Part shown: piece by piece, positions 1 to 64,000 of the stretch
Layout of the letters: each line of letters opens with the position of its first letter
How positions within the stretch are numbered: the stretch's first letter is position 1
Source: Limisphaerales bacterium
GTDB taxonomy: Bacteria > Verrucomicrobiota > Verrucomicrobiia > Limisphaerales > UBA1100
DNA: 64,000 bases
Assembly: GCA_014382585.1 (NCBI GenBank)
Contig: JACNJL010000041.1
Location: forward strand, 1-64,000
Reading direction: 5' to 3'
Position numbers and translations under genes: made by a program
The notes under the pieces: model-generated
Seen by the model: only the letters and a program-made list of their open reading frames with translations
What the model was told of the DNA's origin: nothing
Database searches by the model: none

Positions 1-137
1 CCCGTGAGTGCTTGGCCGAAGATTGCCATTTCGTATTCGTTCCCTGTATTGCGAGCGGGTAACTTGCAGCCCGCAAAACACGGGAGCACAAGACTGGCAG
101 CCAGAATTAAATTGCACGCTCCCGTCATCCGTTCCAT
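1..137 (-). CDS. N-terminus of a putative lipoprotein (runs off the window start)
   Basis: An open frame starts at an ATG (complement of 135-137) and runs without a stop to base 1, so only about 45 residues are visible. The start has a short hydrophilic head, a hydrophobic stretch (LILAASLVLP) and a lipobox-like CFAGC, with the acceptor cysteine near residue 24. That is the pattern of a signal-peptidase-II lipoprotein. An ATG three codons in (125-127) is an alternative start. It diverges from the small basic protein gene at 191. No domain can be recognised because the rest lies outside the window. Confidence 0.6.
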   Translation of the reverse strand, partial: MERMTGACNLILAASLVLPCFAGCKLPARNTGNEYEMAIFGQALT

Positions 138-190
138 ACTCCCCAAGGCAACACGGAAAACCAAACACAGTAAAGAGGAACTAATTCACT

Positions 191-280
191 ATGGGTCAAC
201 AAACCAATAAAGTACAAAAACGCCGCCGTCGCATTGACTATCTCAAACGCAAAAAGGCCAATAGCAAAGGCAGCAAATAA
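191..280 (+). CDS. 29-residue highly basic small protein
   Basis: The frame from ATG 191 to TAA 278-280 encodes a 29-residue peptide, about half of it Lys or Arg, including an RRRR run followed by IDYLKRKK. A good Shine-Dalgarno (AGAGGA, about 173-178) precedes the ATG, and a rho-independent terminator follows 21 bases after the stop, so it looks like a self-contained gene. Its composition is like small ribosomal or ribosome-associated proteins, but it does not match L34, L36 or bTHX as I know them. Function unknown; RNA or ribosome binding is an inference from charge alone. Confidence 0.62.
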   Translation: MGQQTNKVQKRRRRIDYLKRKKANSKGSK

Positions 281-301
281 TCCAGCCACATCACCTTCGC
301 A

Positions 302-324
302 AGCCCCTCAACGGGGCTTTTTTT
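302..324 (+). terminator. Rho-independent terminator after the small basic protein
   Basis: A 6-bp perfect stem AGCCCC / GGGGCT (302-307 with 313-318), a 5-base loop, then six T residues. It ends the transcript of the 29-residue protein gene. Confidence 0.85.
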
Positions 325-499
325 GTGATCTTAATTTCAGATTTATTCACAAGCTGGAACTCACATTTTTGCCCACCTTGAGAAAGTTTTCACAATCACC
401 CAGTTCAGACCCTAAAAATAAGGCTTTCCAGCAATCTTCACTCGATCAAAAAACGCAATATTTGGGGATAAGCTGTTCACAATATCTACTAGCCAACCC

Positions 500-1589
500 C
501 CGAAAACGTGGTAACTTGTTCTTAGTTCCGCGAGCAATCGCTGGGGCTAAGGTTCCTTGAAAGAACAGAGTGAAGTGCCGGGCAACCGGCAGGAAACTCT
601 CAGGATAAAACCCAGGAGAACTGGGAGAAAGGGCAGGCGAGGCTGATTCGACTGCCCCCTTTGAAGCGCGACGGATTTGCGGTGAAATTCGGTTGGAAAT
701 CACTTCGGTGATCTGATGGCCGTTTGGAATCGGGAAAAACCGAGCGTGAAGGAGGCACAGTTCACGTGAGTATCCGGTGGCGGTCGCACGCCATCGAAAT
801 GCGAAAAAGATACTCATGAGGTTAGGGGCGAACGGGCGCAAGCCCGACTAGAAACCGCCCCGAGCTGGCTGGAAAACGCGCTGACACGCGTCAGGCTCAC
901 TTCGGTGAACCCGATCATTCGTGACAGTTGCCGGACACAGCCCGGTCGCAAGTCCTTCGGGGTGCGGGACTGAGTTAAGTACGTGCGAGCCCGTTTCGAG
1001 CGAGCACAGAAAACAGTTGCCCAGAGGGTGTTGATTACCTACTGAAGCATCAGCACGGCGGGAAACAAAAATTGACCGGAAACGGTCAGCCAGACGAAAT
1101 CCTCCGAAAGGAGGGACAAAGCTGGGGATCCCGTCGGGATGGCCACGAGCCTAAGACAACGGCCGTGAAAACCATCCAACGCGGTGGCGATACAAAAACT
1201 GTAGCGCTGCCATGTGAACGAAATGGTAATCTGAGGGGTAAGAGGCGAGACCCGTGGCAAGGGCCAACGCACCGTCAAAAGCGGTGGCAGACCCGTGCTA
1301 GATGGCTTGGAGGTGAAAAGTTCACATCCGCGTCCAAGTCTGGTCCGCAGGTCGGTGGCCGCAACTACTGGCTGAAGCGGGCTTATAAACCTCACCCAAT
1401 AATTCATGTGCCGAGAGGCCTTGGACGGCCCTGCTATGAGGCCGACAACTCCGCGAGTCACGGAGAATGGCGTCGGGGAGCAACCGACCCGCATTGCGGG
1501 TGCCCAATGGTTGCATCGGGAAAGAGCGCGTGGCGAGCGCCCACCCCCCAATTTGTCCCTGCTGGACTTCGGTCCGGCAGGGACTTTTT
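500..1589 (+). ncRNA. Candidate giant structured RNA, about 1.1 kb, of no family I recognise
   Basis: The region has no convincing protein gene but is dense with perfect, often nested, hairpins. Simple hairpins with GNRA loops: GCGA-GCAA-TCGC (530-541), GCCGG-GCAA-CCGGC (577-590), CGGGC-GCAA-GCCCG (833-846), GACCG-GAAA-CGGTC (1074-1087), CCTCC-GAAA-GGAGG (1101-1114). UUCG loops: 699-712 and the terminator. Nested helices: CTTAG 521-525 with CTAAG 547-551; AGAGT 567-571 with ACTCT 596-600; GGGCAG 631-636 with CTGCCC 652-657; TGAGTATC 767-774 with GATACTCA 809-816, enclosing GGTGGCG/CGCCATC; GGGGCG 825-830 with CGCCCC 856-861; a 12-bp helix with one mismatch, 1183-1194 with 1200-1211; CTTGG/CCAAG 1306-1338; CCGAC/GTCGG 1442-1476; GCAACC/GGTTGC 1480-1514. 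It closes with an intrinsic terminator at 1555-1589. The 5' end is uncertain (at or before 521). Open frames here (for example 1072-1896 plus, 1039-1551 minus) look like chance frames. cysK follows. Confidence 0.6.
1555..1589 (+). terminator. Strong rho-independent terminator of the large RNA
   Basis: A 13-bp stem (1555-1567 with 1572-1584, one G-U pair) capped by a TTCG tetraloop and followed by TTTTT (1585-1589). It marks the 3' end of the structured RNA and separates it from cysK, whose start is 175 bases further on. Confidence 0.92.
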
Positions 1590-1763
1590 GTGTTCACGCG
1601 AAATTTTCATGCGGGCAAAAAGTTCTCGGAAAAAGTTCTCGGATAAGGAAACCCCAATTTCTATCCCAGATCTTTTCGGCAAACAGCATCGGGCAGAAGC
1701 GGCACAAAAACCTTGCCCGAAGCACTGCTTCCGTGCTCAATCAGCCCTCACCACTTTTCGATT

Positions 1764-2771
1764 ATGGGTAAAATCTACGACAACATCGTGCAAACCGTCG
1801 GCGGCACTCCGCTCGTCCGGCTCAACAAAGTCACCGAAGGCATCGACGCCAACGTCCTGCTCAAGTGCGAATTCTTCAACCCACTCTCCAGCGTGAAGGA
1901 TCGCATCGGTCAGTCTATGATTGAAACTGCAGAAGCTGACGGGACGCTCACAAAAGACACCATCATCATCGAGCCCACCAGTGGCAATACCGGCATCGCC
2001 CTCGCTTTTGTCGCGGCCGCTAAAGGCTACAAACTCATTTTAACCATGCCCGAAAGTATGTCGCTGGAGCGCCGCACCTTGCTGGCGATGCTCGGCGCGG
2101 ACCTCGTCCTCACACCAGCCGCAAAGGGAATGAAAGGCGCCATTGCAATGGCAGAAAAACTGGCCGCCCAAACGCCCAACTCTTGGATCCCTCAACAATT
2201 TGAAAACCCGGCCAATCCCGCCATCCACCGTAAAACCACCGCCGAAGAAATTTGGACGGACACTGACGGGGCGGTAGATTTTGTCGTCGCTGGCGTGGGC
2301 ACCGGCGGCACCTTGACCGGATGCTACGAAGTCATCCACCCCCGCAAAGAATCATTTCAGGGCATCGCCGTGGAGCCGGCAGATTCTCCAGTGATTTCAC
2401 AAACCATTGCCGGAGAAGAACTCACACCCGGCCCGCATAAAATTCAAGGCACCGGTGCCGGTTTTATCCCAGGCAACCTCCACTTAACCTCCGAAGCCGG
2501 TGACACCCAAATCGCTGAATGCATAAAAGTAAGCAATGATGATTCGTTTGCGATGGCCCGTACACTTGCCAAAACAGAGGGCATACTTTGCGGCATTTCC
2601 ACGGGTGCAAACGTTGTGGCTGCACTCGAGGTAGCCCGTCGGCCGGAGAATGCCGGGAAGACTATTGTGACAATCGCGCCCTCCACCGGTGAACGTTACC
2701 TGAGCACTCCGTTAGCAGAAGAAGCACGAATGGCGGTCGCCGAACTGCCGGTTCAAGACCCTGCGGCTTAA
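1764..2771 (+). CDS. cysK: Cysteine synthase (O-acetylserine sulfhydrylase)
   Basis: This cytosolic PLP enzyme of the fold type II family makes L-cysteine from O-acetylserine and sulfide, the last step of sulfur assimilation. The 335-residue product has the family length. Visible hallmarks are the PLP lysine in SSVKDR (Lys45), the substrate loop PTSGNTG (residues 71-77), a glycine-rich phosphate-binding GTGGT and a C-terminal STGER. ATG 1764 is chosen because the family begins with the IYDN-type segment directly after the start; frames extending upstream run into the RNA terminator. No clear Shine-Dalgarno is visible. It stands alone, with a GCCAAC-TCC-GTTGGC hairpin (about 2793-2807) downstream that lacks a T-run. 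Confidence 0.95.
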
Positions 2772-2941
2772 TATTTGCTGAAAAAAGTTATTGCCAACTC
2801 CGTTGGCTTGCCCCTAAATATCCGCGGCTAACGCCCCCATCTCGGATTCAGTCCGCGAAGGGTATCCCCGTTCGATCGTCTCGTTGCAGGCCATACTTGT
2901 TTCGATTCTGTTGCGCATGTTTGCACACACCAATTTTTATC

Positions 2942-4072
2942 ATGGGAAAAAATAATAAGACCGAGTGGCCCGAAGAAGGCGAAGGCTACCTCGAAATCTC
3001 CGACAAAGGCTTTGGGTTCCTGCGCTCACCGGGCAACCGGTTCCAGTCCAAGCCCAGCGACGTTTTTGTGACGCCCGACACCATTCGGCGCCACTACCTC
3101 CGCGAAGGGTGCCACATTCAAGGCAGGCTCGTCCCGCCCCACAAAGGCCACAGTCCGCAACTTAAGGAAATTTACACCGTGAACGAAATGCCGTTCAAGG
3201 AATACACTGAATGCGCGCGGTTCGAAAACCTAACCACCATCGACCCGGTGGATAAATTTAATCTCGAGACCGAGCCCGACAGTATCGAGACGCGCATCAT
3301 CGACCTCGTTACTCCTATCGGCAAAGGCACCCGCGGGATGATTGTCTCCCCCCCGCGCACGGGGAAGACCACCATCCTTAAGCAAATTTGCAACGCCGTG
3401 ACCACCAACCATCCTGAGGTAAAAACCATTGTGATGCTCATCGACGAGCGCCCCGAGGAAGTCACCGACTTCGAGCGCTCCGTGGATGCAGAGGTGGTTG
3501 CCTCCTCCAACGATATGGACCTCGAAACGCACGTGCGACTATCGCGGTTTATGATCGAGCGCTGCCGTCGAATGGTCGAGTGCGGTCAGGATGTTTTTGT
3601 GTTGATGGATTCCATCACCCGCATCGCTCGCGCTTACAACAACGTTAACACCGGAAGCGGCCGCACAATGTCCGGCGGTGTGGATGCGCGTGCGCTTGAG
3701 ATTCCGCGCCGGATGTTCGCCGCCGCGCGCAACATCGAAGGGGGCGGCTCACTCACGATTCTTGCCACTGCGCTGGTGGACACTGGCAGTCGAATGGACG
3801 AACTGATTTTCCAGGAGTTCAAGGGCACCGGTAACATGGAGTTGATCCTCGATAAAAAACTTGCGGAACGGCGCCTCTATCCGGCGATCGACATCCCCAA
3901 GAGCGGCACCCGCAAAGAAGAGAAACTCTTTCCGGAAGAGCACCTCGGTGCCATCCACAAACTGCGCCGGACCATGATTGATCTGGATCCCGTTCAGGCA
4001 ATGGAAACGTTGATCGGCGCGCTGAAAAAACACCCAACCAACGTGGAGTTGCTTTCTAAGTTAAAAACCTAG
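2942..4072 (+). CDS. rho: Transcription termination factor Rho
   Basis: Hexameric RNA helicase that ends transcription. The 376-residue product starts at ATG 2942; the in-frame extension upstream lacks family features. The N-terminal RNA-binding OB fold shows [14 protein letters not shown] (about 15-28). The ATPase core has the P-loop SPPRTGKTT (136-144), Walker B VFVLMDS followed by ITRIARAYN, and the Q/R-loop region SGGVDARAL. The P-loop reads PPRTGKT where Escherichia coli has PPKAGKT. The protein is short for the family because it begins almost directly at the OB fold, lacking most of the small N-terminal helical subdomain. A WYL regulator follows 12 bases later in the same direction. Confidence 0.96.
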
Positions 4073-4084
4073 ATTATCCACCCT

Positions 4085-5098
4085 ATGGCACGCACCACGG
4101 GGGCATCGAAAAAACTAAAGCGAGGCCGACCCGCTGATCTAAAATCGCGCCCGCCCTATGCGCGGATGCTGCAAATTCACGATATGGTGCAACGCGGCAA
4201 TTATCCCAACGCCACGTCACTTGCGGATAAATTGGAAGTCACCACCAAAACCATCCATCGCGATATTGGGTTTATGCGCGATCGATTTAATCTGCCCATC
4301 GAATATGATGCCTCCCGGAACGGATACCATTACACTGCACCCGTGGATTCATTTCCAATGCTGCAAATCGACGAGGGCGAACTCTTTGCGTTGCTCGTTG
4401 CCGAAAAAGTATTGCAACAATATCGCGGAACCGTTTTCGAAAAGCAACTGAGCACCGCGTTCAGGAAAATTTCCGAGTCCCTGCCGGACACCGTTTCCGT
4501 CCGCCTCAGTGATTGGGACGATGCATTAGACGTACGCTCCACAGGCAAGGTGGAAGTGGATGAGAAAATTTTTGATCTGCTATTCAAATCTGTGGCCAAA
4601 GGGCGCCAGTTAGAAATCATTTACACCAAGCCCAATGCCGCACCCGAAAAACGCATCATTGATCCCTACCAAATTTCCAACATCAACAATGATTGGTATC
4701 TTTACGCCTACGACCATAAACAAAAGGACATCCGCTGCTTCGTGCCTACGCGGATGGAATCGGCAACAATCACTGGACAAAAATTCAAGCGTCCCGATTC
4801 GTTTTCGCTCGACCAGCACCTCTCCGGGGCCTTCGGCCCGTTCTCCGGTAATGATTCATATGATATCCGTATCCAATTCACCAAAACTGCTGCGCCGTTC
4901 ATTTGTGAAAAGCAATGGCATCCGACCCAAAAACTCAAACAGATGAAAAACGGCGGGGTCGAAATTTCACTCAAGCTGAGCCACCTAACCGACATTCGCC
5001 GATGGATTCTCGGCTGGGGCGGCGAAGCAAAAGTGATTGCCCCCAAGGAATTATTGCAATCCATCGAGAATGAAGCTCGGGCGATTTTAAAGAAATAA
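4085..5098 (+). CDS. WYL-domain transcriptional regulator with N-terminal HTH
   Basis: The 337-residue product has a basic N-terminus (KKLKRGRP), then a DeoR-like winged helix-turn-helix (about 28-85: NATSLADKLEVTTKTIHRDI and the wing PIEYDASRNGYHY). A WYL domain follows around 175-235, with DPYQISNINNDWYLYAYD and a later FVPTRMES. A C-terminal WCX-like region ends at IENEARAILKK. WYL domains are ligand or nucleic-acid sensing modules found in regulators of DNA damage, phage defence and metabolism; which applies here cannot be told. It lies 12 bases after rho and upstream of smc, so it may be cotranscribed with rho. Confidence 0.88.
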   Translation: MARTTGASKKLKRGRPADLKSRPPYARMLQIHDMVQRGNYPNATSLADKLEVTTKTIHRDIGFMRDRFNLPIEYDASRNGYHYTAPVDSFPMLQIDEGELFALLVAEKVLQQYRGTVFEKQLSTAFRKISESLPDTVSVRLSDWDDALDVRSTGKVEVDEKIFDLLFKSVAKGRQLEIIYTKPNAAPEKRIIDPYQISNINNDWYLYAYDHKQKDIRCFVPTRMESATITGQKFKRPDSFSLDQHLSGAFGPFSGNDSYDIRIQFTKTAAPFICEKQWHPTQKLKQMKNGGVEISLKLSHLTDIRRWILGWGGEAKVIAPKELLQSIENEARAILKK

Positions 5099-5180
5099 CC
5101 ACTTTTTCGCTCGCCAACTGTTCTAAAACCGCTAAAATCTTTTGGTGTTGAATTTGAGCGGCAATCCACCTGTGGGGGTG

Positions 5181-5199
5181 GGTGTGCATAACTCACACC
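5181..5199. promoter_or_regulatory. Inverted repeat upstream of smc
   Basis: GGTGTG and CACACC, spaced by seven bases, form a perfect 6-bp inverted repeat 59 bases before the smc start. It is followed by a TATATT-like stretch (about 5201-5206). It could be an operator or an mRNA hairpin. The rest of the 159-base gap shows nothing else clear. Confidence 0.3.
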
Positions 5200-5257
5200 T
5201 TATATTGTGGGTTTTTGATTGCCAGTGTTCCGCTCTGCAAGGCACAAGGAGGTCCAC

Positions 5258-8200
5258 ATGTATTTGAAAAGCCTAAAGGCGATCGGGTTTAAAAGTTTTG
5301 CTGACAAGACAACCCTGAGTTTCGAGCCGGGAATCACCGCCGTCGTCGGTCCTAATGGCTGCGGAAAATCCAATATTTCTGATGCCATTCGCTGGGTACT
5401 TGGCGAGCAATCTGCCAAAGCGTTACGCGGCGGAGAAATGGCGGATGTCATTTTCAGCGGAACTGATGGTGCCCGTGGACGCAAGGCAACCGGCATGGCC
5501 GAGGTGTCACTTACGATTGGTGACGTGGATGAAGCAAATCTCAGTGCTGCCGGGGTGGACTTGGAGTTCAATGAAGTCACCGTTACGCGGCGAGTGTTTC
5601 GTGATGGAGGTAGCGAGTATTTTCTCAATGGCACCGGTTGTCGCCTGCGTGATGTGCAGCAACTCTTTATGGGAACCGGCGTCGGTCGCAATAGTTACAG
5701 CATTATGGCCCAGGGCCAGATCACGCACATTATCCAAAGCCGCCCGATGGAGCGCCGCGCAGTTTTTGAGGAGGCGGCCGGCATCACCAAATTCAAACAG
5801 CAGAAAAAAGAAGCGCTTCGTAAACTCGATTACACGGAACAAAATTTACTGCGATTGGATGACACGATCCGCGAGGTGAAGCGCCAGATCGGTTCCCTCC
5901 AGCGCCAAGCCGGAAAAGCGAGGCGTTTCCAGAAAATAATGGACGAACTGAAGCACCTCGAAACGCAACTTGCTCGTCATGAATTTGATGCGATCGATGC
6001 GGCTTTGAAATCCATTCGTGAAGAGTCAGATCAGATTCGCGACAGCCTTGAGGCCCATTCCAGCGGCATTATTGAAGAAGAATCTGCGCTCAAGCAACTG
6101 CGTGAATTGCTGGCCGATCTTGATCGGCAGGTCAATGCGGCCCAAACTAAGGGGCTCGAGTTGAAATCCGAAACCGACCGGCACGAGAATCGAATTCAGT
6201 TTAACGAGCAGCGGATGGGGGAGTTGGGTGTTCAGCACGCCGAAGCCGAGGTTGACATCTCCGGGGCACAGGAGCGCCGCAAACAGGTGGATGCCGAGCT
6301 GGAGAGCATCAATCAGCAACTCGGTGACTCAGGGCATTCACTTGAGCGCGCCAATCAGCACGTTGCCGAAAAGCGCGGTGTGCTCGATTCAATTGACTCG
6401 GGCATTCGTGCTCGCCAAGCCGAACAGCAGCAGGCCCAATCTGAATCCGGTGAATTGCAAAACCGCCTCACCCATACCCGCAACGATTTGACCGCGTTGG
6501 ATTTGCAGAAGCAAGGGAACGCCGTGCGATTGGAAAAACTTTCAGCGGAGAAAATTCAACTAGAAGAAGAGCGTGTTAAGCTGGAAGACAGGCTTTCTGA
6601 ATTTGAAAAACAGGTTGCGGGGGATTCGTTGCACGTCCAATCCCATCGCGGCACAGTTGAGGAAAGGCAGATCCGACTCGCCCAATTAACCGATGAGCTG
6701 AATACTGTGGACGATGCGCTCGATGCTCAACTCCAGAGCCAAGCTGAGGCCAAAGCGCGCCGCGACGTGCTGCAACAACTTATCGAAAACAAAGAGGGCT
6801 TCAGCGCGGGGGCGCAGGCAGTGCTTTCACATTTTGATGCGGCTCTGGGCTCCTTGGCTGACCAAATTCGAGTGCCGGATCAACACGTGCGTGCCGTGGA
6901 GGCTGCTCTCGGTGCGAATCTGCAGCTCGTGCTTACCGATCAATTTACGCATGCCAACGATATGCTTGGCCACCTCGCCAGCGGCGAGCAGGGGCGTGCG
7001 AGCATCGTGGCGCTGGAGCTTTTACGTGAGCGTGGCGGCGCAATCCCTGCGAGTGATTTGCCCGCTGAAGGCACGCTCGCATTACACGTGGTGGAAACGG
7101 ATGACCGTAACCAGCCGTTATTGCAAACCTTACTGGGGCGGACAGTAATTGTCGACACGCTGGAAACCGCCACGCGATTATGGCGCGCAAACCCCGGCCG
7201 GTTTGACTATGTCACGCATCAAGGCGAGTCACTCAGTCAACAAGGCATTTATACCGGGGGGCGCGGGCACGCGAATGAGAAAGACCACACCTCGGTGCTC
7301 GCACGTCGCAATCAAGTGGATGAGCTCGACCGGCAACTTAGCTCACTTGCGCGCGAGATAGACGAAGCCAGTCGCCATAAAGGGCAATTATTGGCAGAGC
7401 AAACTGAACTTCAAGCAGGCCTGCAAAATGCCCGCGACGAATTGAGTGACCGTGAAGTTGCTGTAGCAACTTCAAAGGGAGAATTCAACGCACTTCAGAA
7501 TTCGCGTGAGCTGCTCCATCAGAAAATTGATACCGTGGTGTTTGAAGTGCGAAACCTTGCTGAGCAGGAGGAAGGCGCCAAAGGCAGGGCGCAAGGTTTG
7601 GCTTCGCGTATTCGTGAAATGGAAGATCGGGCGCGCAGCTTTCAAGAAGCGTTGGATGAGCATGACCTTTTTATTCACGAACAACGCGAGCGACGTGAAA
7701 CCGCCATTGAGGATTTGACGGAGGCGAAAGTGGCGCTGTCCAAGGCCGAGGAGCGCGAAAATTCGCTGCTTGAACGCAAGACGCCAATGGAGCAACGACT
7801 GGAGGAACTGCAGCGGACCCTCGAACGCGCACAACAAGTGCTAAGCGAAAGCGCGGAGCGCAAAGTGCAGTTTGAAGCACAGAACGTCGAGTCCCGCCGC
7901 GAGATCGATCGGTTGCGCATTGAGCGCGAAACGGCCGGCGAGCAATCCGCGCAATTGACGCAGCAACGAAACCAACAGGCTGCCGGAGCCGAGCGCCGCG
8001 AGATGGAGCTTTCCGAAAAACGCAATTCGCTCACCGAACTGCAAGAACGCAAGGGTGAGATTGAAGTGGAACTGACTCAAAAAAGAATGGCACAAGAGCA
8101 ACTTGTGGAACGCATTCGCGAAAAGTACACCGTAAATCTTCACGAAGTGCGCGGTGAATGCGTGACCATTAAAATCACGGATAATGGTCAAACCACCACC

Positions 8201-8998
8201 GAAACGGTCACAGCCGAAGAAATGGCGGGCGAGGCAGCGGCGACAGACTGGGATGCAGTGAGTGGACAGGTCAGCGCTTTGCAGGAAAAAATTGATGGTA
8301 TGGGGCCGGTCAATTTAGTGGCCATCGACGAGTACGAGGAAATTGAGGAACGCCATACTTTTCTCAACACCCAACATGATGATTTGGTTAACGCCAAAGC
8401 CGAATTGCAGGAAGTGATTACCCGCATCGACAAACAGTCACGCGAAATGTTCACAGAAACCTTTGAGAAAGTGCGGGGGAATTTTCAGAAAATGTTCCCC
8501 GATCTCTTCGGGGGCGGCAAAGCCAACCTTGTGCTCACCGAGGAAACAGATGTCCTTGAAGCCGGCGTTGAAATCGTAGCTTCACCTCCAGGCAAACAGC
8601 TGCGCAGCATCAGCTTGCTTTCCGGTGGCGAACAAACCATGACCGCCGTCGCGCTTTTATTTGCACTTTACCAAGTGAAACCCAGTCCTTTTTGTGTGCT
8701 TGACGAATTGGACGCACCGCTCGATGACGCTAACATCGAGCGGTACGTGAAAAAACTCAAAGAGTTCCTCGCCTACTCGCAATTCATCGTGATCACCCAC
8801 AGCAAGCGCACCATTGCGGCGGCGAATGTATTGTACGGCGTCACGATGCAGGAACGGGGTGTGAGCAAAATTGTCAGTGTAAAATTTCATTCAAATCAGG
8901 CCGACGACCCGCCCGAAACAGACCGAATCGTTTCCCAAGACACTCTCGGAGGAGTGCCGGACGTTACTGAGGACGAGGAAGTCTTCCTCGCCAAATAA
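5258..8998 (+). CDS. smc: Chromosome segregation protein SMC
   Basis: The structural maintenance of chromosomes ATPase of bacterial condensin organises and segregates the nucleoid. The 1246-residue product has the complete architecture. There is an N-terminal Walker A GPNGCGKSN (31-39) followed by WVLGEQSAK, then a long coiled coil. The hinge spans about 510-670 (begins near GFSAGAQAVL). A second coiled coil leads to the C-terminal head with signature SLLSGGEQ, Walker B FCVLDELDAPLDD and the H-loop THSKRT. ATG 5258 is preceded by a near-perfect Shine-Dalgarno (AAGGAGGT, about 5246-5253), which decides the start over the upstream in-frame start. No scpA or scpB is nearby. trxB follows 65 bases later. 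Confidence 0.97.
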   Translation: MYLKSLKAIGFKSFADKTTLSFEPGITAVVGPNGCGKSNISDAIRWVLGEQSAKALRGGEMADVIFSGTDGARGRKATGMAEVSLTIGDVDEANLSAAGVDLEFNEVTVTRRVFRDGGSEYFLNGTGCRLRDVQQLFMGTGVGRNSYSIMAQGQITHIIQSRPMERRAVFEEAAGITKFKQQKKEALRKLDYTEQNLLRLDDTIREVKRQIGSLQRQAGKARRFQKIMDELKHLETQLARHEFDAIDAALKSIREESDQIRDSLEAHSSGIIEEESALKQLRELLADLDRQVNAAQTKGLELKSETDRHENRIQFNEQRMGELGVQHAEAEVDISGAQERRKQVDAELESINQQLGDSGHSLERANQHVAEKRGVLDSIDSGIRARQAEQQQAQSESGELQNRLTHTRNDLTALDLQKQGNAVRLEKLSAEKIQLEEERVKLEDRLSEFEKQVAGDSLHVQSHRGTVEERQIRLAQLTDELNTVDDALDAQLQSQAEAKARRDVLQQLIENKEGFSAGAQAVLSHFDAALGSLADQIRVPDQHVRAVEAALGANLQLVLTDQFTHANDMLGHLASGEQGRASIVALELLRERGGAIPASDLPAEGTLALHVVETDDRNQPLLQTLLGRTVIVDTLETATRLWRANPGRFDYVTHQGESLSQQGIYTGGRGHANEKDHTSVLARRNQVDELDRQLSSLAREIDEASRHKGQLLAEQTELQAGLQNARDELSDREVAVATSKGEFNALQNSRELLHQKIDTVVFEVRNLAEQEEGAKGRAQGLASRIREMEDRARSFQEALDEHDLFIHEQRERRETAIEDLTEAKVALSKAEERENSLLERKTPMEQRLEELQRTLERAQQVLSESAERKVQFEAQNVESRREIDRLRIERETAGEQSAQLTQQRNQQAAGAERREMELSEKRNSLTELQERKGEIEVELTQKRMAQEQLVERIREKYTVNLHEVRGECVTIKITDNGQTTTETVTAEEMAGEAAATDWDAVSGQVSALQEKIDGMGPVNLVAIDEYEEIEERHTFLNTQHDDLVNAKAELQEVITRIDKQSREMFTETFEKVRGNFQKMFPDLFGGGKANLVLTEETDVLEAGVEIVASPPGKQLRSISLLSGGEQTMTAVALLFALYQVKPSPFCVLDELDAPLDDANIERYVKKLKEFLAYSQFIVITHSKRTIAAANVLYGVTMQERGVSKIVSVKFHSNQADDPPETDRIVSQDTLGGVPDVTEDEEVFLAK

Positions 8999-9063
8999 TC
9001 TCGAGCTCCCCCCAAAAGCTTGCCCTTGCAAACATTGGGGCAGATGCGTAGCGTTCCCGCCGC

Positions 9064-10002
9064 ATGTTAGAGGACTCCGAACAAATCGTCATCATTGGCT
9101 CCGGTTGCGCCGGTCTCACTGCCGCTTTATACTCAGCGCGAGCACAGCTTGCGCCCACTGTGCTTACCGGCGCGATGCCAGGCGGGCTGCTTACCACTAC
9201 GAGTATTGTGGAAAACTACCCGGGCTTTCCCGAGGGAATTGATGGCACGGAATTAATGATCAACATGCAGCAACAAGCCGAACGGTTTGGGGCGAAAGTG
9301 AAATTTGGCAGTACCGTCGAAGCGGTCGACCTGAGTGAGCGACCGTTTAGGCTCACCGTTGATGGCGAATCGATGCGGGCCCAGGCACTTATCATCGCCA
9401 GCGGAGCAGGGCACCGGCATCTTGGGTTGGATAGCGAAGCGCGGCTCGATAAAAAAGGTGTCACTTATTGCGCCACGTGCGATGGAGCATTACCGATGTT
9501 TCGCGACCAACCATTGGTGGTAGTGGGTGGCGGTGATTCAGCCTGCGAAGAAGCAACTTTTTTAACACGGTTCGCCAGCAAAGTTTATCTAGTGCACCGG
9601 CGTGATGAATTACGCGCATCAAAAATCATGGCCGATCGCACGCTCGAAAATGAAAAAATCGAAATGGTTTGGGATTCGGAAGTGGAAGAGATTCTCGGCG
9701 ACGAACAGGTGAGCGGCGTGCGATTACGGAATAATCAAACCAACGCTGAGCAAACTATCCAATGCGCCGGTGTATTCATCGCCATTGGCCATGTGCCCAA
9801 TACCCAAATCTTCAAAGGGCAACTGGACATGGATGACGCCGGATATATCACCCGTAAAGAGGGAGCGCAAACAAGCGTGGCCGGCGTATTTGTGGCCGGC
9901 GATTGCTCGGATAAAGTGTATCGGCAAGCCATTACCGCCGCCGGCATGGGATGCGCCGCCGCCATCGAGGCGGAGCGATTGCTTGCCAGCGAAGGTCAAT
10001 AA
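9064..10002 (+). CDS. trxB: Thioredoxin-disulfide reductase
   Basis: The homodimeric FAD enzyme transfers electrons from NADPH to thioredoxin. The 312-residue product matches the low-molecular-weight bacterial type. It has the FAD-binding GSGCAGL (about 12-18), the redox-active CATC (Cys136, Cys139), the NADPH-binding GGGDSACEEA, the HRRDELRASK segment, and the C-terminal FAD motif GVFVAGDCSD. The ATG at 9064 places the GxGxxG motif at the usual distance. It is followed by hisB after 41 bases; the pair may be cotranscribed without an obvious functional link. Confidence 0.96.
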   Translation: MLEDSEQIVIIGSGCAGLTAALYSARAQLAPTVLTGAMPGGLLTTTSIVENYPGFPEGIDGTELMINMQQQAERFGAKVKFGSTVEAVDLSERPFRLTVDGESMRAQALIIASGAGHRHLGLDSEARLDKKGVTYCATCDGALPMFRDQPLVVVGGGDSACEEATFLTRFASKVYLVHRRDELRASKIMADRTLENEKIEMVWDSEVEEILGDEQVSGVRLRNNQTNAEQTIQCAGVFIAIGHVPNTQIFKGQLDMDDAGYITRKEGAQTSVAGVFVAGDCSDKVYRQAITAAGMGCAAAIEAERLLASEGQ

Positions 10003-10043
10003 ACATCGCAAACACCTTTATTTTGGCGTATAAAAGCTCACCC

Positions 10044-10709
10044 ATGAAAGCACGTGCGGCGCAGATAGAACGCGCCACGGGCGAGACCCGGATTCAGCTG
10101 AAATTAAACATCGACGGCCGAGGCAAGGCCTCGATTGACACGGGCATTCCGTTTTTTGACCACATGCTCACGCTTTTCGCGAAACATTCAGTGTGTGATC
10201 TCAAAGTGAAATGTACGGGCGATTTAGAGGTGGATGCTCATCACGCCGTGGAAGATTGCGGGATCGCGCTTGGCCAGGCATACAATGAGGCGCTCGGCGA
10301 AAAGCGCGGTCTTCGGCGTTACGGCACAGGATTCGATCCACGCAATCCGCTGTGGGGCGATGCGCATGTGCCGATGGACGAAACGCTGGCTCGTTGTGTC
10401 ATTGATTTCAGTGGTCGACCCTATTTAGTTTGGAATGGAATGGGCAAGCTTGGCTTTCGGGTTTTGAAACACGAAAAAGCGCAGGACGATGCGTGCGCGT
10501 TTCGGTTTGGTTTGGCGCGCGAATTTTTCCAGGGCTTCGCGAATGAAGCACGTTGCAACTTGCACTTAGAATTATTGTACGGGCAGGAGCCGCATCACGT
10601 GGTGGAAGCGTTGTTTAAGGCATTTGCGAAGGCAGCGGATTTTGCCTGCCAAAAAGATCCGCGCATTGGTCAAACCGTGCCGAGCACGAAAGGTCGATTG
10701 AAGGGCTGA
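10044..10709 (+). CDS. hisB: Imidazoleglycerol-phosphate dehydratase
   Basis: Catalyses the manganese-dependent dehydration of imidazoleglycerol phosphate in histidine synthesis. The monofunctional 221-residue product shows the two duplicated metal-binding signatures, DAHHAVED (about 64-71) and EPHHVVEA near residue 170, plus GIPFFDHML. ATG 10044 fits the family N-terminus; a longer in-frame extension would overlap the end of trxB. There is no phosphatase domain. Histidine genes in this window are scattered (hisB here, hisH at 22793, hisG at 30202) rather than in an operon. The sigma factor gene starts 4 bases after the stop, suggesting cotranscription. Confidence 0.95.
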   Translation: MKARAAQIERATGETRIQLKLNIDGRGKASIDTGIPFFDHMLTLFAKHSVCDLKVKCTGDLEVDAHHAVEDCGIALGQAYNEALGEKRGLRRYGTGFDPRNPLWGDAHVPMDETLARCVIDFSGRPYLVWNGMGKLGFRVLKHEKAQDDACAFRFGLAREFFQGFANEARCNLHLELLYGQEPHHVVEALFKAFAKAADFACQKDPRIGQTVPSTKGRLKG

Positions 10710-10713
10710 GCCA

Positions 10714-11316
10714 ATGGCAAAGAAGCTGGACATTCCGAATGCCGAAGATGAGGCGCTGGTGCGCGCCGCGCAAAAGGGTGCAATGCCGCCTTACGAAGAA
10801 TTGGTCCATCGGCATCGTGATAAAATATATGCGCGAGCATTCAGTATGTTGCGAAACGAGGATGAGGCCCTGGATCTCTCGCAGGAAGCGTGGGTGAAAG
10901 GTTGGCAGCGCTTGAAGCAGTTCAAGCACAACGCCAGCTTCACTACTTGGATGACTCGGATTTGCATCAATTTGTGCCTTGATTTTTTGCGGAAGCGGAA
11001 ACGGAAGCAAACTGATTCACTTGATCAAATGGAGGAAGAAACCGGCGGCGTGGAGCGGCGGATGCCAGTGGAAGAATTCAACCCCACCGGTAATGTGGAG
11101 CGCGAAGAGCTTCGTTTACAAATTGATGAGGGCCTGGCAAAGCTCAGTTATGAGCATCGCACCGTATTGATTTTACATGAATTCGAACGACTCGAATACA
11201 AGGAGATTGCCAAAGCGATGCACTGTTCCATCGGCACGGTGATGAGCCGGTTGTTTTATGCCAGAAGAAAATTGGCCACTCTGTTAATTTCTTTGAAGAA
11301 AGAACGGCAAGAGTGA
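10714..11316 (+). CDS. RNA polymerase ECF-type sigma factor
   Basis: The 200-residue product has the two domains of group 4 sigma factors. Region 2 (about 20-95) includes YEELVHRHRDKIYARAF, DLSQEAWVKGWQ and the -10 recognition segment SFTTWMTRI. Region 4 (about 130-190) includes YEHRTVLILHEFERLEYKEI and a helix-turn-helix with CSIGTVMSRL. A charged linker separates them. The gene follows hisB by 4 bases and is followed 21 bases later by a membrane protein with anti-sigma character, so the two probably form a sigma/anti-sigma pair. The stimulus is not evident from the sequence. Confidence 0.93.
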   Translation: MAKKLDIPNAEDEALVRAAQKGAMPPYEELVHRHRDKIYARAFSMLRNEDEALDLSQEAWVKGWQRLKQFKHNASFTTWMTRICINLCLDFLRKRKRKQTDSLDQMEEETGGVERRMPVEEFNPTGNVEREELRLQIDEGLAKLSYEHRTVLILHEFERLEYKEIAKAMHCSIGTVMSRLFYARRKLATLLISLKKERQE

Positions 11317-11337
11317 GTCTACAGAAAACGATACGAA

Positions 11338-11904
11338 ATGAAGCAAGAAGACGAACTAAAGATTCAGGCTTGGATGGACGGTGAGTTAGCACCTAAAGAA
11401 GCTGCTCAGATCGCCACGCTGATTGAACAAAACTCCGAGGCCTTGGCGCTTTCCGAAGAATTAAGAGTGGTGGAAAACGCCCTGCATCTCGGCGAAAAGC
11501 AGGCAATTCTTGATGATTCTCGCGATTTTTACTGGTCACAGGTTGAGCGCCAAATTGAGGCGGAAGAGCCGTTGGTGGAACCTTATGCCGCTCCCGTAAT
11601 CGCTTCTGGCACACCATTACGCTGGCTGGTCCCTGTGGGCAGCTTGGGGGTTATCGTAGTTCTAATGATGAATTTTGGCACAATGAACCCAAACCCATCA
11701 TTTCCCGCGCCTGGCGGCTCTCCGGTATCCCCAGCTGCAGTGCCCTCTGGGCTTACTGAATCGGCAGGCATATTGGAGGAAGCTGGCAATGATCCTGACG
11801 GCGTGGGTGTGATCAATTTCCAAGGAAGCCAAGGTTCGCGTCACCTGACGGATCCGGAAGATCCAAATACGTTGCCTGAATCGATCGAGAACCCTGATCG
11901 ATAA
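11338..11904 (+). CDS. Putative anti-sigma factor, single-pass membrane protein
   Basis: The 188-residue product opens with KIQAWMDGELAPKEAAQI, the start typical of anti-sigma factor domains (a MDGEL turn after a short helix). It has one membrane segment around 96-114 (RWLVPVGSLGVIVVLMMNFG) and a Pro/Gly/Ser-rich outer part. No HxxxCxxC zinc motif is visible, so it would be a zinc-free variant. Its position just downstream of the ECF sigma gene supports the role. Function is inferred from context and layout, not from a firm family match. A strong terminator follows. Confidence 0.7.
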   Translation: MKQEDELKIQAWMDGELAPKEAAQIATLIEQNSEALALSEELRVVENALHLGEKQAILDDSRDFYWSQVERQIEAEEPLVEPYAAPVIASGTPLRWLVPVGSLGVIVVLMMNFGTMNPNPSFPAPGGSPVSPAAVPSGLTESAGILEEAGNDPDGVGVINFQGSQGSRHLTDPEDPNTLPESIENPDR

Positions 11905-11938
11905 CTTTTTGCTGAGCGCAAAAAAGGGCTAATTTTCA

Positions 11939-11963
11939 GCGTCCCCGCTTGGGGGCGCTTTTT
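11939..11963 (+). terminator. Rho-independent terminator after the sigma/anti-sigma pair
   Basis: An 8-bp stem (GCGTCCCC 11939-11946 with GGGGGCGC 11951-11958, one G-U pair), loop GCTT, then TTTTT. It ends the trxB-hisB-sigma-anti-sigma transcript. Confidence 0.88.
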
Positions 11964-11976
11964 ATTTGTTACAAAC

Positions 11977-11985
11977 TTATTCACA
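11977..11985 (+). promoter_or_regulatory. DnaA-box-like site upstream of gyrB
   Basis: TTATTCACA fits the TTATNCACA consensus for DnaA binding. It sits in the 174-base gap before gyrB, which also holds a CACAA-CATC-TTGTG inverted repeat (12018-12031) and a weak promoter-like TTGTCG-17-TAGACT (12061-12089). A second identical 9-mer lies at 343-351. A single box per gap is not enough to call a replication origin. Confidence 0.3.
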
Positions 11986-12086
11986 CGGCTGCATCTTGGG
12001 GCTCGACTGGCAGGCGGCACAACATCTTGTGTCATATTCCTGTATTTCAAACAAAAAGATTTGTCGTGAAATTGGATTTCAGGTAG

Positions 12087-14660
<2,574 letters not shown>

Positions 14661-14670
14661 TTTACCCAAC

Positions 14671-17316
14671 ATGGCCAAGAAAAAGAGTTCTGAAGAACTC
14701 CCCGTAAACACTACCCCGCTTTTCGCCGCAAACGAGAAGATTGCCCCGATCAACGTCGCCGACGAGATTAAAAACTCGTTCCTCGACTACTCCATGTCGG
14801 TCATCATCTCCCGCGCGCTTCCCGATGCGCGCGACGGTCTCAAGCCCTCGCAACGCCGCATCCTTTACGCGATGCACGAGCTTTCGCTTTACCCACCCAA
14901 AAAACACTTCAAGTGCGCCAAGATTTGTGGTGATACCAGCGGCAACTACCATCCTCACGGCGAAGCGGTCATTTACCCGACGCTCGTCAACATGGCTCAA
15001 CCATGGAATATGCGAGACACCCTCGTTGATGGCCAAGGAAACTTTGGCAGTGTCGAGGGCGATCCTCCCGCTGCCATGCGTTACACTGAAGCGCGCCTCA
15101 CCCATTTAGGCGGCACGTTAATGAGTGATATGGAAAAGGGCACCGTCAACTGGGTGCCTAACTATGATGAGCGGCTCACAGAACCAACAGTGTTCCCGGC
15201 CGCCTTCCCAAACTTGCTCGTCAATGGCGGCACCGGCATCGCCGTCGGTATGGCCACCAATATGCCACCGCATAATCTCGGCGAAGTCATTGATGGCATC
15301 ACCGCGCAAATCGACAATCCCGAAATCACGCTCAAACAATTGATGAAGCACGTGAAGGGGCCGGACTTCCCGACCGGTTGCACCATCTGCGGCCTCAGCC
15401 CCATCGAGCAGTATTTCAGCACCGGCAAAGGCTCGGTGAAAGTGCGCGGCCGCCTCGGTGTGGAGGAAATGCGCGGCGGCAAACAGCAAATCATTGTCAC
15501 GGAAATCCCGTACAACGTGAATCGCGCCACGCTGGTCAGCCGCGTGGCGGAGCTGGCCAACGAGAAAATCCTCTCAGAAATCACCGCCGTGCGCGATGAG
15601 TCGGATGAAAACACCCGCGTGGTCATCGAGCTCAAGCGCGATGCCGTGCCCAAAGTGGTCATTAACAATCTCTACAAACATACGCAATTGGAGACGTCGT
15701 TCAGCGTTAACATGCTCGCCATTGACCACGGTCGGCCGCGGACATTGCCGCTGAAGGATGCGATCAATTGCTACATCGAACATCGCCGCGAAGTGGTGGT
15801 GCGTCGAACGCGATTCGAACTGGAAAAAGCCGAGCGCCGCGCCGAATCGTTGGAAGGCTATCTTATCGCGCTTTCCAATTTGGATAAATTTATTAAAATC
15901 ATTCGCGAATCCTCCAACCGCGAGGAGGCTAAAGTGAAATTAATGGCTCACGACTTCACAAAAGCAGCAGTCGAAAAGCTCGGCATACTCATTCGCAGCA
16001 AAGACCGCCTTACGAATGGTCGATACGAATTTAGTGAAGAGCAGGCCAACGCCATACTCGAGCTGCGCCTTTACCAACTCACCGGACTCGAAATTGACAA
16101 AGTGCGCGCCGAATACAAAGAGTTGGTCAAAAAAATCAAAGATCTGCTCGACATTCTTTCCAAGGAATCCCGCGTTTTAACCATCATCAAAGACGAGCTG
16201 TCCGCTATCCGCGAGAAGCACGCCACCCCGCGACGCACGGACCTCGCACCAGACGAAGGCGAGATGTCTATCGAAGACCTTATCGCTAACGAAGCGGTGA
16301 TTATCACTCTCACGCATAACGGTCTCATCAAGCGCACCAATATCAGCGAATACCGCGCCCAACGTCGAGGCGGCAAGGGCGTCATCGGCATGAAAACCCG
16401 GAAGGCCACCACCGAAAAAGATACAAGCGACTTTATCGAGCATCTGTTCACGGCAAGCACACATGATTATTTGATGTTCTTCACCAACACCGGCCGCGCC
16501 TATGTGGAGCGCGTGCACGAAATTCCAGATCTCGGCCGGGCCTCCAAAGGCCGGAGCATTGCCAATGTGCTGGAACTGAAGCACGGGGAAAAAATTGCCG
16601 ATGTCATCCGAGTGAAAGCTGTTTATGGGGAAAACAAGGCAGACGTTACTTGGCAACAGAAATATTTTATCTTTTTCGCTTCACGCGATGGCAAAGTGAA
16701 AAAGACCACGCTCAGCGATTTTGCAAATGTCCGTCGCGGTGGCATCATCGCCATCAAAATTGTTCCGGGCGACATCCTCATCGAGGCACGCTTCACTTCC
16801 GGTCAGAACGACGTGGTGCTCATCACTAGCGATGGCAAGAGCATTCGGTTCCACGAAGAAGACGTTCGCACCATGGGCCGCTCAGCGGCGGGTGTGCGTG
16901 GCATTCGGTTGAATAAAGAAGATCACGTCATCGCGCTTGCCATCGCTGATCCGGATGCAACTTTACTTGTCGCCAGTGAAAACGGGGTGGGCAAGCGCAC
17001 TGAATTTGACGAGTACCGCGTTCAAGGTCGTGGCGGCAAAGGCATCATCACGATGAAAACCAACAATAAAACCGGCAAAGTGGTCGGGGCACTTACGGTG
17101 CATGACGATGACGAAATCATGATCATCACCGTCGGCGGCCAAATGGTGCGCACCAGCGTGAAAGGTATCCGCCAAGCCGGCCGCAATACACAGGGAGTGC
17201 GCATTGTGAGGCTTGATTCCAACGATCGACTACAGGACATTGCACCCGTCATCACCGCCGAGCGTGAAATTGAAGTCGAAAAAACCGAAGAAAGCGACGT
17301 GGGTGAAGCCGATTAG
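14671..17316 (+). CDS. gyrA: DNA gyrase subunit A
   Basis: Breakage-reunion subunit. In the 881-residue product the catalytic tyrosine is Tyr138, in AMRYTEARL, exactly 16 residues displaced from Tyr122 of Escherichia coli. The C-terminal beta-pinwheel carries the GyrA box QRRGGKG and a related QGRGGKG, which supports gyrase rather than topoisomerase IV. The quinolone-determining stretch reads HPHGEAVIYPT, so the positions equal to Ser83 and Asp87 are Ala99 and Pro103. The end is acidic (EKTEESDVGEAD). It follows gyrB directly and faces a minus-strand gene that ends 21 bases away. Confidence 0.97.
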   Translation: MAKKKSSEELPVNTTPLFAANEKIAPINVADEIKNSFLDYSMSVIISRALPDARDGLKPSQRRILYAMHELSLYPPKKHFKCAKICGDTSGNYHPHGEAVIYPTLVNMAQPWNMRDTLVDGQGNFGSVEGDPPAAMRYTEARLTHLGGTLMSDMEKGTVNWVPNYDERLTEPTVFPAAFPNLLVNGGTGIAVGMATNMPPHNLGEVIDGITAQIDNPEITLKQLMKHVKGPDFPTGCTICGLSPIEQYFSTGKGSVKVRGRLGVEEMRGGKQQIIVTEIPYNVNRATLVSRVAELANEKILSEITAVRDESDENTRVVIELKRDAVPKVVINNLYKHTQLETSFSVNMLAIDHGRPRTLPLKDAINCYIEHRREVVVRRTRFELEKAERRAESLEGYLIALSNLDKFIKIIRESSNREEAKVKLMAHDFTKAAVEKLGILIRSKDRLTNGRYEFSEEQANAILELRLYQLTGLEIDKVRAEYKELVKKIKDLLDILSKESRVLTIIKDELSAIREKHATPRRTDLAPDEGEMSIEDLIANEAVIITLTHNGLIKRTNISEYRAQRRGGKGVIGMKTRKATTEKDTSDFIEHLFTASTHDYLMFFTNTGRAYVERVHEIPDLGRASKGRSIANVLELKHGEKIADVIRVKAVYGENKADVTWQQKYFIFFASRDGKVKKTTLSDFANVRRGGIIAIKIVPGDILIEARFTSGQNDVVLITSDGKSIRFHEEDVRTMGRSAAGVRGIRLNKEDHVIALAIADPDATLLVASENGVGKRTEFDEYRVQGRGGKGIITMKTNNKTGKVVGALTVHDDDEIMIITVGGQMVRTSVKGIRQAGRNTQGVRIVRLDSNDRLQDIAPVITAEREIEVEKTEESDVGEAD

Positions 17317-17337
17317 CTTAAGTGTGTTTGGCGCGGG

Positions 17338-18465
17338 TTATTCGCCGCGATAGATATAGCCTAAAGCGATGACACTATAGGCAGTGACCAGCGGTTTTTC
17401 GTTCTCCCACCAACGCGCGGATTGCGTGTTTATCCATGAACCGTCCTGCTGCTGCAATCCGATCAGTTTTAATCCCACTGCTTTGCGCCAATCAATTTTT
17501 TTACCTTTCACGTTGATGATTCGGTCTCCGGAAACTGACAGTGCCTTGGTCATCAAATAATAATAATAATACAACCCTTGGGCTCCCATCGCCGGGTTTT
17601 CTTCGAGTGTAAAATTATCGAAGAGCCATTTGCGAACGGCAACTACACGCGGGTCATCGGCCTTCAGTTGGGCGTAGGAGTAGCTGAGCATTCCGGCGTA
17701 GCTGATGCTGCCATAACTGCGCAGGGCAGTGCGTCCGTTTTTATCCTTAACTGTGCCGGCCATACTTTTGCCGGGGAAATAAATCATCCCGCCTTTTTGT
17801 TTCGGGTCATTGCTGGCCCACGGCTGTTTGTTGTGGCTGGGGAGGTTTTGGCAATTTTGAATAAATCCGATCGCTGCCTTCCAGTTGAGGTCATCCTGCG
17901 GAGGAGCGTCCTTCACAAGATGGCGCGTATAGTAAAGTGCTTCCAGCGAAGAAAGAGTATTATTGAGATCACTGTGCGGGTAGCGGCCGCCGTAGCCCAC
18001 GCCGCCATCGAGTGGATGGTCCTGCTTGCCTTGTTCGCCAAGGTCCCATTGTTGTTTGGCCAAAAAGGCGCGCGCTTTGAGCAATACAGGGTTGTGCTGT
18101 TTGTCGTTTGCGGCAAGCAATGCCATCATGCATAATGATGTGTTGTAATTCGCCAGCCCCTTGCCGGGGACATAAATACTGCCATCGGGTTGAACGTGGG
18201 TGAGGAGGAATTTATACCCGTTTTCAATCCACTTTGGCGTTTGCTTGGGCTTATTGGGATTGCCTTGCCATGCGATTAGTGCGAGTGCAGTCACGGCCGG
18301 ATGTTCGGGGCTGGTCCACCACCCCCCGGGGTTTTGGCTGGCCTTCAGTGAGGTGATGCCGCGATCGACGGAGCGCTGCAGCTCGTTCATGAAGGAAATG
18401 TCGCGTTGCGCCTGGGCAGGGCAGGCGAGGATGAGAAGCGCAAATAATGTTAATGCAGTTTTCAT
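17338..18465 (-). CDS. Exported prenyltransferase/squalene-oxidase-repeat-like protein
   Basis: The 375-residue product has a signal peptide (MKTALTLFALLILACPAQAQ). An alpha/alpha-barrel-like repeat pattern follows: segments such as GITSLKASQNPGGWW, HPAVTALALIAW, FLLTHVQPDGSIY, NYNTSLCMMALLA, YPHSDLNNTLSSLEALYY and LKLIGLQQQDGSW. These are the QxxDGSW-type repeats of the terpene-cyclase/prenyltransferase fold. No DxDD catalytic motif of true squalene cyclases is visible, so a binding or structural role is likely. The ATG at 18463-18465 is preferred over an upstream in-frame start because it places the signal peptide at the N-terminus. The upstream YdjY/MORN protein gene ends one base away, so the two are probably translated together. 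Confidence 0.8.
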   Translation of the reverse strand: MKTALTLFALLILACPAQAQRDISFMNELQRSVDRGITSLKASQNPGGWWTSPEHPAVTALALIAWQGNPNKPKQTPKWIENGYKFLLTHVQPDGSIYVPGKGLANYNTSLCMMALLAANDKQHNPVLLKARAFLAKQQWDLGEQGKQDHPLDGGVGYGGRYPHSDLNNTLSSLEALYYTRHLVKDAPPQDDLNWKAAIGFIQNCQNLPSHNKQPWASNDPKQKGGMIYFPGKSMAGTVKDKNGRTALRSYGSISYAGMLSYSYAQLKADDPRVVAVRKWLFDNFTLEENPAMGAQGLYYYYYLMTKALSVSGDRIINVKGKKIDWRKAVGLKLIGLQQQDGSWINTQSARWWENEKPLVTAYSVIALGYIYRGE

Positions 18466-18466
18466 T

Positions 18467-19459
18467 TTATTGTTTGGATTCAACACCATCCGGATCCCAT
18501 GAACGTTGGGAGATTAATTTGCCGTTTTGATATGTCAGCTCCCAGCGCTTTACGCCGGAATCATACCAGTGGGTTTCCACGCCTACTTGAATTCCGTTTT
18601 TGTAAAAGCGTTCAGATTCTAGTTGTTTGTTTTTGTAATGCCCGGCCACGCGTCCGCTGTAGGGTGCTGATTCCCCGCGTTTATACCATAAGCCCTTTTC
18701 GAGCAGCCCCACGCGTTCGCCTTTGGCGTTGCGCTTTTGCATTGCTTCAAATGTTGCGGTGGGAATTTCGGTTGGTTTTTTATGGGGAGGTTTTAGTAAT
18801 CGAATCACTACTGTCGCTTTGTGATCTTGAGCCGGCAGCCCTTTCGGTTGCGGCCGCCATAGCTCGTCATCCTCACGGCCGGGCCGGGGATTATTGAATT
18901 GAGCTGCGTTATCAGTAATGAGCGAAACGATGGAACCATCACGTTGCGCCAAAAACTGCCCTTCGAATACGCGGGAACCGTTGAAGATGAACGGGCCTTT
19001 TTTAGCCGGTCGCAATGCAGGCCGAACGGTTTGCACAAATTGTTCGATGCGGGCCTTTTTCTGTTTTCCGTTTTCTTTCCAATGTAATTCGATGTCAACT
19101 GGTTGCCCTGGGATCGCTTTGGCTTCATCTTCGGGAATGAGTTTGCCGTCGCTTCCTTTTGCGTTTAGCAATAACATGGCTACTTGCACATGGAAAGGTT
19201 CAGCAGTGGTCACCAGCAGGCTTTCATGAACCTTCCCGCGGCCAGTGACGACCAGGTATTCAATGGGGCCTTCGCGAATTTCCACCACAACGGGAATGTG
19301 AACTTCGCGGGCCTCCTTCACCAGTTTCACCGTTCCGACCTGAAGTACGCCCGGAGAAATTTCTTTAATGACCGGTTTGGGTAATGGCTCAGGTTTGAAA
19401 GGGTCATCCTGTGCACAAACGCCGACCGCCATTAAAATGCAAATGCATAGGTGTTTCAT
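18467..19459 (-). CDS. Exported protein with YdjY-like domain and YwqK/MORN-type repeats
   Basis: The 330-residue product has a short signal peptide ending near VCAQ. It then has a beta-rich domain with VHIPVVVEIREGPIEYLVVT and VHESLLVT, the pattern of YdjY-like domains common in Planctomycetes and Verrucomicrobia. The C-terminus has repeats of the YwqK/MORN-2 kind: GLWYKRGESAPYSGRV, GHYKNKQLESERFYKNG and ETHWYDSGVKRWELTYQNG. It is first in a two-gene minus-strand unit with the prenyltransferase-repeat protein. Both are likely periplasmic or surface proteins. Function unknown. Confidence 0.75.
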   Translation of the reverse strand: MKHLCICILMAVGVCAQDDPFKPEPLPKPVIKEISPGVLQVGTVKLVKEAREVHIPVVVEIREGPIEYLVVTGRGKVHESLLVTTAEPFHVQVAMLLLNAKGSDGKLIPEDEAKAIPGQPVDIELHWKENGKQKKARIEQFVQTVRPALRPAKKGPFIFNGSRVFEGQFLAQRDGSIVSLITDNAAQFNNPRPGREDDELWRPQPKGLPAQDHKATVVIRLLKPPHKKPTEIPTATFEAMQKRNAKGERVGLLEKGLWYKRGESAPYSGRVAGHYKNKQLESERFYKNGIQVGVETHWYDSGVKRWELTYQNGKLISQRSWDPDGVESKQ

Positions 19460-19540
19460 ATTCTCCAGGTAGTTTGACGGCGGTGCGCTATGTTTGCGAC
19501 ATATTTCTTGTTAAGCAAATGTAAAAACCGCTTGGTTTTT

Positions 19541-19567
19541 CGGGCCGGCGCCTCTACCAATTCCGCA
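19541..19567 (-). other. tRNA-Leu-like D-arm fragment
   Basis: On the minus strand this reads TGCGGAATTGGTAGAGGCGC and on; the 14 bases GCGGAATTGGTAGA are those of the D-arm of many bacterial tRNA-Leu genes. No anticodon arm, variable arm or T-arm follows, so it is not a working tRNA. It may be a chance match or a leftover of integration or rearrangement. An AAAAACC-GCTT-GGTTTTT hairpin (19522-19539) sits beside it and could end transcription on either strand. Confidence 0.25.
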
Positions 19568-19568
19568 G

Positions 19569-21677
19569 ATGGATATTTCCAAAACAGTCGTTGCGCTCAA
19601 TCAATTGGCGCGAAATATTTGGTGGACTTGGAATCAGGATGCACGCGGCATCTTTGGTGAGCTTTCGCCGCGCACATGGCAAAATGTGTACCACAATCCG
19701 GTGGCCATTTTGAGGGAAGTATCCGATGCGGAATTGCGCGCCCGCTTGCTCGAACCCGATTATGCCGAACGCGTGGCTGATGTACTGGCGGAATTTGACG
19801 GCTATATGAATTCCCGCGACACGTGGGTGACGCGGGAGGCGCCCAAACTGGCTGATCGGCAGGTGGCTTATTTCTCGGCGGAGTTTGGATTGCACGAAAC
19901 ACTCCCCATCGCTGCCGGTGGCTTGGGCGTGCTCGCGGGCGACCACATTAAAAGTGCCAGTGATCTTGGCCTCAACTTTTGTGGCATCACTTTATTTTAC
20001 CGTGAAGGGTATTTCCAACAAACCATCAACCAGGATAACTGGCAGGCTGAATACTATAACCAACTCAACCCGCGCAACCTCCCGATGGATGTCGTGACTA
20101 ATGCCGAGGGTAAACCCATCACCTGCGCGGTGGACATCGCCACCGATACCATTCGCTTCCGTGCGTGGCGCATCAATGTCGGCCGTTGCCCGCTGTACTT
20201 ACTCGACACCAATTTGCCTGAAAACCCTGCCCACTATCGTGACCTTACGTTGCGCGTGTATGGCGGCGACACCACCACGCGCATCCAACAGGAAATCCTA
20301 CTTGGCATCGGTGGCGCGAAACTAATACGCACACTTGGCAAAACCCCCAGCGTGTTTCATATGAACGAAGGTCATGCTGCATTTCTGGCGCTGGAACTCA
20401 TTCGTGAAAAAATGACTGGCGGCAACAGCTTCGATGATGCCCTTGCTGCCACGCGCGAGGAATGCATTTTCACTACGCACACGCCCGTGCCGGCGGGGCA
20501 CGATCGCTTTTCGCCCGAGTTAATGAGCTATTCGCTCAGCCGTTACGCAAAGCAACTAGACCTTTCCCACAAGGAACTCATGGCACTCGGCCGTTTGGAT
20601 GCCGAGGACGACGATGAGCAATTTTGCATGACCGTGCTCGCCCTCAACGCCGCCCGCGCCGCCAATGGAGTCAGTGAATTGCATGGCGCGGTGAGCCGGG
20701 AAATGTGGCGGGGGAAATATAATGTGCCCGTCGACGAAGTGCCCATTGGCCACATCACCAACGGCATTCACACGCTCGGCTGGATGAGCCGCAGTGCGCG
20801 CGATTTCTGGCAACCGCGCCTCGGCAACGGCCCGAAGTTTTACGAACACATCAATGACGCTGAATTCTGGGCCAAGGTGGCGGATGAAAATTTTATTGCC
20901 GACGAGGAACTTTGGGCGTTGCGCTATCGGTTGCGGCGGGAATTGATTGATTTTGTGCGCAGTCGCCTCATTGACACTCCACCCTCCCGCGAAGGCGACT
21001 TTATCAGTTATGATCATTTGCTCGATGCCGACACGCTTACCATTGGCTTCGCCCGGCGCTTTGCCACTTACAAACGCGCGCCGTTGATTTTTGATCACTT
21101 TGAAGAAGTCGTGAAACTCGCTAAAAACGCCGACCGTCCGGTACAATTTATTTTCGCCGGCAAAGCGCATCCGGCCGATGAGGAAGGTAAAAGATTCATT
21201 CAAAAAATCGCGCATCTGGCCAAGCACAGCGAATTGCAGGGGCACTTGGTGTTCATTGAAAACTACGATATTCAAATTGGCCGAATGCTCGTGGGCGGCT
21301 GCGACGTGTGGCTCAACAACCCCCGGCGCCCGCTTGAGGCCAGCGGAACGAGCGGTATGAAAACCGCCGCGCACGGAGGGCTCAACTGCAGTATTATGGA
21401 CGGCTGGTGGCGCGAGATTTATGATGGCGAAAACGGCTTTTCCATTGGCGACGATTCACATCCGGATAACCTCGAAGAACAGGACCGCGTCGATAGTGAG
21501 AATTTATTCCGCGTGCTGTCGGATGAAGTGATCCCCACTTTTTACAATCGCGACGCCTCGGGTTTGCCGCGCCAATGGATTCACAAAATGCGCCACGCGA
21601 TGGCGACGGTGACCCCAAAGTACAACACGTGGCGAATGGTGCAGGATTATTCGCGCAACTATTATTTAGGGAGCTAA
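19569..21677 (+). CDS. glgP: Alpha-glucan (glycogen/maltodextrin) phosphorylase
   Basis: GT35 family PLP enzyme that releases glucose-1-phosphate from storage glucans. The 702-residue product is of the short, archaeal/Thermus-like type rather than the 800-residue glycogen phosphorylase type. Recognisable parts are YFSAEFGLHETLPIAAGGLGVLAGDH near residue 100, FHMNEGHAAF, TTHTPVPAGHDRF, GHITNGIHTLGW, the phosphate/PLP region RFATYKRAPL, and the C-terminal signature EASGTSGMKTAAHGG with the PLP lysine. No glycogen synthase or branching enzyme is next to it. The start ATG 19569 is directly followed by the family's N-terminus. rlmN starts one base after its stop. Confidence 0.94.
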   Translation: MDISKTVVALNQLARNIWWTWNQDARGIFGELSPRTWQNVYHNPVAILREVSDAELRARLLEPDYAERVADVLAEFDGYMNSRDTWVTREAPKLADRQVAYFSAEFGLHETLPIAAGGLGVLAGDHIKSASDLGLNFCGITLFYREGYFQQTINQDNWQAEYYNQLNPRNLPMDVVTNAEGKPITCAVDIATDTIRFRAWRINVGRCPLYLLDTNLPENPAHYRDLTLRVYGGDTTTRIQQEILLGIGGAKLIRTLGKTPSVFHMNEGHAAFLALELIREKMTGGNSFDDALAATREECIFTTHTPVPAGHDRFSPELMSYSLSRYAKQLDLSHKELMALGRLDAEDDDEQFCMTVLALNAARAANGVSELHGAVSREMWRGKYNVPVDEVPIGHITNGIHTLGWMSRSARDFWQPRLGNGPKFYEHINDAEFWAKVADENFIADEELWALRYRLRRELIDFVRSRLIDTPPSREGDFISYDHLLDADTLTIGFARRFATYKRAPLIFDHFEEVVKLAKNADRPVQFIFAGKAHPADEEGKRFIQKIAHLAKHSELQGHLVFIENYDIQIGRMLVGGCDVWLNNPRRPLEASGTSGMKTAAHGGLNCSIMDGWWREIYDGENGFSIGDDSHPDNLEEQDRVDSENLFRVLSDEVIPTFYNRDASGLPRQWIHKMRHAMATVTPKYNTWRMVQDYSRNYYLGS

Positions 21678-21678
21678 C

Positions 21679-22755
21679 GTGCGTCTGCCCATCTCATCGC
21701 AAACTCCAGAAACCCTCCGTACGTGGCTGGACGAACGGGGCGAGAAACCATACCGCGCTTCGCAAATCCTCAAATGGGTGCATCAACATTTTGCCGTCGA
21801 TTGGGCGGCGATGACGAATCTCGGCGAATCGCTACAAATCAGCCTCGCCGAATCCTTCAATTTTTCTACTGTCGAACTTGCCCGCAAACAAGGCGACGCC
21901 GACACCACTCAAAAATTTCTCTGGAAATTGCGCGATGGGCAACTAGTCGAGAGCGTCCTCATCCCCGCCAGCCCCGCGCTTTATGGCGAGCCCAGCGATC
22001 GCCACACGTTATGCATCTCCACGCAAGTGGGCTGCGCGTACGGCTGCACTTTTTGCGCCAGCGGATTGGACGGATTCAAGCGCAACCTCGAACCCGCCGA
22101 AATCATCGACCAAGTGCTTGCGGTCGAACGCGCGCAGGGCAGGGCAGGGCAACGCGCCATCAATAATCTCGTCATCATGGGAATGGGTGAGCCAATGGCG
22201 AACTACGATAACCTGATGTTGGCGCTGGAATCGTTAAATGCTGATTGGGGTGCAAATATCGGCGCACGTAAAATCACCATCTCGACCAGCGGACTCGTGC
22301 CGCAAATCCAAAAACTCGCCGCTCAACCACGCCAATATCGCCTGGCCATCAGCCTTCACGGGGCCACCGACGAAGTCCGCGATCGCATTATGCCCATCAA
22401 CCGGAAATATCCATTGGCAAAACTAGCGGCTGCCGCCGAAGAATATCAGCAAGCCAAAAGCGGCAAGCTCACACTTGAGTACATCCTCATCGCCGGTGTA
22501 AATGACGCCCTCGACCAAGTCGCCCCGCTCGCGGAACTCGCCCATCGCCTTCGCGCCAAAGTCAACCTCATCCCCTACAATCATGTCGACGGTCTCGAAT
22601 GGGGCCGACCGGACCGCGCCATCCAAGATGCCTTTCACGAGGCATTAGTTTCCCGCGGAACGCTCACCACTCTTCGCCGTGAAAAAGGCCACGATATTGA
22701 CGCCGCCTGCGGGCAATTACGATTAAGGACCGAAAAGGAATTGGCCGCGACGTGA
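21679..22755 (+). CDS. rlmN: 23S rRNA (adenine2503-C2)-methyltransferase RlmN
   Basis: Radical SAM enzyme that methylates A2503 of 23S rRNA, and in some species A37 of tRNAs. The 358-residue product has the cluster motif CAYGCTFC (Cys119, Cys123, Cys126), the GGEPMANYDN-like sequence MGMGEPMANYDN, an SLHGATDEVRD strand, and the resolving cysteine near the C-terminus in DAACGQLR. It starts at GTG 21679, one base after the glgP stop, implying translational coupling. The N-terminal region RTWLDERGEKPYRASQILKWVH is typical of the family. Confidence 0.96.
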   Translation: MRLPISSQTPETLRTWLDERGEKPYRASQILKWVHQHFAVDWAAMTNLGESLQISLAESFNFSTVELARKQGDADTTQKFLWKLRDGQLVESVLIPASPALYGEPSDRHTLCISTQVGCAYGCTFCASGLDGFKRNLEPAEIIDQVLAVERAQGRAGQRAINNLVIMGMGEPMANYDNLMLALESLNADWGANIGARKITISTSGLVPQIQKLAAQPRQYRLAISLHGATDEVRDRIMPINRKYPLAKLAAAAEEYQQAKSGKLTLEYILIAGVNDALDQVAPLAELAHRLRAKVNLIPYNHVDGLEWGRPDRAIQDAFHEALVSRGTLTTLRREKGHDIDAACGQLRLRTEKELAAT

Positions 22756-22792
22756 AGTTTGCATTCAACAATTTGATCGCTAAGGTCTCCCC

Positions 22793-23410
22793 GTGATTGC
22801 CTTACTTGATTATGGCGCGGGGAATGTCCGCAGTGTACAGAAGGCGCTAACGGCGGCTGGTGCTGAGGTCGCATTGGTGGCTAATCCGGAGGACGTCGCG
22901 CGGGCGGATGCAATGGTGCTGCCGGGCGTGGGGGCGTTTGACGATTGCGTGAATGCGATGCAGCGGCAGGAGTTGTTTGCTGCAGCGAAGGATTTCATTG
23001 GCACGGGCAAGCCGTTCCTTGGGATTTGCGTGGGCTATCAGGCGTTGTTCGAGAAGAGTGAGGAGTTTAATTCGTGCGCGACAGGCTTGGGAATTTTTGG
23101 TGGCAGCGTGGTGCGGTTTGCGGAGAATGAAATTAAAGTGCCACAGATTGGCTGGAACGAAGTGGAATTTGAAAAACCGGAGTGCCCCATTCTGAAAGGC
23201 ATCGAATCGGGGAGTCATTTTTATTTCGTACACAGTTATTTCCCGAAACCCACGGACGAATCCATTGTCGCCACGCGCACCAATTATGGCAAACCCTTTG
23301 CCTCAGCCGTCTGGCGCGACAACGTTTTTGCCACGCAATTCCACCCGGAAAAAAGCCAAAAGGTGGGTCTGAAATTACTAGAAAACTTTGTCCAGTTGGC
23401 AGATTCTTAA
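22793..23410 (+). CDS. hisH: Imidazole glycerol phosphate synthase, glutaminase subunit
   Basis: Class I glutamine amidotransferase that supplies ammonia to HisF in histidine synthesis. The 205-residue product has DYGAGNVRSV at the start, PGVGAFDDCV, the nucleophile Cys79 in LGICVGYQ and the catalytic HPEKSQ near the end. The start is GTG 22793, with a GGTCTCC segment upstream but no strong Shine-Dalgarno. hisF is not within the window. Confidence 0.95.
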   Translation: MIALLDYGAGNVRSVQKALTAAGAEVALVANPEDVARADAMVLPGVGAFDDCVNAMQRQELFAAAKDFIGTGKPFLGICVGYQALFEKSEEFNSCATGLGIFGGSVVRFAENEIKVPQIGWNEVEFEKPECPILKGIESGSHFYFVHSYFPKPTDESIVATRTNYGKPFASAVWRDNVFATQFHPEKSQKVGLKLLENFVQLADS

Positions 23411-23464
23411 CGCGGGCTTGCCGAAAGCAGGCGGGATTGTTACCGTTTCGCCGAACCAAAAATT

Positions 23465-24079
23465 ATGGCCTACGAACTCCCTGAACTCCCGTACGCGCAC
23501 GACGCGTTGGAACCCCACATAGATGCACAGACGATGGAAATCCATCACGGCAAGCATCACGCCACTTACATCGCCAAGCTCAATGCGGCGCTAGAAGGTC
23601 ACGACGATCTTGCCGCCAAAAGCATCGACGATCTTGTCAGTGATCTCAATGCCCTTCCTGAAGGCATTCGCGGTGCCGTACGCAACCATGGCGGCGGCCA
23701 TGCCAACCATTCGTTATTCTGGACCATCATGGGTCCCGGCGGTGGCGGCGAACCCACGGGCGCACTGGCCGATGCCATCGAGGCAGAATTCGGCAGCTTG
23801 GATTCCTTTAAAGAAAAATTTGAAGCCGCTGGGGCCACGCAGTTTGGCAGTGGTTGGGCTTGGCTGTGCGTTAAATCCGATGGCGGACTTTGCGTTTGCA
23901 GCACAGCCAATCAAGATACGCCGTTGATGGAGGGCCGCACGCCCATCGTCGGCTGTGACGTATGGGAGCACGCTTATTATTTGAAATACCAAAATCGCCG
24001 CCCGGATTACTTGAAGGCGTTTTGGAGTGTAGTAAACTGGGACGCGGTCGCCGCGAATTACGATGCCGCCAAAAGCTGA
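23465..24079 (+). CDS. sodA: Superoxide dismutase, probably manganese type
   Basis: The 204-residue product belongs to the Fe/Mn superoxide dismutase family. Metal ligands are visible in [20 protein letters not shown] and [11 protein letters not shown]. Gly-Gly-Gly before the second histidine and the NQDTPLM segment (Gln where Fe enzymes often have Ala/Gly) favour manganese. There is no signal peptide, so it acts in the cytosol. A terminator follows. The preceding gene is hisH, 54 bases away, with no functional tie. Confidence 0.95.
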
Positions 24080-24100
24080 TCCCGATCTTAAAATATTTCA

Positions 24101-24123
24101 GCGCGCCTCCGGGCGCGTTTTTT
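24101..24123 (+). terminator. Rho-independent terminator after sodA
   Basis: CGCGCC and GGCGCG form a GC-rich stem around a short loop, followed by a run of T that extends into the last codon of the convergent gene at 24122. Confidence 0.85.
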
Positions 24124-25084
24124 ATTGCGTATATTTCAGCGGGATTTGTGCTCCGGCGACAAAGCTTAATTTGGCGATGTTGACCATTTGGTAGACGTTG
24201 ATGCGAAAGTCCGGGCAGGTACTGACCAGACAATAGGCGTCGGTCGGGCTGAAATGGTAATCGGAGACGAGCCACTCGATGAGATGCTTGGTGGCGGTAT
24301 CGACCGCTTGCTCGAGCGGGCGCGCAGCTTGAATGGCGATCAGGAGATCGGGGGTCTCGATGCGCATGAAGGGCAGGGGGGCTTGCTTCTTCAGCTCGAA
24401 GCGTAGCCGCACAGTAGCGCAGGTTTCCGCAGCCGTGCCGGTGTATTCAGTATCGCCCTGGCTCGCATGAACATCGCCAAGGTAAAACAATGCGCCGGGG
24501 TGGCTGACCGGAAGGTGGATGCGATTGCCAACCGTGACATCACGGATGTCAAGATTGCCTCCCCACGTCCCTTGGCCGTCGATACTGGTGGTTACTTCGC
24601 GGTCTGGGGCGGTGCCGATGGTCCCGATGAAGGGCGTGATCGGCCATGAGATTTCTTCGCTGAAATGCAGCGTGCCATCGCGCATCGTGCCGCTGGGACC
24701 GAGGCTGTGCTTAAAAATTTTTGTGGTGTATTCGCTGGAAAGTTCTGGCCAGCGGGTGGATTGGCCGAAGGGCCCGCGGTTGGGGCCGGTGGCCACCCAT
24801 GAGTAATCAGCCACTTCGATGTCCTCAATGCATGCCACGAGCACGTCGCCGCGTTCTGCGCCCTCAACAAAGACGGGGCCGCCAATGGGATTGGCCATGG
24901 GCGGGTTGCGATCGAAACCGGGCCGGTTGCCGGGGATCGCTTTGTCGTCGGGGGTTTTAAAATAGCCGGCACTCGCATCCCAAGTTTCAACTTCAAAACT
25001 CTCATCGATCTGCACGTGCAGCAACGGCTCGTCATGCCAATCAAAGGCATATTTTCTTGCGTCGTCTCGGAGGATTTTCTGCAT
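24122..25084 (-). CDS. Acetamidase/formamidase family protein
   Basis: The 320-residue product fits the FmdA/AmdA amidase family, which hydrolyses short amides to acid and ammonia. Evidence is NPIGGPVFVEGAERGDVLV, the FIGTIGTAPD segment, the metal/acid-rich SIDGQGTWGGNLDI, HASQGDTEYTGTAAE and VYQMVNIAKLSF near the end. There is no signal peptide. It is the last of three minus-strand genes with two exported amidohydrolases, and it converges on sodA with shared terminator sequence. The true substrate is not evident. Confidence 0.88.
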   Translation of the reverse strand: MQKILRDDARKYAFDWHDEPLLHVQIDESFEVETWDASAGYFKTPDDKAIPGNRPGFDRNPPMANPIGGPVFVEGAERGDVLVACIEDIEVADYSWVATGPNRGPFGQSTRWPELSSEYTTKIFKHSLGPSGTMRDGTLHFSEEISWPITPFIGTIGTAPDREVTTSIDGQGTWGGNLDIRDVTVGNRIHLPVSHPGALFYLGDVHASQGDTEYTGTAAETCATVRLRFELKKQAPLPFMRIETPDLLIAIQAARPLEQAVDTATKHLIEWLVSDYHFSPTDAYCLVSTCPDFRINVYQMVNIAKLSFVAGAQIPLKYTQ

Positions 25085-25116
25085 GATGATGGGGGTGGAT
25101 ACGCTAATACGGTGCC

Positions 25117-26424
25117 CTAATGAATTGGCTTCGGTCGTTTGTTATATTTTTCATAAAGACGGGTGTGCCGGCTTTGGAGGTCGATTTTTTGCCCGGCAAT
25201 CCACATATGCTTTACGTTGGCGCGGATATCAAAGATGTCGCCGTTCACCGCGATGAAGGTGGCTTCTTTTTTGGGTGTGAGTGAGCCAAGGCGATCGGCC
25301 ACGCCGAGCATTTGAGCGGGGTGCAGTGTGAGGCTGCGCAGAGCGATTTCGCGAGGCAAACCGTAGGCCATGGATTGCGCGGCGGCGTAGACGATATTGC
25401 GCACCCGGGATGCACCCCAGGAACCGATTGGCTCGCTGTGAGCGATTTGAACGCCGGCTTTATGGAGGATGCCAGCGGCGCGAAAGTGAATATCGTGCGG
25501 GTCGATGTCGCGCTGGGGCAGGGTGAAGACATTATCGTAAATCACCGGCACTTTTTCTTTCGCCAACAAATCGGCCACTTGCCACGCATCGCGCGAGGCA
25601 GCCAGGACAATCTTGAATTTCCGACCCTTGGCCCACGCGACGGCAGATTTGATTTGTCGGACTTCATTGGCGTGCACGATAATCGGTTGTTGGCCCGAAA
25701 GCGTGCCGAGCATCCCCTCCCATGCGGGGACTTTTTTGAAACTTGCAGCACCAGCCTTTCGTGCGCGCGCGTATGCCTCGGCGTCATCGAAAAACTGATC
25801 GATCGTTTTTAATTTCTTGTTGCGTGACTCAGTTTGTTCTTTCGGTGATTTATATTTGGATGGGTCGCGCAACGATTCTTTCGGAAGCGTGTTGAGCTTC
25901 ATCACGGGCCACCAGAGATGCAGGGCCGCGTGTGATTTTAGCGTCATCTCTTCAACTCCCCAACCGGATAGTTTGATTAGGCCAGATGTGCCGGTAATCG
26001 TACCGCCCATGGGCGCCACCAGCGCGTGGGTGAAGCCGTTGGCGCGGGCGACGGGAATGAGTTCGGAATCGGGGTTGACAGAAACCCACGCTTCCACGTC
26101 AGGCGTAAATTCGCCCACTTCCGTGGTATCTTGCGTGGCGCGCACGGCGTTAATTTCGGTCAGGCCGAGTGAAGTGGCTGCGGCAATCAGGCCGGGGTAC
26201 AACTGCAGGTTTCCAAGGTCGACAACTTTGGTTTGGCGTGTGGCTCGAAGGTTCGGCCCGATCGCTTGAATGATCCCATCAGTGACAAGCATTTGGCCGT
26301 TTTTTACCGTGCCTTTGTCCGCCGTATGGATTGCAGCGGCTTTGTACAATACAGTTTGCGGTTGTCCTTGCGGCTGCGCCTGCAGCGTTGCGGCGGTAAA
26401 TAGAATCAGAATCAGCTTGTTCAC
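25117..26424 (-). CDS. Exported amidohydrolase-like protein lacking the HxH metal motif
   Basis: The 435-residue product has a signal peptide (MNKLILILFTAATLQAQ) and the beta-sandwich/TIM-barrel layout of the amidohydrolase superfamily: KNGQMLVTDGIIQAIGPNL, LYPGLIAAATSLGL and the C-terminal TLHPAQMLGVADRLGSLTPKKEATFIAVNGD. Where active members have PGLIDxHxH, this one reads PGLIAAATS, so the first two metal ligands are missing. It starts at GTG 26424 and overlaps the stop of the upstream tandem amidohydrolase by four bases, which implies coupling. A pseudo-enzyme or partner role for the neighbour is an inference. Confidence 0.8.
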   Translation of the reverse strand: MNKLILILFTAATLQAQPQGQPQTVLYKAAAIHTADKGTVKNGQMLVTDGIIQAIGPNLRATRQTKVVDLGNLQLYPGLIAAATSLGLTEINAVRATQDTTEVGEFTPDVEAWVSVNPDSELIPVARANGFTHALVAPMGGTITGTSGLIKLSGWGVEEMTLKSHAALHLWWPVMKLNTLPKESLRDPSKYKSPKEQTESRNKKLKTIDQFFDDAEAYARARKAGAASFKKVPAWEGMLGTLSGQQPIIVHANEVRQIKSAVAWAKGRKFKIVLAASRDAWQVADLLAKEKVPVIYDNVFTLPQRDIDPHDIHFRAAGILHKAGVQIAHSEPIGSWGASRVRNIVYAAAQSMAYGLPREIALRSLTLHPAQMLGVADRLGSLTPKKEATFIAVNGDIFDIRANVKHMWIAGQKIDLQSRHTRLYEKYNKRPKPIH

Positions 26425-29270
26425 GGTTTAACCTTTCGACATTCGTAACAGTTGTTTAGGGCGTGTGCCTTTTCGAGTGCACGAAAAAAGAAAGCGGATC
26501 GCGCGGCTACGCCGGCGTTTTCTTTGCCGTTATTTTTACGGGCCTTGGCAAGGAGCGCTGTGCGCTCGGCGGCGAGTGTCTTTGTGCGGGCGGCGGCTTT
26601 TGCGCGGTCGTAGTATTGGGCCCCTTCGATCCACGTTTGTTCGCAGATCGTTTGAGTGGAAAGTGGATGGCCGCTCCACAATACAATATCGGCGTCCTTG
26701 CCGACTTCAAGTGAGCCGACCCATTGATCGATGCGAAGCTGTTTGGCAGGATTGAGCGTCACAAATTTGAGCGCGTCTTCCTCGCTGGTGCCGCCGTATT
26801 TTACCGCTTTTGCCGCCTCGAGATTCAATCGGCGGGCGAGATCGCTTGAATCGGAGTTAAAACTCACCAGTGCACCGCGCGCGTGCATCAGGGAGCCGGC
26901 GTACGGGATGGCATCGTACACTTCAAATTTATACGCCCACCAATCGCTGAAGGTGGAGGCGCCCGCTCCGTGTGCAGCAATTTCATCGGCGATTTTGTAC
27001 CCCTCCAATACGTGTTGCAGTGTGCCAATTTTTACACCAAAACGTTCCATCGTGCGTATGAAAATGAGTATCTCATCCTGCCGGTACGAATGGCAGTGGA
27101 TGAGGCGTTTGCCATTGATGATTTCGCCAATCGCTTCGAGTTCGAGATTGCGGCGGATTGGCGCAACGTCTTCGCGCAATTGATCGGCAAGATACTGACG
27201 AGCGGCGGTGAAGCGATTGTTGAAGAATGTTTTCACGCCCATTCGTGTTTGCGGGAAACGCGTGGTTTTGTCATCGCCCCAGTTGGATTGCTTTACATTT
27301 TCGCCAAGAGCGAACTTGATGCCGGCCGGTGCGTTCGCAAATTTCAACGCATCCGGCGGGGCGCCGTGGCGTAGCTTGATGACTTGGTTTTGACCGCCGA
27401 TAGGATTGGCCGAGCCGTGTAAAAGATTAGCCGTTGTCAGTCCGCCGGCGAGTTGGCGGTAAATGTTTCCTGTCTCGGAATTCACCACATCACCGATGCG
27501 CACCATGGCGGTAGAGGGCAGTGTGCCTTCGTTGACGCCGCCGAGAATCATGCTGTGGCTGTGGCAATCGATCAGCCCGGGCGTGACGTGCATCCCCTTG
27601 GCGCCGATCACAATGCCATCGAAGGATTCGGGCGGGTTTAAGGCGCGGCCCACTTCGGCAATACGGCCATTGGCGATACGAATCGAGCCGTTGGTGATGA
27701 CGCCTTCGGGGCCGCAGGTCCAAATCGTGGCGTTTTGGATTATCACATTTTTCGGTGAAAGCAGCGGTCCTCGAAAGGCGTCGGGTGATTGGGCGATGCG
27801 CGGGGAGGGTTTGGTTTTTTCTTTTCCCTTACCAACCATTCCGTTTTTCGGTTTAGTGTCAGATTTTTTAGATGCGGGGTTGTCGTTGATGAAATGACGG
27901 CCTTCGATCCACACGGAATCAATTTCATTGTCAGGATCAAACCAACTCCCCCCATCAACAACAGTGAGATTGGCAAGCTTGCCTTTTTCAATCGTTCCGA
28001 TTTGTTTGTCCGCACTCATCAATCGCGCAGGTTCGGTGGTGAGTGCGGCAAGCGCCTGTTGTTCGGTGAGGCCTCGCTCAATGGCGCGTGCAATATTTTT
28101 ACGGAAAGATTTGTAGTCTGCCAGGCCGTGGGTCGTGAGGGTGATTGCGTGGTCGCGGCGGAGCAGGGCGGGGATTTCCGGTGCCCAATCCCAAGCACGC
28201 AATTGATCAAGTGAAATTTGATTCCAATCTTCCTCCTCCGGCAGCTCGGGGATTGCGGGAAACACCACAGGCACGATGAATGCCGCCTTAATTTGTTTTA
28301 GCATTTCTGGGCGCCGCCATTCCTGACCGGTGGCAACGAGAATGGGATCAAACCCGAGTTCGGCGCTGAGCACTTGGGCGCGACTGAGCATCAAGACGCT
28401 TCCGGGTTCGATGATGATGCGTTGTTTGTACGCCTTGGCCAGCACGGGGCGCAATGCTTCGAGGGAAGGATTGTACTCTGGGCGTGCATCGGTCGGGTGC
28501 GTTTTGTGCCACGATTGCATCGCGAAATAATGCTGTGCATCGAACACGGTTTGGCGAATGACAGCGATCGCGCCCATCAGCGAATTGGGGTATCCTTCAG
28601 CGCGTTCGCCCGTGGTGGAAAAAGCCAGATGCTGTACCGTGTCCGGCTTCAGGATGAGTTGATTGGGGTTGCCGGTGCCCAGCAACGCCAACGTGCCGGT
28701 GCCACGATAAATGCCTTTAGTGGGTATCACGTTGGCTGCGGTGAACCCGAGCGCCCGCAGTGTGACGAGTTCTTTTGGGTCGGGCGAAAATTGCGCTGCC
28801 ACGCGATGCTCCGGCCGCACACCAGCAATTTCGTAACCGGGTCCTTTACGCCCCATATCGGTTTTGGTGGTGGGCAGACCTGTGAAGCTCACGCCCGCGC
28901 GGGCGTCGATGGGCACCGTCCATCGGTTGGAAATCGGCTTGGCCTTGTCCTCGCCCAACGAAAGATACGGATCAATGAAGCCGGCGTAAATCGTTTTACC
29001 CTTCATCGACCAAACGCGAGCATCGGCGGGAATGCCTTTCTTCCCTGCAGGCAACACTGCCTCAATTCGTCCGTTGCGGATGAGAATAGTCGCGCCTTCC
29101 AAAGCCGTTCCTGGCTTGACGATCACCCGAGCCCCCATCAACGCGTGCGCCCCCAACGGCTGCGGCCGCTGGCCCGGCGGCAGAATTTCAGCAGCTGGAA
29201 GTAATGAGGGGGCAATCAATTGCCCTGTCAATAATGCCAATGCCGTCAGGGCGATGAAAATTGATTTCAT
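26421..29270 (-). CDS. Exported tandem amidohydrolase (two domains, one degenerate)
   Basis: The 949-residue product has a signal peptide and two amidohydrolase domains. The first (to about residue 470) keeps the beta-sandwich start ALMGARVIVKPGTALEGATI and the C-terminal TTEPARLMSADKQIGTIEKG, but reads YAGFIDPYLSLG at the metal site. A Lys-rich linker follows. The second (about 500-949) has the intact PGLIDCHSHSMILGG and EDALKFVTLNPAKQLRID. Only the second half should bind metal. It is translationally coupled to the second, HxH-less amidohydrolase gene downstream. A peptidase- or imidazolonepropionase-like role is possible, but the substrate is unknown. Confidence 0.85.
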   Translation of the reverse strand: MKSIFIALTALALLTGQLIAPSLLPAAEILPPGQRPQPLGAHALMGARVIVKPGTALEGATILIRNGRIEAVLPAGKKGIPADARVWSMKGKTIYAGFIDPYLSLGEDKAKPISNRWTVPIDARAGVSFTGLPTTKTDMGRKGPGYEIAGVRPEHRVAAQFSPDPKELVTLRALGFTAANVIPTKGIYRGTGTLALLGTGNPNQLILKPDTVQHLAFSTTGERAEGYPNSLMGAIAVIRQTVFDAQHYFAMQSWHKTHPTDARPEYNPSLEALRPVLAKAYKQRIIIEPGSVLMLSRAQVLSAELGFDPILVATGQEWRRPEMLKQIKAAFIVPVVFPAIPELPEEEDWNQISLDQLRAWDWAPEIPALLRRDHAITLTTHGLADYKSFRKNIARAIERGLTEQQALAALTTEPARLMSADKQIGTIEKGKLANLTVVDGGSWFDPDNEIDSVWIEGRHFINDNPASKKSDTKPKNGMVGKGKEKTKPSPRIAQSPDAFRGPLLSPKNVIIQNATIWTCGPEGVITNGSIRIANGRIAEVGRALNPPESFDGIVIGAKGMHVTPGLIDCHSHSMILGGVNEGTLPSTAMVRIGDVVNSETGNIYRQLAGGLTTANLLHGSANPIGGQNQVIKLRHGAPPDALKFANAPAGIKFALGENVKQSNWGDDKTTRFPQTRMGVKTFFNNRFTAARQYLADQLREDVAPIRRNLELEAIGEIINGKRLIHCHSYRQDEILIFIRTMERFGVKIGTLQHVLEGYKIADEIAAHGAGASTFSDWWAYKFEVYDAIPYAGSLMHARGALVSFNSDSSDLARRLNLEAAKAVKYGGTSEEDALKFVTLNPAKQLRIDQWVGSLEVGKDADIVLWSGHPLSTQTICEQTWIEGAQYYDRAKAAARTKTLAAERTALLAKARKNNGKENAGVAARSAFFFRALEKAHALNNCYECRKVKP

Positions 29271-29424
29271 ACGCGAAGCGTAGGAGGCGTTTGACTAATG
29301 ACCAAGCCCCAAATCCTGTGGAGACAATTGGATTTAAGAAATGGATCCCTGATGTTTTGAAAATTCCATTAGCCAAGGGAATTGAGTTTGCGATGGGGGC
29401 GCGGCTTTGGTAATCTACTGTTTT

Positions 29425-30063
29425 ATGGCTGAATTTGTTCCGTTTCGATTGGGTGTGCTCGGTTCGGGCGGGGGCTCGAACTTTGGGGCAATTGTGGAAT
29501 CGTGCCAAAACGGGGCCCTTTCAACCGTGCAGGCAAGCGTGGCGGTGGTATTAAGCGATGTGGAAAAGGCGTTAATTTTGGAACGGGCGCGGGATGTGGA
29601 GGTGAATTGCACGCACATTGCGCCGGGGAATTTTCGCACCAAGCTGGATGACGCAGCGGAAGCCGCTTATATAAAGGCGCTTAATGATGTGGAGGTGGAC
29701 TTGGTGGTGCTCGCGGGGTTTATGCGGGTTTTGAAGGGGGAGTTTTTGCGGGCGTTTGAGGGGCGGGTGGTAAATGTGCATCCGTCGCTGCTGCCGGCAT
29801 TTCCGGGGTTGGAAGCGTGGAAACAGGCACTGGATCACGGGGTGAAGGTGACGGGGGCAACGGTCCATTTTGTGGATCAGGGGGTGGATAGCGGCGCAAT
29901 TATTGCCCAAAAATCGGTGCCGGTGCTGGATGATGACACACCGGGAACCTTGCATAAACGCATTCACGGCGCGGAACATCGGATTTACCCCGAGGCCATT
30001 GCGGCGATTGCGCGGGGGGAAATCGCATTGCGCGGGCGCGGCACGATCAAGGTTGCGCGATGA
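29425..30063 (+). CDS. purN: Phosphoribosylglycinamide formyltransferase
   Basis: Transfers a formyl group from 10-formyltetrahydrofolate to GAR in purine synthesis. The 212-residue product has GVLGSGGGSNFGAI at the phosphate loop, LAGFMRVL, the catalytic VNVHPSLLPAFPG (Asn and His), TVHFVDQGVDSGAII with the catalytic Asp, and a C-terminal ARGEI. ATG 29425 is chosen over an upstream in-frame start that adds an unrelated hexapeptide. Its stop overlaps the start of a 49-residue protein by four bases (ATGA). Confidence 0.95.
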   Translation: MAEFVPFRLGVLGSGGGSNFGAIVESCQNGALSTVQASVAVVLSDVEKALILERARDVEVNCTHIAPGNFRTKLDDAAEAAYIKALNDVEVDLVVLAGFMRVLKGEFLRAFEGRVVNVHPSLLPAFPGLEAWKQALDHGVKVTGATVHFVDQGVDSGAIIAQKSVPVLDDDTPGTLHKRIHGAEHRIYPEAIAAIARGEIALRGRGTIKVAR

Positions 30064-30209
30064 AAAATCGGGTTAAAAAATCAAAGAAAAAGATCGCTTT
30101 TCCGCGGCGACGGTGGCAGATCAACCCGTCCACGCGAGTGGAGGAGTCTTCCAAGCGCTATTCCCGCCCGAAAGCGAAAGTGCAAGCTCGGCGATTATTA
30201 GATGACTAA
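30060..30209 (+). CDS. 49-residue basic protein of unknown function, between purN and hisG
   Basis: The ATG at 30060 overlaps the purN stop (ATGA), and the stop TAA (30207-30209) lies inside the first codons of hisG, so all three genes are translationally interlocked. The peptide has a Lys-rich head, then PRRRWQINPSTRVEESSKRYSRPKAK, a patterned sequence rather than random codons. There is no membrane segment. The arrangement with overlaps on both sides supports a real gene. I do not recognise the family; RNA or ribosome binding is a guess from charge. Confidence 0.62.
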   Translation: MKNRVKKSKKKIAFPRRRWQINPSTRVEESSKRYSRPKAKVQARRLLDD

Positions 30210-31092
30210 AAGCAACAAAAACAAAATTTTGAAATTCGGTTTACCGAAAGGCAGCTTGCAAGATGCCACGGTTGAAAAGCTGGCGAAGGCGGGTTGGAAT
30301 GTATCCATCAGCAGCCGCTCGTACATTCCCGTAGTGGACGACAGCGAGTTGGAAATCCGCACCATCCGCGCACAGGAGATGAGCGTTTATGTGGAGCGCG
30401 GCTATTTGGATTGCGGCATCACGGGGCTGGATTGGATTGAGGAAAACAATTCCAAGGTGCACGAGGTGGGCGAGTTTTTGTTTAGCAAAGCCACGCGTCG
30501 TCCGGCGCGCTGGGTTTTGGCGGTGCCGGATAAATCCAAAATCAAATCGGTCAAGGATCTGCAAGGCAAACGCATCGCCACAGAAGTAGTGGGGCTCACC
30601 AAGCGTTGGCTGAAAAAGAACGGCGTCAAAGCCGAGGTGGAATTTTCCTGGGGCGCCACCGAAGTGAAGGCACACGAATTAGTGGACGCGATCGTGGAGG
30701 TAACCGAAACCGGCAGCAGCCTCCGCGCGAATAATCTACGCATCGTGGAGGAATTAATGAGCAGCACGCCGCGATTGATCGCCAACAAAAATGCTTGGAA
30801 AAACAAGTGGAAGCGCCAGAAGATTGAAACGATGGCGATGCTGCTGCGCGGCGCACTGGATGCCGAGGCGATGGTGGGCTTAAAGTTGAACATCAAACAG
30901 GCCAACCTCTCCAAAGTTTTAGGAAAATTGCCCGCGCTACGAAATCCAACCATCAACGAACTCAGCCAAACCGGCTGGGTAGCGGTGGACACGGTGATCG
31001 AAGAACACGTGGCCCGCGAAATAATTCCCAGCCTCAAAGCGGCTGGCGCAGAAGGAATTATTGAATATCCACTGAATAAAGTGGTATATTAA
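30202..31092 (+). CDS. hisG: ATP phosphoribosyltransferase, long form
   Basis: The first enzyme of histidine synthesis joins ATP and PRPP and is feedback inhibited by histidine. The 296-residue product is the long form: catalytic domain with FGLPKGSLQDAT, LDCGITGLDWI and the PRPP loop VDAIVEVTETGSSLRAN, then the ACT-like regulatory domain (about 225-296). The long form does not need HisZ. It begins eight bases inside the preceding small gene. Confidence 0.94.
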   Translation: MTKSNKNKILKFGLPKGSLQDATVEKLAKAGWNVSISSRSYIPVVDDSELEIRTIRAQEMSVYVERGYLDCGITGLDWIEENNSKVHEVGEFLFSKATRRPARWVLAVPDKSKIKSVKDLQGKRIATEVVGLTKRWLKKNGVKAEVEFSWGATEVKAHELVDAIVEVTETGSSLRANNLRIVEELMSSTPRLIANKNAWKNKWKRQKIETMAMLLRGALDAEAMVGLKLNIKQANLSKVLGKLPALRNPTINELSQTGWVAVDTVIEEHVAREIIPSLKAAGAEGIIEYPLNKVVY

Positions 31093-31126
31093 CCCTTCTC
31101 ACAGACAGACAAGAAGAGACAAAAAC

Positions 31127-31228
31127 ATGGGATCGTTAAAGAAACGACGCAAATCCAAAATCAACAAGCACAAGCGGCGCAAGGCCTCACGGGCCAACCG
31201 TCACAAGAAGCGTAAGTGGCAAAAGTAG
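31127..31228 (+). CDS. 33-residue bS22/AURKAIP1-COX24-like ribosomal mini-protein
   Basis: ATG 31127 to TAG 31226-31228 gives a 33-residue peptide starting MGSLKKRRKSKINKHKRRK, with more than half Lys or Arg. This is the layout of the very small AURKAIP1/COX24 domain proteins known from actinobacteria as ribosomal protein bS22 (MGSVIKKRRKRM..KKHRK) and related to mitochondrial mS38. It lies 34 bases after hisG; no strong Shine-Dalgarno is visible (AAGAAGAGAC, 31111-31120). Genes this short are easily missed. The family call is by eye from the pattern MGS-KKRRK-K-NKHKRRK. Confidence 0.78.
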   Translation: MGSLKKRRKSKINKHKRRKASRANRHKKRKWQK

Positions 31229-31302
31229 GTTAACCCCTGCGCCCTTGCAATTCGCCCAACCGGGCGTGCTCCAATTGCCCTAATATAACGGGTCTGATTA
31301 AC

Positions 31303-33057
31303 ATGATGAATCGAAACCAATTCATGGTCTTCGCAGGTACACTCGTGCTTGCAGCCTGCGCCGGCCCCGTCAAGATGCCCAGCGAAGAAGCCCCCCCTTC
31401 AACCGCAGAGCTGCAGCCAAGCCAACTGATTGCCGAACCTGCCCCGCCAACGGCGAAACCCGATGCCGAAGCGAAGCGGATCGCCGAAGATGCGGCTATT
31501 GAACGCCGGATCCGTTCGATGGCGCATTACGCAGCCGCCACAGCCGCAATGGAGCGGGGCGAAAGCGCGGTGGCGATGGAAGAATTTGAACAGGCTGCCT
31601 TGGCAGATCCCGCAAACGAAAAAATTGTGCTCGAAGTGGTGCGCATGTTGCTGGCCCAAAAGAAATTCGACAAGGTGCTCGCGCTCTTGGTTAAAGCGAC
31701 TGCTAACCCAGACGCGTCCGCCAAGGTGCACACACTGCTCGCAGTGACCTACGCACAAAAAGGGAAACTTGACTTGGCCCGCATAGCCGCCGAAGGCGCT
31801 ATTCGCATGGCCCCGGATTCCATCCTCGGCTACAAAACATTAATTCAAGTTTACCAAAAAGAAATGAATGGTGGCGCCAAGCGCCTGCCTCAAATCCGCA
31901 AGACCCTCGATCAGGCCTTTGCCCAAAAGAAACCCGACATCACATTTCAGGTCGAACTGGCACTCATGGCCGGCGGTTATTTACAAATCGATAAAACTGC
32001 TGCGGAAGAACTCAAGCCACGCATCCGCAAGCTGCTGGATGCGGCGTGGGCCAGTAAACCGACTGTCCCCTTGATGATTGAGCAAATCGGCCGAGGTTAC
32101 CGTATGATCGATGCCCGTAAAGAAGCGGCGGTGGTGACTCAAGAATTACTAAAAGCCTTACCCGGCAACCCGGCCGTGCTAATGCAGTTGGCACAGGATT
32201 TAATTATCGCAGGCAAGATTAAGGAAGGCCGAATGCACCTTGAGGCAATTCTTAAGAAGAACCCCAATTCATGGCGTGCCCACCAACTGCTTGCCGCGGT
32301 GGCAATGGATGAAGACGAATTCGCAACAGCCGCCCAACATTATCGTGCGGCAATCAAGCTCAATTCCCGAATCGAGCAACTGTATTTTGATCTGATTTCC
32401 GCATTGCTCTCGGACGACAAAAGTGATGAGGGGCAAAAGGTGTTGGATATGGTGAAACGGAAATTTAAGCCGAATTTTTTGCAGGCTTATTTCGCGGCGA
32501 TGATCGCTTTGGAAAAACGGGATTTCAATCAAGCATTGGATGACTTGCGCCGTGCCGAATCGATCGCAAAAAATGCTGATCCCACACGCCTCAATCACAT
32601 TCTTTATTTCCAATTGGGAACCACTGCCGAGCGTGCCGGAAAAATTGAAATTGCCGAAAAATATTTCCGGCAATCAATTGAGAAAAATCCGGAATATGCA
32701 ACCGCGTTAAATTATCTCGGATATATGTGGGCCGATCGCGGTGAAAAACTTGATGAAGCAATCGAACTGATTGATCGAGCACTCAAGCTCAGCCCCGATA
32801 ACGGTGCATATCTTGACAGCCGTGCGTGGGCACTCTTCAAGCAGGGCAAATTCAAGGAAGCGCTCACGTGGCAACTCAAGGCGCTCAAACACACCGAGGG
32901 CGATGATGCTGAAATTTTCCTTCACCTTGGCGAAATGTATTTGAAATTGAAGCAGCCAAAAGAGGCCCGCGGATACCTTGAGAAAGCCGCTGCCATTAAA
33001 GACACTGAACCAGACGTGAAACAGCGCATTCAGGATGTGCTTAAACAACTTCCCTAA
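31303..33057 (+). CDS. TPR-repeat lipoprotein
   Basis: The 584-residue product has a lipoprotein signal (FAGTLVLAACAG, acceptor Cys near residue 19-20), a Pro/Glu/Ala-rich linker and then many tetratricopeptide repeats to the end. Clear examples are AMERGESAVAMEEFEQAALADPANEKIV, KIEIAEKYFRQSIEKNPEYATALNYLGYM and LDEAIELIDRALKLSPDNGAYLDSRAWALFKQGKF. It should be an outer-membrane- or periplasm-anchored scaffold. Two adjacent ATGs (31303, 31306) can serve as starts. It is followed by the DUF2203 gene and the ABC/Gld-like operon. Confidence 0.88.
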   Translation: MMNRNQFMVFAGTLVLAACAGPVKMPSEEAPPSTAELQPSQLIAEPAPPTAKPDAEAKRIAEDAAIERRIRSMAHYAAATAAMERGESAVAMEEFEQAALADPANEKIVLEVVRMLLAQKKFDKVLALLVKATANPDASAKVHTLLAVTYAQKGKLDLARIAAEGAIRMAPDSILGYKTLIQVYQKEMNGGAKRLPQIRKTLDQAFAQKKPDITFQVELALMAGGYLQIDKTAAEELKPRIRKLLDAAWASKPTVPLMIEQIGRGYRMIDARKEAAVVTQELLKALPGNPAVLMQLAQDLIIAGKIKEGRMHLEAILKKNPNSWRAHQLLAAVAMDEDEFATAAQHYRAAIKLNSRIEQLYFDLISALLSDDKSDEGQKVLDMVKRKFKPNFLQAYFAAMIALEKRDFNQALDDLRRAESIAKNADPTRLNHILYFQLGTTAERAGKIEIAEKYFRQSIEKNPEYATALNYLGYMWADRGEKLDEAIELIDRALKLSPDNGAYLDSRAWALFKQGKFKEALTWQLKALKHTEGDDAEIFLHLGEMYLKLKQPKEARGYLEKAAAIKDTEPDVKQRIQDVLKQLP

Positions 33058-33066
33058 CGCAGACTG

Positions 33067-33467
33067 ATGCCTCTGCAGTTTACCCGGCACTATACTCTGC
33101 CCGAAGCTCGCGAAATGCTCCCCACACTTCGTGAGTGGTTTGCGGAACTCGATGAGGTGACTCCCCTTATTCATCAATCCGAACAATCCTTTGAGCCCCG
33201 CTTGGCCGCCGGCGAAGATCTCGGAGGGCAGGGGGTTGTTGAATGGGCCAAAAACCTACGGCGCGTTCATGAAGTGCTGCGTGAATTTCAAGCGCGCGAA
33301 ATTCAATTGAAGGATGTGGCGCGCGGGCTCGTCGATTTCCCTGCGATTCTTGACGAACGCGAGGTCTTTCTCTGCTGGGAAAAACCGAAATGAACATTAC
33401 CCACTGGCACGACATCGACACGGGTTTTGCCGGGCGAAAACCATTGTGGGAGGTCCGCGAGGATTGA
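33067..33467 (+). pseudogene. DUF2203 protein gene with an apparent -1 frameshift near 33380
   Basis: The first frame (33067-33393, 108 residues) has the DUF2203 pattern: YTLPEAREMLPTLREWF near the start and LVDFPAILDEREVFLCWE near the end. It then stops at TGA 33391-33393. The missing family C-terminus (WHxxxxGFAGRxPL) is present in the -1 frame: reading GAA AAA ACC GAA ATG gives MNITHWHDIDTGFAGRKPLWEVRED up to TGA 33465-33467. The switch falls on an A5 run (about 33381-33385). One extra A would restore a full protein of about 132 residues. It may be a real mutation, a homopolymer sequencing error or programmed slippage. Confidence 0.82.
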
Positions 33468-33490
33468 CACAAGGGCGGGTAACGTATAAA
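33464..33490 (+). promoter_or_regulatory. Sigma-70-like promoter for the ABC/Gld operon
   Basis: Perfect -35 TTGACA (33464-33469), then TATAAA (33485-33490) after 15 bases. It is 35 bases upstream of the ATPase start and overlaps the stop of the restored DUF2203 frame. The spacing is shorter than ideal; a 16-17 base spacing gives ATAAAA or TAAAAG. Confidence 0.55.
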
Positions 33491-33524
33491 AGGCCTCCCG
33501 ATTTTTTCCGACATCGCAGATACT

Positions 33525-34262
33525 ATGATTAAGGTAAAAAACCTCCGCAAAACTTTTGGCGCCAACGTCGCCGTGGACAGCATCAGCTTCAACGTGAAGC
33601 AGGGCGAAGTGCTTGGCTTTCTCGGCCCCAATGGCGCGGGGAAATCCACTACGATGCGCATGATTACCGGTTACCTTGTGCCCGATGAAGGCAGTGTGAC
33701 GGTTGGCGAATTCGACATCGTCGAATCCCCCGCAAGCGCCAAGTCGCTCATTGGTTATCTGCCGGAAAATGCACCCAGCTACCCGGACATGACCGTGCAG
33801 GCTTTCCTGCGCTTCACAGCGGAAATCCGCGCCCTCACAGGCATGGCGCGAGACAAGGCAGTGGACGGCGCCATCGATACGTGCTCGTTGCAGCCTGTTC
33901 GGCATCAGAGCATTGACACGCTTTCCAAAGGCTTCCGCCACCGCACTTGCCTTGCGCAATCTCTACTGCACGAACCCGAAGTGCTGGTGCTCGATGAACC
34001 GACTGACGGCCTCGACCCCAACCAAAAACGCGAAGCCCGCCAACTCATCAAGCGATTGGGTGAAACGAAGGCGGTGATTTTTTCCACGCATATTTTGGAG
34101 GAAGTGGACGCCGCCTGCTCGCGCGCCATCATCATCAACAACGGTGGGATCGTAGCCAACGGCACGCCGGACGAATTAAAACAAAAAACCAAGTCCGGTC
34201 GGCTGGATGACCTGTTCCGTGAACTCACCATGAGCGACACCCAAACAAAGGAGGCAGCTTAA
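33525..34262 (+). CDS. ABC transporter ATP-binding protein, GldA-like
   Basis: The 245-residue ATPase has Walker A GPNGAGKST (34-42), a signature that reads LSKGFRHR instead of LSGGQ, Walker B VLVLDEPTDGLDP and the switch THILEEVD. The LSKGFRQR-type signature is usual for ATPases of ABC-2 systems such as GldA and NosF. It is followed by the permease/GldG fusion after an adjacent ATG, so together they should form one complex. Its role (export, cell-envelope or gliding-like function) cannot be set from sequence. Confidence 0.92.
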   Translation: MIKVKNLRKTFGANVAVDSISFNVKQGEVLGFLGPNGAGKSTTMRMITGYLVPDEGSVTVGEFDIVESPASAKSLIGYLPENAPSYPDMTVQAFLRFTAEIRALTGMARDKAVDGAIDTCSLQPVRHQSIDTLSKGFRHRTCLAQSLLHEPEVLVLDEPTDGLDPNQKREARQLIKRLGETKAVIFSTHILEEVDAACSRAIIINNGGIVANGTPDELKQKTKSGRLDDLFRELTMSDTQTKEAA

Positions 34263-37133
34263 ATGAACTCCCCTTTTCGAAATGTTCTCACCCTCGCCAA
34301 GCGCGAGTTCACCGGGTACTTCGCTACGCCGGTGGCTTATGTGTTCCTCGTCATCTTTTTGCTGATGACCGGTTTCTTCACGTTCATGCTGGGCATGGAT
34401 TTGTTCGACCGTAATCAAGCCTCGCTGGAATCCTTTTTCACCTGGCATCCTTGGCTGTATTTATTTCTCGTGCCCGCAGTGGCAATGCGGTTGTGGTCGG
34501 AAGAAAAACGGACCGGCACCCTTGAGCTGCTACTCACACTCCCGATTACCGCCTGGCAGGCGGTGCTGGCAAAATTCCTGGCCTCGTGGGCATTCCTCGT
34601 TTTGGCGTTGGCATTAACATTCCCGGTTTGGATAACGGTTAACAAGCTCGGCTCGCCAGACAACGGTGCGATTTTTTGTGCCTACGTGGGCAGCGCATTA
34701 ATGGCCGGCGCATATCTCGCCATCGGTTGCATGACCTCCGCCCTTACGCGCAATCAAGTGGTTAGCTTTATCCTGTCGGTGGTGGTTTGCCTCTTTACCA
34801 TTTTGGCCGGCTTTGCGCCGGTAACCAACTTTATGACCGGCTTGTTTCCCAACAGCCCGGGCGTCGTGGAGTTCGTGGCCAATCTTAGTGTCATCACTCA
34901 TTTCGAATATTTCCAACGGGGCGTGCTCGATTTTCGTGACCTGGTATTTTTTGGTTCGGTGATTATTTTCGCCCTGTTTGTCACAGGCATCATTGTCCGC
35001 AACGCGCAAGAGTCGCGAACGGCAGGTAATTTTTCCTACTCCCTTGGTTTCTGTGGGCTAGGGGCACTCATCCTGATCGCGGCCAACGCGATGACGGCGC
35101 AACTCCGCTGGAAGGCTGATCTGACTGAGGGGAATATTTATTCATTGTCCAAAGGCACCGAGCGGATTCTGTTGCGCCTAAACGATGATCGTGGCGGGGA
35201 GCCGGACGCCTTCAAGTTGGAGATGCGTTTATATCAAACCAGCGACCAGCGAGTACCCAACAATTTGTCCCGCTACGCAAAGCGCGTGGAGGATATGCTA
35301 AAGGAATACGTGGGGCTTGCGAGTAACATGTCGAAAGGCGGCAACGAGTCCCTGATTCTTCATCGGATCAATGTGCAGCCCGATTCTCCCGAGGAAGATC
35401 AGGCCATGAAGGATAATATCGAGAAATTTCCTATCGGCCCGGAAGAATTTGCTTATCTTGGGCTATCACTCAGCTATGCCGACCGCACCGAAAAAGTAGA
35501 ATTACTAGTCTCCACTCAAACTCAAAGTGGGCGCTCCATGTCGCTTCGTTCTGAAGTAACGTTGGAATATGAAATTTCCCACGCGATTACCCGTTTATTA
35601 AAATCAGAAGACGTCCGGGTGGTCATTGGAGTTATGGCGCCACCCACTGTTCAGGTGATGGGCGGCTTACCGCATGGCATCCCGCCACAAATGGCCATGC
35701 AACGCGGTATGGAGCCAAGACCGCCGTGGGCACTAATCCGCTTGTTGCAACGTGAATACGATGAAGTGCGCGCCGTAGATTTTAACTCCGGCATTTCACG
35801 CAACGATCAAAGCGAAGAGCAATCGCTCGTTGAGAGCGACATCGACATGCTGTTGGTCATTCATCCGCAAAACATCAGCGAACGAGCGCAATTCGCTATC
35901 GACCAATACGTGCTTAATGGCGGAAAGGTGGTCGCCTTTCTCGATCCTTTTTATGGGCTTTCCGCCGGAGCGATGGGCGGTCGCGGCCCTGCGGACAGCT
36001 CTTCCACGCTCAGTAAGTTGCTCCCCGCGTGGGGACTGAATTTTGATAATTCACACATCTTGGCTGATATGGATAACCCGTTTCGACCGGATCCACGTGA
36101 ATCAGAAGTGTGGCCAACATTGGTGGAGTTGTCCGGGAAAAGCCACAGCCAATCTGAAGTTATCACACAGAATTTGGGCACAGTGAGCGTGCTGCACGTT
36201 GGCTCGTTTACCGGCAAGGCGGCAGACAAGGGGCTAACCCAGGTCAACCTCTTGAACAGCTCGACCAACGCCATGCAGCTCAACACAAAGACACCCGCCG
36301 GCACTGCCACTAATGCCACGGCCATCCTTCCAAGAGCCCCATTTACCGCCGCCCAAAACAAGATTGCCCGCACGTTTAAAGGCGGCGGGAAATCCAGCGT
36401 GTTGGCCGTGAAACTCACGGGCAATTTTACCACCGCTTTCCCGCAAGGCGATCCTGAAGCCATACCGCCCGCAGATGCCAACGCGACTGTGCCGAAAGAT
36501 GCCTCCCTGAAATCCGTGCGCGAAAACGCTTTGCCGGTGGTCGTGTTGGTGGGAGATGTGGATTTGCTGAATGACCAATTAGCAGCCCAACCGATGAGGG
36601 ATGCCTTCGGCCAGTTCGTCGGATTTCGCTACAGCAACCTCACTTTTGTGATGAATCTGGCAGATTACCTTACCGGCGATGAGGATCTCATCCGCGTCCG
36701 CAGTCAATCCCAGCGAGATCGGCCATTGGAGTTGCTCGATCGTATGCTAGAAAAGGCTACTCGCCGCGTGCAAAAAGACATTGATTTGCTGCAGAAAGAA
36801 CTCGAAACCGCCAAAAAGAAAGTTCGGGAAATTGAAGAAAAAGTTAATGAACAGGTTCGCCAACTCATGGCGAGCGGCGGCGGTCAATTGCAGATTAGCG
36901 AAGCTGACGTTAAAAAATTAAAGGACATGGAGACCGAAGAGAAAGCGGCTGAAGACAAAGCGCGCAAAACAATTCGCGAAAAAAAACGTGAGTTGCGGGA
37001 GGAAATCAACGCGCTGAAATTCCGCATCAAGTGGGCCAATATTCTCATCATGCCGGCGCTTGTAGCGCTTTTTGGCTTGTTCGTTGCCGTCACCCAGTCC
37101 AAACGTTCTAAACGTTCGGTAACTTTATCATGA
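34263..37133 (+). CDS. Fused GldF-GldG-type ABC-2 permease and periplasmic auxiliary protein
   Basis: The 956-residue product joins two parts that are separate genes in gliding Bacteroidetes. Residues 1-245 form a six-helix ABC-2 permease (LAKREFTGYFATPVAYVFLVIF, WSEEKRTGTLELLLTLPIT). A further membrane segment near 258-280 leads into a GldG-like domain (about 285-720) with RWKADLTEGNIYSLSKGTERILLRL, LEYEISHAITRLL and LVIHPQNISERAQFAIDQYVLNGG. A Lys/Glu-rich coiled coil (about 815-930) precedes a final membrane helix near 930-950. The DUF4340 gene overlaps its stop by four bases. The operon order ATPase, GldFG, DUF4340 is well known in several phyla without a settled function. Confidence 0.88.
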   Translation: MNSPFRNVLTLAKREFTGYFATPVAYVFLVIFLLMTGFFTFMLGMDLFDRNQASLESFFTWHPWLYLFLVPAVAMRLWSEEKRTGTLELLLTLPITAWQAVLAKFLASWAFLVLALALTFPVWITVNKLGSPDNGAIFCAYVGSALMAGAYLAIGCMTSALTRNQVVSFILSVVVCLFTILAGFAPVTNFMTGLFPNSPGVVEFVANLSVITHFEYFQRGVLDFRDLVFFGSVIIFALFVTGIIVRNAQESRTAGNFSYSLGFCGLGALILIAANAMTAQLRWKADLTEGNIYSLSKGTERILLRLNDDRGGEPDAFKLEMRLYQTSDQRVPNNLSRYAKRVEDMLKEYVGLASNMSKGGNESLILHRINVQPDSPEEDQAMKDNIEKFPIGPEEFAYLGLSLSYADRTEKVELLVSTQTQSGRSMSLRSEVTLEYEISHAITRLLKSEDVRVVIGVMAPPTVQVMGGLPHGIPPQMAMQRGMEPRPPWALIRLLQREYDEVRAVDFNSGISRNDQSEEQSLVESDIDMLLVIHPQNISERAQFAIDQYVLNGGKVVAFLDPFYGLSAGAMGGRGPADSSSTLSKLLPAWGLNFDNSHILADMDNPFRPDPRESEVWPTLVELSGKSHSQSEVITQNLGTVSVLHVGSFTGKAADKGLTQVNLLNSSTNAMQLNTKTPAGTATNATAILPRAPFTAAQNKIARTFKGGGKSSVLAVKLTGNFTTAFPQGDPEAIPPADANATVPKDASLKSVRENALPVVVLVGDVDLLNDQLAAQPMRDAFGQFVGFRYSNLTFVMNLADYLTGDEDLIRVRSQSQRDRPLELLDRMLEKATRRVQKDIDLLQKELETAKKKVREIEEKVNEQVRQLMASGGGQLQISEADVKKLKDMETEEKAAEDKARKTIREKKRELREEINALKFRIKWANILIMPALVALFGLFVAVTQSKRSKRSVTLS

Positions 37134-38365
37134 AGACCAAACAATTAATTTCAATGGTGGCGCTATTGGTCGTCACGATTGCGGGCTATCTGATTTTCAG
37201 CCCCAGTAGCGAGTCCGCCTCGGCTATTGACAGCAACGTAGGCGACGAACCAATGGCTGACTTAAATATCGGCAGCATCGCCGCAATCTCCATTGCGGCC
37301 GACGGAGAAAACGGAATTTCCACATTACGCGTGGAGAAAAAACTGGGCAATTGGGTGGTTGCCCAACGGGGTGGATATCCCGCGGACACCAGTCGCATAG
37401 AAGGATTGGTTAAAAATCTGATCGCAATGAAAATTCTGCGGCGCGTTCCTGCGAGTAAAAGTCAACTGGACCGACTGCACCTTAAGGAGCCCGGCACGGG
37501 CAAAACGGCGGCTACCCGGATTGAGTTTTTCGCGGCGGATGGCAAATCCATCAAAATCGTTCACCTTGGCAAAGAGTTGAGCGCTCCGGGCGGCGAGGAG
37601 AACACTTCAGCTCTGGGAGGTGGCGGCAATTATCCGGATCGCCGTTTCATCATGCTTGATGCCAAGCCGGCAAGCGCGGCGGTTGTCGATCAAACATTCA
37701 GCAACGCAAACGCCGTCCCTTCAGACTGGATTAACCGTACGGATTTTTTTGATGTAAAGAACGTGCTCACACTCGCCGTGGATTACCCCGGAACCGAAGC
37801 CACCAATTCCTGGAAACTCACTCGGGAAAACACCGCCACCAATTGGACGCTCGTGGCCGCCCGCGAAGGGGAGGCGCTGGATCAAAGCAAGCTCAATTCT
37901 TTGGGCCAGCCATTTCAGTCGCCCACGTTTAATGATGTCCTTATTGGCGACGCGGCCGCTGCCTCGATTAGCACGAATGCCACCCGCATCACATTAGGCA
38001 CTGAAGATCACTTCACCTACACCATCTCCCTTGGCAAACCAAATGAAGGCGGGGATTTCCCGATGCGGCTTGCGGTTTCCGCTAAACTTCCCGAGAAACG
38101 CATCCCCACCAAAGATGAAAAGCCCAACGCCGCCGCCAACCTCGATCTTCAATGGCTTAACCAACAACGACAACTCAAAATCCGGCTGGCCCTTCACCAA
38201 TCTTACTCCGGCGAATACTGGACATATCTTGTCCCCGGCTACACAATTACTGACTTGCTGAAAAAACGCAGCGAATTGATGGCTCCTAAGCCCACCCTGC
38301 CGCCACTTGGACCGTTACTGCCCGGGCCGCCAAGCCTAACGCCAATTCCCCCGAACGATCCTTAA
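37130..38365 (+). CDS. DUF4340 membrane-anchored protein
   Basis: The 411-residue product has an N-terminal signal anchor (TKQLISMVALLVVTIAGYLIF) and then a beta-rich exterior. It contains LRVEKKLGNWVVAQRGGYPADTSRIEGLVKNLIAMKI, which is the DUF4340 signature, repeated more weakly around 225-300. The end is Pro-rich. It overlaps the GldFG gene by four bases (ATGA). In many bacteria DUF4340 follows GldG-like genes, so it is taken as the third part of that complex. No enzyme motif is seen. Confidence 0.87.
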   Translation: MKTKQLISMVALLVVTIAGYLIFSPSSESASAIDSNVGDEPMADLNIGSIAAISIAADGENGISTLRVEKKLGNWVVAQRGGYPADTSRIEGLVKNLIAMKILRRVPASKSQLDRLHLKEPGTGKTAATRIEFFAADGKSIKIVHLGKELSAPGGEENTSALGGGGNYPDRRFIMLDAKPASAAVVDQTFSNANAVPSDWINRTDFFDVKNVLTLAVDYPGTEATNSWKLTRENTATNWTLVAAREGEALDQSKLNSLGQPFQSPTFNDVLIGDAAAASISTNATRITLGTEDHFTYTISLGKPNEGGDFPMRLAVSAKLPEKRIPTKDEKPNAAANLDLQWLNQQRQLKIRLALHQSYSGEYWTYLVPGYTITDLLKKRSELMAPKPTLPPLGPLLPGPPSLTPIPPNDP

Positions 38366-38393
38366 ACGTTAACATTTTTCTTCGATGCCCGCA

Positions 38394-38422
38394 TTGACAG
38401 GCGGTACATTTAGTGGTTTATT
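38394..38422 (+). promoter_or_regulatory. Sigma-70-like promoter for the coiled-coil gene group
   Basis: Perfect -35 TTGACA (38394-38399) and TTTATT (38417-38422) after 17 bases, 22 bases upstream of the ATG at 38444, with AGAGGA (38431-38436) as ribosome binding site. Confidence 0.5.
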
Positions 38423-38443
38423 TGTGAAGCAGAGGAACGCGAT

Positions 38444-39190
38444 ATGGCCAATCTAACAAAAATCATTCTCGGGTTGAACATCCTCGCCGCGGGCGCAGGA
38501 ATTTTCTTTGGAATCACAGTTTCTGGCAAAACCGGGAAACTCGTGGAAGATGCCGCCACGGCCAAGGGGGAAGCCAGCCAGGCCAAGGGGAAGCTCACCC
38601 AACTGGAAACTGAAAAAGCTGATCTTGTTCAAAAATTCGCCGCTGCCGATAGTGAAAAGAAATCCATCAAAGCTCAGTACGATCAATTGACTGGGAATGC
38701 CAGCGGTAAAGATGCTCAACTCGCAACTCTCCAACAGGAGAACAGCACCCTGAAAGCAAATGCAACAAGCTGGGCAACGGAGCGCCAGAATCTTCAAGCC
38801 AAGGCTAACGAGGCTGGAACATACAAAACCCAACTCGCAAGTGCTGAAGCGCAGGTGGCATCTCTAACCACCGAATTGAACAAACTCAAAAACCCTCCCG
38901 CAGCCGTCAAACCGGTGGCACCTAAGGTGGACAGCGGGGGCAAGGTCGGCAAAATCGCAAATGTGGACCCAAAGACTGGGTCAATAATTTTAAACCGCGG
39001 ATCCGCTCATGGATTTAAAATCGGTGATCAATTCAATATATTTCGAAATAACACGCTAATTGGCCGGATTAAAGTAACCCGATTGAGCAGCACAAACACG
39101 GGATTATCAATCGCCCAGCGGGAAGAGGGTCTCGGCGTTCCGACTGGCGCGCAGTTTCAAGTGAATGACGATTTGATCAAGTTTCAATAA
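38444..39190 (+). CDS. Membrane-anchored coiled-coil protein with a C-terminal beta domain
   Basis: The 248-residue product has an N-terminal membrane helix (IILGLNILAAGAGIFFGITV). A heptad-rich coiled coil follows (about 30-150: TAKGEASQAKGKLTQLETEKADLVQKF and on), then a Pro/Val linker and a compact C-terminal domain (about 165-248) beginning KVGKIANVDPKTGSIILNRG. That end resembles the small beta modules of the form V-x-VDPKTG-x-V-x-LNxGxxxGxxxGDxF seen in envelope proteins, but I cannot name a family. A good promoter and Shine-Dalgarno precede it. The next gene starts 2 bases after its stop. Confidence 0.75.
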   Translation: MANLTKIILGLNILAAGAGIFFGITVSGKTGKLVEDAATAKGEASQAKGKLTQLETEKADLVQKFAAADSEKKSIKAQYDQLTGNASGKDAQLATLQQENSTLKANATSWATERQNLQAKANEAGTYKTQLASAEAQVASLTTELNKLKNPPAAVKPVAPKVDSGGKVGKIANVDPKTGSIILNRGSAHGFKIGDQFNIFRNNTLIGRIKVTRLSSTNTGLSIAQREEGLGVPTGAQFQVNDDLIKFQ

Positions 39191-39192
39191 CC

Positions 39193-39903
39193 ATGAAGAA
39201 ATCAGCCACCATCATATTGGTCGTTTTGCTCATGGGCTCTGTTGCCGCCAGCGTGTATCTGCTCCTCGATCAAAAAACAAAACAGGAACTGATCGCCAGC
39301 AAAGATGCCTCAATTGCCGGACGCGATCAATCAATCGCTGATATCACGGGTAAGTACAAAGAGCTCACCAACTCACTTACTCAAGCAACTCAGGCAGTTG
39401 CAAAAAATGAAAAGAACTACAGCGCCCTGAAATCCAAAAACGAACTTCTCCTAGTAAAAATCACCTCTGCAGAATCAAAGTTAACGACCCAGGCTGATGG
39501 ATTGAACGAGGCCAACGAAAAGCTGCAGGAAGAGTTAACCGCACTAAAATCTGAGGCTACGACAAACGCAACTCAACGGGCCGCTTTGGAAGCAGAAAAT
39601 TCATCCCTCAAAGTTCAGGTGACCGACCACCTCAAGCAACTCCAAAACCAGAGCAATGCCCTCGCAAAAGCAGAGGCCGATTTGAAGCCTTTCGAGGAAT
39701 TAGGGAAAACCCCGGACGAAATTACACGGGGCCTCATGAAGCGGCCGGTGAGCATTTCCCAGCCCCTGCCACCTCGCCCCGCCAGCCAGGCAGGCAAAAT
39801 CACCCAGCCTATTCGTCCCCCTAAACCCGCACCGGATCCGGCGCCTGAAACCGCACCCGCTCCTGCCCCGCCCGCGCCCCCTATTCTGCAGAAACAACCA
39901 TGA
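39193..39903 (+). CDS. Membrane-anchored coiled-coil protein with Pro-rich tail
   Basis: The 236-residue product has an N-terminal membrane helix (ATIILVVLLMGSVAASVYLLL), a coiled coil over about 30-165 (ASIAGRDQSIADITGKYKELTNSL and on) and a Pro/Ala-rich tail ending in repeated PAP units. It has the same plan as its upstream neighbour except for the C-terminal domain, so the two may form a hetero-coiled-coil across the periplasm. This is inference from layout. The gene overlaps the next by four bases (ATGA). Confidence 0.72.
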   Translation: MKKSATIILVVLLMGSVAASVYLLLDQKTKQELIASKDASIAGRDQSIADITGKYKELTNSLTQATQAVAKNEKNYSALKSKNELLLVKITSAESKLTTQADGLNEANEKLQEELTALKSEATTNATQRAALEAENSSLKVQVTDHLKQLQNQSNALAKAEADLKPFEELGKTPDEITRGLMKRPVSISQPLPPRPASQAGKITQPIRPPKPAPDPAPETAPAPAPPAPPILQKQP

Positions 39904-40067
39904 AAAAAAACATCTCCACTTTTATGTTCGCCGGCCTATTATTCATAGCCGGTTTGATAATGCTCACCACCGGTGGTTGCGGGTCTATGTCTCCCAATGA
40001 TTCTGACCGGCCATGGAGCGAGACTCGCGGCTTTCAAAATCAAGGTGGCTCGCGCCTCGACCGTTAA
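39900..40067 (+). CDS. 55-residue small lipoprotein
   Basis: ATG 39900 overlaps the previous stop (ATGA). The peptide has a charged head MKKN, a hydrophobic core (FAGLLFIAGLIMLTT) and a lipobox GGC with the cysteine at residue 27. A short polar tail with WSETRGFQNQGGSRLDR completes it. It closes the coiled-coil gene group. Its stop TAA shares bases with the stop of the convergent ygfA gene (TTAA palindrome). Confidence 0.68.
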   Translation: MKKNISTFMFAGLLFIAGLIMLTTGGCGSMSPNDSDRPWSETRGFQNQGGSRLDR

Positions 40068-40624
40068 TTTTCGGCTCCAGCTGTAAGCCAGCGCCCGGGG
40101 GTCACCACGCTGTCAAGTTTCACATCGTGCAACTCGCATGGCACGGCATCAATGAGTTGATGGTCGAAGCCTACCCCTATTTTGTGTCCTGCAATATCGA
40201 TCAGCCAACGATCATAGAATCCTCGTCCGCGACCCAGTCGGCGGCAATTTTCGTCAAAGGCGACCCCAGGCAAAATCACCAGCGCAATTTCGCCCGCCAA
40301 TATTTCAGTTGCGTCAGAAGGCGGTTCGAGGATTCCAAACTTTCCGGGAATCAACTCCCTTTTCGACGCAACCTGAGCTGCTACGTATAAACGGTTGGCT
40401 TGGTATCGCGGGAAACAAAATCGTTTCTCATCGGTCATCAACGGCGATACATCCAACTCATCCGGCAACGGTGCATAAATGAGAATTGTGTCGGCAGAAC
40501 GAAACTCCTTTGAGTCGCGCAACCGGTTACAAGCCGCCGCCGAGGCTGCCGTGCGTTCTTCAGGGCGGATTCGGATGGCGCTCATTTCAGCGCGTACAGC
40601 GGATTTGCGCTCTTTAATCTCCAT
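40064..40624 (-). CDS. ygfA: 5-formyltetrahydrofolate cyclo-ligase
   Basis: ATP-dependent enzyme that converts 5-formyl-THF to 5,10-methenyl-THF. The 186-residue product has the family C-terminal motif LVILPGVAFDENCRRLGRGRGFYDRWL (P-loop-like GRGRGFYD) and KIGVGFDHQ. The start ATG (40622-40624) lies one base after the rarA stop on the same strand, so the two are cotranscribed and probably coupled. I saw no 6S RNA next to it, unlike in enterobacteria. Confidence 0.9.
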   Translation of the reverse strand: MEIKERKSAVRAEMSAIRIRPEERTAASAAACNRLRDSKEFRSADTILIYAPLPDELDVSPLMTDEKRFCFPRYQANRLYVAAQVASKRELIPGKFGILEPPSDATEILAGEIALVILPGVAFDENCRRLGRGRGFYDRWLIDIAGHKIGVGFDHQLIDAVPCELHDVKLDSVVTPGRWLTAGAEN

Positions 40625-40625
40625 G

Positions 40626-41987
40626 CTACTTTTTAGCTTTAGATTGCAATGAGCGCCAGTGCAACACTCGGGCTTTGATTTTTTGCTCCACACCTTCTTC
40701 GGTCGGATTGTAAAAAGTGCGGTCCACCCCCAGATAATCCTGAGCCACAAAATGGCCGTCGTAGTCGTGTGCGTATTTGTAATTGTCACCATTGCCAAGC
40801 TGTTCTGCGCCTTTGTAATGCGAATCGCGGAGATGTTTTGGGACTGGAACAGTGCGGCCATTTTTCACTACCTCCAACGCGGCATCAATGGCGACATATG
40901 AGCTGTTGCTTTTGTGGGCGGTGGCGAGATACACGGCGGCCTCGGCAAGGGGAATGCGCGCTTCGGGCCAACCAACAAATTCTGAGGCCGTGTGCGCTGA
41001 AGTGGCCAGCACCAAAGCCATCGGATCCGCGAGGCCAATGTCTTCGGCGGCACTGATCATCAATCGCCGTGAAATAAAGCGCGGGTCCTCACCTGCGTGG
41101 ATCATTTTTGCGAGCCAATACAGCGCCGCATCAGGATCGCTGCCGCGGATACTTTTAATGAAGGCCGAGATAGTATCGTAATGCTGGTCACCATCAGCGT
41201 CGTAAACCACGGATTTTTTTTGGATGCATTCCTCGGCCACGGCGAGCGTAAGGTGGATCGCGCCGTCTTTGCCCGGTGGCGTGGTGAGCGCGGCAATCTC
41301 CAACGAGTTGAGCGCCTTGCGCGCATCGCCATCGGAAATTATCGAGAGATGATCGAGTGCTTCGGCATCCACATTCATTTTAATGTGACCCACGCCGCGC
41401 TCTTTGTCGACCAAGGCACGATCGAGCAACGTGCGGATGTCAGTTTGGTTGAGCGGTTGCAGCTCGAAGATCTGCGAGCGCGACACGAGCGGGGAGTTGA
41501 CGAAGAAAAACGGGTTGTGCGTGGTCGCGCCAATCAATTTCACCGTGCCACCTTCCACATCCGGTAGCAGCACGTCTTGTTGTGCTTTATTGAAGCGATG
41601 GATTTCATCGATGAACAGCACGGTGGCGCGGCCTGTGTTTTCGAGCCGATTGGCTGCGCCGGAAAGCACGCGGCGCATTTCGGCCACATTACTTTCTACG
41701 CCGCTGAGTCGTTCAAATTTACTTTCCGTGCGGTTGGCAATAATTTGCGCGAGGGTGGTTTTGCCGGTACCGGGTGGGCCGTAAAAAATCAGCGATTGGA
41801 TCCGGTCCGCCTCAATGGCTCGGCGCAAGAGCATGCCGCTTTTGAGGATGTGCTGTTGCCCGGCGTATTCATCGAGCGTACGCGGGCGCATTCGTGCAGC
41901 GAGAGGCGCCTGCCGGTTGCCCGCCGCGCGATCGGCTTTTGGCCCATCGTGCTCCTCCGGTGCATTGAATAAATCCTGTCCCGCCAC
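40626..41987 (-). CDS. rarA: Replication-associated recombination protein A
   Basis: AAA+ ATPase of the RarA/MgsA/WRNIP1 family, acting at stalled replication forks. The product (about 453 residues) has MRPRTLDEYAGQQHIL, Walker A GPPGTGKTT, Walker B LFIDEIHRFNKAQQD, sensor 1 IGATTHNPFF, the arginine-finger area SRSQIFEL and the C-terminal tetramer domain with WLAKMIHAGEDPRFISRRLMISAAEDIGLADP. The GTG at 41985-41987 (VAGQDLFN) is my preferred start; a TTG 24 bases upstream keeps the same frame. It forms a unit with ygfA. Confidence 0.94.
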   Translation of the reverse strand: MAGQDLFNAPEEHDGPKADRAAGNRQAPLAARMRPRTLDEYAGQQHILKSGMLLRRAIEADRIQSLIFYGPPGTGKTTLAQIIANRTESKFERLSGVESNVAEMRRVLSGAANRLENTGRATVLFIDEIHRFNKAQQDVLLPDVEGGTVKLIGATTHNPFFFVNSPLVSRSQIFELQPLNQTDIRTLLDRALVDKERGVGHIKMNVDAEALDHLSIISDGDARKALNSLEIAALTTPPGKDGAIHLTLAVAEECIQKKSVVYDADGDQHYDTISAFIKSIRGSDPDAALYWLAKMIHAGEDPRFISRRLMISAAEDIGLADPMALVLATSAHTASEFVGWPEARIPLAEAAVYLATAHKSNSSYVAIDAALEVVKNGRTVPVPKHLRDSHYKGAEQLGNGDNYKYAHDYDGHFVAQDYLGVDRTFYNPTEEGVEQKIKARVLHWRSLQSKAKK

Positions 41988-42265
41988 GAGCGAATGGTGG
42001 CACAGTCCCAAAAAATACCCAACCCAAACCGCGCAAACTGGCCCAAGGAACGATGATTCCTAGGTGGGACCCAATCGATGCCTTAAGACTTCCAGTCAAG
42101 GCCTGACGGCCAGCATCGAAGGCAAGGCCCCATTTTATTTTGATTACCTTCCGGGGCGATAAACGTTGCGCGGCCCGGGTGGGCTGAGGTCAATTTAGCC
42201 CAAAAGAATGTTTTCCTCAAGTTGCATTGCTTGCGCCGCCACAAAACTTGTTGCATCCTCCGGGC

Positions 42266-43573
42266 ATGCAACGTGTACTTTTTTTACTTGCCGCCATCGC
42301 CGCTGTTTCCAACACCGTTTCCGCCGCGGCCAAGCCGCCCAATATCGTGTTTATCATTTCTGATGATCAAACCTGGACGGACTACAGTTTTATGGGGCAC
42401 AAAATAATTGAGACCCCGAAAATCGATCGGCTTGCCGCGCAAAGCCTCACCTTTACGCACGGTTATGTGCCGAGCAGTTTGTGCTGCCCTTCATTGGCCA
42501 CGATGATCACGGGGCTTTATCCGCACCAAACACGCATCACCGGCAACGAACCGCCCATCCCCGTTGGCGGAAAACGTACGCCCGAATACGCGCGGCGTTT
42601 TGCGGAACACGTGGCACTCATTGACGCTGTGCCGACGCTCCCGCGAATGCTCGCCCAGCGCGGCTATGTAAGTCATCAAAGCGGCAAGTGGTGGCACGGC
42701 AATTTTAAACGCGGCGGCTTTACCCACGGTATGACTCACGGCGACCCCAAGCGCGGAGGCCGGCATGGTGATGTGGGGCTCAAAATCGGGCGCCAGGGCA
42801 TGAAGCCCATTTTTGATTTTGTGAAACAGGCGAACGACAAACCGTTTTTTATTTGGTACGCGCCCTTCCTGCCACACACGCCTCACACGCCACCCAAGCG
42901 GTTGTTCGACAAGTATGCAGCGAAGGTCGATTCGCCGCACGTCGCCCGCTATTTTGCGATGGTGGAATGGTTCGACGAAACGGTGGGCGAGCTCGTGAAC
43001 CACATCGATAAGCACGCGCCGGATACGATCATCATTTATGTGACCGACAACGGATGGATTCAGGAACCCGGCAATCGGGGTTATGCCCTCAAAAGCAAAC
43101 GCTCCCAGTACGATGGCGGCACCCGCACGCCCATTATGGTGCGTTGGCCGGGCAAGGTGAAGCCGGGCGCATCAACGACTCCTGTTTCCAGTATCGACAT
43201 CGCGCCGACGGTCCTCAAGGCAGTTGGTTTGAAACCGACCAAAGATATGCACGGGCTGGATTTACTGGTTACCGATGCCGTGAACGCACGCAAATTTCTT
43301 TACGGAGAAATTTTCTTGCATAACGCGGTGAACCTGAGCAAGCCCGCCACAAATTTGACCTATCGCTGGGGCATCCAAGACGGCTGGAAACTCATTCTTC
43401 CGCATAAAGAGAATGTCACCACTCGCGCTGCTAAAGGAGCCAATGGTACCGGCCAAATTGAATTGTATCATTTGACAAAGGATCCCTTCGAGACCAAGAA
43501 CCTCGCCGCGACGAATGCGGAAAGGGTCGCGCAACTCCGAAAACAAATAAATGCCGCCTGGCCAGCCAAGTAA
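42266..43573 (+). CDS. Exported arylsulfatase-family (S1) sulfatase
   Basis: The 435-residue product has a signal peptide (MQRVLFLLAAIAAVSNTVSA), then PNIVFIISDDQTW with the metal-binding Asp pair. The active-site region is SSLCCPSLATMITGLYPHQ. Sulfatases normally carry C-x-P-x-R here, recognised by the formylglycine-generating enzyme; in this protein it reads C-C-P-S-L (residues 73-77), with Leu in place of Arg. Further on are the metal site VTDNGW and a C-terminal DPFETKNLA. ATG 42266 is chosen because it puts the signal peptide first. The 278-base gap upstream shows no clear promoter. The substrate is unknown; sulfated polysaccharide is usual for this group. Confidence 0.88.
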   Translation: MQRVLFLLAAIAAVSNTVSAAAKPPNIVFIISDDQTWTDYSFMGHKIIETPKIDRLAAQSLTFTHGYVPSSLCCPSLATMITGLYPHQTRITGNEPPIPVGGKRTPEYARRFAEHVALIDAVPTLPRMLAQRGYVSHQSGKWWHGNFKRGGFTHGMTHGDPKRGGRHGDVGLKIGRQGMKPIFDFVKQANDKPFFIWYAPFLPHTPHTPPKRLFDKYAAKVDSPHVARYFAMVEWFDETVGELVNHIDKHAPDTIIIYVTDNGWIQEPGNRGYALKSKRSQYDGGTRTPIMVRWPGKVKPGASTTPVSSIDIAPTVLKAVGLKPTKDMHGLDLLVTDAVNARKFLYGEIFLHNAVNLSKPATNLTYRWGIQDGWKLILPHKENVTTRAAKGANGTGQIELYHLTKDPFETKNLAATNAERVAQLRKQINAAWPAK

Positions 43574-43661
43574 GGCCATCCCAAACCGCGGTTACCCCAA
43601 CTTCTGACGCCAATTTTCGGCTGCATGCCGACATGACATCGAGGCTCGCAGTCGAGGGTAG

Positions 43662-43682
43662 GGCGGGGTGTCCCATCCCGCC
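43662..43682. repeat. GC-rich inverted repeat between sulfatase and metG
   Basis: GGCGGG (43662-43667) and CCCGCC (43677-43682) flank GTGTCCCAT. The convergent genes end on either side, so it could act as a bidirectional terminator hairpin. Its wording also resembles dispersed intergenic palindromes in PVC genomes; only one copy was noticed in this window. Confidence 0.35.
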
Positions 43683-45190
43683 TATTTGTCGCGGCGGGGG
43701 AAGAGGGCTTCGGGTTGGCCGGTTTGGTGGCCCTCGGGGAGTTCGCCCCAGTTGGATTCGGCGATGTTTTGCAAGTGGGTGGGGAGATTGAGTTGCTCGC
43801 GGATGCGTTGGCTGGTGGTGGGGAGGTAGGGCTGGAGCCAGAGGGCGAGGTGGCGGCACCCTTCGGCGAGGTTGTAGAGGACTTGGCCGAGGCGTTCGGC
43901 ATGGGCTTCGTCTTTGGCCAGCTTGAAGGGGGCGGTTTCGTCGACGTATTGGTTCAGGCGGGCGACAAAGGTCCAGATGGTCTGGAGGCCCGCCTGGAGT
44001 TGGTTGGCTTTTAAATCGGAGATGAGCTGGTCGCGGGTGGCGTTGGCCTCGGCGGCAAGGTCGTCGTGGGGTGGCGGCACGATGCCTTCGCGGTAGCGGG
44101 AGAGCATGGAGAGTGAGCGGTTGACGAGGTTACCCAATCCATTGGCCAGCTCGGCGTGATAACGGCTGGCGAAGCTTTCGTCGGTCCAATTTCCATCAGG
44201 ACCAATGGCGAGTTCGCGCACGACATAGTAGCGAAAGGCATCCAACCCCCAATTGTCGATGACGGCTACGGGGTCTACGACGTTGCCGATGCTTTTGCTC
44301 ATCTTCTGATTATCCTTTTGCCACCAGCCGTGCACGAGCACTTGCTTGGGCAACGCGAGCCCGGCGGCTTTGAGCATGATGGGCCAGTAGACGGCGTGGA
44401 ACTTGAGGATGTCTTTGCCGATGACGTGGATGTCAGCGGGCCAAAGGGCAGATTCGTCGCCGCGCGCGCGTGGGATGCTGAGGTAATTGGTGAGCGCATC
44501 GAACCACACGTAGGTGACGTAATCCGGATCGAAGGGCAGGGGGATACCCCATTCGAGGCGCTCTTTGGGGCGACTGATGCAAAGATCCTCGAGGGTGTTG
44601 TTTTTGAGGAATCCGAGCACCTCGTTGCGGCGATAATCGGGTGCGATAAATTCAGGGTTAGCCTCAATGTAATCGATGAGCCATTGCTGGTGTCGGCCGA
44701 GCTTGAAGTAATAGTTCTTCTCTCGCAGTTCCTGCACTTCGCCATAGAGCGGATCAAAATGACCATCGGCGTCACGATCTTTGTCGGTTAAAAAACTTTC
44801 CTGCTTGGCTGAGTAGAAGCCGACATATTCATCCTGGTAAAATTCGTCCGCGTCATAAAGCTGCTGCAATATTTCGCAAACAACGGTTTGATGACGCGCG
44901 TCGGTGGTGCGGACGAAATCATTGTTTGAGATACCCAGTTTTTTGACAAACGCCTGCCAGTCGTCAGCTAGTTCGTCGGTGTAAGTTTGCGTATCCTTAC
45001 CGGCAGCTTCGGCAGCTTGCTGAACTTTCTGGCCATGCTCATCGAGGCCGGTGAGGTAAAATGCCTCTTCGCCAAGGCAGCGTCGTGTGCGCGCGATGAC
45101 ATCGGTGATTACCTTTTCGTAGGCATGCCCAAGATGCGGTTGGCCATTCACGTAATCAATGGCGGTGGTGATGTAGAATTGCTTGCTCAA
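43682..45190 (-). CDS. metG: Methionyl-tRNA synthetase
   Basis: Class I synthetase that charges tRNA-Met. The product (502 residues from TTG 45190) has the HIGH motif HLGH (19-22), the KMSKS motif (QKMSKSIGNVVDP) near residue 300, GLDEHGQKV, and the anticodon-binding helical domain at the C-terminus. It lacks the C-terminal tRNA-binding domain of E. coli MetG, so it is the short Thermus-like form. The start is uncertain: SKQFYITTAIDY is the family N-terminus, so the TTG directly before it is preferred over a second TTG 39 bases upstream. It diverges from the DUF6797 gene. Confidence 0.93.
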   Translation of the reverse strand: MSKQFYITTAIDYVNGQPHLGHAYEKVITDVIARTRRCLGEEAFYLTGLDEHGQKVQQAAEAAGKDTQTYTDELADDWQAFVKKLGISNNDFVRTTDARHQTVVCEILQQLYDADEFYQDEYVGFYSAKQESFLTDKDRDADGHFDPLYGEVQELREKNYYFKLGRHQQWLIDYIEANPEFIAPDYRRNEVLGFLKNNTLEDLCISRPKERLEWGIPLPFDPDYVTYVWFDALTNYLSIPRARGDESALWPADIHVIGKDILKFHAVYWPIMLKAAGLALPKQVLVHGWWQKDNQKMSKSIGNVVDPVAVIDNWGLDAFRYYVVRELAIGPDGNWTDESFASRYHAELANGLGNLVNRSLSMLSRYREGIVPPPHDDLAAEANATRDQLISDLKANQLQAGLQTIWTFVARLNQYVDETAPFKLAKDEAHAERLGQVLYNLAEGCRHLALWLQPYLPTTSQRIREQLNLPTHLQNIAESNWGELPEGHQTGQPEALFPRRDK

Positions 45191-45279
45191 CGGGCGGCCT
45201 GTTGTAGCTGAGACAAGCGTAACACGCAAGACAGCACTATTTTATCGCTATTTGACCACAAATTTGGCAAGGAATGCCG

Positions 45280-47568
45280 ATGCGATTTTTGGGGTTAATG
45301 GTGTTGGCGTCTTGGGCACTTGGTTTAACCACGCTGTCCGCGGCGCAAAAGAAGCGCACAAAATGGGACGAAATGGACATCGGCCCATTTCAGGCTTATG
45401 GTTTGGAGACTCAACTGAATGGCAAACTTTGGCGTCCGGCGCTCAAGGGGCTCAACATCAAGCTCGGCCCGAATGCCTCAGTTTGTTTCGACACCGAACG
45501 CCTGCGAATGGCTGCGGGGTGGACTGGCGGGTTTCTCGATCTCCCCACCGGTCGTGACGGTTTGGAAGGCGTGCCGAAAATTAACGGAGAACTGGCATTC
45601 CACACGCCGATGACGCCCGGTTGGGCTGGGCCCAAAGGCGAATGGGTCGAACCCACGCCACCCACCATCAATGGCAAGGACGTCTATTCAATGGGACCAC
45701 TTCCGCGTCAATGGGCAAAATGGCGGGGGCATTACACGCATGGTGACCAGGTTGTTTTGTCTTATAGTGTTGGGGCATCGGGCGTGCTCGAGGTTCCCGG
45801 CTTTGCCAATGGAATTTTCACACGTCAATTTGAAATCACTCGCAGCCCGGCTAAAAGCCCAATGAGCCTGATGCTCTGCAAGCTGAGCGACGCCATTGGC
45901 TCGGTGAATGGCAATGTGGCCACGCTTGAAAAAGAGGGGGTCGTCACCGCCGTGGCAGTGATGGGTACGGGCGTGGAACTAAAAATTAAAAATGCCCGAA
46001 TCATCGCTGAAGTTAAATCGCTCCTCCCCACCAATCATTTTAAAATTGGCATCTGGCACGGCCCAAAAGCGGGCCTCAATAAATTAATAAATTTCTCGAA
46101 ACAACCCATCAATGCCGTGTCGCTCAGCAAACTCATCACTGGGGGGGAATCAAATTGGAACCAACCTGTCACCACAGTCGGTCGGCTGGGAGTGTTGCCG
46201 GGGGCATACGCGGTTGACACAATTACCGTGCCCGAGAAAAACCCTTGGAACTCGTGGATCCGCTGCAGCGGATTTGATTTTTTTAAGGACGGCACAACCG
46301 CTGCGGTGTGTTCCGTAACCGGGGATGTCTGGGTCGTGAGCGGAATCAACCAGACACTCAAAAAGCTGGAATGGCGCCGATATGCCACAGGATTGTTTCA
46401 GCCGCTTGGTCTCAAAATCGTGGACGAACAAATTTACGTACTTGGCCGGGATCAAATCACGCGCTTTCACGATTTAAACAAGGATGGTGAAGCGGATTTT
46501 TATGAAAATTTTAACAACGACATTTCCATCAGCAACCATTATCACGAGTTTTGCCTGAACCTCAGCACCGACCCCGCGGGTAATTTTTATTTCATTAAAG
46601 GGGGCAACCTCCGCCAAGCCACCGTGCCGCATCACGGCTGCCTTGTGAAAGTTAGTAAAGACGGCAGCCAGCTTGAAATTGTGGCTACTGGCCATCGCGC
46701 CCCAAATGGAATGAGTGTGGGGCCCAAAGGCGAGCTGACTAGTTCCGATAATGAAGGCAATTGGGTGCCTGCCTCCCGAGTGAATCTCGTGAAGCCCGGT
46801 GGCTTTTATGGGCACGTTCACACGGCGCATCATGAAAAAGCGCCAACCGATTACGATAAGCCGCTTTTCTGGCTTCCGCACCAAGTGGATAATTCCAGCG
46901 GTGGCCAAATCTGGATTGCCAGTGAAAAATGGGGCCCCTTTGAAGGCGACTTGCTGCATCTTTCCTACGGAAAAAGCAGTCTTTTTAAAGTAATGAAAGA
47001 AGAGATCAACGGCCAATGGCAAGGGGGGGCAGTTCGCTTCCCGTTAAGTTTTGATTCCGGCATCATGCGCGGCCGCTTCAATAATCACGATGGTCAGCTA
47101 TATGTGGTTGGCTTGCGTGTGTGGCAGAGCAATGGCGCAAGGTTTGGTGCTTTCCATCGCGTCCGCTACACCGGCAAACCGGTCCACATGCCCACCTCAA
47201 TCAAGGTTCAAAAGAACCAACTTGCGGTGACCTTCACCAATCCACTCGACGCAGCCACCGCCGTAGATGATCAAAACTGGGCAATTGACCAATGGAATTA
47301 CCAGTGGACCGGCGCTTATGGATCCAAAATGTATTCCATCAAAGATCCGACCAAAGTGGTGGGCGACAAAAAACAAGGCGAGTTTGGAGGGGACACCATC
47401 CCTATCGAGAGCATTAAGCTTTCCGGTGACAAAAAAACGGTGTTCATTCAAATCGGCGGCCTCAAACCTGTCATGCAGTCCCGCATTCGTTTCAACATTA
47501 AGGCGGCCGATGGCACGTTTTTGAAACAGGAACTTTTCCACACCATCAACCGGGTCCCTTCGAAGTAA
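45280..47568 (+). CDS. Exported DUF6797 / beta-propeller protein
   Basis: The 762-residue product has a signal peptide (MRFLGLMVLASWALGLTTLSAAQ). A DUF6797 region (about 25-170) follows, with FDTERLRMAAGWTGGFLDLP and GPLPRQWAKWRGHYTHGDQVVLSY. A beta-propeller-like middle has YVLGRDQITRFHDLNKDGEADFYENF, ATGHRAPNGMSVGPKGELTSSDNEGNWVPASR and LHLSYGKSSLFKV. The C-terminus is Ig-like. The Shine-Dalgarno AAGGA favours ATG 45280 over 45274. Such proteins are frequent in Planctomycetes and Verrucomicrobia, often with a cytochrome c domain; no CxxCH is seen here. It overlaps alaS by one base. Confidence 0.8.
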   Translation: MRFLGLMVLASWALGLTTLSAAQKKRTKWDEMDIGPFQAYGLETQLNGKLWRPALKGLNIKLGPNASVCFDTERLRMAAGWTGGFLDLPTGRDGLEGVPKINGELAFHTPMTPGWAGPKGEWVEPTPPTINGKDVYSMGPLPRQWAKWRGHYTHGDQVVLSYSVGASGVLEVPGFANGIFTRQFEITRSPAKSPMSLMLCKLSDAIGSVNGNVATLEKEGVVTAVAVMGTGVELKIKNARIIAEVKSLLPTNHFKIGIWHGPKAGLNKLINFSKQPINAVSLSKLITGGESNWNQPVTTVGRLGVLPGAYAVDTITVPEKNPWNSWIRCSGFDFFKDGTTAAVCSVTGDVWVVSGINQTLKKLEWRRYATGLFQPLGLKIVDEQIYVLGRDQITRFHDLNKDGEADFYENFNNDISISNHYHEFCLNLSTDPAGNFYFIKGGNLRQATVPHHGCLVKVSKDGSQLEIVATGHRAPNGMSVGPKGELTSSDNEGNWVPASRVNLVKPGGFYGHVHTAHHEKAPTDYDKPLFWLPHQVDNSSGGQIWIASEKWGPFEGDLLHLSYGKSSLFKVMKEEINGQWQGGAVRFPLSFDSGIMRGRFNNHDGQLYVVGLRVWQSNGARFGAFHRVRYTGKPVHMPTSIKVQKNQLAVTFTNPLDAATAVDDQNWAIDQWNYQWTGAYGSKMYSIKDPTKVVGDKKQGEFGGDTIPIESIKLSGDKKTVFIQIGGLKPVMQSRIRFNIKAADGTFLKQELFHTINRVPSK

Positions 47569-50276
47569 TGAGTGAGCCTTCACCTCTCACTGGCCGGAAA
47601 ATCCGCCAGGATTTCCTGGATTTTTTCAAAGCCAAACAGCACACCCTCGTGCCTTCCGCGAGCCTGATGCCCGATGCACCTAATCTGCTTTTCACAAATG
47701 CAGGTATGAACCAGTTTGTGCCGATTTTTCTCGGCGAACATAATTGCCCGTACACGCCCGGCCGCGCCGCTGACACCCAAAAGTGTATCCGCGCCGGCGG
47801 CAAACACAACGACCTTGAAGACGTCGGGATGGATACATATCACCACACGTTTTTTGAGATGCTCGGCAACTGGTCCTTCGGCGATTATTTCAAAAAAGAA
47901 GCCACCCAGTGGTCTTGGGAATTACTCACCGAAACGTGGGGGTTTCCTAAAGAGCGGCTGTACGCCACCGTTTACCAACCCGGCGAGGGCGACCCCGGCG
48001 AATTTGATCAAGAGGCACACGATTATTGGGCCGAAATTTTTTCCGACGCCGGTCTTGACCCCGCCGTGCACATTGTCAACGGCAACAAAAAAGACAATTT
48101 TTGGATGATGGGCGACACCGGTCCGTGTGGCCCGTGCAGTGAACTGCATATTGACCTCACCCCAAAGGGAGACACCAAGGGCAGCCTTGTCAATGCCGAC
48201 AGTGGTCAATGCATCGAAATCTGGAATCTGGTATTCATTCAATATAACGCCAATGCAGACGGCACATTTCCACCGCTTGCAGCCCGACACGTGGACACCG
48301 GCATGGGCTTCGAACGCGTCGCGGCCATCATCCAAACGACGAGTAATTTCACTAATTTCAACAAACCGGTTTCCAATTACGACACGGATGTTTTTAGCCC
48401 GATCTTTGCCGAATTGGAAAAGCTCAGTGGCCACCTATACACTGCCACGCTCCCCGTCCCGGGCCAGACGGAGTTGAGCGAACAGGAGAAAATCGATATC
48501 GCGTTTCGCGTGATTGGCGACCACATTCGGACGCTCAGCTTCTCCATTGCTGACGGAATTCTCCCCGGCAACAACGACCGTAACTATGTCCTTCGCCGTA
48601 TCCTTCGTCGTGCAGTTCGTTACGGCCGCACGCTTGGTTTCAATCAACCTTTTTTCTACCAGCTCGTGGATGTGCTCGTTGAGTCTATGGGCGATATTTT
48701 CCCGGAACTCCGAAAACGTAGAGAGACCATTCAGCAAGTTATTCGCACCGAAGAAGAATCATTTAACAAAACCCTCGACCGAGGCCTTGAACTGTTCCGC
48801 AATGAGGTAATAAGCCTCGATAACACAAAAAAGCTCACTGGTGATTTTGCCTTTAAGCTGTACGATACTTACGGATTTCCGCGGGACCTCACAGAGCTCA
48901 TGGCGCGCGAAGCCGGGCTCACGGTGGATCCCATTGGATTTGACGCGTTAATGGAGCAACAACGTGATCGCGCGCGGGCGGCTCAAAAAAAGTCAATCAT
49001 CAGCGTCAGCAACATTTCCCCGGATACGTTCACAAAATTTGTTGGTTTCGATCAACTCACTTCTAGCGCGACGGTTTTGGGGGTCGTCGAGGAAAAAACC
49101 CGATCCGCTATCATCTTTGACCGCTCGCCATTTTACGCCGAAATGGGAGGCCAAGTCGGGGACACAGGATCTCTTTCCGTTAACGGAAAAACCTGGGACA
49201 TCACGGAAACCCAGAAAACTGGCGATGCTTTTTTGCATTTCATAAAAGGAAACGGAGCGCCCGAGACGGGCACCACAGGTCAACTTCAGGTTGATCAGGC
49301 CCGCCGTGCCGCCATTCAACGCCATCACACCGCCACCCATCTTTTCCACTGGGCACTCCACGAAATTACCAGCAGCGACGCGTCCCAAAAAGGTTCGTAC
49401 GTTGGCCCAGATAAGTTAACCTTTGATTTCAACAGCCAAGCCCTCACCCCGCAACAACTGATCGACATTGAGCAACTGGTCAATGAACGCATCATTGAAA
49501 ACTCAACGGTGAGCTGGACGGAAACCTCCCACGCCGATGTCGCCAATCGAACGGATATCCTTCAATTCTTTGGGGATAAATACGGCGACACAGTTCGAGT
49601 GGTGCAAATCGGCGGAGAGGCAAATACGCTTGACGGGTTTTCAATGGAGCTCTGCGGCGGCACACATACAAACGCCACGGGCCAAATTGGCCTCTTTCGA
49701 ATCACTGGCGAGTCGGCCATCGCTGCCGGCGTTCGCCGCGTTGAAGCTGCGGCCGGGTTTGTCGCTGCCGAACAGGCACGCAACGATGCCGACCGCCTCC
49801 TCGCCTTAGCCGAATCTCTCAATTCCCCAATTAAGGACATTGAAAAAAAACTGGGGCAAATATTGGAGCAATCCAAGCAACTCCAGAAACAAATGAAAAC
49901 CCTCCAGCAAAGCCGCGCGGCCGACATCGCCAAAGGACTACTCGGGCAGGCGACCCGCGCAGGGAATATAAACTGCATCACTGCACATCTCGGTGAGTCC
50001 GACGGTAATTTTGCTCAAGCTGTGGCGGATGCGCTCAAGGGCCAATTTGAAGGTGTGGTGGTTTTGGGTGCGACCAGCAACGGCAACGTCGTGCTGGTGG
50101 CTACCGTTTCCGATTCGCTTACCGACCAGACTCAAGCGGGCAAATTGATTCAAGCCATCGCCCCCATCGTAGGCGGCAAAGGCGGGGGCAAGCCCACACA
50201 AGCACGCGGCGGCGGCAACGATGCCGGCAAACTTGACGAAGCCTTGGCCAAAGTGCTCAATATTTTAGTCCATTAA
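47568..50276 (+). CDS. alaS: Alanyl-tRNA synthetase
   Basis: Class II synthetase. The 902-residue product has the complete plan: aminoacylation domain (RQDFLDFFKAKQHTLVPSASLMP, TNAGMNQFVP, DTGMGFERVA), the editing domain with HHTATHLFHWAL and the CGGTHTNATGQIG zinc site, a coiled coil (KDIEKKLGQILEQSKQLQKQMKTLQ) and the C-Ala domain with GGKGGGKPTQARGGG. Its ATG shares the last A of the DUF6797 stop (TAATG). ribBA follows after 1 base. Confidence 0.97.
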   Translation: MSEPSPLTGRKIRQDFLDFFKAKQHTLVPSASLMPDAPNLLFTNAGMNQFVPIFLGEHNCPYTPGRAADTQKCIRAGGKHNDLEDVGMDTYHHTFFEMLGNWSFGDYFKKEATQWSWELLTETWGFPKERLYATVYQPGEGDPGEFDQEAHDYWAEIFSDAGLDPAVHIVNGNKKDNFWMMGDTGPCGPCSELHIDLTPKGDTKGSLVNADSGQCIEIWNLVFIQYNANADGTFPPLAARHVDTGMGFERVAAIIQTTSNFTNFNKPVSNYDTDVFSPIFAELEKLSGHLYTATLPVPGQTELSEQEKIDIAFRVIGDHIRTLSFSIADGILPGNNDRNYVLRRILRRAVRYGRTLGFNQPFFYQLVDVLVESMGDIFPELRKRRETIQQVIRTEEESFNKTLDRGLELFRNEVISLDNTKKLTGDFAFKLYDTYGFPRDLTELMAREAGLTVDPIGFDALMEQQRDRARAAQKKSIISVSNISPDTFTKFVGFDQLTSSATVLGVVEEKTRSAIIFDRSPFYAEMGGQVGDTGSLSVNGKTWDITETQKTGDAFLHFIKGNGAPETGTTGQLQVDQARRAAIQRHHTATHLFHWALHEITSSDASQKGSYVGPDKLTFDFNSQALTPQQLIDIEQLVNERIIENSTVSWTETSHADVANRTDILQFFGDKYGDTVRVVQIGGEANTLDGFSMELCGGTHTNATGQIGLFRITGESAIAAGVRRVEAAAGFVAAEQARNDADRLLALAESLNSPIKDIEKKLGQILEQSKQLQKQMKTLQQSRAADIAKGLLGQATRAGNINCITAHLGESDGNFAQAVADALKGQFEGVVVLGATSNGNVVLVATVSDSLTDQTQAGKLIQAIAPIVGGKGGGKPTQARGGGNDAGKLDEALAKVLNILVH

Positions 50277-50277
50277 A

Positions 50278-51516
50278 ATGCCCGGAAGGAAAACTACCGT
50301 AAAACAGAATAGGGCGCCCAAATCGCCCTTTGATTCCATCGAATCAGTCATCACCGACATTCGACGCGGCAAAATGGTGATTGTGGTGGATGATGAGGAC
50401 CGCGAAAACGAGGGCGACCTCATCATGGCCGGCGAACACGCCAACGCCAAGGCCATCAATTTTATGGCCAAATACGGGCGCGGCCTCATTTGTGTGCCCA
50501 CCTCCGGTGATCGATTGCGTCAGCTCGGTATCGAGCGAATGGTGCCGAGTAATCAGGAAACGTTCAAAACAGATTTTCAAGTCAGCGTCGATGCGGCAAC
50601 CGGAATCACTACCGGCATTAGTGCCAAAGATCGCGCCCGCACCATTCAGGTCATGTCCGATCCCACTGCCTTGCCTGAGGCGCTTGCCCAACCCGGGCAT
50701 ATTTTCCCGTTGCGTGCTTGCCCCGGCGGCGTCCTCCAGCGAGCCGGCCACACTGAAGCGGCGGTGGATCTTGCCAAACTTGCAGAATGCCGCCCCATCG
50801 GAATCATCTGCGAAATCATGAATGACAACGGCACGATGGCCCGGCTGCCACATCTCAAGCGTTTTGCCAAAAAACATGGGCTCAAAATTTGCAGCATTGA
50901 AGCCCTCATCAAACATCGCCGCGAGCGGGAAAAGCTCATTGAGAAAATCGAGGTCGTGGAAATGCCCACCGAATTTGGTGACTTCAAATTGCATTTGTAT
51001 CGCAGCGCATTGGACGACCAACATCATTTGGCGCTCGTCATGGGCGAGGTGGACTCAGTGGAAAATGTAATGGTTCGAGTTCATAGCGAATGCCTCACCG
51101 GTGACGTATTTGGCAGTATGCGCTGCGATTGCGGTCCGCAACTAAATCATGCCATGCAACAAATTGCCGATGTCGGCGCAGGCGTCATCGTCTACATGCG
51201 GCAGGAAGGGCGGGGTATTGGGCTGGCACCCAAAATGCACGCCTATAAATTACAGGAAAAAGGGTTGGACACCGTGGAGGCCAATCAGCAACTCGGTTAC
51301 GCGATGGACTTGCGCGAGTATGGTTTGGGCGCCCAGATTTTGGTAGACCTTGGCGTGCGACACATTAGGCTACTCACCAACAATCCCAAAAAAGTCGTGG
51401 GCCTCGAAGGATACGGCCTCGACATCACCGAACAACTGCCCATCCGCGTGCCGCCCAACAAACATAACAAAAAATACCTCGCCACCAAGCGCACCAAAAT
51501 GGGCCACAAAATTTAG
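50278..51516 (+). CDS. ribBA: Bifunctional DHBP synthase / GTP cyclohydrolase II
   Basis: Makes both riboflavin precursors: 3,4-dihydroxy-2-butanone 4-phosphate from ribulose 5-phosphate, and the pyrimidine from GTP. In the 412-residue product the RibB half (about 15-215) has DDEDRENEGDLIMAGE, CVPTSGDRL and GHIFPLRACPGGVLQRAGHTEAAVDL. The RibA half (about 220-400) has RVHSECLTGDVFGSMRCDCGPQL with the zinc cysteines, YMRQEGRGIGL and LLTNNPKKV. It lies between alaS and ribH. No FMN riboswitch is visible upstream, as alaS ends one base before. Confidence 0.96.
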   Translation: MPGRKTTVKQNRAPKSPFDSIESVITDIRRGKMVIVVDDEDRENEGDLIMAGEHANAKAINFMAKYGRGLICVPTSGDRLRQLGIERMVPSNQETFKTDFQVSVDAATGITTGISAKDRARTIQVMSDPTALPEALAQPGHIFPLRACPGGVLQRAGHTEAAVDLAKLAECRPIGIICEIMNDNGTMARLPHLKRFAKKHGLKICSIEALIKHRREREKLIEKIEVVEMPTEFGDFKLHLYRSALDDQHHLALVMGEVDSVENVMVRVHSECLTGDVFGSMRCDCGPQLNHAMQQIADVGAGVIVYMRQEGRGIGLAPKMHAYKLQEKGLDTVEANQQLGYAMDLREYGLGAQILVDLGVRHIRLLTNNPKKVVGLEGYGLDITEQLPIRVPPNKHNKKYLATKRTKMGHKI

Positions 51517-51518
51517 CG

Positions 51519-51986
51519 ATGCTCAAACCCACACAACGCAAACCTGCTAAAAGCGCAGCCAAACAATCCACCCGCATCGCCATCGTAGCCTCGGCGTACA
51601 ATGCAGAATTTGTCGATGGAATGATTGATGGCGCTCTGGAGGTGTTATCTGGCAAAGTGGAGTTGATCCGTGTCCCGGGTGCGTTTGAAATCCCAATCGC
51701 GGCAGCAGCCTTGGGGCGACGCAAACGGCTACGGCCGGCGGCAGTCATTTGCCTTGGCGTCATTTTGCGCGGCCAAACAACGCACGCGGAAAATGTGGGG
51801 CAAGCAGTAACCCAACAACTCGCAGAGCTGGCGGTGGAGACGGGCATCCCAATGGTTCATGAAGTACTTTTGCTAGAAAATAAGACTCAAGCCAAAGCCC
51901 GCTGCCTCGCCCCAAAAACCAATCGCGGAACCGAAGCAGCTTTCACCGCATTAGAAATGGCGCAGTTAATGGCTGAAATTAGCTAA
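51519..51986 (+). CDS. ribH: 6,7-dimethyl-8-ribityllumazine synthase
   Basis: Penultimate step of riboflavin synthesis, forming an icosahedral or pentameric shell enzyme. The 155-residue product shows IAIVASAYNAEFVDGMIDGA, VPGAFEIPIAA, the catalytic region GVILRGQTTHAENVG and NRGTEAAFTALEM. The usual GGTPHFE stretch reads GQTTHAE, so the substrate loop is somewhat unusual, but the histidine is kept. It starts 2 bases after ribBA. Confidence 0.93.
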   Translation: MLKPTQRKPAKSAAKQSTRIAIVASAYNAEFVDGMIDGALEVLSGKVELIRVPGAFEIPIAAAALGRRKRLRPAAVICLGVILRGQTTHAENVGQAVTQQLAELAVETGIPMVHEVLLLENKTQAKARCLAPKTNRGTEAAFTALEMAQLMAEIS

Positions 51987-52026
51987 AAAAAGCCTTTTAC
52001 GGCCAATTCGCAATCTAAACGCTGCC

Positions 52027-52044
52027 TTGTGAATTGTTTCACAA
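52027..52044. promoter_or_regulatory. CRP/FNR-family-like palindromic operator upstream of the cytochrome oxidase cluster
   Basis: TTGTGAATTGTTTCACAA is a perfect inverted repeat and contains TGTGA-N6-TCACA, the half-site layout bound by the CRP/FNR superfamily. It ends 113 bases before ctaA and just before a promoter-like pair. As an 18-base sequence it could also fold as an mRNA hairpin, but no T-run follows. Confidence 0.55.
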
Positions 52045-52049
52045 AGGGC

Positions 52050-52078
52050 TTGATTGAGGCTTAAGCCGGTGCTAATTT
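52050..52078 (+). promoter_or_regulatory. Weak promoter-like pair before ctaA
   Basis: TTGATT (52050-52055) and TAATTT (52073-52078) are separated by 17 bases and lie directly downstream of the palindrome. Match to consensus is partial. Confidence 0.3.
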
Positions 52079-52157
52079 CCCGCGCGAAGGGAGTGAGGTC
52101 AGCGTTTCCGGGGGTTCCAACCACTATTCCGGCGCTTTTCCATTTCACTTTCCGCTA

Positions 52158-53258
52158 ATGGCTACCGAAAAACACAACCCTTGGCTGCACCGATTATCTG
52201 TGTTCGCCGCAGCGTGCACGCTCCTCCTGATTGGCTTGGGGGCGATTGTCACCAGTAAAGAAGCAGGGATGGCCGTCCCTGATTGGCCACAGACGCTGGG
52301 GCACAATATGTTTCTCGTTCCATTCAATCTTTGGGTGGGTGTCTCGGGTATTTTCGAAGAACACGCACATCGGCTCTTTGCTTCGTTCGTCGGATTACTC
52401 ACCACTATTTTGGCGGTTTGGTTGTGGTTGCGCGATGACCGTAAATGGGTCCGTCGTCTTGGTGTATTTGCATTTTTTCTCGTAGTGGGGCAGGGCGTCA
52501 TGGGCGGTTTGCGGGTCACTGAAATGAATCAAAATTTTGGGATTGTTCACGGCATAACGGCTCAAATTTTCTTGCTGATGATGCTTTGCCTCGCATTGGC
52601 AACAAGTCGTTGGTGGATGCGAACTCCTTCTGCTGGAAACGATGAGCAACGAGCACCTCGCGTAGTGCGAATGCATTTCATTATGGCGTCAGTTTTGATT
52701 TTCCTCCAGTTAGCCTTGGGCGCCACAATGCGACATCAACACGCAGGGTTATCAGCTTGGGATTTCCCAAAAGCACACGGACAATGGTGGCCCGCCACGG
52801 ATACGGAATCGATTGCCCGCTATAACGCCGAACGCACCACGCTGAACAATCAATTGCACCACGAAGGTCAGCAGGTTTTCCTGATGACGGGCCGCGATAT
52901 TCTTCCATTTCATCTGACCCTGCAAATGGTGCATCGCGTGCTGGCGGTGTTAATCATAGCATTGGTCATCGGCACACTTATGGTGGCGCGAAAACGATTG
53001 GGCGCAGCACATTCGCTGAGTCGGCTCAGCCTCGTATGGTTTGGATTAATTGCAGTCCAAGTAGCGCTCGGGATTTTAACGGTGATCAAATATAAACCGG
53101 CCGATATCGCAACGTTGCACGTGGTGTGTGGCGCGCTCGCTTTAGGCGTGGGAGCAATGGGCACATTCATTTCACAGCGCAAACACCTCCCCTCACTCAT
53201 TAAGGAAGCCGCGCCTGAAAATAGTGCCGATGAAGCGAACATAGAGGCAGTCGTTTGA
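52158..53258 (+). CDS. ctaA: Heme A synthase (Cox15/CtaA)
   Basis: Membrane enzyme that converts heme O to heme A for the oxidase. The 366-residue product has about eight membrane helices and the paired heme-binding histidines: EEHAHRLFASFVG near residue 57, GIVHGITAQ, a HQHAG segment and MVHRVLAVLI, THLHVVCG-like TLHVVCGALALG. An extended loop (about 190-245) carries the GQWWPATDTESIARYN stretch. It is the first gene of the oxidase cluster; ctaB overlaps its stop by one base. Confidence 0.92.
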   Translation: MATEKHNPWLHRLSVFAAACTLLLIGLGAIVTSKEAGMAVPDWPQTLGHNMFLVPFNLWVGVSGIFEEHAHRLFASFVGLLTTILAVWLWLRDDRKWVRRLGVFAFFLVVGQGVMGGLRVTEMNQNFGIVHGITAQIFLLMMLCLALATSRWWMRTPSAGNDEQRAPRVVRMHFIMASVLIFLQLALGATMRHQHAGLSAWDFPKAHGQWWPATDTESIARYNAERTTLNNQLHHEGQQVFLMTGRDILPFHLTLQMVHRVLAVLIIALVIGTLMVARKRLGAAHSLSRLSLVWFGLIAVQVALGILTVIKYKPADIATLHVVCGALALGVGAMGTFISQRKHLPSLIKEAAPENSADEANIEAVV

Positions 53259-54175
53259 TGAAAGGGAACGAATCCATTGCTCAATCAGGGTCGGGCGTCT
53301 TGCGCGCGCAGTGGGCGGTGTGGTCCGAGTTGGTCAAACTGCGCCTCACCACGATGGTGCTAATCACTGCGGCGATGGGATTTCACCTCGCCTCGCCCGC
53401 AGCCGCGCCGATGAATTGGGCCTTATTATTTCATGCATTGCTGGGCACGGGTTTGGTGGCGTGTGGGGCGGCGGTTTTGAATCAATATCTTGAAAAAGAA
53501 TTTGATGCCAAAATGCCCCGCACAGCAGAACGCCCGATTCCCTCCGGTCGCATTCGGCCGGAGACAGCGTTGCTCGCAGGCGGCGCGATGGGCGCAGGCG
53601 GATTGGTTTATCTAGCCATTCTCGTCAATCCCCTCACCAGCGTGATTGGGGCGGTGACACTCGTTTCCTACATCGCGGTGTACACGCCGCTCAAGCGCGT
53701 GACCTCACTCAACACCCTCATCGGCGCTGTGCCCGGCGCATTGCCGCCGCTCATGGGGTGGACTGCCGCGCGAACGAACGCCACAGGAATTGCTCCCGAA
53801 GCATGGTCGTTGGTGGCGATTTTGTTCTTTTGGCAACTCCCACATTTTCTGGCTATCGCCTGGATGTACCGTGAAGACTACGAGGGGGCGGGATTTCGTA
53901 TGATTTCAGAGGGATCACAGGGCCGCGAACACACAGGCCGGTTTGCGGTGATCAGCTGCTTGGCGTTGTTACCCGCAGCCTTGTCGCCGTTTTTCCTAAC
54001 CATTTCAGGCTCAATGTATCTTGGAGGGGCATTGGCAATGAGCCTCGGTTTCGCATGGCTGAGTTTGCAATTTTCACGCGAAATGACTTTGGAATCCGCC
54101 AAGCGTTTGTTTTACTATTCGCTCCTTTACCTGCCGCTGTTGCTGGGGTTGATGGTTTGTGATCGCGCGACCTGA
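53258..54175 (+). CDS. ctaB: Protoheme IX farnesyltransferase
   Basis: UbiA-family membrane enzyme that makes heme O from heme B and farnesyl diphosphate. The 305-residue product has the prenyl-diphosphate site NQYLEKEFDAKMPRTAERPIPSGR (about 72-95), YTPLKRVTSLNTLIGAVPGALPPLMGW, and the second site MYREDYEGAGFRMI. ATG 53258 shares one base with the ctaA stop (TGATG). An upstream TTG also in frame is less likely. It works with ctaA for heme A supply. Confidence 0.94.
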   Translation: MKGNESIAQSGSGVLRAQWAVWSELVKLRLTTMVLITAAMGFHLASPAAAPMNWALLFHALLGTGLVACGAAVLNQYLEKEFDAKMPRTAERPIPSGRIRPETALLAGGAMGAGGLVYLAILVNPLTSVIGAVTLVSYIAVYTPLKRVTSLNTLIGAVPGALPPLMGWTAARTNATGIAPEAWSLVAILFFWQLPHFLAIAWMYREDYEGAGFRMISEGSQGREHTGRFAVISCLALLPAALSPFFLTISGSMYLGGALAMSLGFAWLSLQFSREMTLESAKRLFYYSLLYLPLLLGLMVCDRAT

Positions 54176-54195
54176 ATGAATTTTAGATTTTAATA

Positions 54196-56097
54196 ATGGA
54201 AACAACGACCCAACCCGAGACGGAACAGGACGAGCATGGTGATGATCACGGTCACGGCCACGCCGAGCAGAGCTTTCTCACCAAATACATTTTCTCGACT
54301 GATCACAAAGTGATCGGCATCCAGTACGGCGTCGGGTCGCTAGTGTTTTTATTAATGGGCTTTATTCTCATTATGGGGATGCGCTGGCAGATGGCAAAAC
54401 CGGATACACCGGTGCCGGTGCTCGGGCCAATTCTTGAGAAAGTTTACGCCCACGAAATCGCATTGGATGGCGAGGGCAAGACGGTTCCAATTTTCAAGGA
54501 CGGCAAAATCACCGCAAGCGGGTACAATCAATTCGGCGCGATGCACGGGACGATCATGGTGTTTCTTGCAATTGTGCCGCTTGGCTTTGCGGCGTTTGGC
54601 AACTACGTGGTGCCCCTGCAAATCGGTGCACCGGACATGTGTTTCCCGCGGATGAACATGGCCAGTTTCTGGGCATTCTTCGCTGGCTGTACCGTGATGA
54701 CTGTTAGTTTCTTTATTCCGGGCGGAGCTGCGCAGGCAGGGTGGACTTCGTATTCGCCGTTAGCCTCGGTGATCCCCACTGATGGCCAAAGTTATTGGCT
54801 CGTGGGAATGGTGCTTCTGATCACCTCTTCACTGCTGGGTGCGGTGAATTTTATCGCCACCATCATTCAATTACGCGCACCGGGGATGACTTGGTTTCGT
54901 CTGCCATTTTTTGTGTGGGCGCAGTTTGTAACCGCGTTCCTACTATTGCTCGCGTTCCCGCCACTCGAAGCCGCGGGCATTATGCAGCTAATGGATCGCG
55001 TTTGTGACACGAGCTTCTTCCTGCCCTCCGGCGTGTTCGCGGCCGGCACAGAGCCCATGAGTGTCAGCGGCGGCGGCAGCCCCTTGCTGTGGCAGCATTT
55101 GTTTTGGTTTCTCGGCCACCCCGAAGTGTACGTGCTCCTTCTGCCGGCCATCGGCATGGTAACGGAAATCGTCTCCAATAACACGCGCCGTCCTATTTGG
55201 GGCTACAAACTAATGGTCGGCGGCGTGCTGGTATTGGGCTTTTTGTCCTTCATTGTTTGGGCGCACCACATGTACCTCACGGGCATGAGTAGCAAAATCG
55301 CCACATTTTTCCAGACAACCACAATGATTATTTCGATACCGTCGGTGATTCTATTGACGTGTCTGTTTATGAGTTTGTGGCGAGGGGCAATACGATTTAA
55401 CACGCCCTCAATGTTCGCTTTAGCTTTTCTGCCAATGTTTGGCATTGGGGGTCTCACCGGTTTGCCCCTGGGCTTTAACTTCACCGATTTGCACTTACAC
55501 GATTCCTATTACGTGATTGCACACTTCCATTATGTGGTGGCCCCGGGGACAATTTTCGCACTGTTCGCCGGCCTTTATTACTGGTTCCCGAAAATGACCG
55601 GGCGGCGCATGAGCGAGTACTGGGGTAAAGTCCATTTCTGGGGTTCGCTGATTTTTATGAACATCATTTTTATGCCGATGTTCATCCAGGGCTTTGCCGG
55701 AATGAGCCGCCGCATGAGTGATGGCGGCGCAACCTATTCCATGATCAACAACCCGGACATCACCTCCGGCGCGCTCACTGATTCGGTTATGAACATGAAC
55801 TCACTCATCACTATGGGCGCCTTTGGCATGGGGCTCGTGCAGGTTGTGTTTATCGTGAACTTCTTCTGGAGTATTCGTAATGGTGAGAAAGTTAACAGCG
55901 ACAACCCGTGGAGAGCCACCACGCTGGAATGGCAAACCCCCACGCCCCCACCACACGGCAATTTCCTAACCGAACCGAAAGTCTATCACGGCCCCTATGA
56001 ATACAGTAATCCGGACGTGGACAATGGTGAAGATTTCCTCACTCAAAATGACCCGCATCAATCCGCAAGCGAAGATACCAGAGAGGCTCAAGCCTAA
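54196..56097 (+). CDS. ctaD: Cytochrome c oxidase subunit I
   Basis: Heme-copper catalytic subunit with 12 or more membrane helices. The 633-residue product begins with a His/Asp/Glu-rich head (EDEHGDDHGHGHAEQ). The active site has FWFLGHPEVYVLLLPA, with the His-Tyr cross-link pair, followed by the CuB histidines in WAHHMYLTG. The heme a and a3 ligands are in LHDSYYVIAHFHYVVAPG. The GHPEVY form with Glu marks an A-type oxidase with a D-channel. It is followed by subunit III after 17 bases. Confidence 0.96.
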   Translation: METTTQPETEQDEHGDDHGHGHAEQSFLTKYIFSTDHKVIGIQYGVGSLVFLLMGFILIMGMRWQMAKPDTPVPVLGPILEKVYAHEIALDGEGKTVPIFKDGKITASGYNQFGAMHGTIMVFLAIVPLGFAAFGNYVVPLQIGAPDMCFPRMNMASFWAFFAGCTVMTVSFFIPGGAAQAGWTSYSPLASVIPTDGQSYWLVGMVLLITSSLLGAVNFIATIIQLRAPGMTWFRLPFFVWAQFVTAFLLLLAFPPLEAAGIMQLMDRVCDTSFFLPSGVFAAGTEPMSVSGGGSPLLWQHLFWFLGHPEVYVLLLPAIGMVTEIVSNNTRRPIWGYKLMVGGVLVLGFLSFIVWAHHMYLTGMSSKIATFFQTTTMIISIPSVILLTCLFMSLWRGAIRFNTPSMFALAFLPMFGIGGLTGLPLGFNFTDLHLHDSYYVIAHFHYVVAPGTIFALFAGLYYWFPKMTGRRMSEYWGKVHFWGSLIFMNIIFMPMFIQGFAGMSRRMSDGGATYSMINNPDITSGALTDSVMNMNSLITMGAFGMGLVQVVFIVNFFWSIRNGEKVNSDNPWRATTLEWQTPTPPPHGNFLTEPKVYHGPYEYSNPDVDNGEDFLTQNDPHQSASEDTREAQA

Positions 56098-56114
56098 CCC
56101 AATTTACTGACCCA

Positions 56115-57260
56115 ATGGAAATCCCATATTACGACAAAGAACGACCCGACACCGGCCTGTACAATGGCAAGGCGGGGATTTGGCTTTTTCTCGCTTCGGA
56201 AGTAATGCTCTTCGGCGCGCTGTTTTCTGCTTACGTGCTACTGCGCGTTGGCGCCGAGCCCGGCACCTGGAGCATGGGGTTGATGAATCAATGGGTCGGC
56301 GCATTCAACACGCTCATCCTCATCGCCTCCTCCGCAACCATTGTGATGGCGTGGGTTTGCCTGAAACTCAACGACTGGAAAGGGTTTCGCAAATGGAAAT
56401 GGGCCACCGTCGTTTTTGCCTTCATTTTTCTCGCAGTCAAATGGAGCTACGAATGGCCCGCTAAATTCACCCACTATGATGTGACCTTTGCCACCAACGA
56501 ATCGGCCAAGAAAGTTTTTTCCGACGTCCTCGGAGAATCCTTTGAGGAACAGCAACAAGGCATTTGGGAAGATCGTTATGACCCCACTAAAGAAAATGCG
56601 GACTTAGTGGAATTGAAAGACCGGCCGCTCGATGGGCACATCGTGGCCTATATCGACTCCAATAATATTGAGCATTCAATTGACGAGGCGTGGGGGATCC
56701 CTTTTTGGAGCCACGCCTTCGCGTGGCGACATGACCGGAAAAATATTGAAAAAGAAAAAGACAAAAGCATCCGATATGACCAAGACGGCCGGCCGGTTTA
56801 CAAGCAAGGCCATTATCGGGACACTTTTCGTGACAAGGACATCCAAGCAATTATCCTCGTTCCGGCTCACGGAACATGGGACCGCAAACCTTCAGAAGAC
56901 AAACACGCGAGCCGCGCCACAGTTAAATATGCTGAAGCAACACACGATGGCAATCATGCGCACAGCGACACGCATGGACACCACCGCATCACCATCGCCC
57001 GAGAAGATATCAGCCGGCTTTCAAGCTATGAACCCGCGCACAGTACATTTTTTGCTACTTACTACACCCTCACCGGACTGCACGCGCTACACGTGTTAGG
57101 CGGCATTCTCGTAATGCTGTATCATCTTCTCCCCGTGAGTCGACGCGTTTACGAAAAAAACCCTGTGCAATTCACAAACCGTATTGAGATCACTGGCCTG
57201 TTCTGGCATTTCGTCGACCTGGTCTGGATCTTCCTGTTCCCCATACTCTATTTATTTTAA
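56115..57260 (+). CDS. ctaE: Cytochrome c oxidase subunit III with a large hydrophilic insert
   Basis: The 381-residue product is far longer than the usual approximately 200-residue five-helix bacterial subunit III. Family parts are present: KAGIWLFLASEVMLFGALFSAYVL (20-43), FNTLILIASSATIVMAWVCLK, and at the C-terminus FFATYYTLTGLHALHVLGG (322-340), ITGLFWHFVDLVWIFLFPILY. Between helices 3 and 4, residues about 120-308 form a hydrophilic insert with many charged residues and a His cluster (HDGNHAHSDTHGHH, 277-290). The insert would face one side of the membrane. No frameshift or repeat explains it. Confidence 0.92.
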   Translation: MEIPYYDKERPDTGLYNGKAGIWLFLASEVMLFGALFSAYVLLRVGAEPGTWSMGLMNQWVGAFNTLILIASSATIVMAWVCLKLNDWKGFRKWKWATVVFAFIFLAVKWSYEWPAKFTHYDVTFATNESAKKVFSDVLGESFEEQQQGIWEDRYDPTKENADLVELKDRPLDGHIVAYIDSNNIEHSIDEAWGIPFWSHAFAWRHDRKNIEKEKDKSIRYDQDGRPVYKQGHYRDTFRDKDIQAIILVPAHGTWDRKPSEDKHASRATVKYAEATHDGNHAHSDTHGHHRITIAREDISRLSSYEPAHSTFFATYYTLTGLHALHVLGGILVMLYHLLPVSRRVYEKNPVQFTNRIEITGLFWHFVDLVWIFLFPILYLF

Positions 57261-57267
57261 CCAGCTT

Positions 57268-57657
57268 ATGTCAGACGACCATTCACCCGAGTATTATAAA
57301 AAGAAATTCATCCCACTCATTTACTTGGTGGGCGGCATCCTCATTGCCGGTACGATCGTCACCTTTGCCGCAGATTTGATGGGAGTGTTCAAGAATTTCA
57401 CTCACGCCATGATTTTTGCCCTCACCGTGGCCATTGTGAAAGCCAGCGCGGTCATTTATATTTTCATGCATCTGAAATGGGACATCAACCTGAAAACCAT
57501 CTCACTAACACTAGCTTGCACGATGATATTCCTCATCGGCATGATGGTCCTTACCGTGGGCAGTGAGATTGACGCAAACAAACCCGGCCATGCTGAAAAC
57601 ACGTGGAATCACGTCAACACACCAGAACCGACGGCGATACCCAAAGATACCCAATAA
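57268..57657 (+). CDS. ctaF: Cytochrome c oxidase subunit IV (prokaryotic CoxD/CtaF type)
   Basis: The 129-residue product starts at ATG 57268 (MSDDHSPEYYKKKF). It has three membrane helices: PLIYLVGGILIAGTIVTFAADL, MIFALTVAIVKASAVIYIFMHLKW and LACTMIFLIGMMVL. The KASAVIYIFMHLKW helix is the hallmark of the COX4_pro family. It lies between subunit III and a small CAAC-motif membrane protein. Confidence 0.87.
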   Translation: MSDDHSPEYYKKKFIPLIYLVGGILIAGTIVTFAADLMGVFKNFTHAMIFALTVAIVKASAVIYIFMHLKWDINLKTISLTLACTMIFLIGMMVLTVGSEIDANKPGHAENTWNHVNTPEPTAIPKDTQ

Positions 57658-57663
57658 TCAATA

Positions 57664-58092
57664 ATGTCACTTAAAGCATTCCATTTAATTTTTGTAATCG
57701 CATCTATCTTTCTCGGTCTGGGTGTAGGTGGTTGGGGAGTACACGAATACCAGTCTTCCGGAGAAATGGCACCATTGGTTATCGGTCTCGCTTTTTTTGC
57801 CATGGGAATCGGGTTATTCTTTTATGGTCGGCAAATGCTTAAAAAAACCAAGGACATTGGGTATTTGACGTTGGCAGGAATATTCTTTCTCGAACAAAAC
57901 GCTAATGCCTGTGCTGCATGTTTTGGCGAATCAGATGCCCCGATGGCTGAAGGCATGAATGCCGGCATTTTCACCCTTCTGATTGTGGTGGGTGGTACGC
58001 TGACTGGCATCGCCGGTTTTTTTATTTTCATCATTCGCCGCAGCATGCAGTTAGCCAATTCAAATCTCGAAGAAGATTCCTCAACCATTTAA
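57664..58092 (+). CDS. Membrane protein with a CAAC motif inside the oxidase cluster, function unknown
   Basis: The 142-residue product has membrane helices at about 6-26, 36-55 and 101-124. Between the second and third lies a conserved-looking ACAACFGESDAPMAEGMNAG with Cys83 and Cys86 (CxxC), preceded by a short hydrophobic stretch (YLTLAGIFFLEQ). It is placed between subunits IV and II, 6 bases after one and 6 before the other, so it is surely cotranscribed. I recognise no family. A role in copper or heme handling for the oxidase is an inference from the CxxC and the position. Confidence 0.8.
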   Translation: MSLKAFHLIFVIASIFLGLGVGGWGVHEYQSSGEMAPLVIGLAFFAMGIGLFFYGRQMLKKTKDIGYLTLAGIFFLEQNANACAACFGESDAPMAEGMNAGIFTLLIVVGGTLTGIAGFFIFIIRRSMQLANSNLEEDSSTI

Positions 58093-58098
58093 TTTTTC

Positions 58099-59085
58099 AT
58101 GAATAAAAAGTATATTGGACTGATTGGCGGCGCCGTTGCGGGTGTGGTCTTGGCTGTGCTGTTGGTCAACTCCGCAAAAACTGAAGGCACCAACTCCTTT
58201 ACGAAACTTGATGACACGGTGGCCTACACCATGACGGAATTGTTCAAGTCACCACCGCCCATCACCGAGCACGGATGGAATGTCGACCGAATGATCGTGT
58301 TTGTGCATATTCTGATGGGGGTTCTCTTTGTGGGCTGGACAATTTATTTTCTCGTTTGCCTGTTTAAATTTCGCGAATCCAATCATCCAAAGGCAGATTA
58401 TCACGGAGCAAAGTCCAAACTTTGGACTACATTAGCCGAATATGGCGTGATTGCTGCCGAGGTGGTGTTAATCTTTTGTTTCGCCATACCTCTTTGGGGA
58501 GAAGTGATGAATGACGCCAAACTGGCCGAGATTAAAGCGGACGCCAAGGATGGCACCGGTCTTGAAATTCATATTTTGGCAAAACAATTCGACTGGAGCG
58601 CCCGCTATGCAGGAAAAGATAAAATTTTTGCCCAGCAGGACATTCGCTTTGCTGACAAATCCAACAATCCGTTTGGCTTAGACCCCAACGACACATCCAT
58701 TGATGACGTCCTGGTACTGGCAGCCAAAGATCGTAAAGGGGCCATTGTTGTCCCAGCGGACACTGCAGTGGCGCTGAAGATCACATCGATGGACGTGATC
58801 CATTCATTTAAGGTGCTGCCGTTACGCGTCTGCAAAGACGCCATTCCCGGCCTTCAATTGCCGATTCATTTCGAAGCCAAAACAGATTATCTAGACTCAA
58901 AACAAACTAACAAAGACGGCGAGCACATCTTCCTAATCACCTGTGCCCAACTCTGCGGCGACGGTCACGGATCTATGAATGGTTACCTCAAAATTGTAAG
59001 TAAAAAAGATTTCAAAACGTGGCTCGAGGCAAAGAGTACGGACGCTAAAAATTCCCGCAAGAAGAACCTTGCGGCGGCGAAATAA
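58099..59085 (+). CDS. ctaC: Cytochrome c oxidase subunit II
   Basis: Carries the CuA centre that accepts electrons from cytochrome c. The 328-residue product has a signal-like first helix (IGLIGGAVAGVVLAVLLV), two membrane helices (about 68-90 and 112-138), then the cupredoxin domain. The CuA ligands are His in MDVIHSFKV and the loop CAQLCGDGHGSM, matching C-x3-C-x3-H-x2-M. No cytochrome c domain is fused. The C-terminus is Lys-rich. Confidence 0.94.
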   Translation: MNKKYIGLIGGAVAGVVLAVLLVNSAKTEGTNSFTKLDDTVAYTMTELFKSPPPITEHGWNVDRMIVFVHILMGVLFVGWTIYFLVCLFKFRESNHPKADYHGAKSKLWTTLAEYGVIAAEVVLIFCFAIPLWGEVMNDAKLAEIKADAKDGTGLEIHILAKQFDWSARYAGKDKIFAQQDIRFADKSNNPFGLDPNDTSIDDVLVLAAKDRKGAIVVPADTAVALKITSMDVIHSFKVLPLRVCKDAIPGLQLPIHFEAKTDYLDSKQTNKDGEHIFLITCAQLCGDGHGSMNGYLKIVSKKDFKTWLEAKSTDAKNSRKKNLAAAK

Positions 59086-59105
59086 CCCGCTACGACAGGT
59101 CAGCA

Positions 59106-59756
59106 ATGACCAATCGCGAAACCAGACAAATTATCAAGTGGAGCCTGTTTGGTTTTCTCGCTGCGGTGATGGCAGCTACGCTGATCATTGGAAAGCGTAA
59201 CCGACAGGAACACCCCAGCCCATCGGAACAACCCGTGCTGCCAGAAATCAGCACAATCCAACCCTTCACACTTACCAACCAATTCGGGGCAGAAATTATT
59301 CTCGATGATTTAAAAGGCCAACCGTGGCTGGCGGATATTATATTCACCCGTTGCCCAACCGTATGTCCTCGCATGACCCGAACACTTGCCGAGCTCCAAA
59401 AACAACTGCCGGAAAAAATTCGATACGTTTCCCTAACCACCGACCCTGAACATGACACACCCAAGGTATTAAATGCTTTCGCTGAAGTTCACGGCAGTAA
59501 TGATGGCAAATGGCATTTTCTAACCGGCCGGAAAGCTGACCTCATGCGGCTTGCTGTGGATGATCTCAAACTCATTTCCGTGCCCAAAGAGGCCAGTAAG
59601 CGTGACAATCCAAACGATTTATTTGTGCACAGCAGCCTCTATATTCTGGTGGACGCGAATGGGCGTGTTCGGAAATCATTTGAGCACAACTCCACTAATT
59701 TACTGCAACAAATTCAAACAGCACTCAAACAATTGGAAAACAAAAATGACCGTTGA
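59106..59756 (+). CDS. Sco1/SenC copper chaperone
   Basis: Membrane-anchored thioredoxin-fold protein that loads copper into the CuA site. The 216-residue product has an N-terminal anchor (WSLFGFLAAVMAATLIIG), the copper-binding CPTVC (Cys83, Cys87), and the third ligand His in DLFVHSSLYILVD. A TxDPEHDT segment is also present. It follows subunit II by 20 bases and overlaps the DUF420 gene by 11 bases. Confidence 0.93.
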   Translation: MTNRETRQIIKWSLFGFLAAVMAATLIIGKRNRQEHPSPSEQPVLPEISTIQPFTLTNQFGAEIILDDLKGQPWLADIIFTRCPTVCPRMTRTLAELQKQLPEKIRYVSLTTDPEHDTPKVLNAFAEVHGSNDGKWHFLTGRKADLMRLAVDDLKLISVPKEASKRDNPNDLFVHSSLYILVDANGRVRKSFEHNSTNLLQQIQTALKQLENKNDR

Positions 59757-60243
59757 TCAAATGCCCCTAATCAACGCCTCCCTTAACAGCTTGGCTTCTC
59801 TGTTTCTATTGATGGGGTTCATTTTTATCAAAAAAGGAAACCGTGCTGCTCACAAACGTTGCATGATCGCGGCTTTTACCACCTCGGCGGTTTTTCTTGC
59901 GTGCTATCTTTGGTACCACTACGCCTCGCACGCGCACACCGTATTGAAGCACCCATCTGACTGGGTTAATTATCTGTATTATTTTATCCTGATTACACAC
60001 ATCATTCTTGCCGTGGTAATCTTGCCGCTGGTATTCATCACCATTAACCATGCCCTGCGCGATCGCTTTGATAAGCATCGCCACATTGCGCGTTGGACGT
60101 GGCCGATTTGGATGTATGTTTCGCTTACAGGCGTGGTGGTGTATTTGTTTCTTTATGTTTTTTTTGCTGAACACACGGAAAAGAAATTGAAAATTGGAGG
60201 CACCGTAAAGCCGCCCGTGGAAGAACCCCAAAAAGGCCAATGA
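59746..60243 (+). CDS. DUF420 membrane protein
   Basis: The 165-residue product has four membrane helices and the DUF420 layout: NASLNSLASLFLLMGFIFIKKGNRAAHKRCMIAAFTTSAVFLACYLWYH, then ILITHIILAVVILPLVFITI and HIARWTWPIWMYVSLTGVVVYLFLY. DUF420 genes are often near cytochrome oxidase genes in many phyla. ATG 59746 overlaps the Sco stop, and the next gene overlaps its stop by four bases. It probably acts in oxidase assembly; the exact task is unknown. Confidence 0.9.
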   Translation: MTVDQMPLINASLNSLASLFLLMGFIFIKKGNRAAHKRCMIAAFTTSAVFLACYLWYHYASHAHTVLKHPSDWVNYLYYFILITHIILAVVILPLVFITINHALRDRFDKHRHIARWTWPIWMYVSLTGVVVYLFLYVFFAEHTEKKLKIGGTVKPPVEEPQKGQ

Positions 60244-61142
60244 AGGCCATCATCCACCCAAGCCAATCGTCCGCGCAAGTAGACAGCCAGCGCGCAGAAT
60301 GCTTGCGGCAACGCATCGTCGCCGCAAAATTTCTTTACGAAACACCACGCCAAGCCGATCTGTGGTTAAAATTGCATGCGCAATGTGCGCCTTCCAGCGA
60401 TATTGCGGCCCCTTACCAAGCCGTGGCGGTGGCGCTGGCGGAACAGTGGGCGCATGTAAGCGGCACTCTTATTGCGCTCGGCTGTGGTGGTGGCGAAAAG
60501 GATCGAATCATTTTGAATGCGCTCCCGTCCGGCACGCATTTTGTGCCCACGGATGTAAGCGAGCCGTTGGCGCTCAAAGCCGCAGAGGCAGTTCCCGATT
60601 CCAAGCCGTTAATATTTGACCTCGCCGCCGCAGAAAACTTATCAGGTTTTATTGATCAACACGCTGGCCCTAATCGCATTTTCACTTTTTTCGGCATCAT
60701 TCCGAATTTTCCACCAAGTGAAATTTTGCCGCAATTGCGAGCAATTTTAAAATCCGAAGACCGGCTTTTACTTAGCGCCAATCTCGCCCCTAATGGCATG
60801 GCAGCCATTCTGTCGCAATACGACAACGCACCCACGCGCGATTGGCTTGCCGAATTTCCCCGCACGCATGGAGCGGGTGAGGGTACGGTGATAATTAACA
60901 TTGAACAGGACGGCTCGCTCGAGCATATCGCAGCTCGTTTTACTTTCGAGGAGGCTTGCTTGATGAAAACGAATGGCGAGCAGTTTAGTTTTCAGCCAGG
61001 CGATGATCTGCGACTGTTTGTTTCGTACCGCTACACGCAACAGTCATTGAGCAAAATCTTGTCTCTATACGGCATCATCATTGAGCGCTCTTTTTTGTCC
61101 GCCAATCGGGAAGAGGGCGTTTTCCTGTGCGCGCTTCAATAA
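60240..61142 (+). CDS. EgtD-like SAM-dependent methyltransferase
   Basis: The 300-residue product fits the histidine-specific methyltransferase fold (Methyltransf_33): KFLYETPRQADLWLKLH near residue 30, the SAM loop LIALGCGGGEKDRIIL, FVPTDVSEPLAL, FTFFGIIPNF and the C-terminal GDDLRLFVSYRYT. In ergothioneine EgtD the last segment has Glu and Ser that hold the histidine amino group (TExS); here the Glu position is Phe. So the substrate may not be histidine. No egtB is adjacent. It overlaps the DUF420 stop (ATGA) and converges with the DHPS-like gene by seven bases. Confidence 0.8.
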   Translation: MKAIIHPSQSSAQVDSQRAECLRQRIVAAKFLYETPRQADLWLKLHAQCAPSSDIAAPYQAVAVALAEQWAHVSGTLIALGCGGGEKDRIILNALPSGTHFVPTDVSEPLALKAAEAVPDSKPLIFDLAAAENLSGFIDQHAGPNRIFTFFGIIPNFPPSEILPQLRAILKSEDRLLLSANLAPNGMAAILSQYDNAPTRDWLAEFPRTHGAGEGTVIINIEQDGSLEHIAARFTFEEACLMKTNGEQFSFQPGDDLRLFVSYRYTQQSLSKILSLYGIIIERSFLSANREEGVFLCALQ

Positions 61143-62023
61143 ATATTGAGCGTCTCAAGCACTGCACGCGTTCGTGGCACCTCGTGCGTGCGAAACAATG
61201 ACGTTTTTCCAAGCGCAGCCAACAGCGCGAAGAACGGCTCAGCACAGCGCACTTCATCTTTGAAAATCTCCGCTGCGTGGGGCAGGGCGTGGCACACTGG
61301 CCAGCCGAGTTGACGCATTCGAAAGGTATTTAAAAACACCTCCATTTGGCGGCGCACGCGCACTGTACTGTCATCGAGGTTTTGATAATAAAACCCAAGA
61401 CCGGGATCAATGATGATTTTTCGGACCCCCGCTAATTGTGCTCGATCAATTTCACCCGCAAAAAATTCAACCATTCGAGGGATCGCATCTACTTCCAAAT
61501 CCACATCATTCACCTCGCGAACATTCTGACCCTGCACGAAACAGATGATCACGGCCGCCTCGTGCTTCGCACACAGTTGGTAGATTTCATTTGCCTCACC
61601 CGGGCCGGTAAGATTAACCACTCCCGCCCCTGCTTTGAGGCAAGCCTCAGCGACGGGGGGCTCGTATGTTTCCGCACTCACCAAAACGCCTGACTGGACC
61701 AGCCCGCTGATAACGGGAACCAAACGGGCTATTTGTTCGCTTGCGGGCACGCGCTCGGCATTCAGCACAGAAGATTCCCCACCCACATCGACCATCGCAG
61801 CGCCTTGGGCCGTCAATTGTTCGCCGCGTTTGACGGCGTCATTCGTGGAAAGACAAACGCTTTCCTGGTACCAGGAATCGGGCGAAAGGTTGACCACGCC
61901 CATCAAATACGGCGTGGTGTTAAAATTAAACGGCTTGCCTCCAATCGAGAACTCCCGCACTTCAGTTTTTAAATCTGCATGGTGCGTGCGCGTCAATTCA
62001 GCCAAGTATTCAAGAGAAAGCAC
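61136..62023 (-). CDS. Divergent dihydropteroate-synthase-like TIM-barrel protein
   Basis: The 295-residue product has the order of DHPS motifs but with changes: MGVVNLSPDSWYQES for MGILNVTPDSFSDGG, VDVGGESSVLNAERVP for DIGGESTRPG, IIIDPGLGFYYQN for DPGIGFGK, and LFRTHEVPRTR for the RxHDV end. The arginine and lysine that bind pterin and pABA in real DHPS (GGESTRPG, SRK) are missing. So it may be a paralogue with another substrate. It starts at GTG (62021-62023), 42 bases after the tRNA-Arg gene on the same strand. Confidence 0.75.
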   Translation of the reverse strand: MLSLEYLAELTRTHHADLKTEVREFSIGGKPFNFNTTPYLMGVVNLSPDSWYQESVCLSTNDAVKRGEQLTAQGAAMVDVGGESSVLNAERVPASEQIARLVPVISGLVQSGVLVSAETYEPPVAEACLKAGAGVVNLTGPGEANEIYQLCAKHEAAVIICFVQGQNVREVNDVDLEVDAIPRMVEFFAGEIDRAQLAGVRKIIIDPGLGFYYQNLDDSTVRVRRQMEVFLNTFRMRQLGWPVCHALPHAAEIFKDEVRCAEPFFALLAALGKTSLFRTHEVPRTRAVLETLNIY

Positions 62024-62064
62024 ACGCGCAAAACAACATGCCCGGCGTTTGTTGGCAATGAAAA

Positions 62065-62141
62065 TGGCACTCCCGGCTGGACTCGAACCAGCGACCAGCG
62101 GTTTAGAAAACCGCTGCTCTATCCAACTGAGCTACGGGAGC
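62065..62141 (-). tRNA. tRNA-Arg (anticodon TCT)
   Basis: The minus strand reads a full cloverleaf: acceptor GCTCCCG / CGGGAGT, D-arm GCTC-AGTTGGATA-GAGC, anticodon stem GCGGT / ACCGC with loop TTTCTAA (anticodon TCT, reading AGA/AGG), T-arm GCTGG-TTCGAGT-CCAGC, discriminator G and an encoded CCA. Length is 77 bases. Confidence 0.97.
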
Positions 62142-62206
62142 CCGCTCCAATTTATGGTTCAATTCGTAATGCGGCAAGCCAATCCGGTTGCCCTCAATGA
62201 CATCGT

Positions 62207-63274
62207 GTGATACCAACGCGTGTGGATTGGTTGCGCTTAATGCTGATGATCGGGCTTCCGTTTCTGACGGGGTGCAGCACTATTTCGTATTACGTCCAAG
62301 CTGTGCGCGGGCAGGGAGAAATGGTTTTCAAACGCCAACGCATTGAGGCGGTGATAGCGGATCCTGACCAATCGGAGTCCCTTAAATCCCGCTTGCGGCT
62401 GGTGACTGCTCTACGCCAGTTCGCTGATGAAGAATTAAATTTATCGGCGGGCAGCAGTTACACGCACTACGTTGCGCTCGACCGCTCAATGGCGTTGTGG
62501 GTGGTGAATGCCGCACCGGAATTTTCTCTGGAACTCAAATCGTGGTGGTATCCATTTGTGGGGCGATTCGAAGGAAGAGGGTTTTTTAACAAACAGCAAG
62601 CAGAGGGCTTGGCAGGCAAATTGCGGAAGCAAGGCTATGATGTCGCAGTGTCCGGCGCGCCCGCGTATTCTACTTTGGGCTGGTTTGCGGATCCCGTGCT
62701 AAGCACGTTTGTGAATTTTAATGATGCGGATTTGGCGGAACTCATTTTCCACGAACTCACTCACCAACGACTTTACATTTCCGGTGACACCACATTCAAC
62801 GAAAGCTTCGCCACCGCCACAGCTCAAGCGGCAACCCTGAAATGGTTAGCCGCTCGCGGAAATGAAGAGGCGGTCAATTTATATACTGCTTCGATCAGGC
62901 GCCTGGATCGCACCACTCATAAACTACGCAACACACGCAGCGAATTAGACGTCCTGTTTTCGAAACCGAACAGAAATATTGCCACCCGGCGGAAGTTCAA
63001 GGCGGAGATTTATCAGTCCCTGCGGGCCGAACTACAACTTTTAAAGAGTGAGATCGACTTTTCCGGCGTCAAAACCCGCCGAACGGCTCCGATGAATAAC
63101 GCCACATTGGGCTCAATCGCGGTATACCACAAATTTGTGCCCGCATTCCGTCAATTATTCCAAAACTGCGACCAAAAATTCCCTGACTATTTCGAAGCCG
63201 TGGAGCGGTTAGGGAAACTCCCGCGCGTTGAGCGCCAGCGTGCGCTTGATGCTCTGTGCATTCCCACTCCTTGA
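62207..63274 (+). CDS. Putative zinc aminopeptidase lipoprotein (COG4324 type)
   Basis: The 355-residue product has a lipoprotein signal (LMLMIGLPFLTGC, Cys23), followed by STISYYVQAVRGQ, typical for COG4324 proteins. The metal site is HELTH (182-186), with a third ligand Glu199 in FNESFAT. The family is a predicted aminopeptidase acting in the envelope. It starts at GTG 62207; in-frame alternatives at 62222 (GTG) and 62240 (ATG) also leave a signal peptide. It diverges from tRNA-Arg. Confidence 0.85.
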   Translation: MIPTRVDWLRLMLMIGLPFLTGCSTISYYVQAVRGQGEMVFKRQRIEAVIADPDQSESLKSRLRLVTALRQFADEELNLSAGSSYTHYVALDRSMALWVVNAAPEFSLELKSWWYPFVGRFEGRGFFNKQQAEGLAGKLRKQGYDVAVSGAPAYSTLGWFADPVLSTFVNFNDADLAELIFHELTHQRLYISGDTTFNESFATATAQAATLKWLAARGNEEAVNLYTASIRRLDRTTHKLRNTRSELDVLFSKPNRNIATRRKFKAEIYQSLRAELQLLKSEIDFSGVKTRRTAPMNNATLGSIAVYHKFVPAFRQLFQNCDQKFPDYFEAVERLGKLPRVERQRALDALCIPTP

Positions 63275-63305
63275 GTTTGCGATTAGCGGACGGTACACTT
63301 TACGC

Positions 63306-64000
63306 ATGCAACGATTTCTTGCCTTACTGCTCGGGATCCCTTTGGGGGCTCTTGCCGCCAGTGCGCCGCCGGCGGGTGTTCCTATTTCCCAAAAAGACCG
63401 AGCTGAACTCAGCGCCGCCGCCAATGCGCTTAAATCGGGCATTGACGATTATAAGGGCGGGCAACACCAACTGCTGCCGGATGTCATCATTTTCTATAAT
63501 GCCGTCCGATATGCATTGGATGACCAGATGTTTTATCAGACAAAGGATGTGGATTCAGCGCGCAAATTACTCGCTCTCGGCAATGAACGCCTTGCGCAGT
63601 TGAAATTAGGCAAGCATCCTTGGACCACTACCATAGGGCTCGTGCCGCGCGGATATCGCTCGCGATTGGATGATTCGGTGATTCCGTACGGCTTGGAAGT
63701 GCCCGCCAATTATCATCCGAAAGCACACCAAAAATGGCGTTTAGATATTTGGCTTCATGGCCGCAATAATACGCTGAGTGAAGTGCGTTTTCTCACGGAC
63801 CGGCTTTACCGCAAAAGTACGTTTGCGCCGAAAGACACGATTGTGCTGCATCCGTACGGTCGATTTTGCAATGCCTATAAATTTGCCGGGGAAGTGGATG
63901 TGATGGAGGCGTTGCGGCATGTGCAACTTCACTATGGGATCGACCGTCAACGCATTAGCGTGCGCGGTTTTTCAATGGGCGGCGCCGGCGCGTGGCACAT
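63306..64000 (+). CDS. Exported alpha/beta-hydrolase esterase, N-terminal part (runs off the window end)
   Basis: The frame opens at ATG 63306 and has no stop through 64000, giving 231 residues. A signal peptide (MQRFLALLLGIPLGALAAS) is followed by a helical region. A hydrolase core then has LDIWLHGRNNT (the oxyanion strand), TIVLHPYGRFCNAYKFAGEVDVMEAL, and the nucleophile elbow GFSMGG (Ser223). It resembles prolyl-oligopeptidase-like or polyhydroxybutyrate-depolymerase-like esterases of PVC bacteria. The catalytic Asp and His lie outside the window. Confidence 0.82.
   Translation, partial: MQRFLALLLGIPLGALAASAPPAGVPISQKDRAELSAAANALKSGIDDYKGGQHQLLPDVIIFYNAVRYALDDQMFYQTKDVDSARKLLALGNERLAQLKLGKHPWTTTIGLVPRGYRSRLDDSVIPYGLEVPANYHPKAHQKWRLDIWLHGRNNTLSEVRFLTDRLYRKSTFAPKDTIVLHPYGRFCNAYKFAGEVDVMEALRHVQLHYGIDRQRISVRGFSMGGAGAWH

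Follow-up and report, generated by a model that had tools for sequence, protein, structure and literature searches.

A single-copy MISL RNA gene in a Limisphaerales bacterium, and the DnaA-box-like sites found upstream of MISL genes in Verrucomicrobiota

What is encoded between positions 500 and 1589 of this 64,000-nucleotide stretch of Limisphaerales DNA (the window), and how might it be controlled? The folding and covariation analyses clearly show that the region is a real structured RNA. The minimum free energy of positions 517-1589 is -458 kcal/mol, whereas 60 dinucleotide shuffles gave -397 (sd 9.2) and hence a z of -6.7; no shuffle was as low, and none of five other 1073-nt stretches of the window stood out (z -1.8 to +1.4). 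At least one compensatory change was seen at 113 of the 155 predicted pairs in an alignment of 41 relatives, and of the 50 column pairs with the strongest covariation in an alignment of 76 relatives, 33 fell inside the predicted structure. A protein-coding reading was rejected, as no frame is conserved and compensatory changes are seen instead. The first-pass annotation had described a non-coding, highly structured stretch, which the comparison with shuffles upholds, and a large, independently terminated RNA of a PVC bacterium, which agrees with the covariation and the terminator. It had also looked to covariation as a check, and the compensatory changes among relatives support the fold.

A covariance-model search identified positions 603-1541 of the forward strand as MISL (Rfam RF03079), with 510.8 bits and an E-value of 5e-154 against a gathering cut-off of 274.6 bits, and the match spans the model in full (positions 1-751 of 751). 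The taxonomic range of the source copy is that of the other members found (Verrucomicrobiota), and it is virtually certain that 521-1589 belongs to this family. The region had been put forward as a new large RNA of the PVC group without a known family, and a significant Rfam match had been named as what would overturn that proposal; the RF03079 match therefore removes it. MISL is an already catalogued family of unknown function and not a new class. The family reportedly originates with Weinberg in 2017, and our literature search found neither a published function of MISL nor a paper studying it. At 500-1589 the Rfam search gave no covariance-model match to OLE (none up to an E-value of 5), GOLLD, ROOL, HEARO, group II introns or RNase P. 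The possibility that MISL is a missing RNase P was ruled out by the RNase P RNA found elsewhere in the genome, and a tmRNA search of the genome returned tRNA-sized matches only. MISL is single-copy in the source genome. The features of the RNA are as follows.

521-551 (+): extra 5' hairpin with a GCAA loop, peculiar to the source lineage (fold z -4.5)
552-566 (+): conserved 5' hairpin GUUC-CUUGAAA-GAAC, outside the Rfam model; near-invariant, with 94.8% of cells paired in relatives
558-764 (+): pseudoknot PK-C, 558-561 (UGAA, in the 5' hairpin loop) with 761-764 (UUCA); covariation
567-601 (+): 5' stem-loop outside the Rfam model, helix 567-571/597-601; strong covariation (pair types AU, UA, CG and GC)
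603-1541 (+): MISL RNA core, full RF03079 match
670-743 (+): lineage-specific insertion 1, within a peripheral stem, 74 nt where the model has 10
784-804 (+): pseudoknot PK-B, 784-788 (UCGCA) with 800-804 (UGCGA); covariation at 787/801 and 788/800
831-846 (+): lineage-specific insertion 2, a GCAA hairpin, from alignment to the model and relatives
868-972 (+): lineage-specific insertion 3 of 105 nt, present once in the genome
1212-1327 (+): pseudoknot PK-A, 1212-1217 (AUGUGA) with 1322-1327 (UCACAU); covariation
1555-1589 (+): intrinsic terminator of the MISL gene, from a terminator scan (1555-1584) and covariation in relatives; kept in the deletion scar of a relative, L345

Judged from these alignments, the MISL unit exceeds the Rfam model by a 5' hairpin, a covarying 5' helix and a covarying terminator. 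The model begins at 603, and hence the elements at 552-566 and 567-601 lie beyond it. Covariation also supports three pseudoknots. For PK-A, 67-73 of 72-76 sequences are paired per position, with strong compensatory changes at three pairs; an extra pair, 1218/1321, is present in the source copy and absent in most relatives. In PK-C the pair 561/761 is AU in 46, UA in 16, UG in 4, CG in 4 and GC in 2 of 75 sequences, while the remaining three pairs are near-invariant. When one partner was shifted by 1-3 positions, pairing was clearly lower in all three pseudoknots. PK-C ties the 5' hairpin loop to the MISL core. The 5' domain and the pseudoknots are additions relative to the Rfam model, and the original drawing of the family may already include them.

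The hairpins listed in the first-pass annotation agree with the sequence, the Rfam consensus or covariation among 76 relatives, as do the closings 767-774/809-816, 825-830/856-861, 1183-1194/1200-1211 and 1480-1485/1509-1514 (the comparison with the Rfam consensus covers the alignment up to, not including, the last of them). A fifth closing, 1442-1446/1472-1476, is unsupported, since almost all of the 76 relatives have 1442-1444 paired with 1426-1428. The terminator that the annotation had placed at 1555-1589 was recovered by the scan and covaries in relatives; the RNA probably begins near 520 and not at 500. Taken together, the sequence argues that 521-1589 is a single-copy MISL RNA gene with its own terminator and a probable promoter of its own.

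The source copy is longer than its relatives in the order, 939 nt versus about 755 nt, and carries four lineage-specific additions, namely the three insertions, all at peripheral places, and the extra 5' hairpin. Several of the hairpins noticed at first pass lie in these additions: the GNRA hairpin 833-846 is in an insertion, as are the UUCG-capped stems near 705 and near 905, and the GNRA hairpin 530-541 is in the 5' addition. Of two other members of the family that were compared, L061 has partly comparable expansions and L062 nearly none; at the place of the 521-551 hairpin, L061 has a different hairpin and L062 has none. The additions are therefore, on this comparison, recent. Insertion 3 alone folds no better than shuffles, and its single occurrence in the genome rules out a repeat element.

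Of the sampled genomes, 31 of 388 from the phylum Verrucomicrobiota and 47 of 97 from the order carry MISL. Among the matches listed for a conserved 24-mer MISL pattern in a species-genome collection, titles name Verrucomicrobia, Opitutae, Pedosphaera, Limisphaerales and similar groups, and one is titled only 'bacterium', with no phylum name. Two genomes, G155 and G331, hold two copies each, and the second copy in G155 scores about 100 bits lower. Within the order, MISL lies between an ORF for a basic protein of 29 aa and cysK-rho-WYL-SMC. Across the order, this small, very basic ORF (MGQQTNKVQKRRRRIDYLKRKKANSKGSK, window 191-280, +) is conserved on the upstream side of MISL or cysK; it had no Pfam or NCBIfam match above cut-off. 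In another family, putatively Opitutaceae, typA follows MISL and a helicase gene on the opposite strand precedes it (both genes named from sequence, not by family search). As the downstream genes differ between lineages, MISL is very unlikely to be a cis-regulator and is independent of its neighbouring genes.

Several genomes without MISL have the small ORF and cysK adjacent, and so present syntenic empty sites. L345 is from the same genus as the MISL-bearing L041. In its small ORF-cysK interval (reverse strand) the body of MISL is gone, while the boxes that precede it, the beginning of the promoter region and the terminator are kept. We read this scar as a direct trace of MISL loss. Together with the empty sites, it indicates that MISL is dispensable, at least there.

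Upstream of the RNA, four elements of the window may bear on its expression.

343-351 (+): DnaA-box-like site TTATTCACA, exact; the same 9-mer lies 49 nt upstream of the source genome's dnaA (L379)
386-394 (+): tentative degenerate DnaA-box-like site GTTTTCACA, one mismatch to TTTTTCACA, from the sequence
473-481 (+): DnaA-box-like site CTGTTCACA, one mismatch to TTGTTCACA, from the sequence
490-517 (+): probable promoter by consensus fit, weak -35 TAGCCA (490-495) and extended -10 TG-g-TAACTT (509-517)

The putative promoter fits the consensus TTG..(16-17)..tGnTAannT of 39 relatives; a simple sigma-70 scan found no promoter at 490-517. The boxes stand out far more among relatives than in the source copy. 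In the 300 nt upstream of 76 MISL loci, TTWTNCACM has 117 matches compared with 4.2 expected from shuffles. The wider pattern TT(A/G/T)TNCACM occurs 175 times in 23.5 kb upstream of MISL versus 28 times in 245 kb of flanking DNA, a background of flanking sequence and not of these genomes' promoters at large. When every 8-mer was counted with no prior motif, TTATTCAC was the most enriched upstream of MISL (92 versus 3). The sites recur at about -51, -63, -80, -113, -149 and -182 from the 5' hairpin, distant families included, and in the consensus for the order the proximal box abuts the -35 of a promoter with an extended -10. Of 18 genomes, 14 have the same 9-mers ahead of dnaA, where they mostly fall between -10 and -80 and between about -260 and -340; in the source genome they lie at -49 and -264. 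In the window the array is weak, with one exact site and one or two one-mismatch sites, and 5 of 77 MISL loci have no exact site. A DnaA-box-like array nevertheless precedes MISL in nearly all relatives, across Verrucomicrobiota. Such clusters before MISL genes seem new and may be the first clue to the control of MISL; our literature search found no paper joining DnaA boxes with an RNA of this kind.

Classical DnaA autoregulation uses such boxes. MISL genes resemble DnaA-regulated promoters of this type in carrying the same 9-mers that stand upstream of dnaA in these genomes; they differ in that the product is a non-coding RNA and that the sites are denser than at dnaA. We propose that the upstream array is bound by DnaA, or by a factor sharing its site, and that this binding sets MISL transcription, so that the level of MISL would follow DnaA activity and hence replication initiation or growth state. 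The RNA itself would then act in trans as a compact folded particle, whether an RNP scaffold, an RNA-only oligomer or a ribozyme, and its role may serve a dispensable process. This gene model and action in trans, with DnaA or a factor reading the same site as the controller, is the reading that we favour and consider reasonably probable. Its parts differ in strength. We infer DnaA binding from a 9-mer that another regulator may also use, and would place control of MISL transcription by DnaA itself at, or a little short of, an even balance. We only tentatively suggest that MISL is a replication- or growth-linked RNA under direct DnaA control through a conserved box array throughout Verrucomicrobiota. 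If true, MISL would to our knowledge be the first case of a large non-coding RNA in bacteria that the replication initiator controls.

The chromosomal position of MISL has some bearing on these ideas. In sampled GC-skew profiles, MISL lies near the switch from + to - in G099 and G272 and no more than about 0.4 Mb away in G018 and G275, but 1.2 Mb from it in G091. In the three genomes that were sampled first, the strand of the L2 gene identifies this switch as the terminus. Location at the replication origin is ruled out by the skew and the L2 strand; a position toward the terminus half in complete genomes of family f6 is a tendency and not a finding.

Two other accounts take the upstream sites as their starting point. 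MISL may be a trans-acting structured RNA for which the 9-mers upstream serve as operators of a different transcription factor or of a stress regulator, unconnected with DnaA or replication, a possibility that we regard as serious if somewhat doubtful. In its favour, many of the sites upstream of MISL end in CC (TTATTCACC, 58) and not CA (TTATTCACA, 27), whereas dnaA-proximal sites are mostly CA. However, most genomes have TTATTCACA and TTGTTCACA at recurring positions ahead of dnaA, and TTATGCACA, TTATCCACA, TTGTCCACA and TTATACACA, the variants present in MISL arrays, match the known variation of DnaA boxes. Alternatively, the array itself could be the functional element, as a DnaA titration site or secondary origin, with the RNA as its by-product or regulator. 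The density of sites (up to five within 280 bp) would suit such a role, as would the proximity of MISL to the GC-skew terminus, seen in several complete genomes that belong to one family. We consider it unlikely, as the nearby skew switch is a terminus and not an origin by L2 gene strand, structural selection acts strongly on the RNA itself, and the empty sites lack both array and RNA.

Accounts that tie MISL to its neighbours or to mobile DNA fare less well. As MISL precedes cysK and rho in the order, it could be imagined as a cis-acting leader or riboswitch of cysK-rho; the conserved terminator between MISL and cysK, the presence of typA downstream in the other family, and the persistence of cysK in place in MISL-less genomes make this very improbable, and a cysK leader was ruled out on the grounds of the terminator, the other neighbours and the empty sites. 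A mobile intron, retroelement or phage-borne RNA is suggested by the size, like that of group II introns, GOLLD and ROOL, and by MISL pieces on viral contigs. We give that reading almost no credence, since no Rfam match to introns, GOLLD, ROOL or HEARO was found, MISL is single-copy and syntenic, 50,697 phage and 72,556 plasmid records held no match, and the viral contigs look like chimeras.

Four viral contigs (IMG/VR) carry MISL pieces. L197, L198 and L199 come from leviviruses (ssRNA phages), and in each of them MISL sequence is attached to the 5' end of the phage. The three differ in MISL type and in the MISL position of the junction; L197 matches the MISL model completely, and relatives of one tested phage are without MISL. 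In L200 (1-165) a 5' piece of MISL is joined to a DNA-phage-like gene. RNase P RNA is joined to a phage-like gene in the same manner in L322 (1-333), which supports an origin of such contigs as chimeras with abundant structured RNAs. The viral MISL contigs are probably chimeras formed with an abundant RNA during reverse transcription or assembly, and we explain them in this way and not as genuine phage RNAs, while L197-L199 may be true RNA recombinants. If they are chimeras, MISL would be transcribed and abundant in nature.

MISL is among the few very large, highly conserved bacterial RNAs of unknown function. The source copy agrees with RF03079 in its full-length match, consensus structure and occurrence as a single-copy gene in Verrucomicrobiota; it departs from the family in its length, its three insertions and its extra 5' hairpin, and the unit departs from the model in adding a 5' domain and a terminator. 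OLE RNA, which forms an RNP with OapA, OapB and OapC (PMC11332333), offers an analogy as another large, highly conserved RNA of unknown biochemistry (PMC11332333), but MISL has no OLE model match and no constant neighbour gene, whereas ole is often beside oapA. GOLLD and ROOL are similar in size and have several pseudoknots, and by analogy MISL could form RNA-only assemblies (PMC12286853); unlike them, it lacks a match to their models and is chromosomal, not tied to phages or tRNA islands. The DnaA-like array, the natural deletion scar and the fuller structural outline, with its 5' domain, pseudoknots and true ends, make the function of MISL testable and raise specific questions: does DnaA control MISL, and what is the effect of its loss? 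The window also holds a probable 6S RNA at 42017-42184 (-), which at 43.1 bits scores just under the Rfam cut-off of 46.4.
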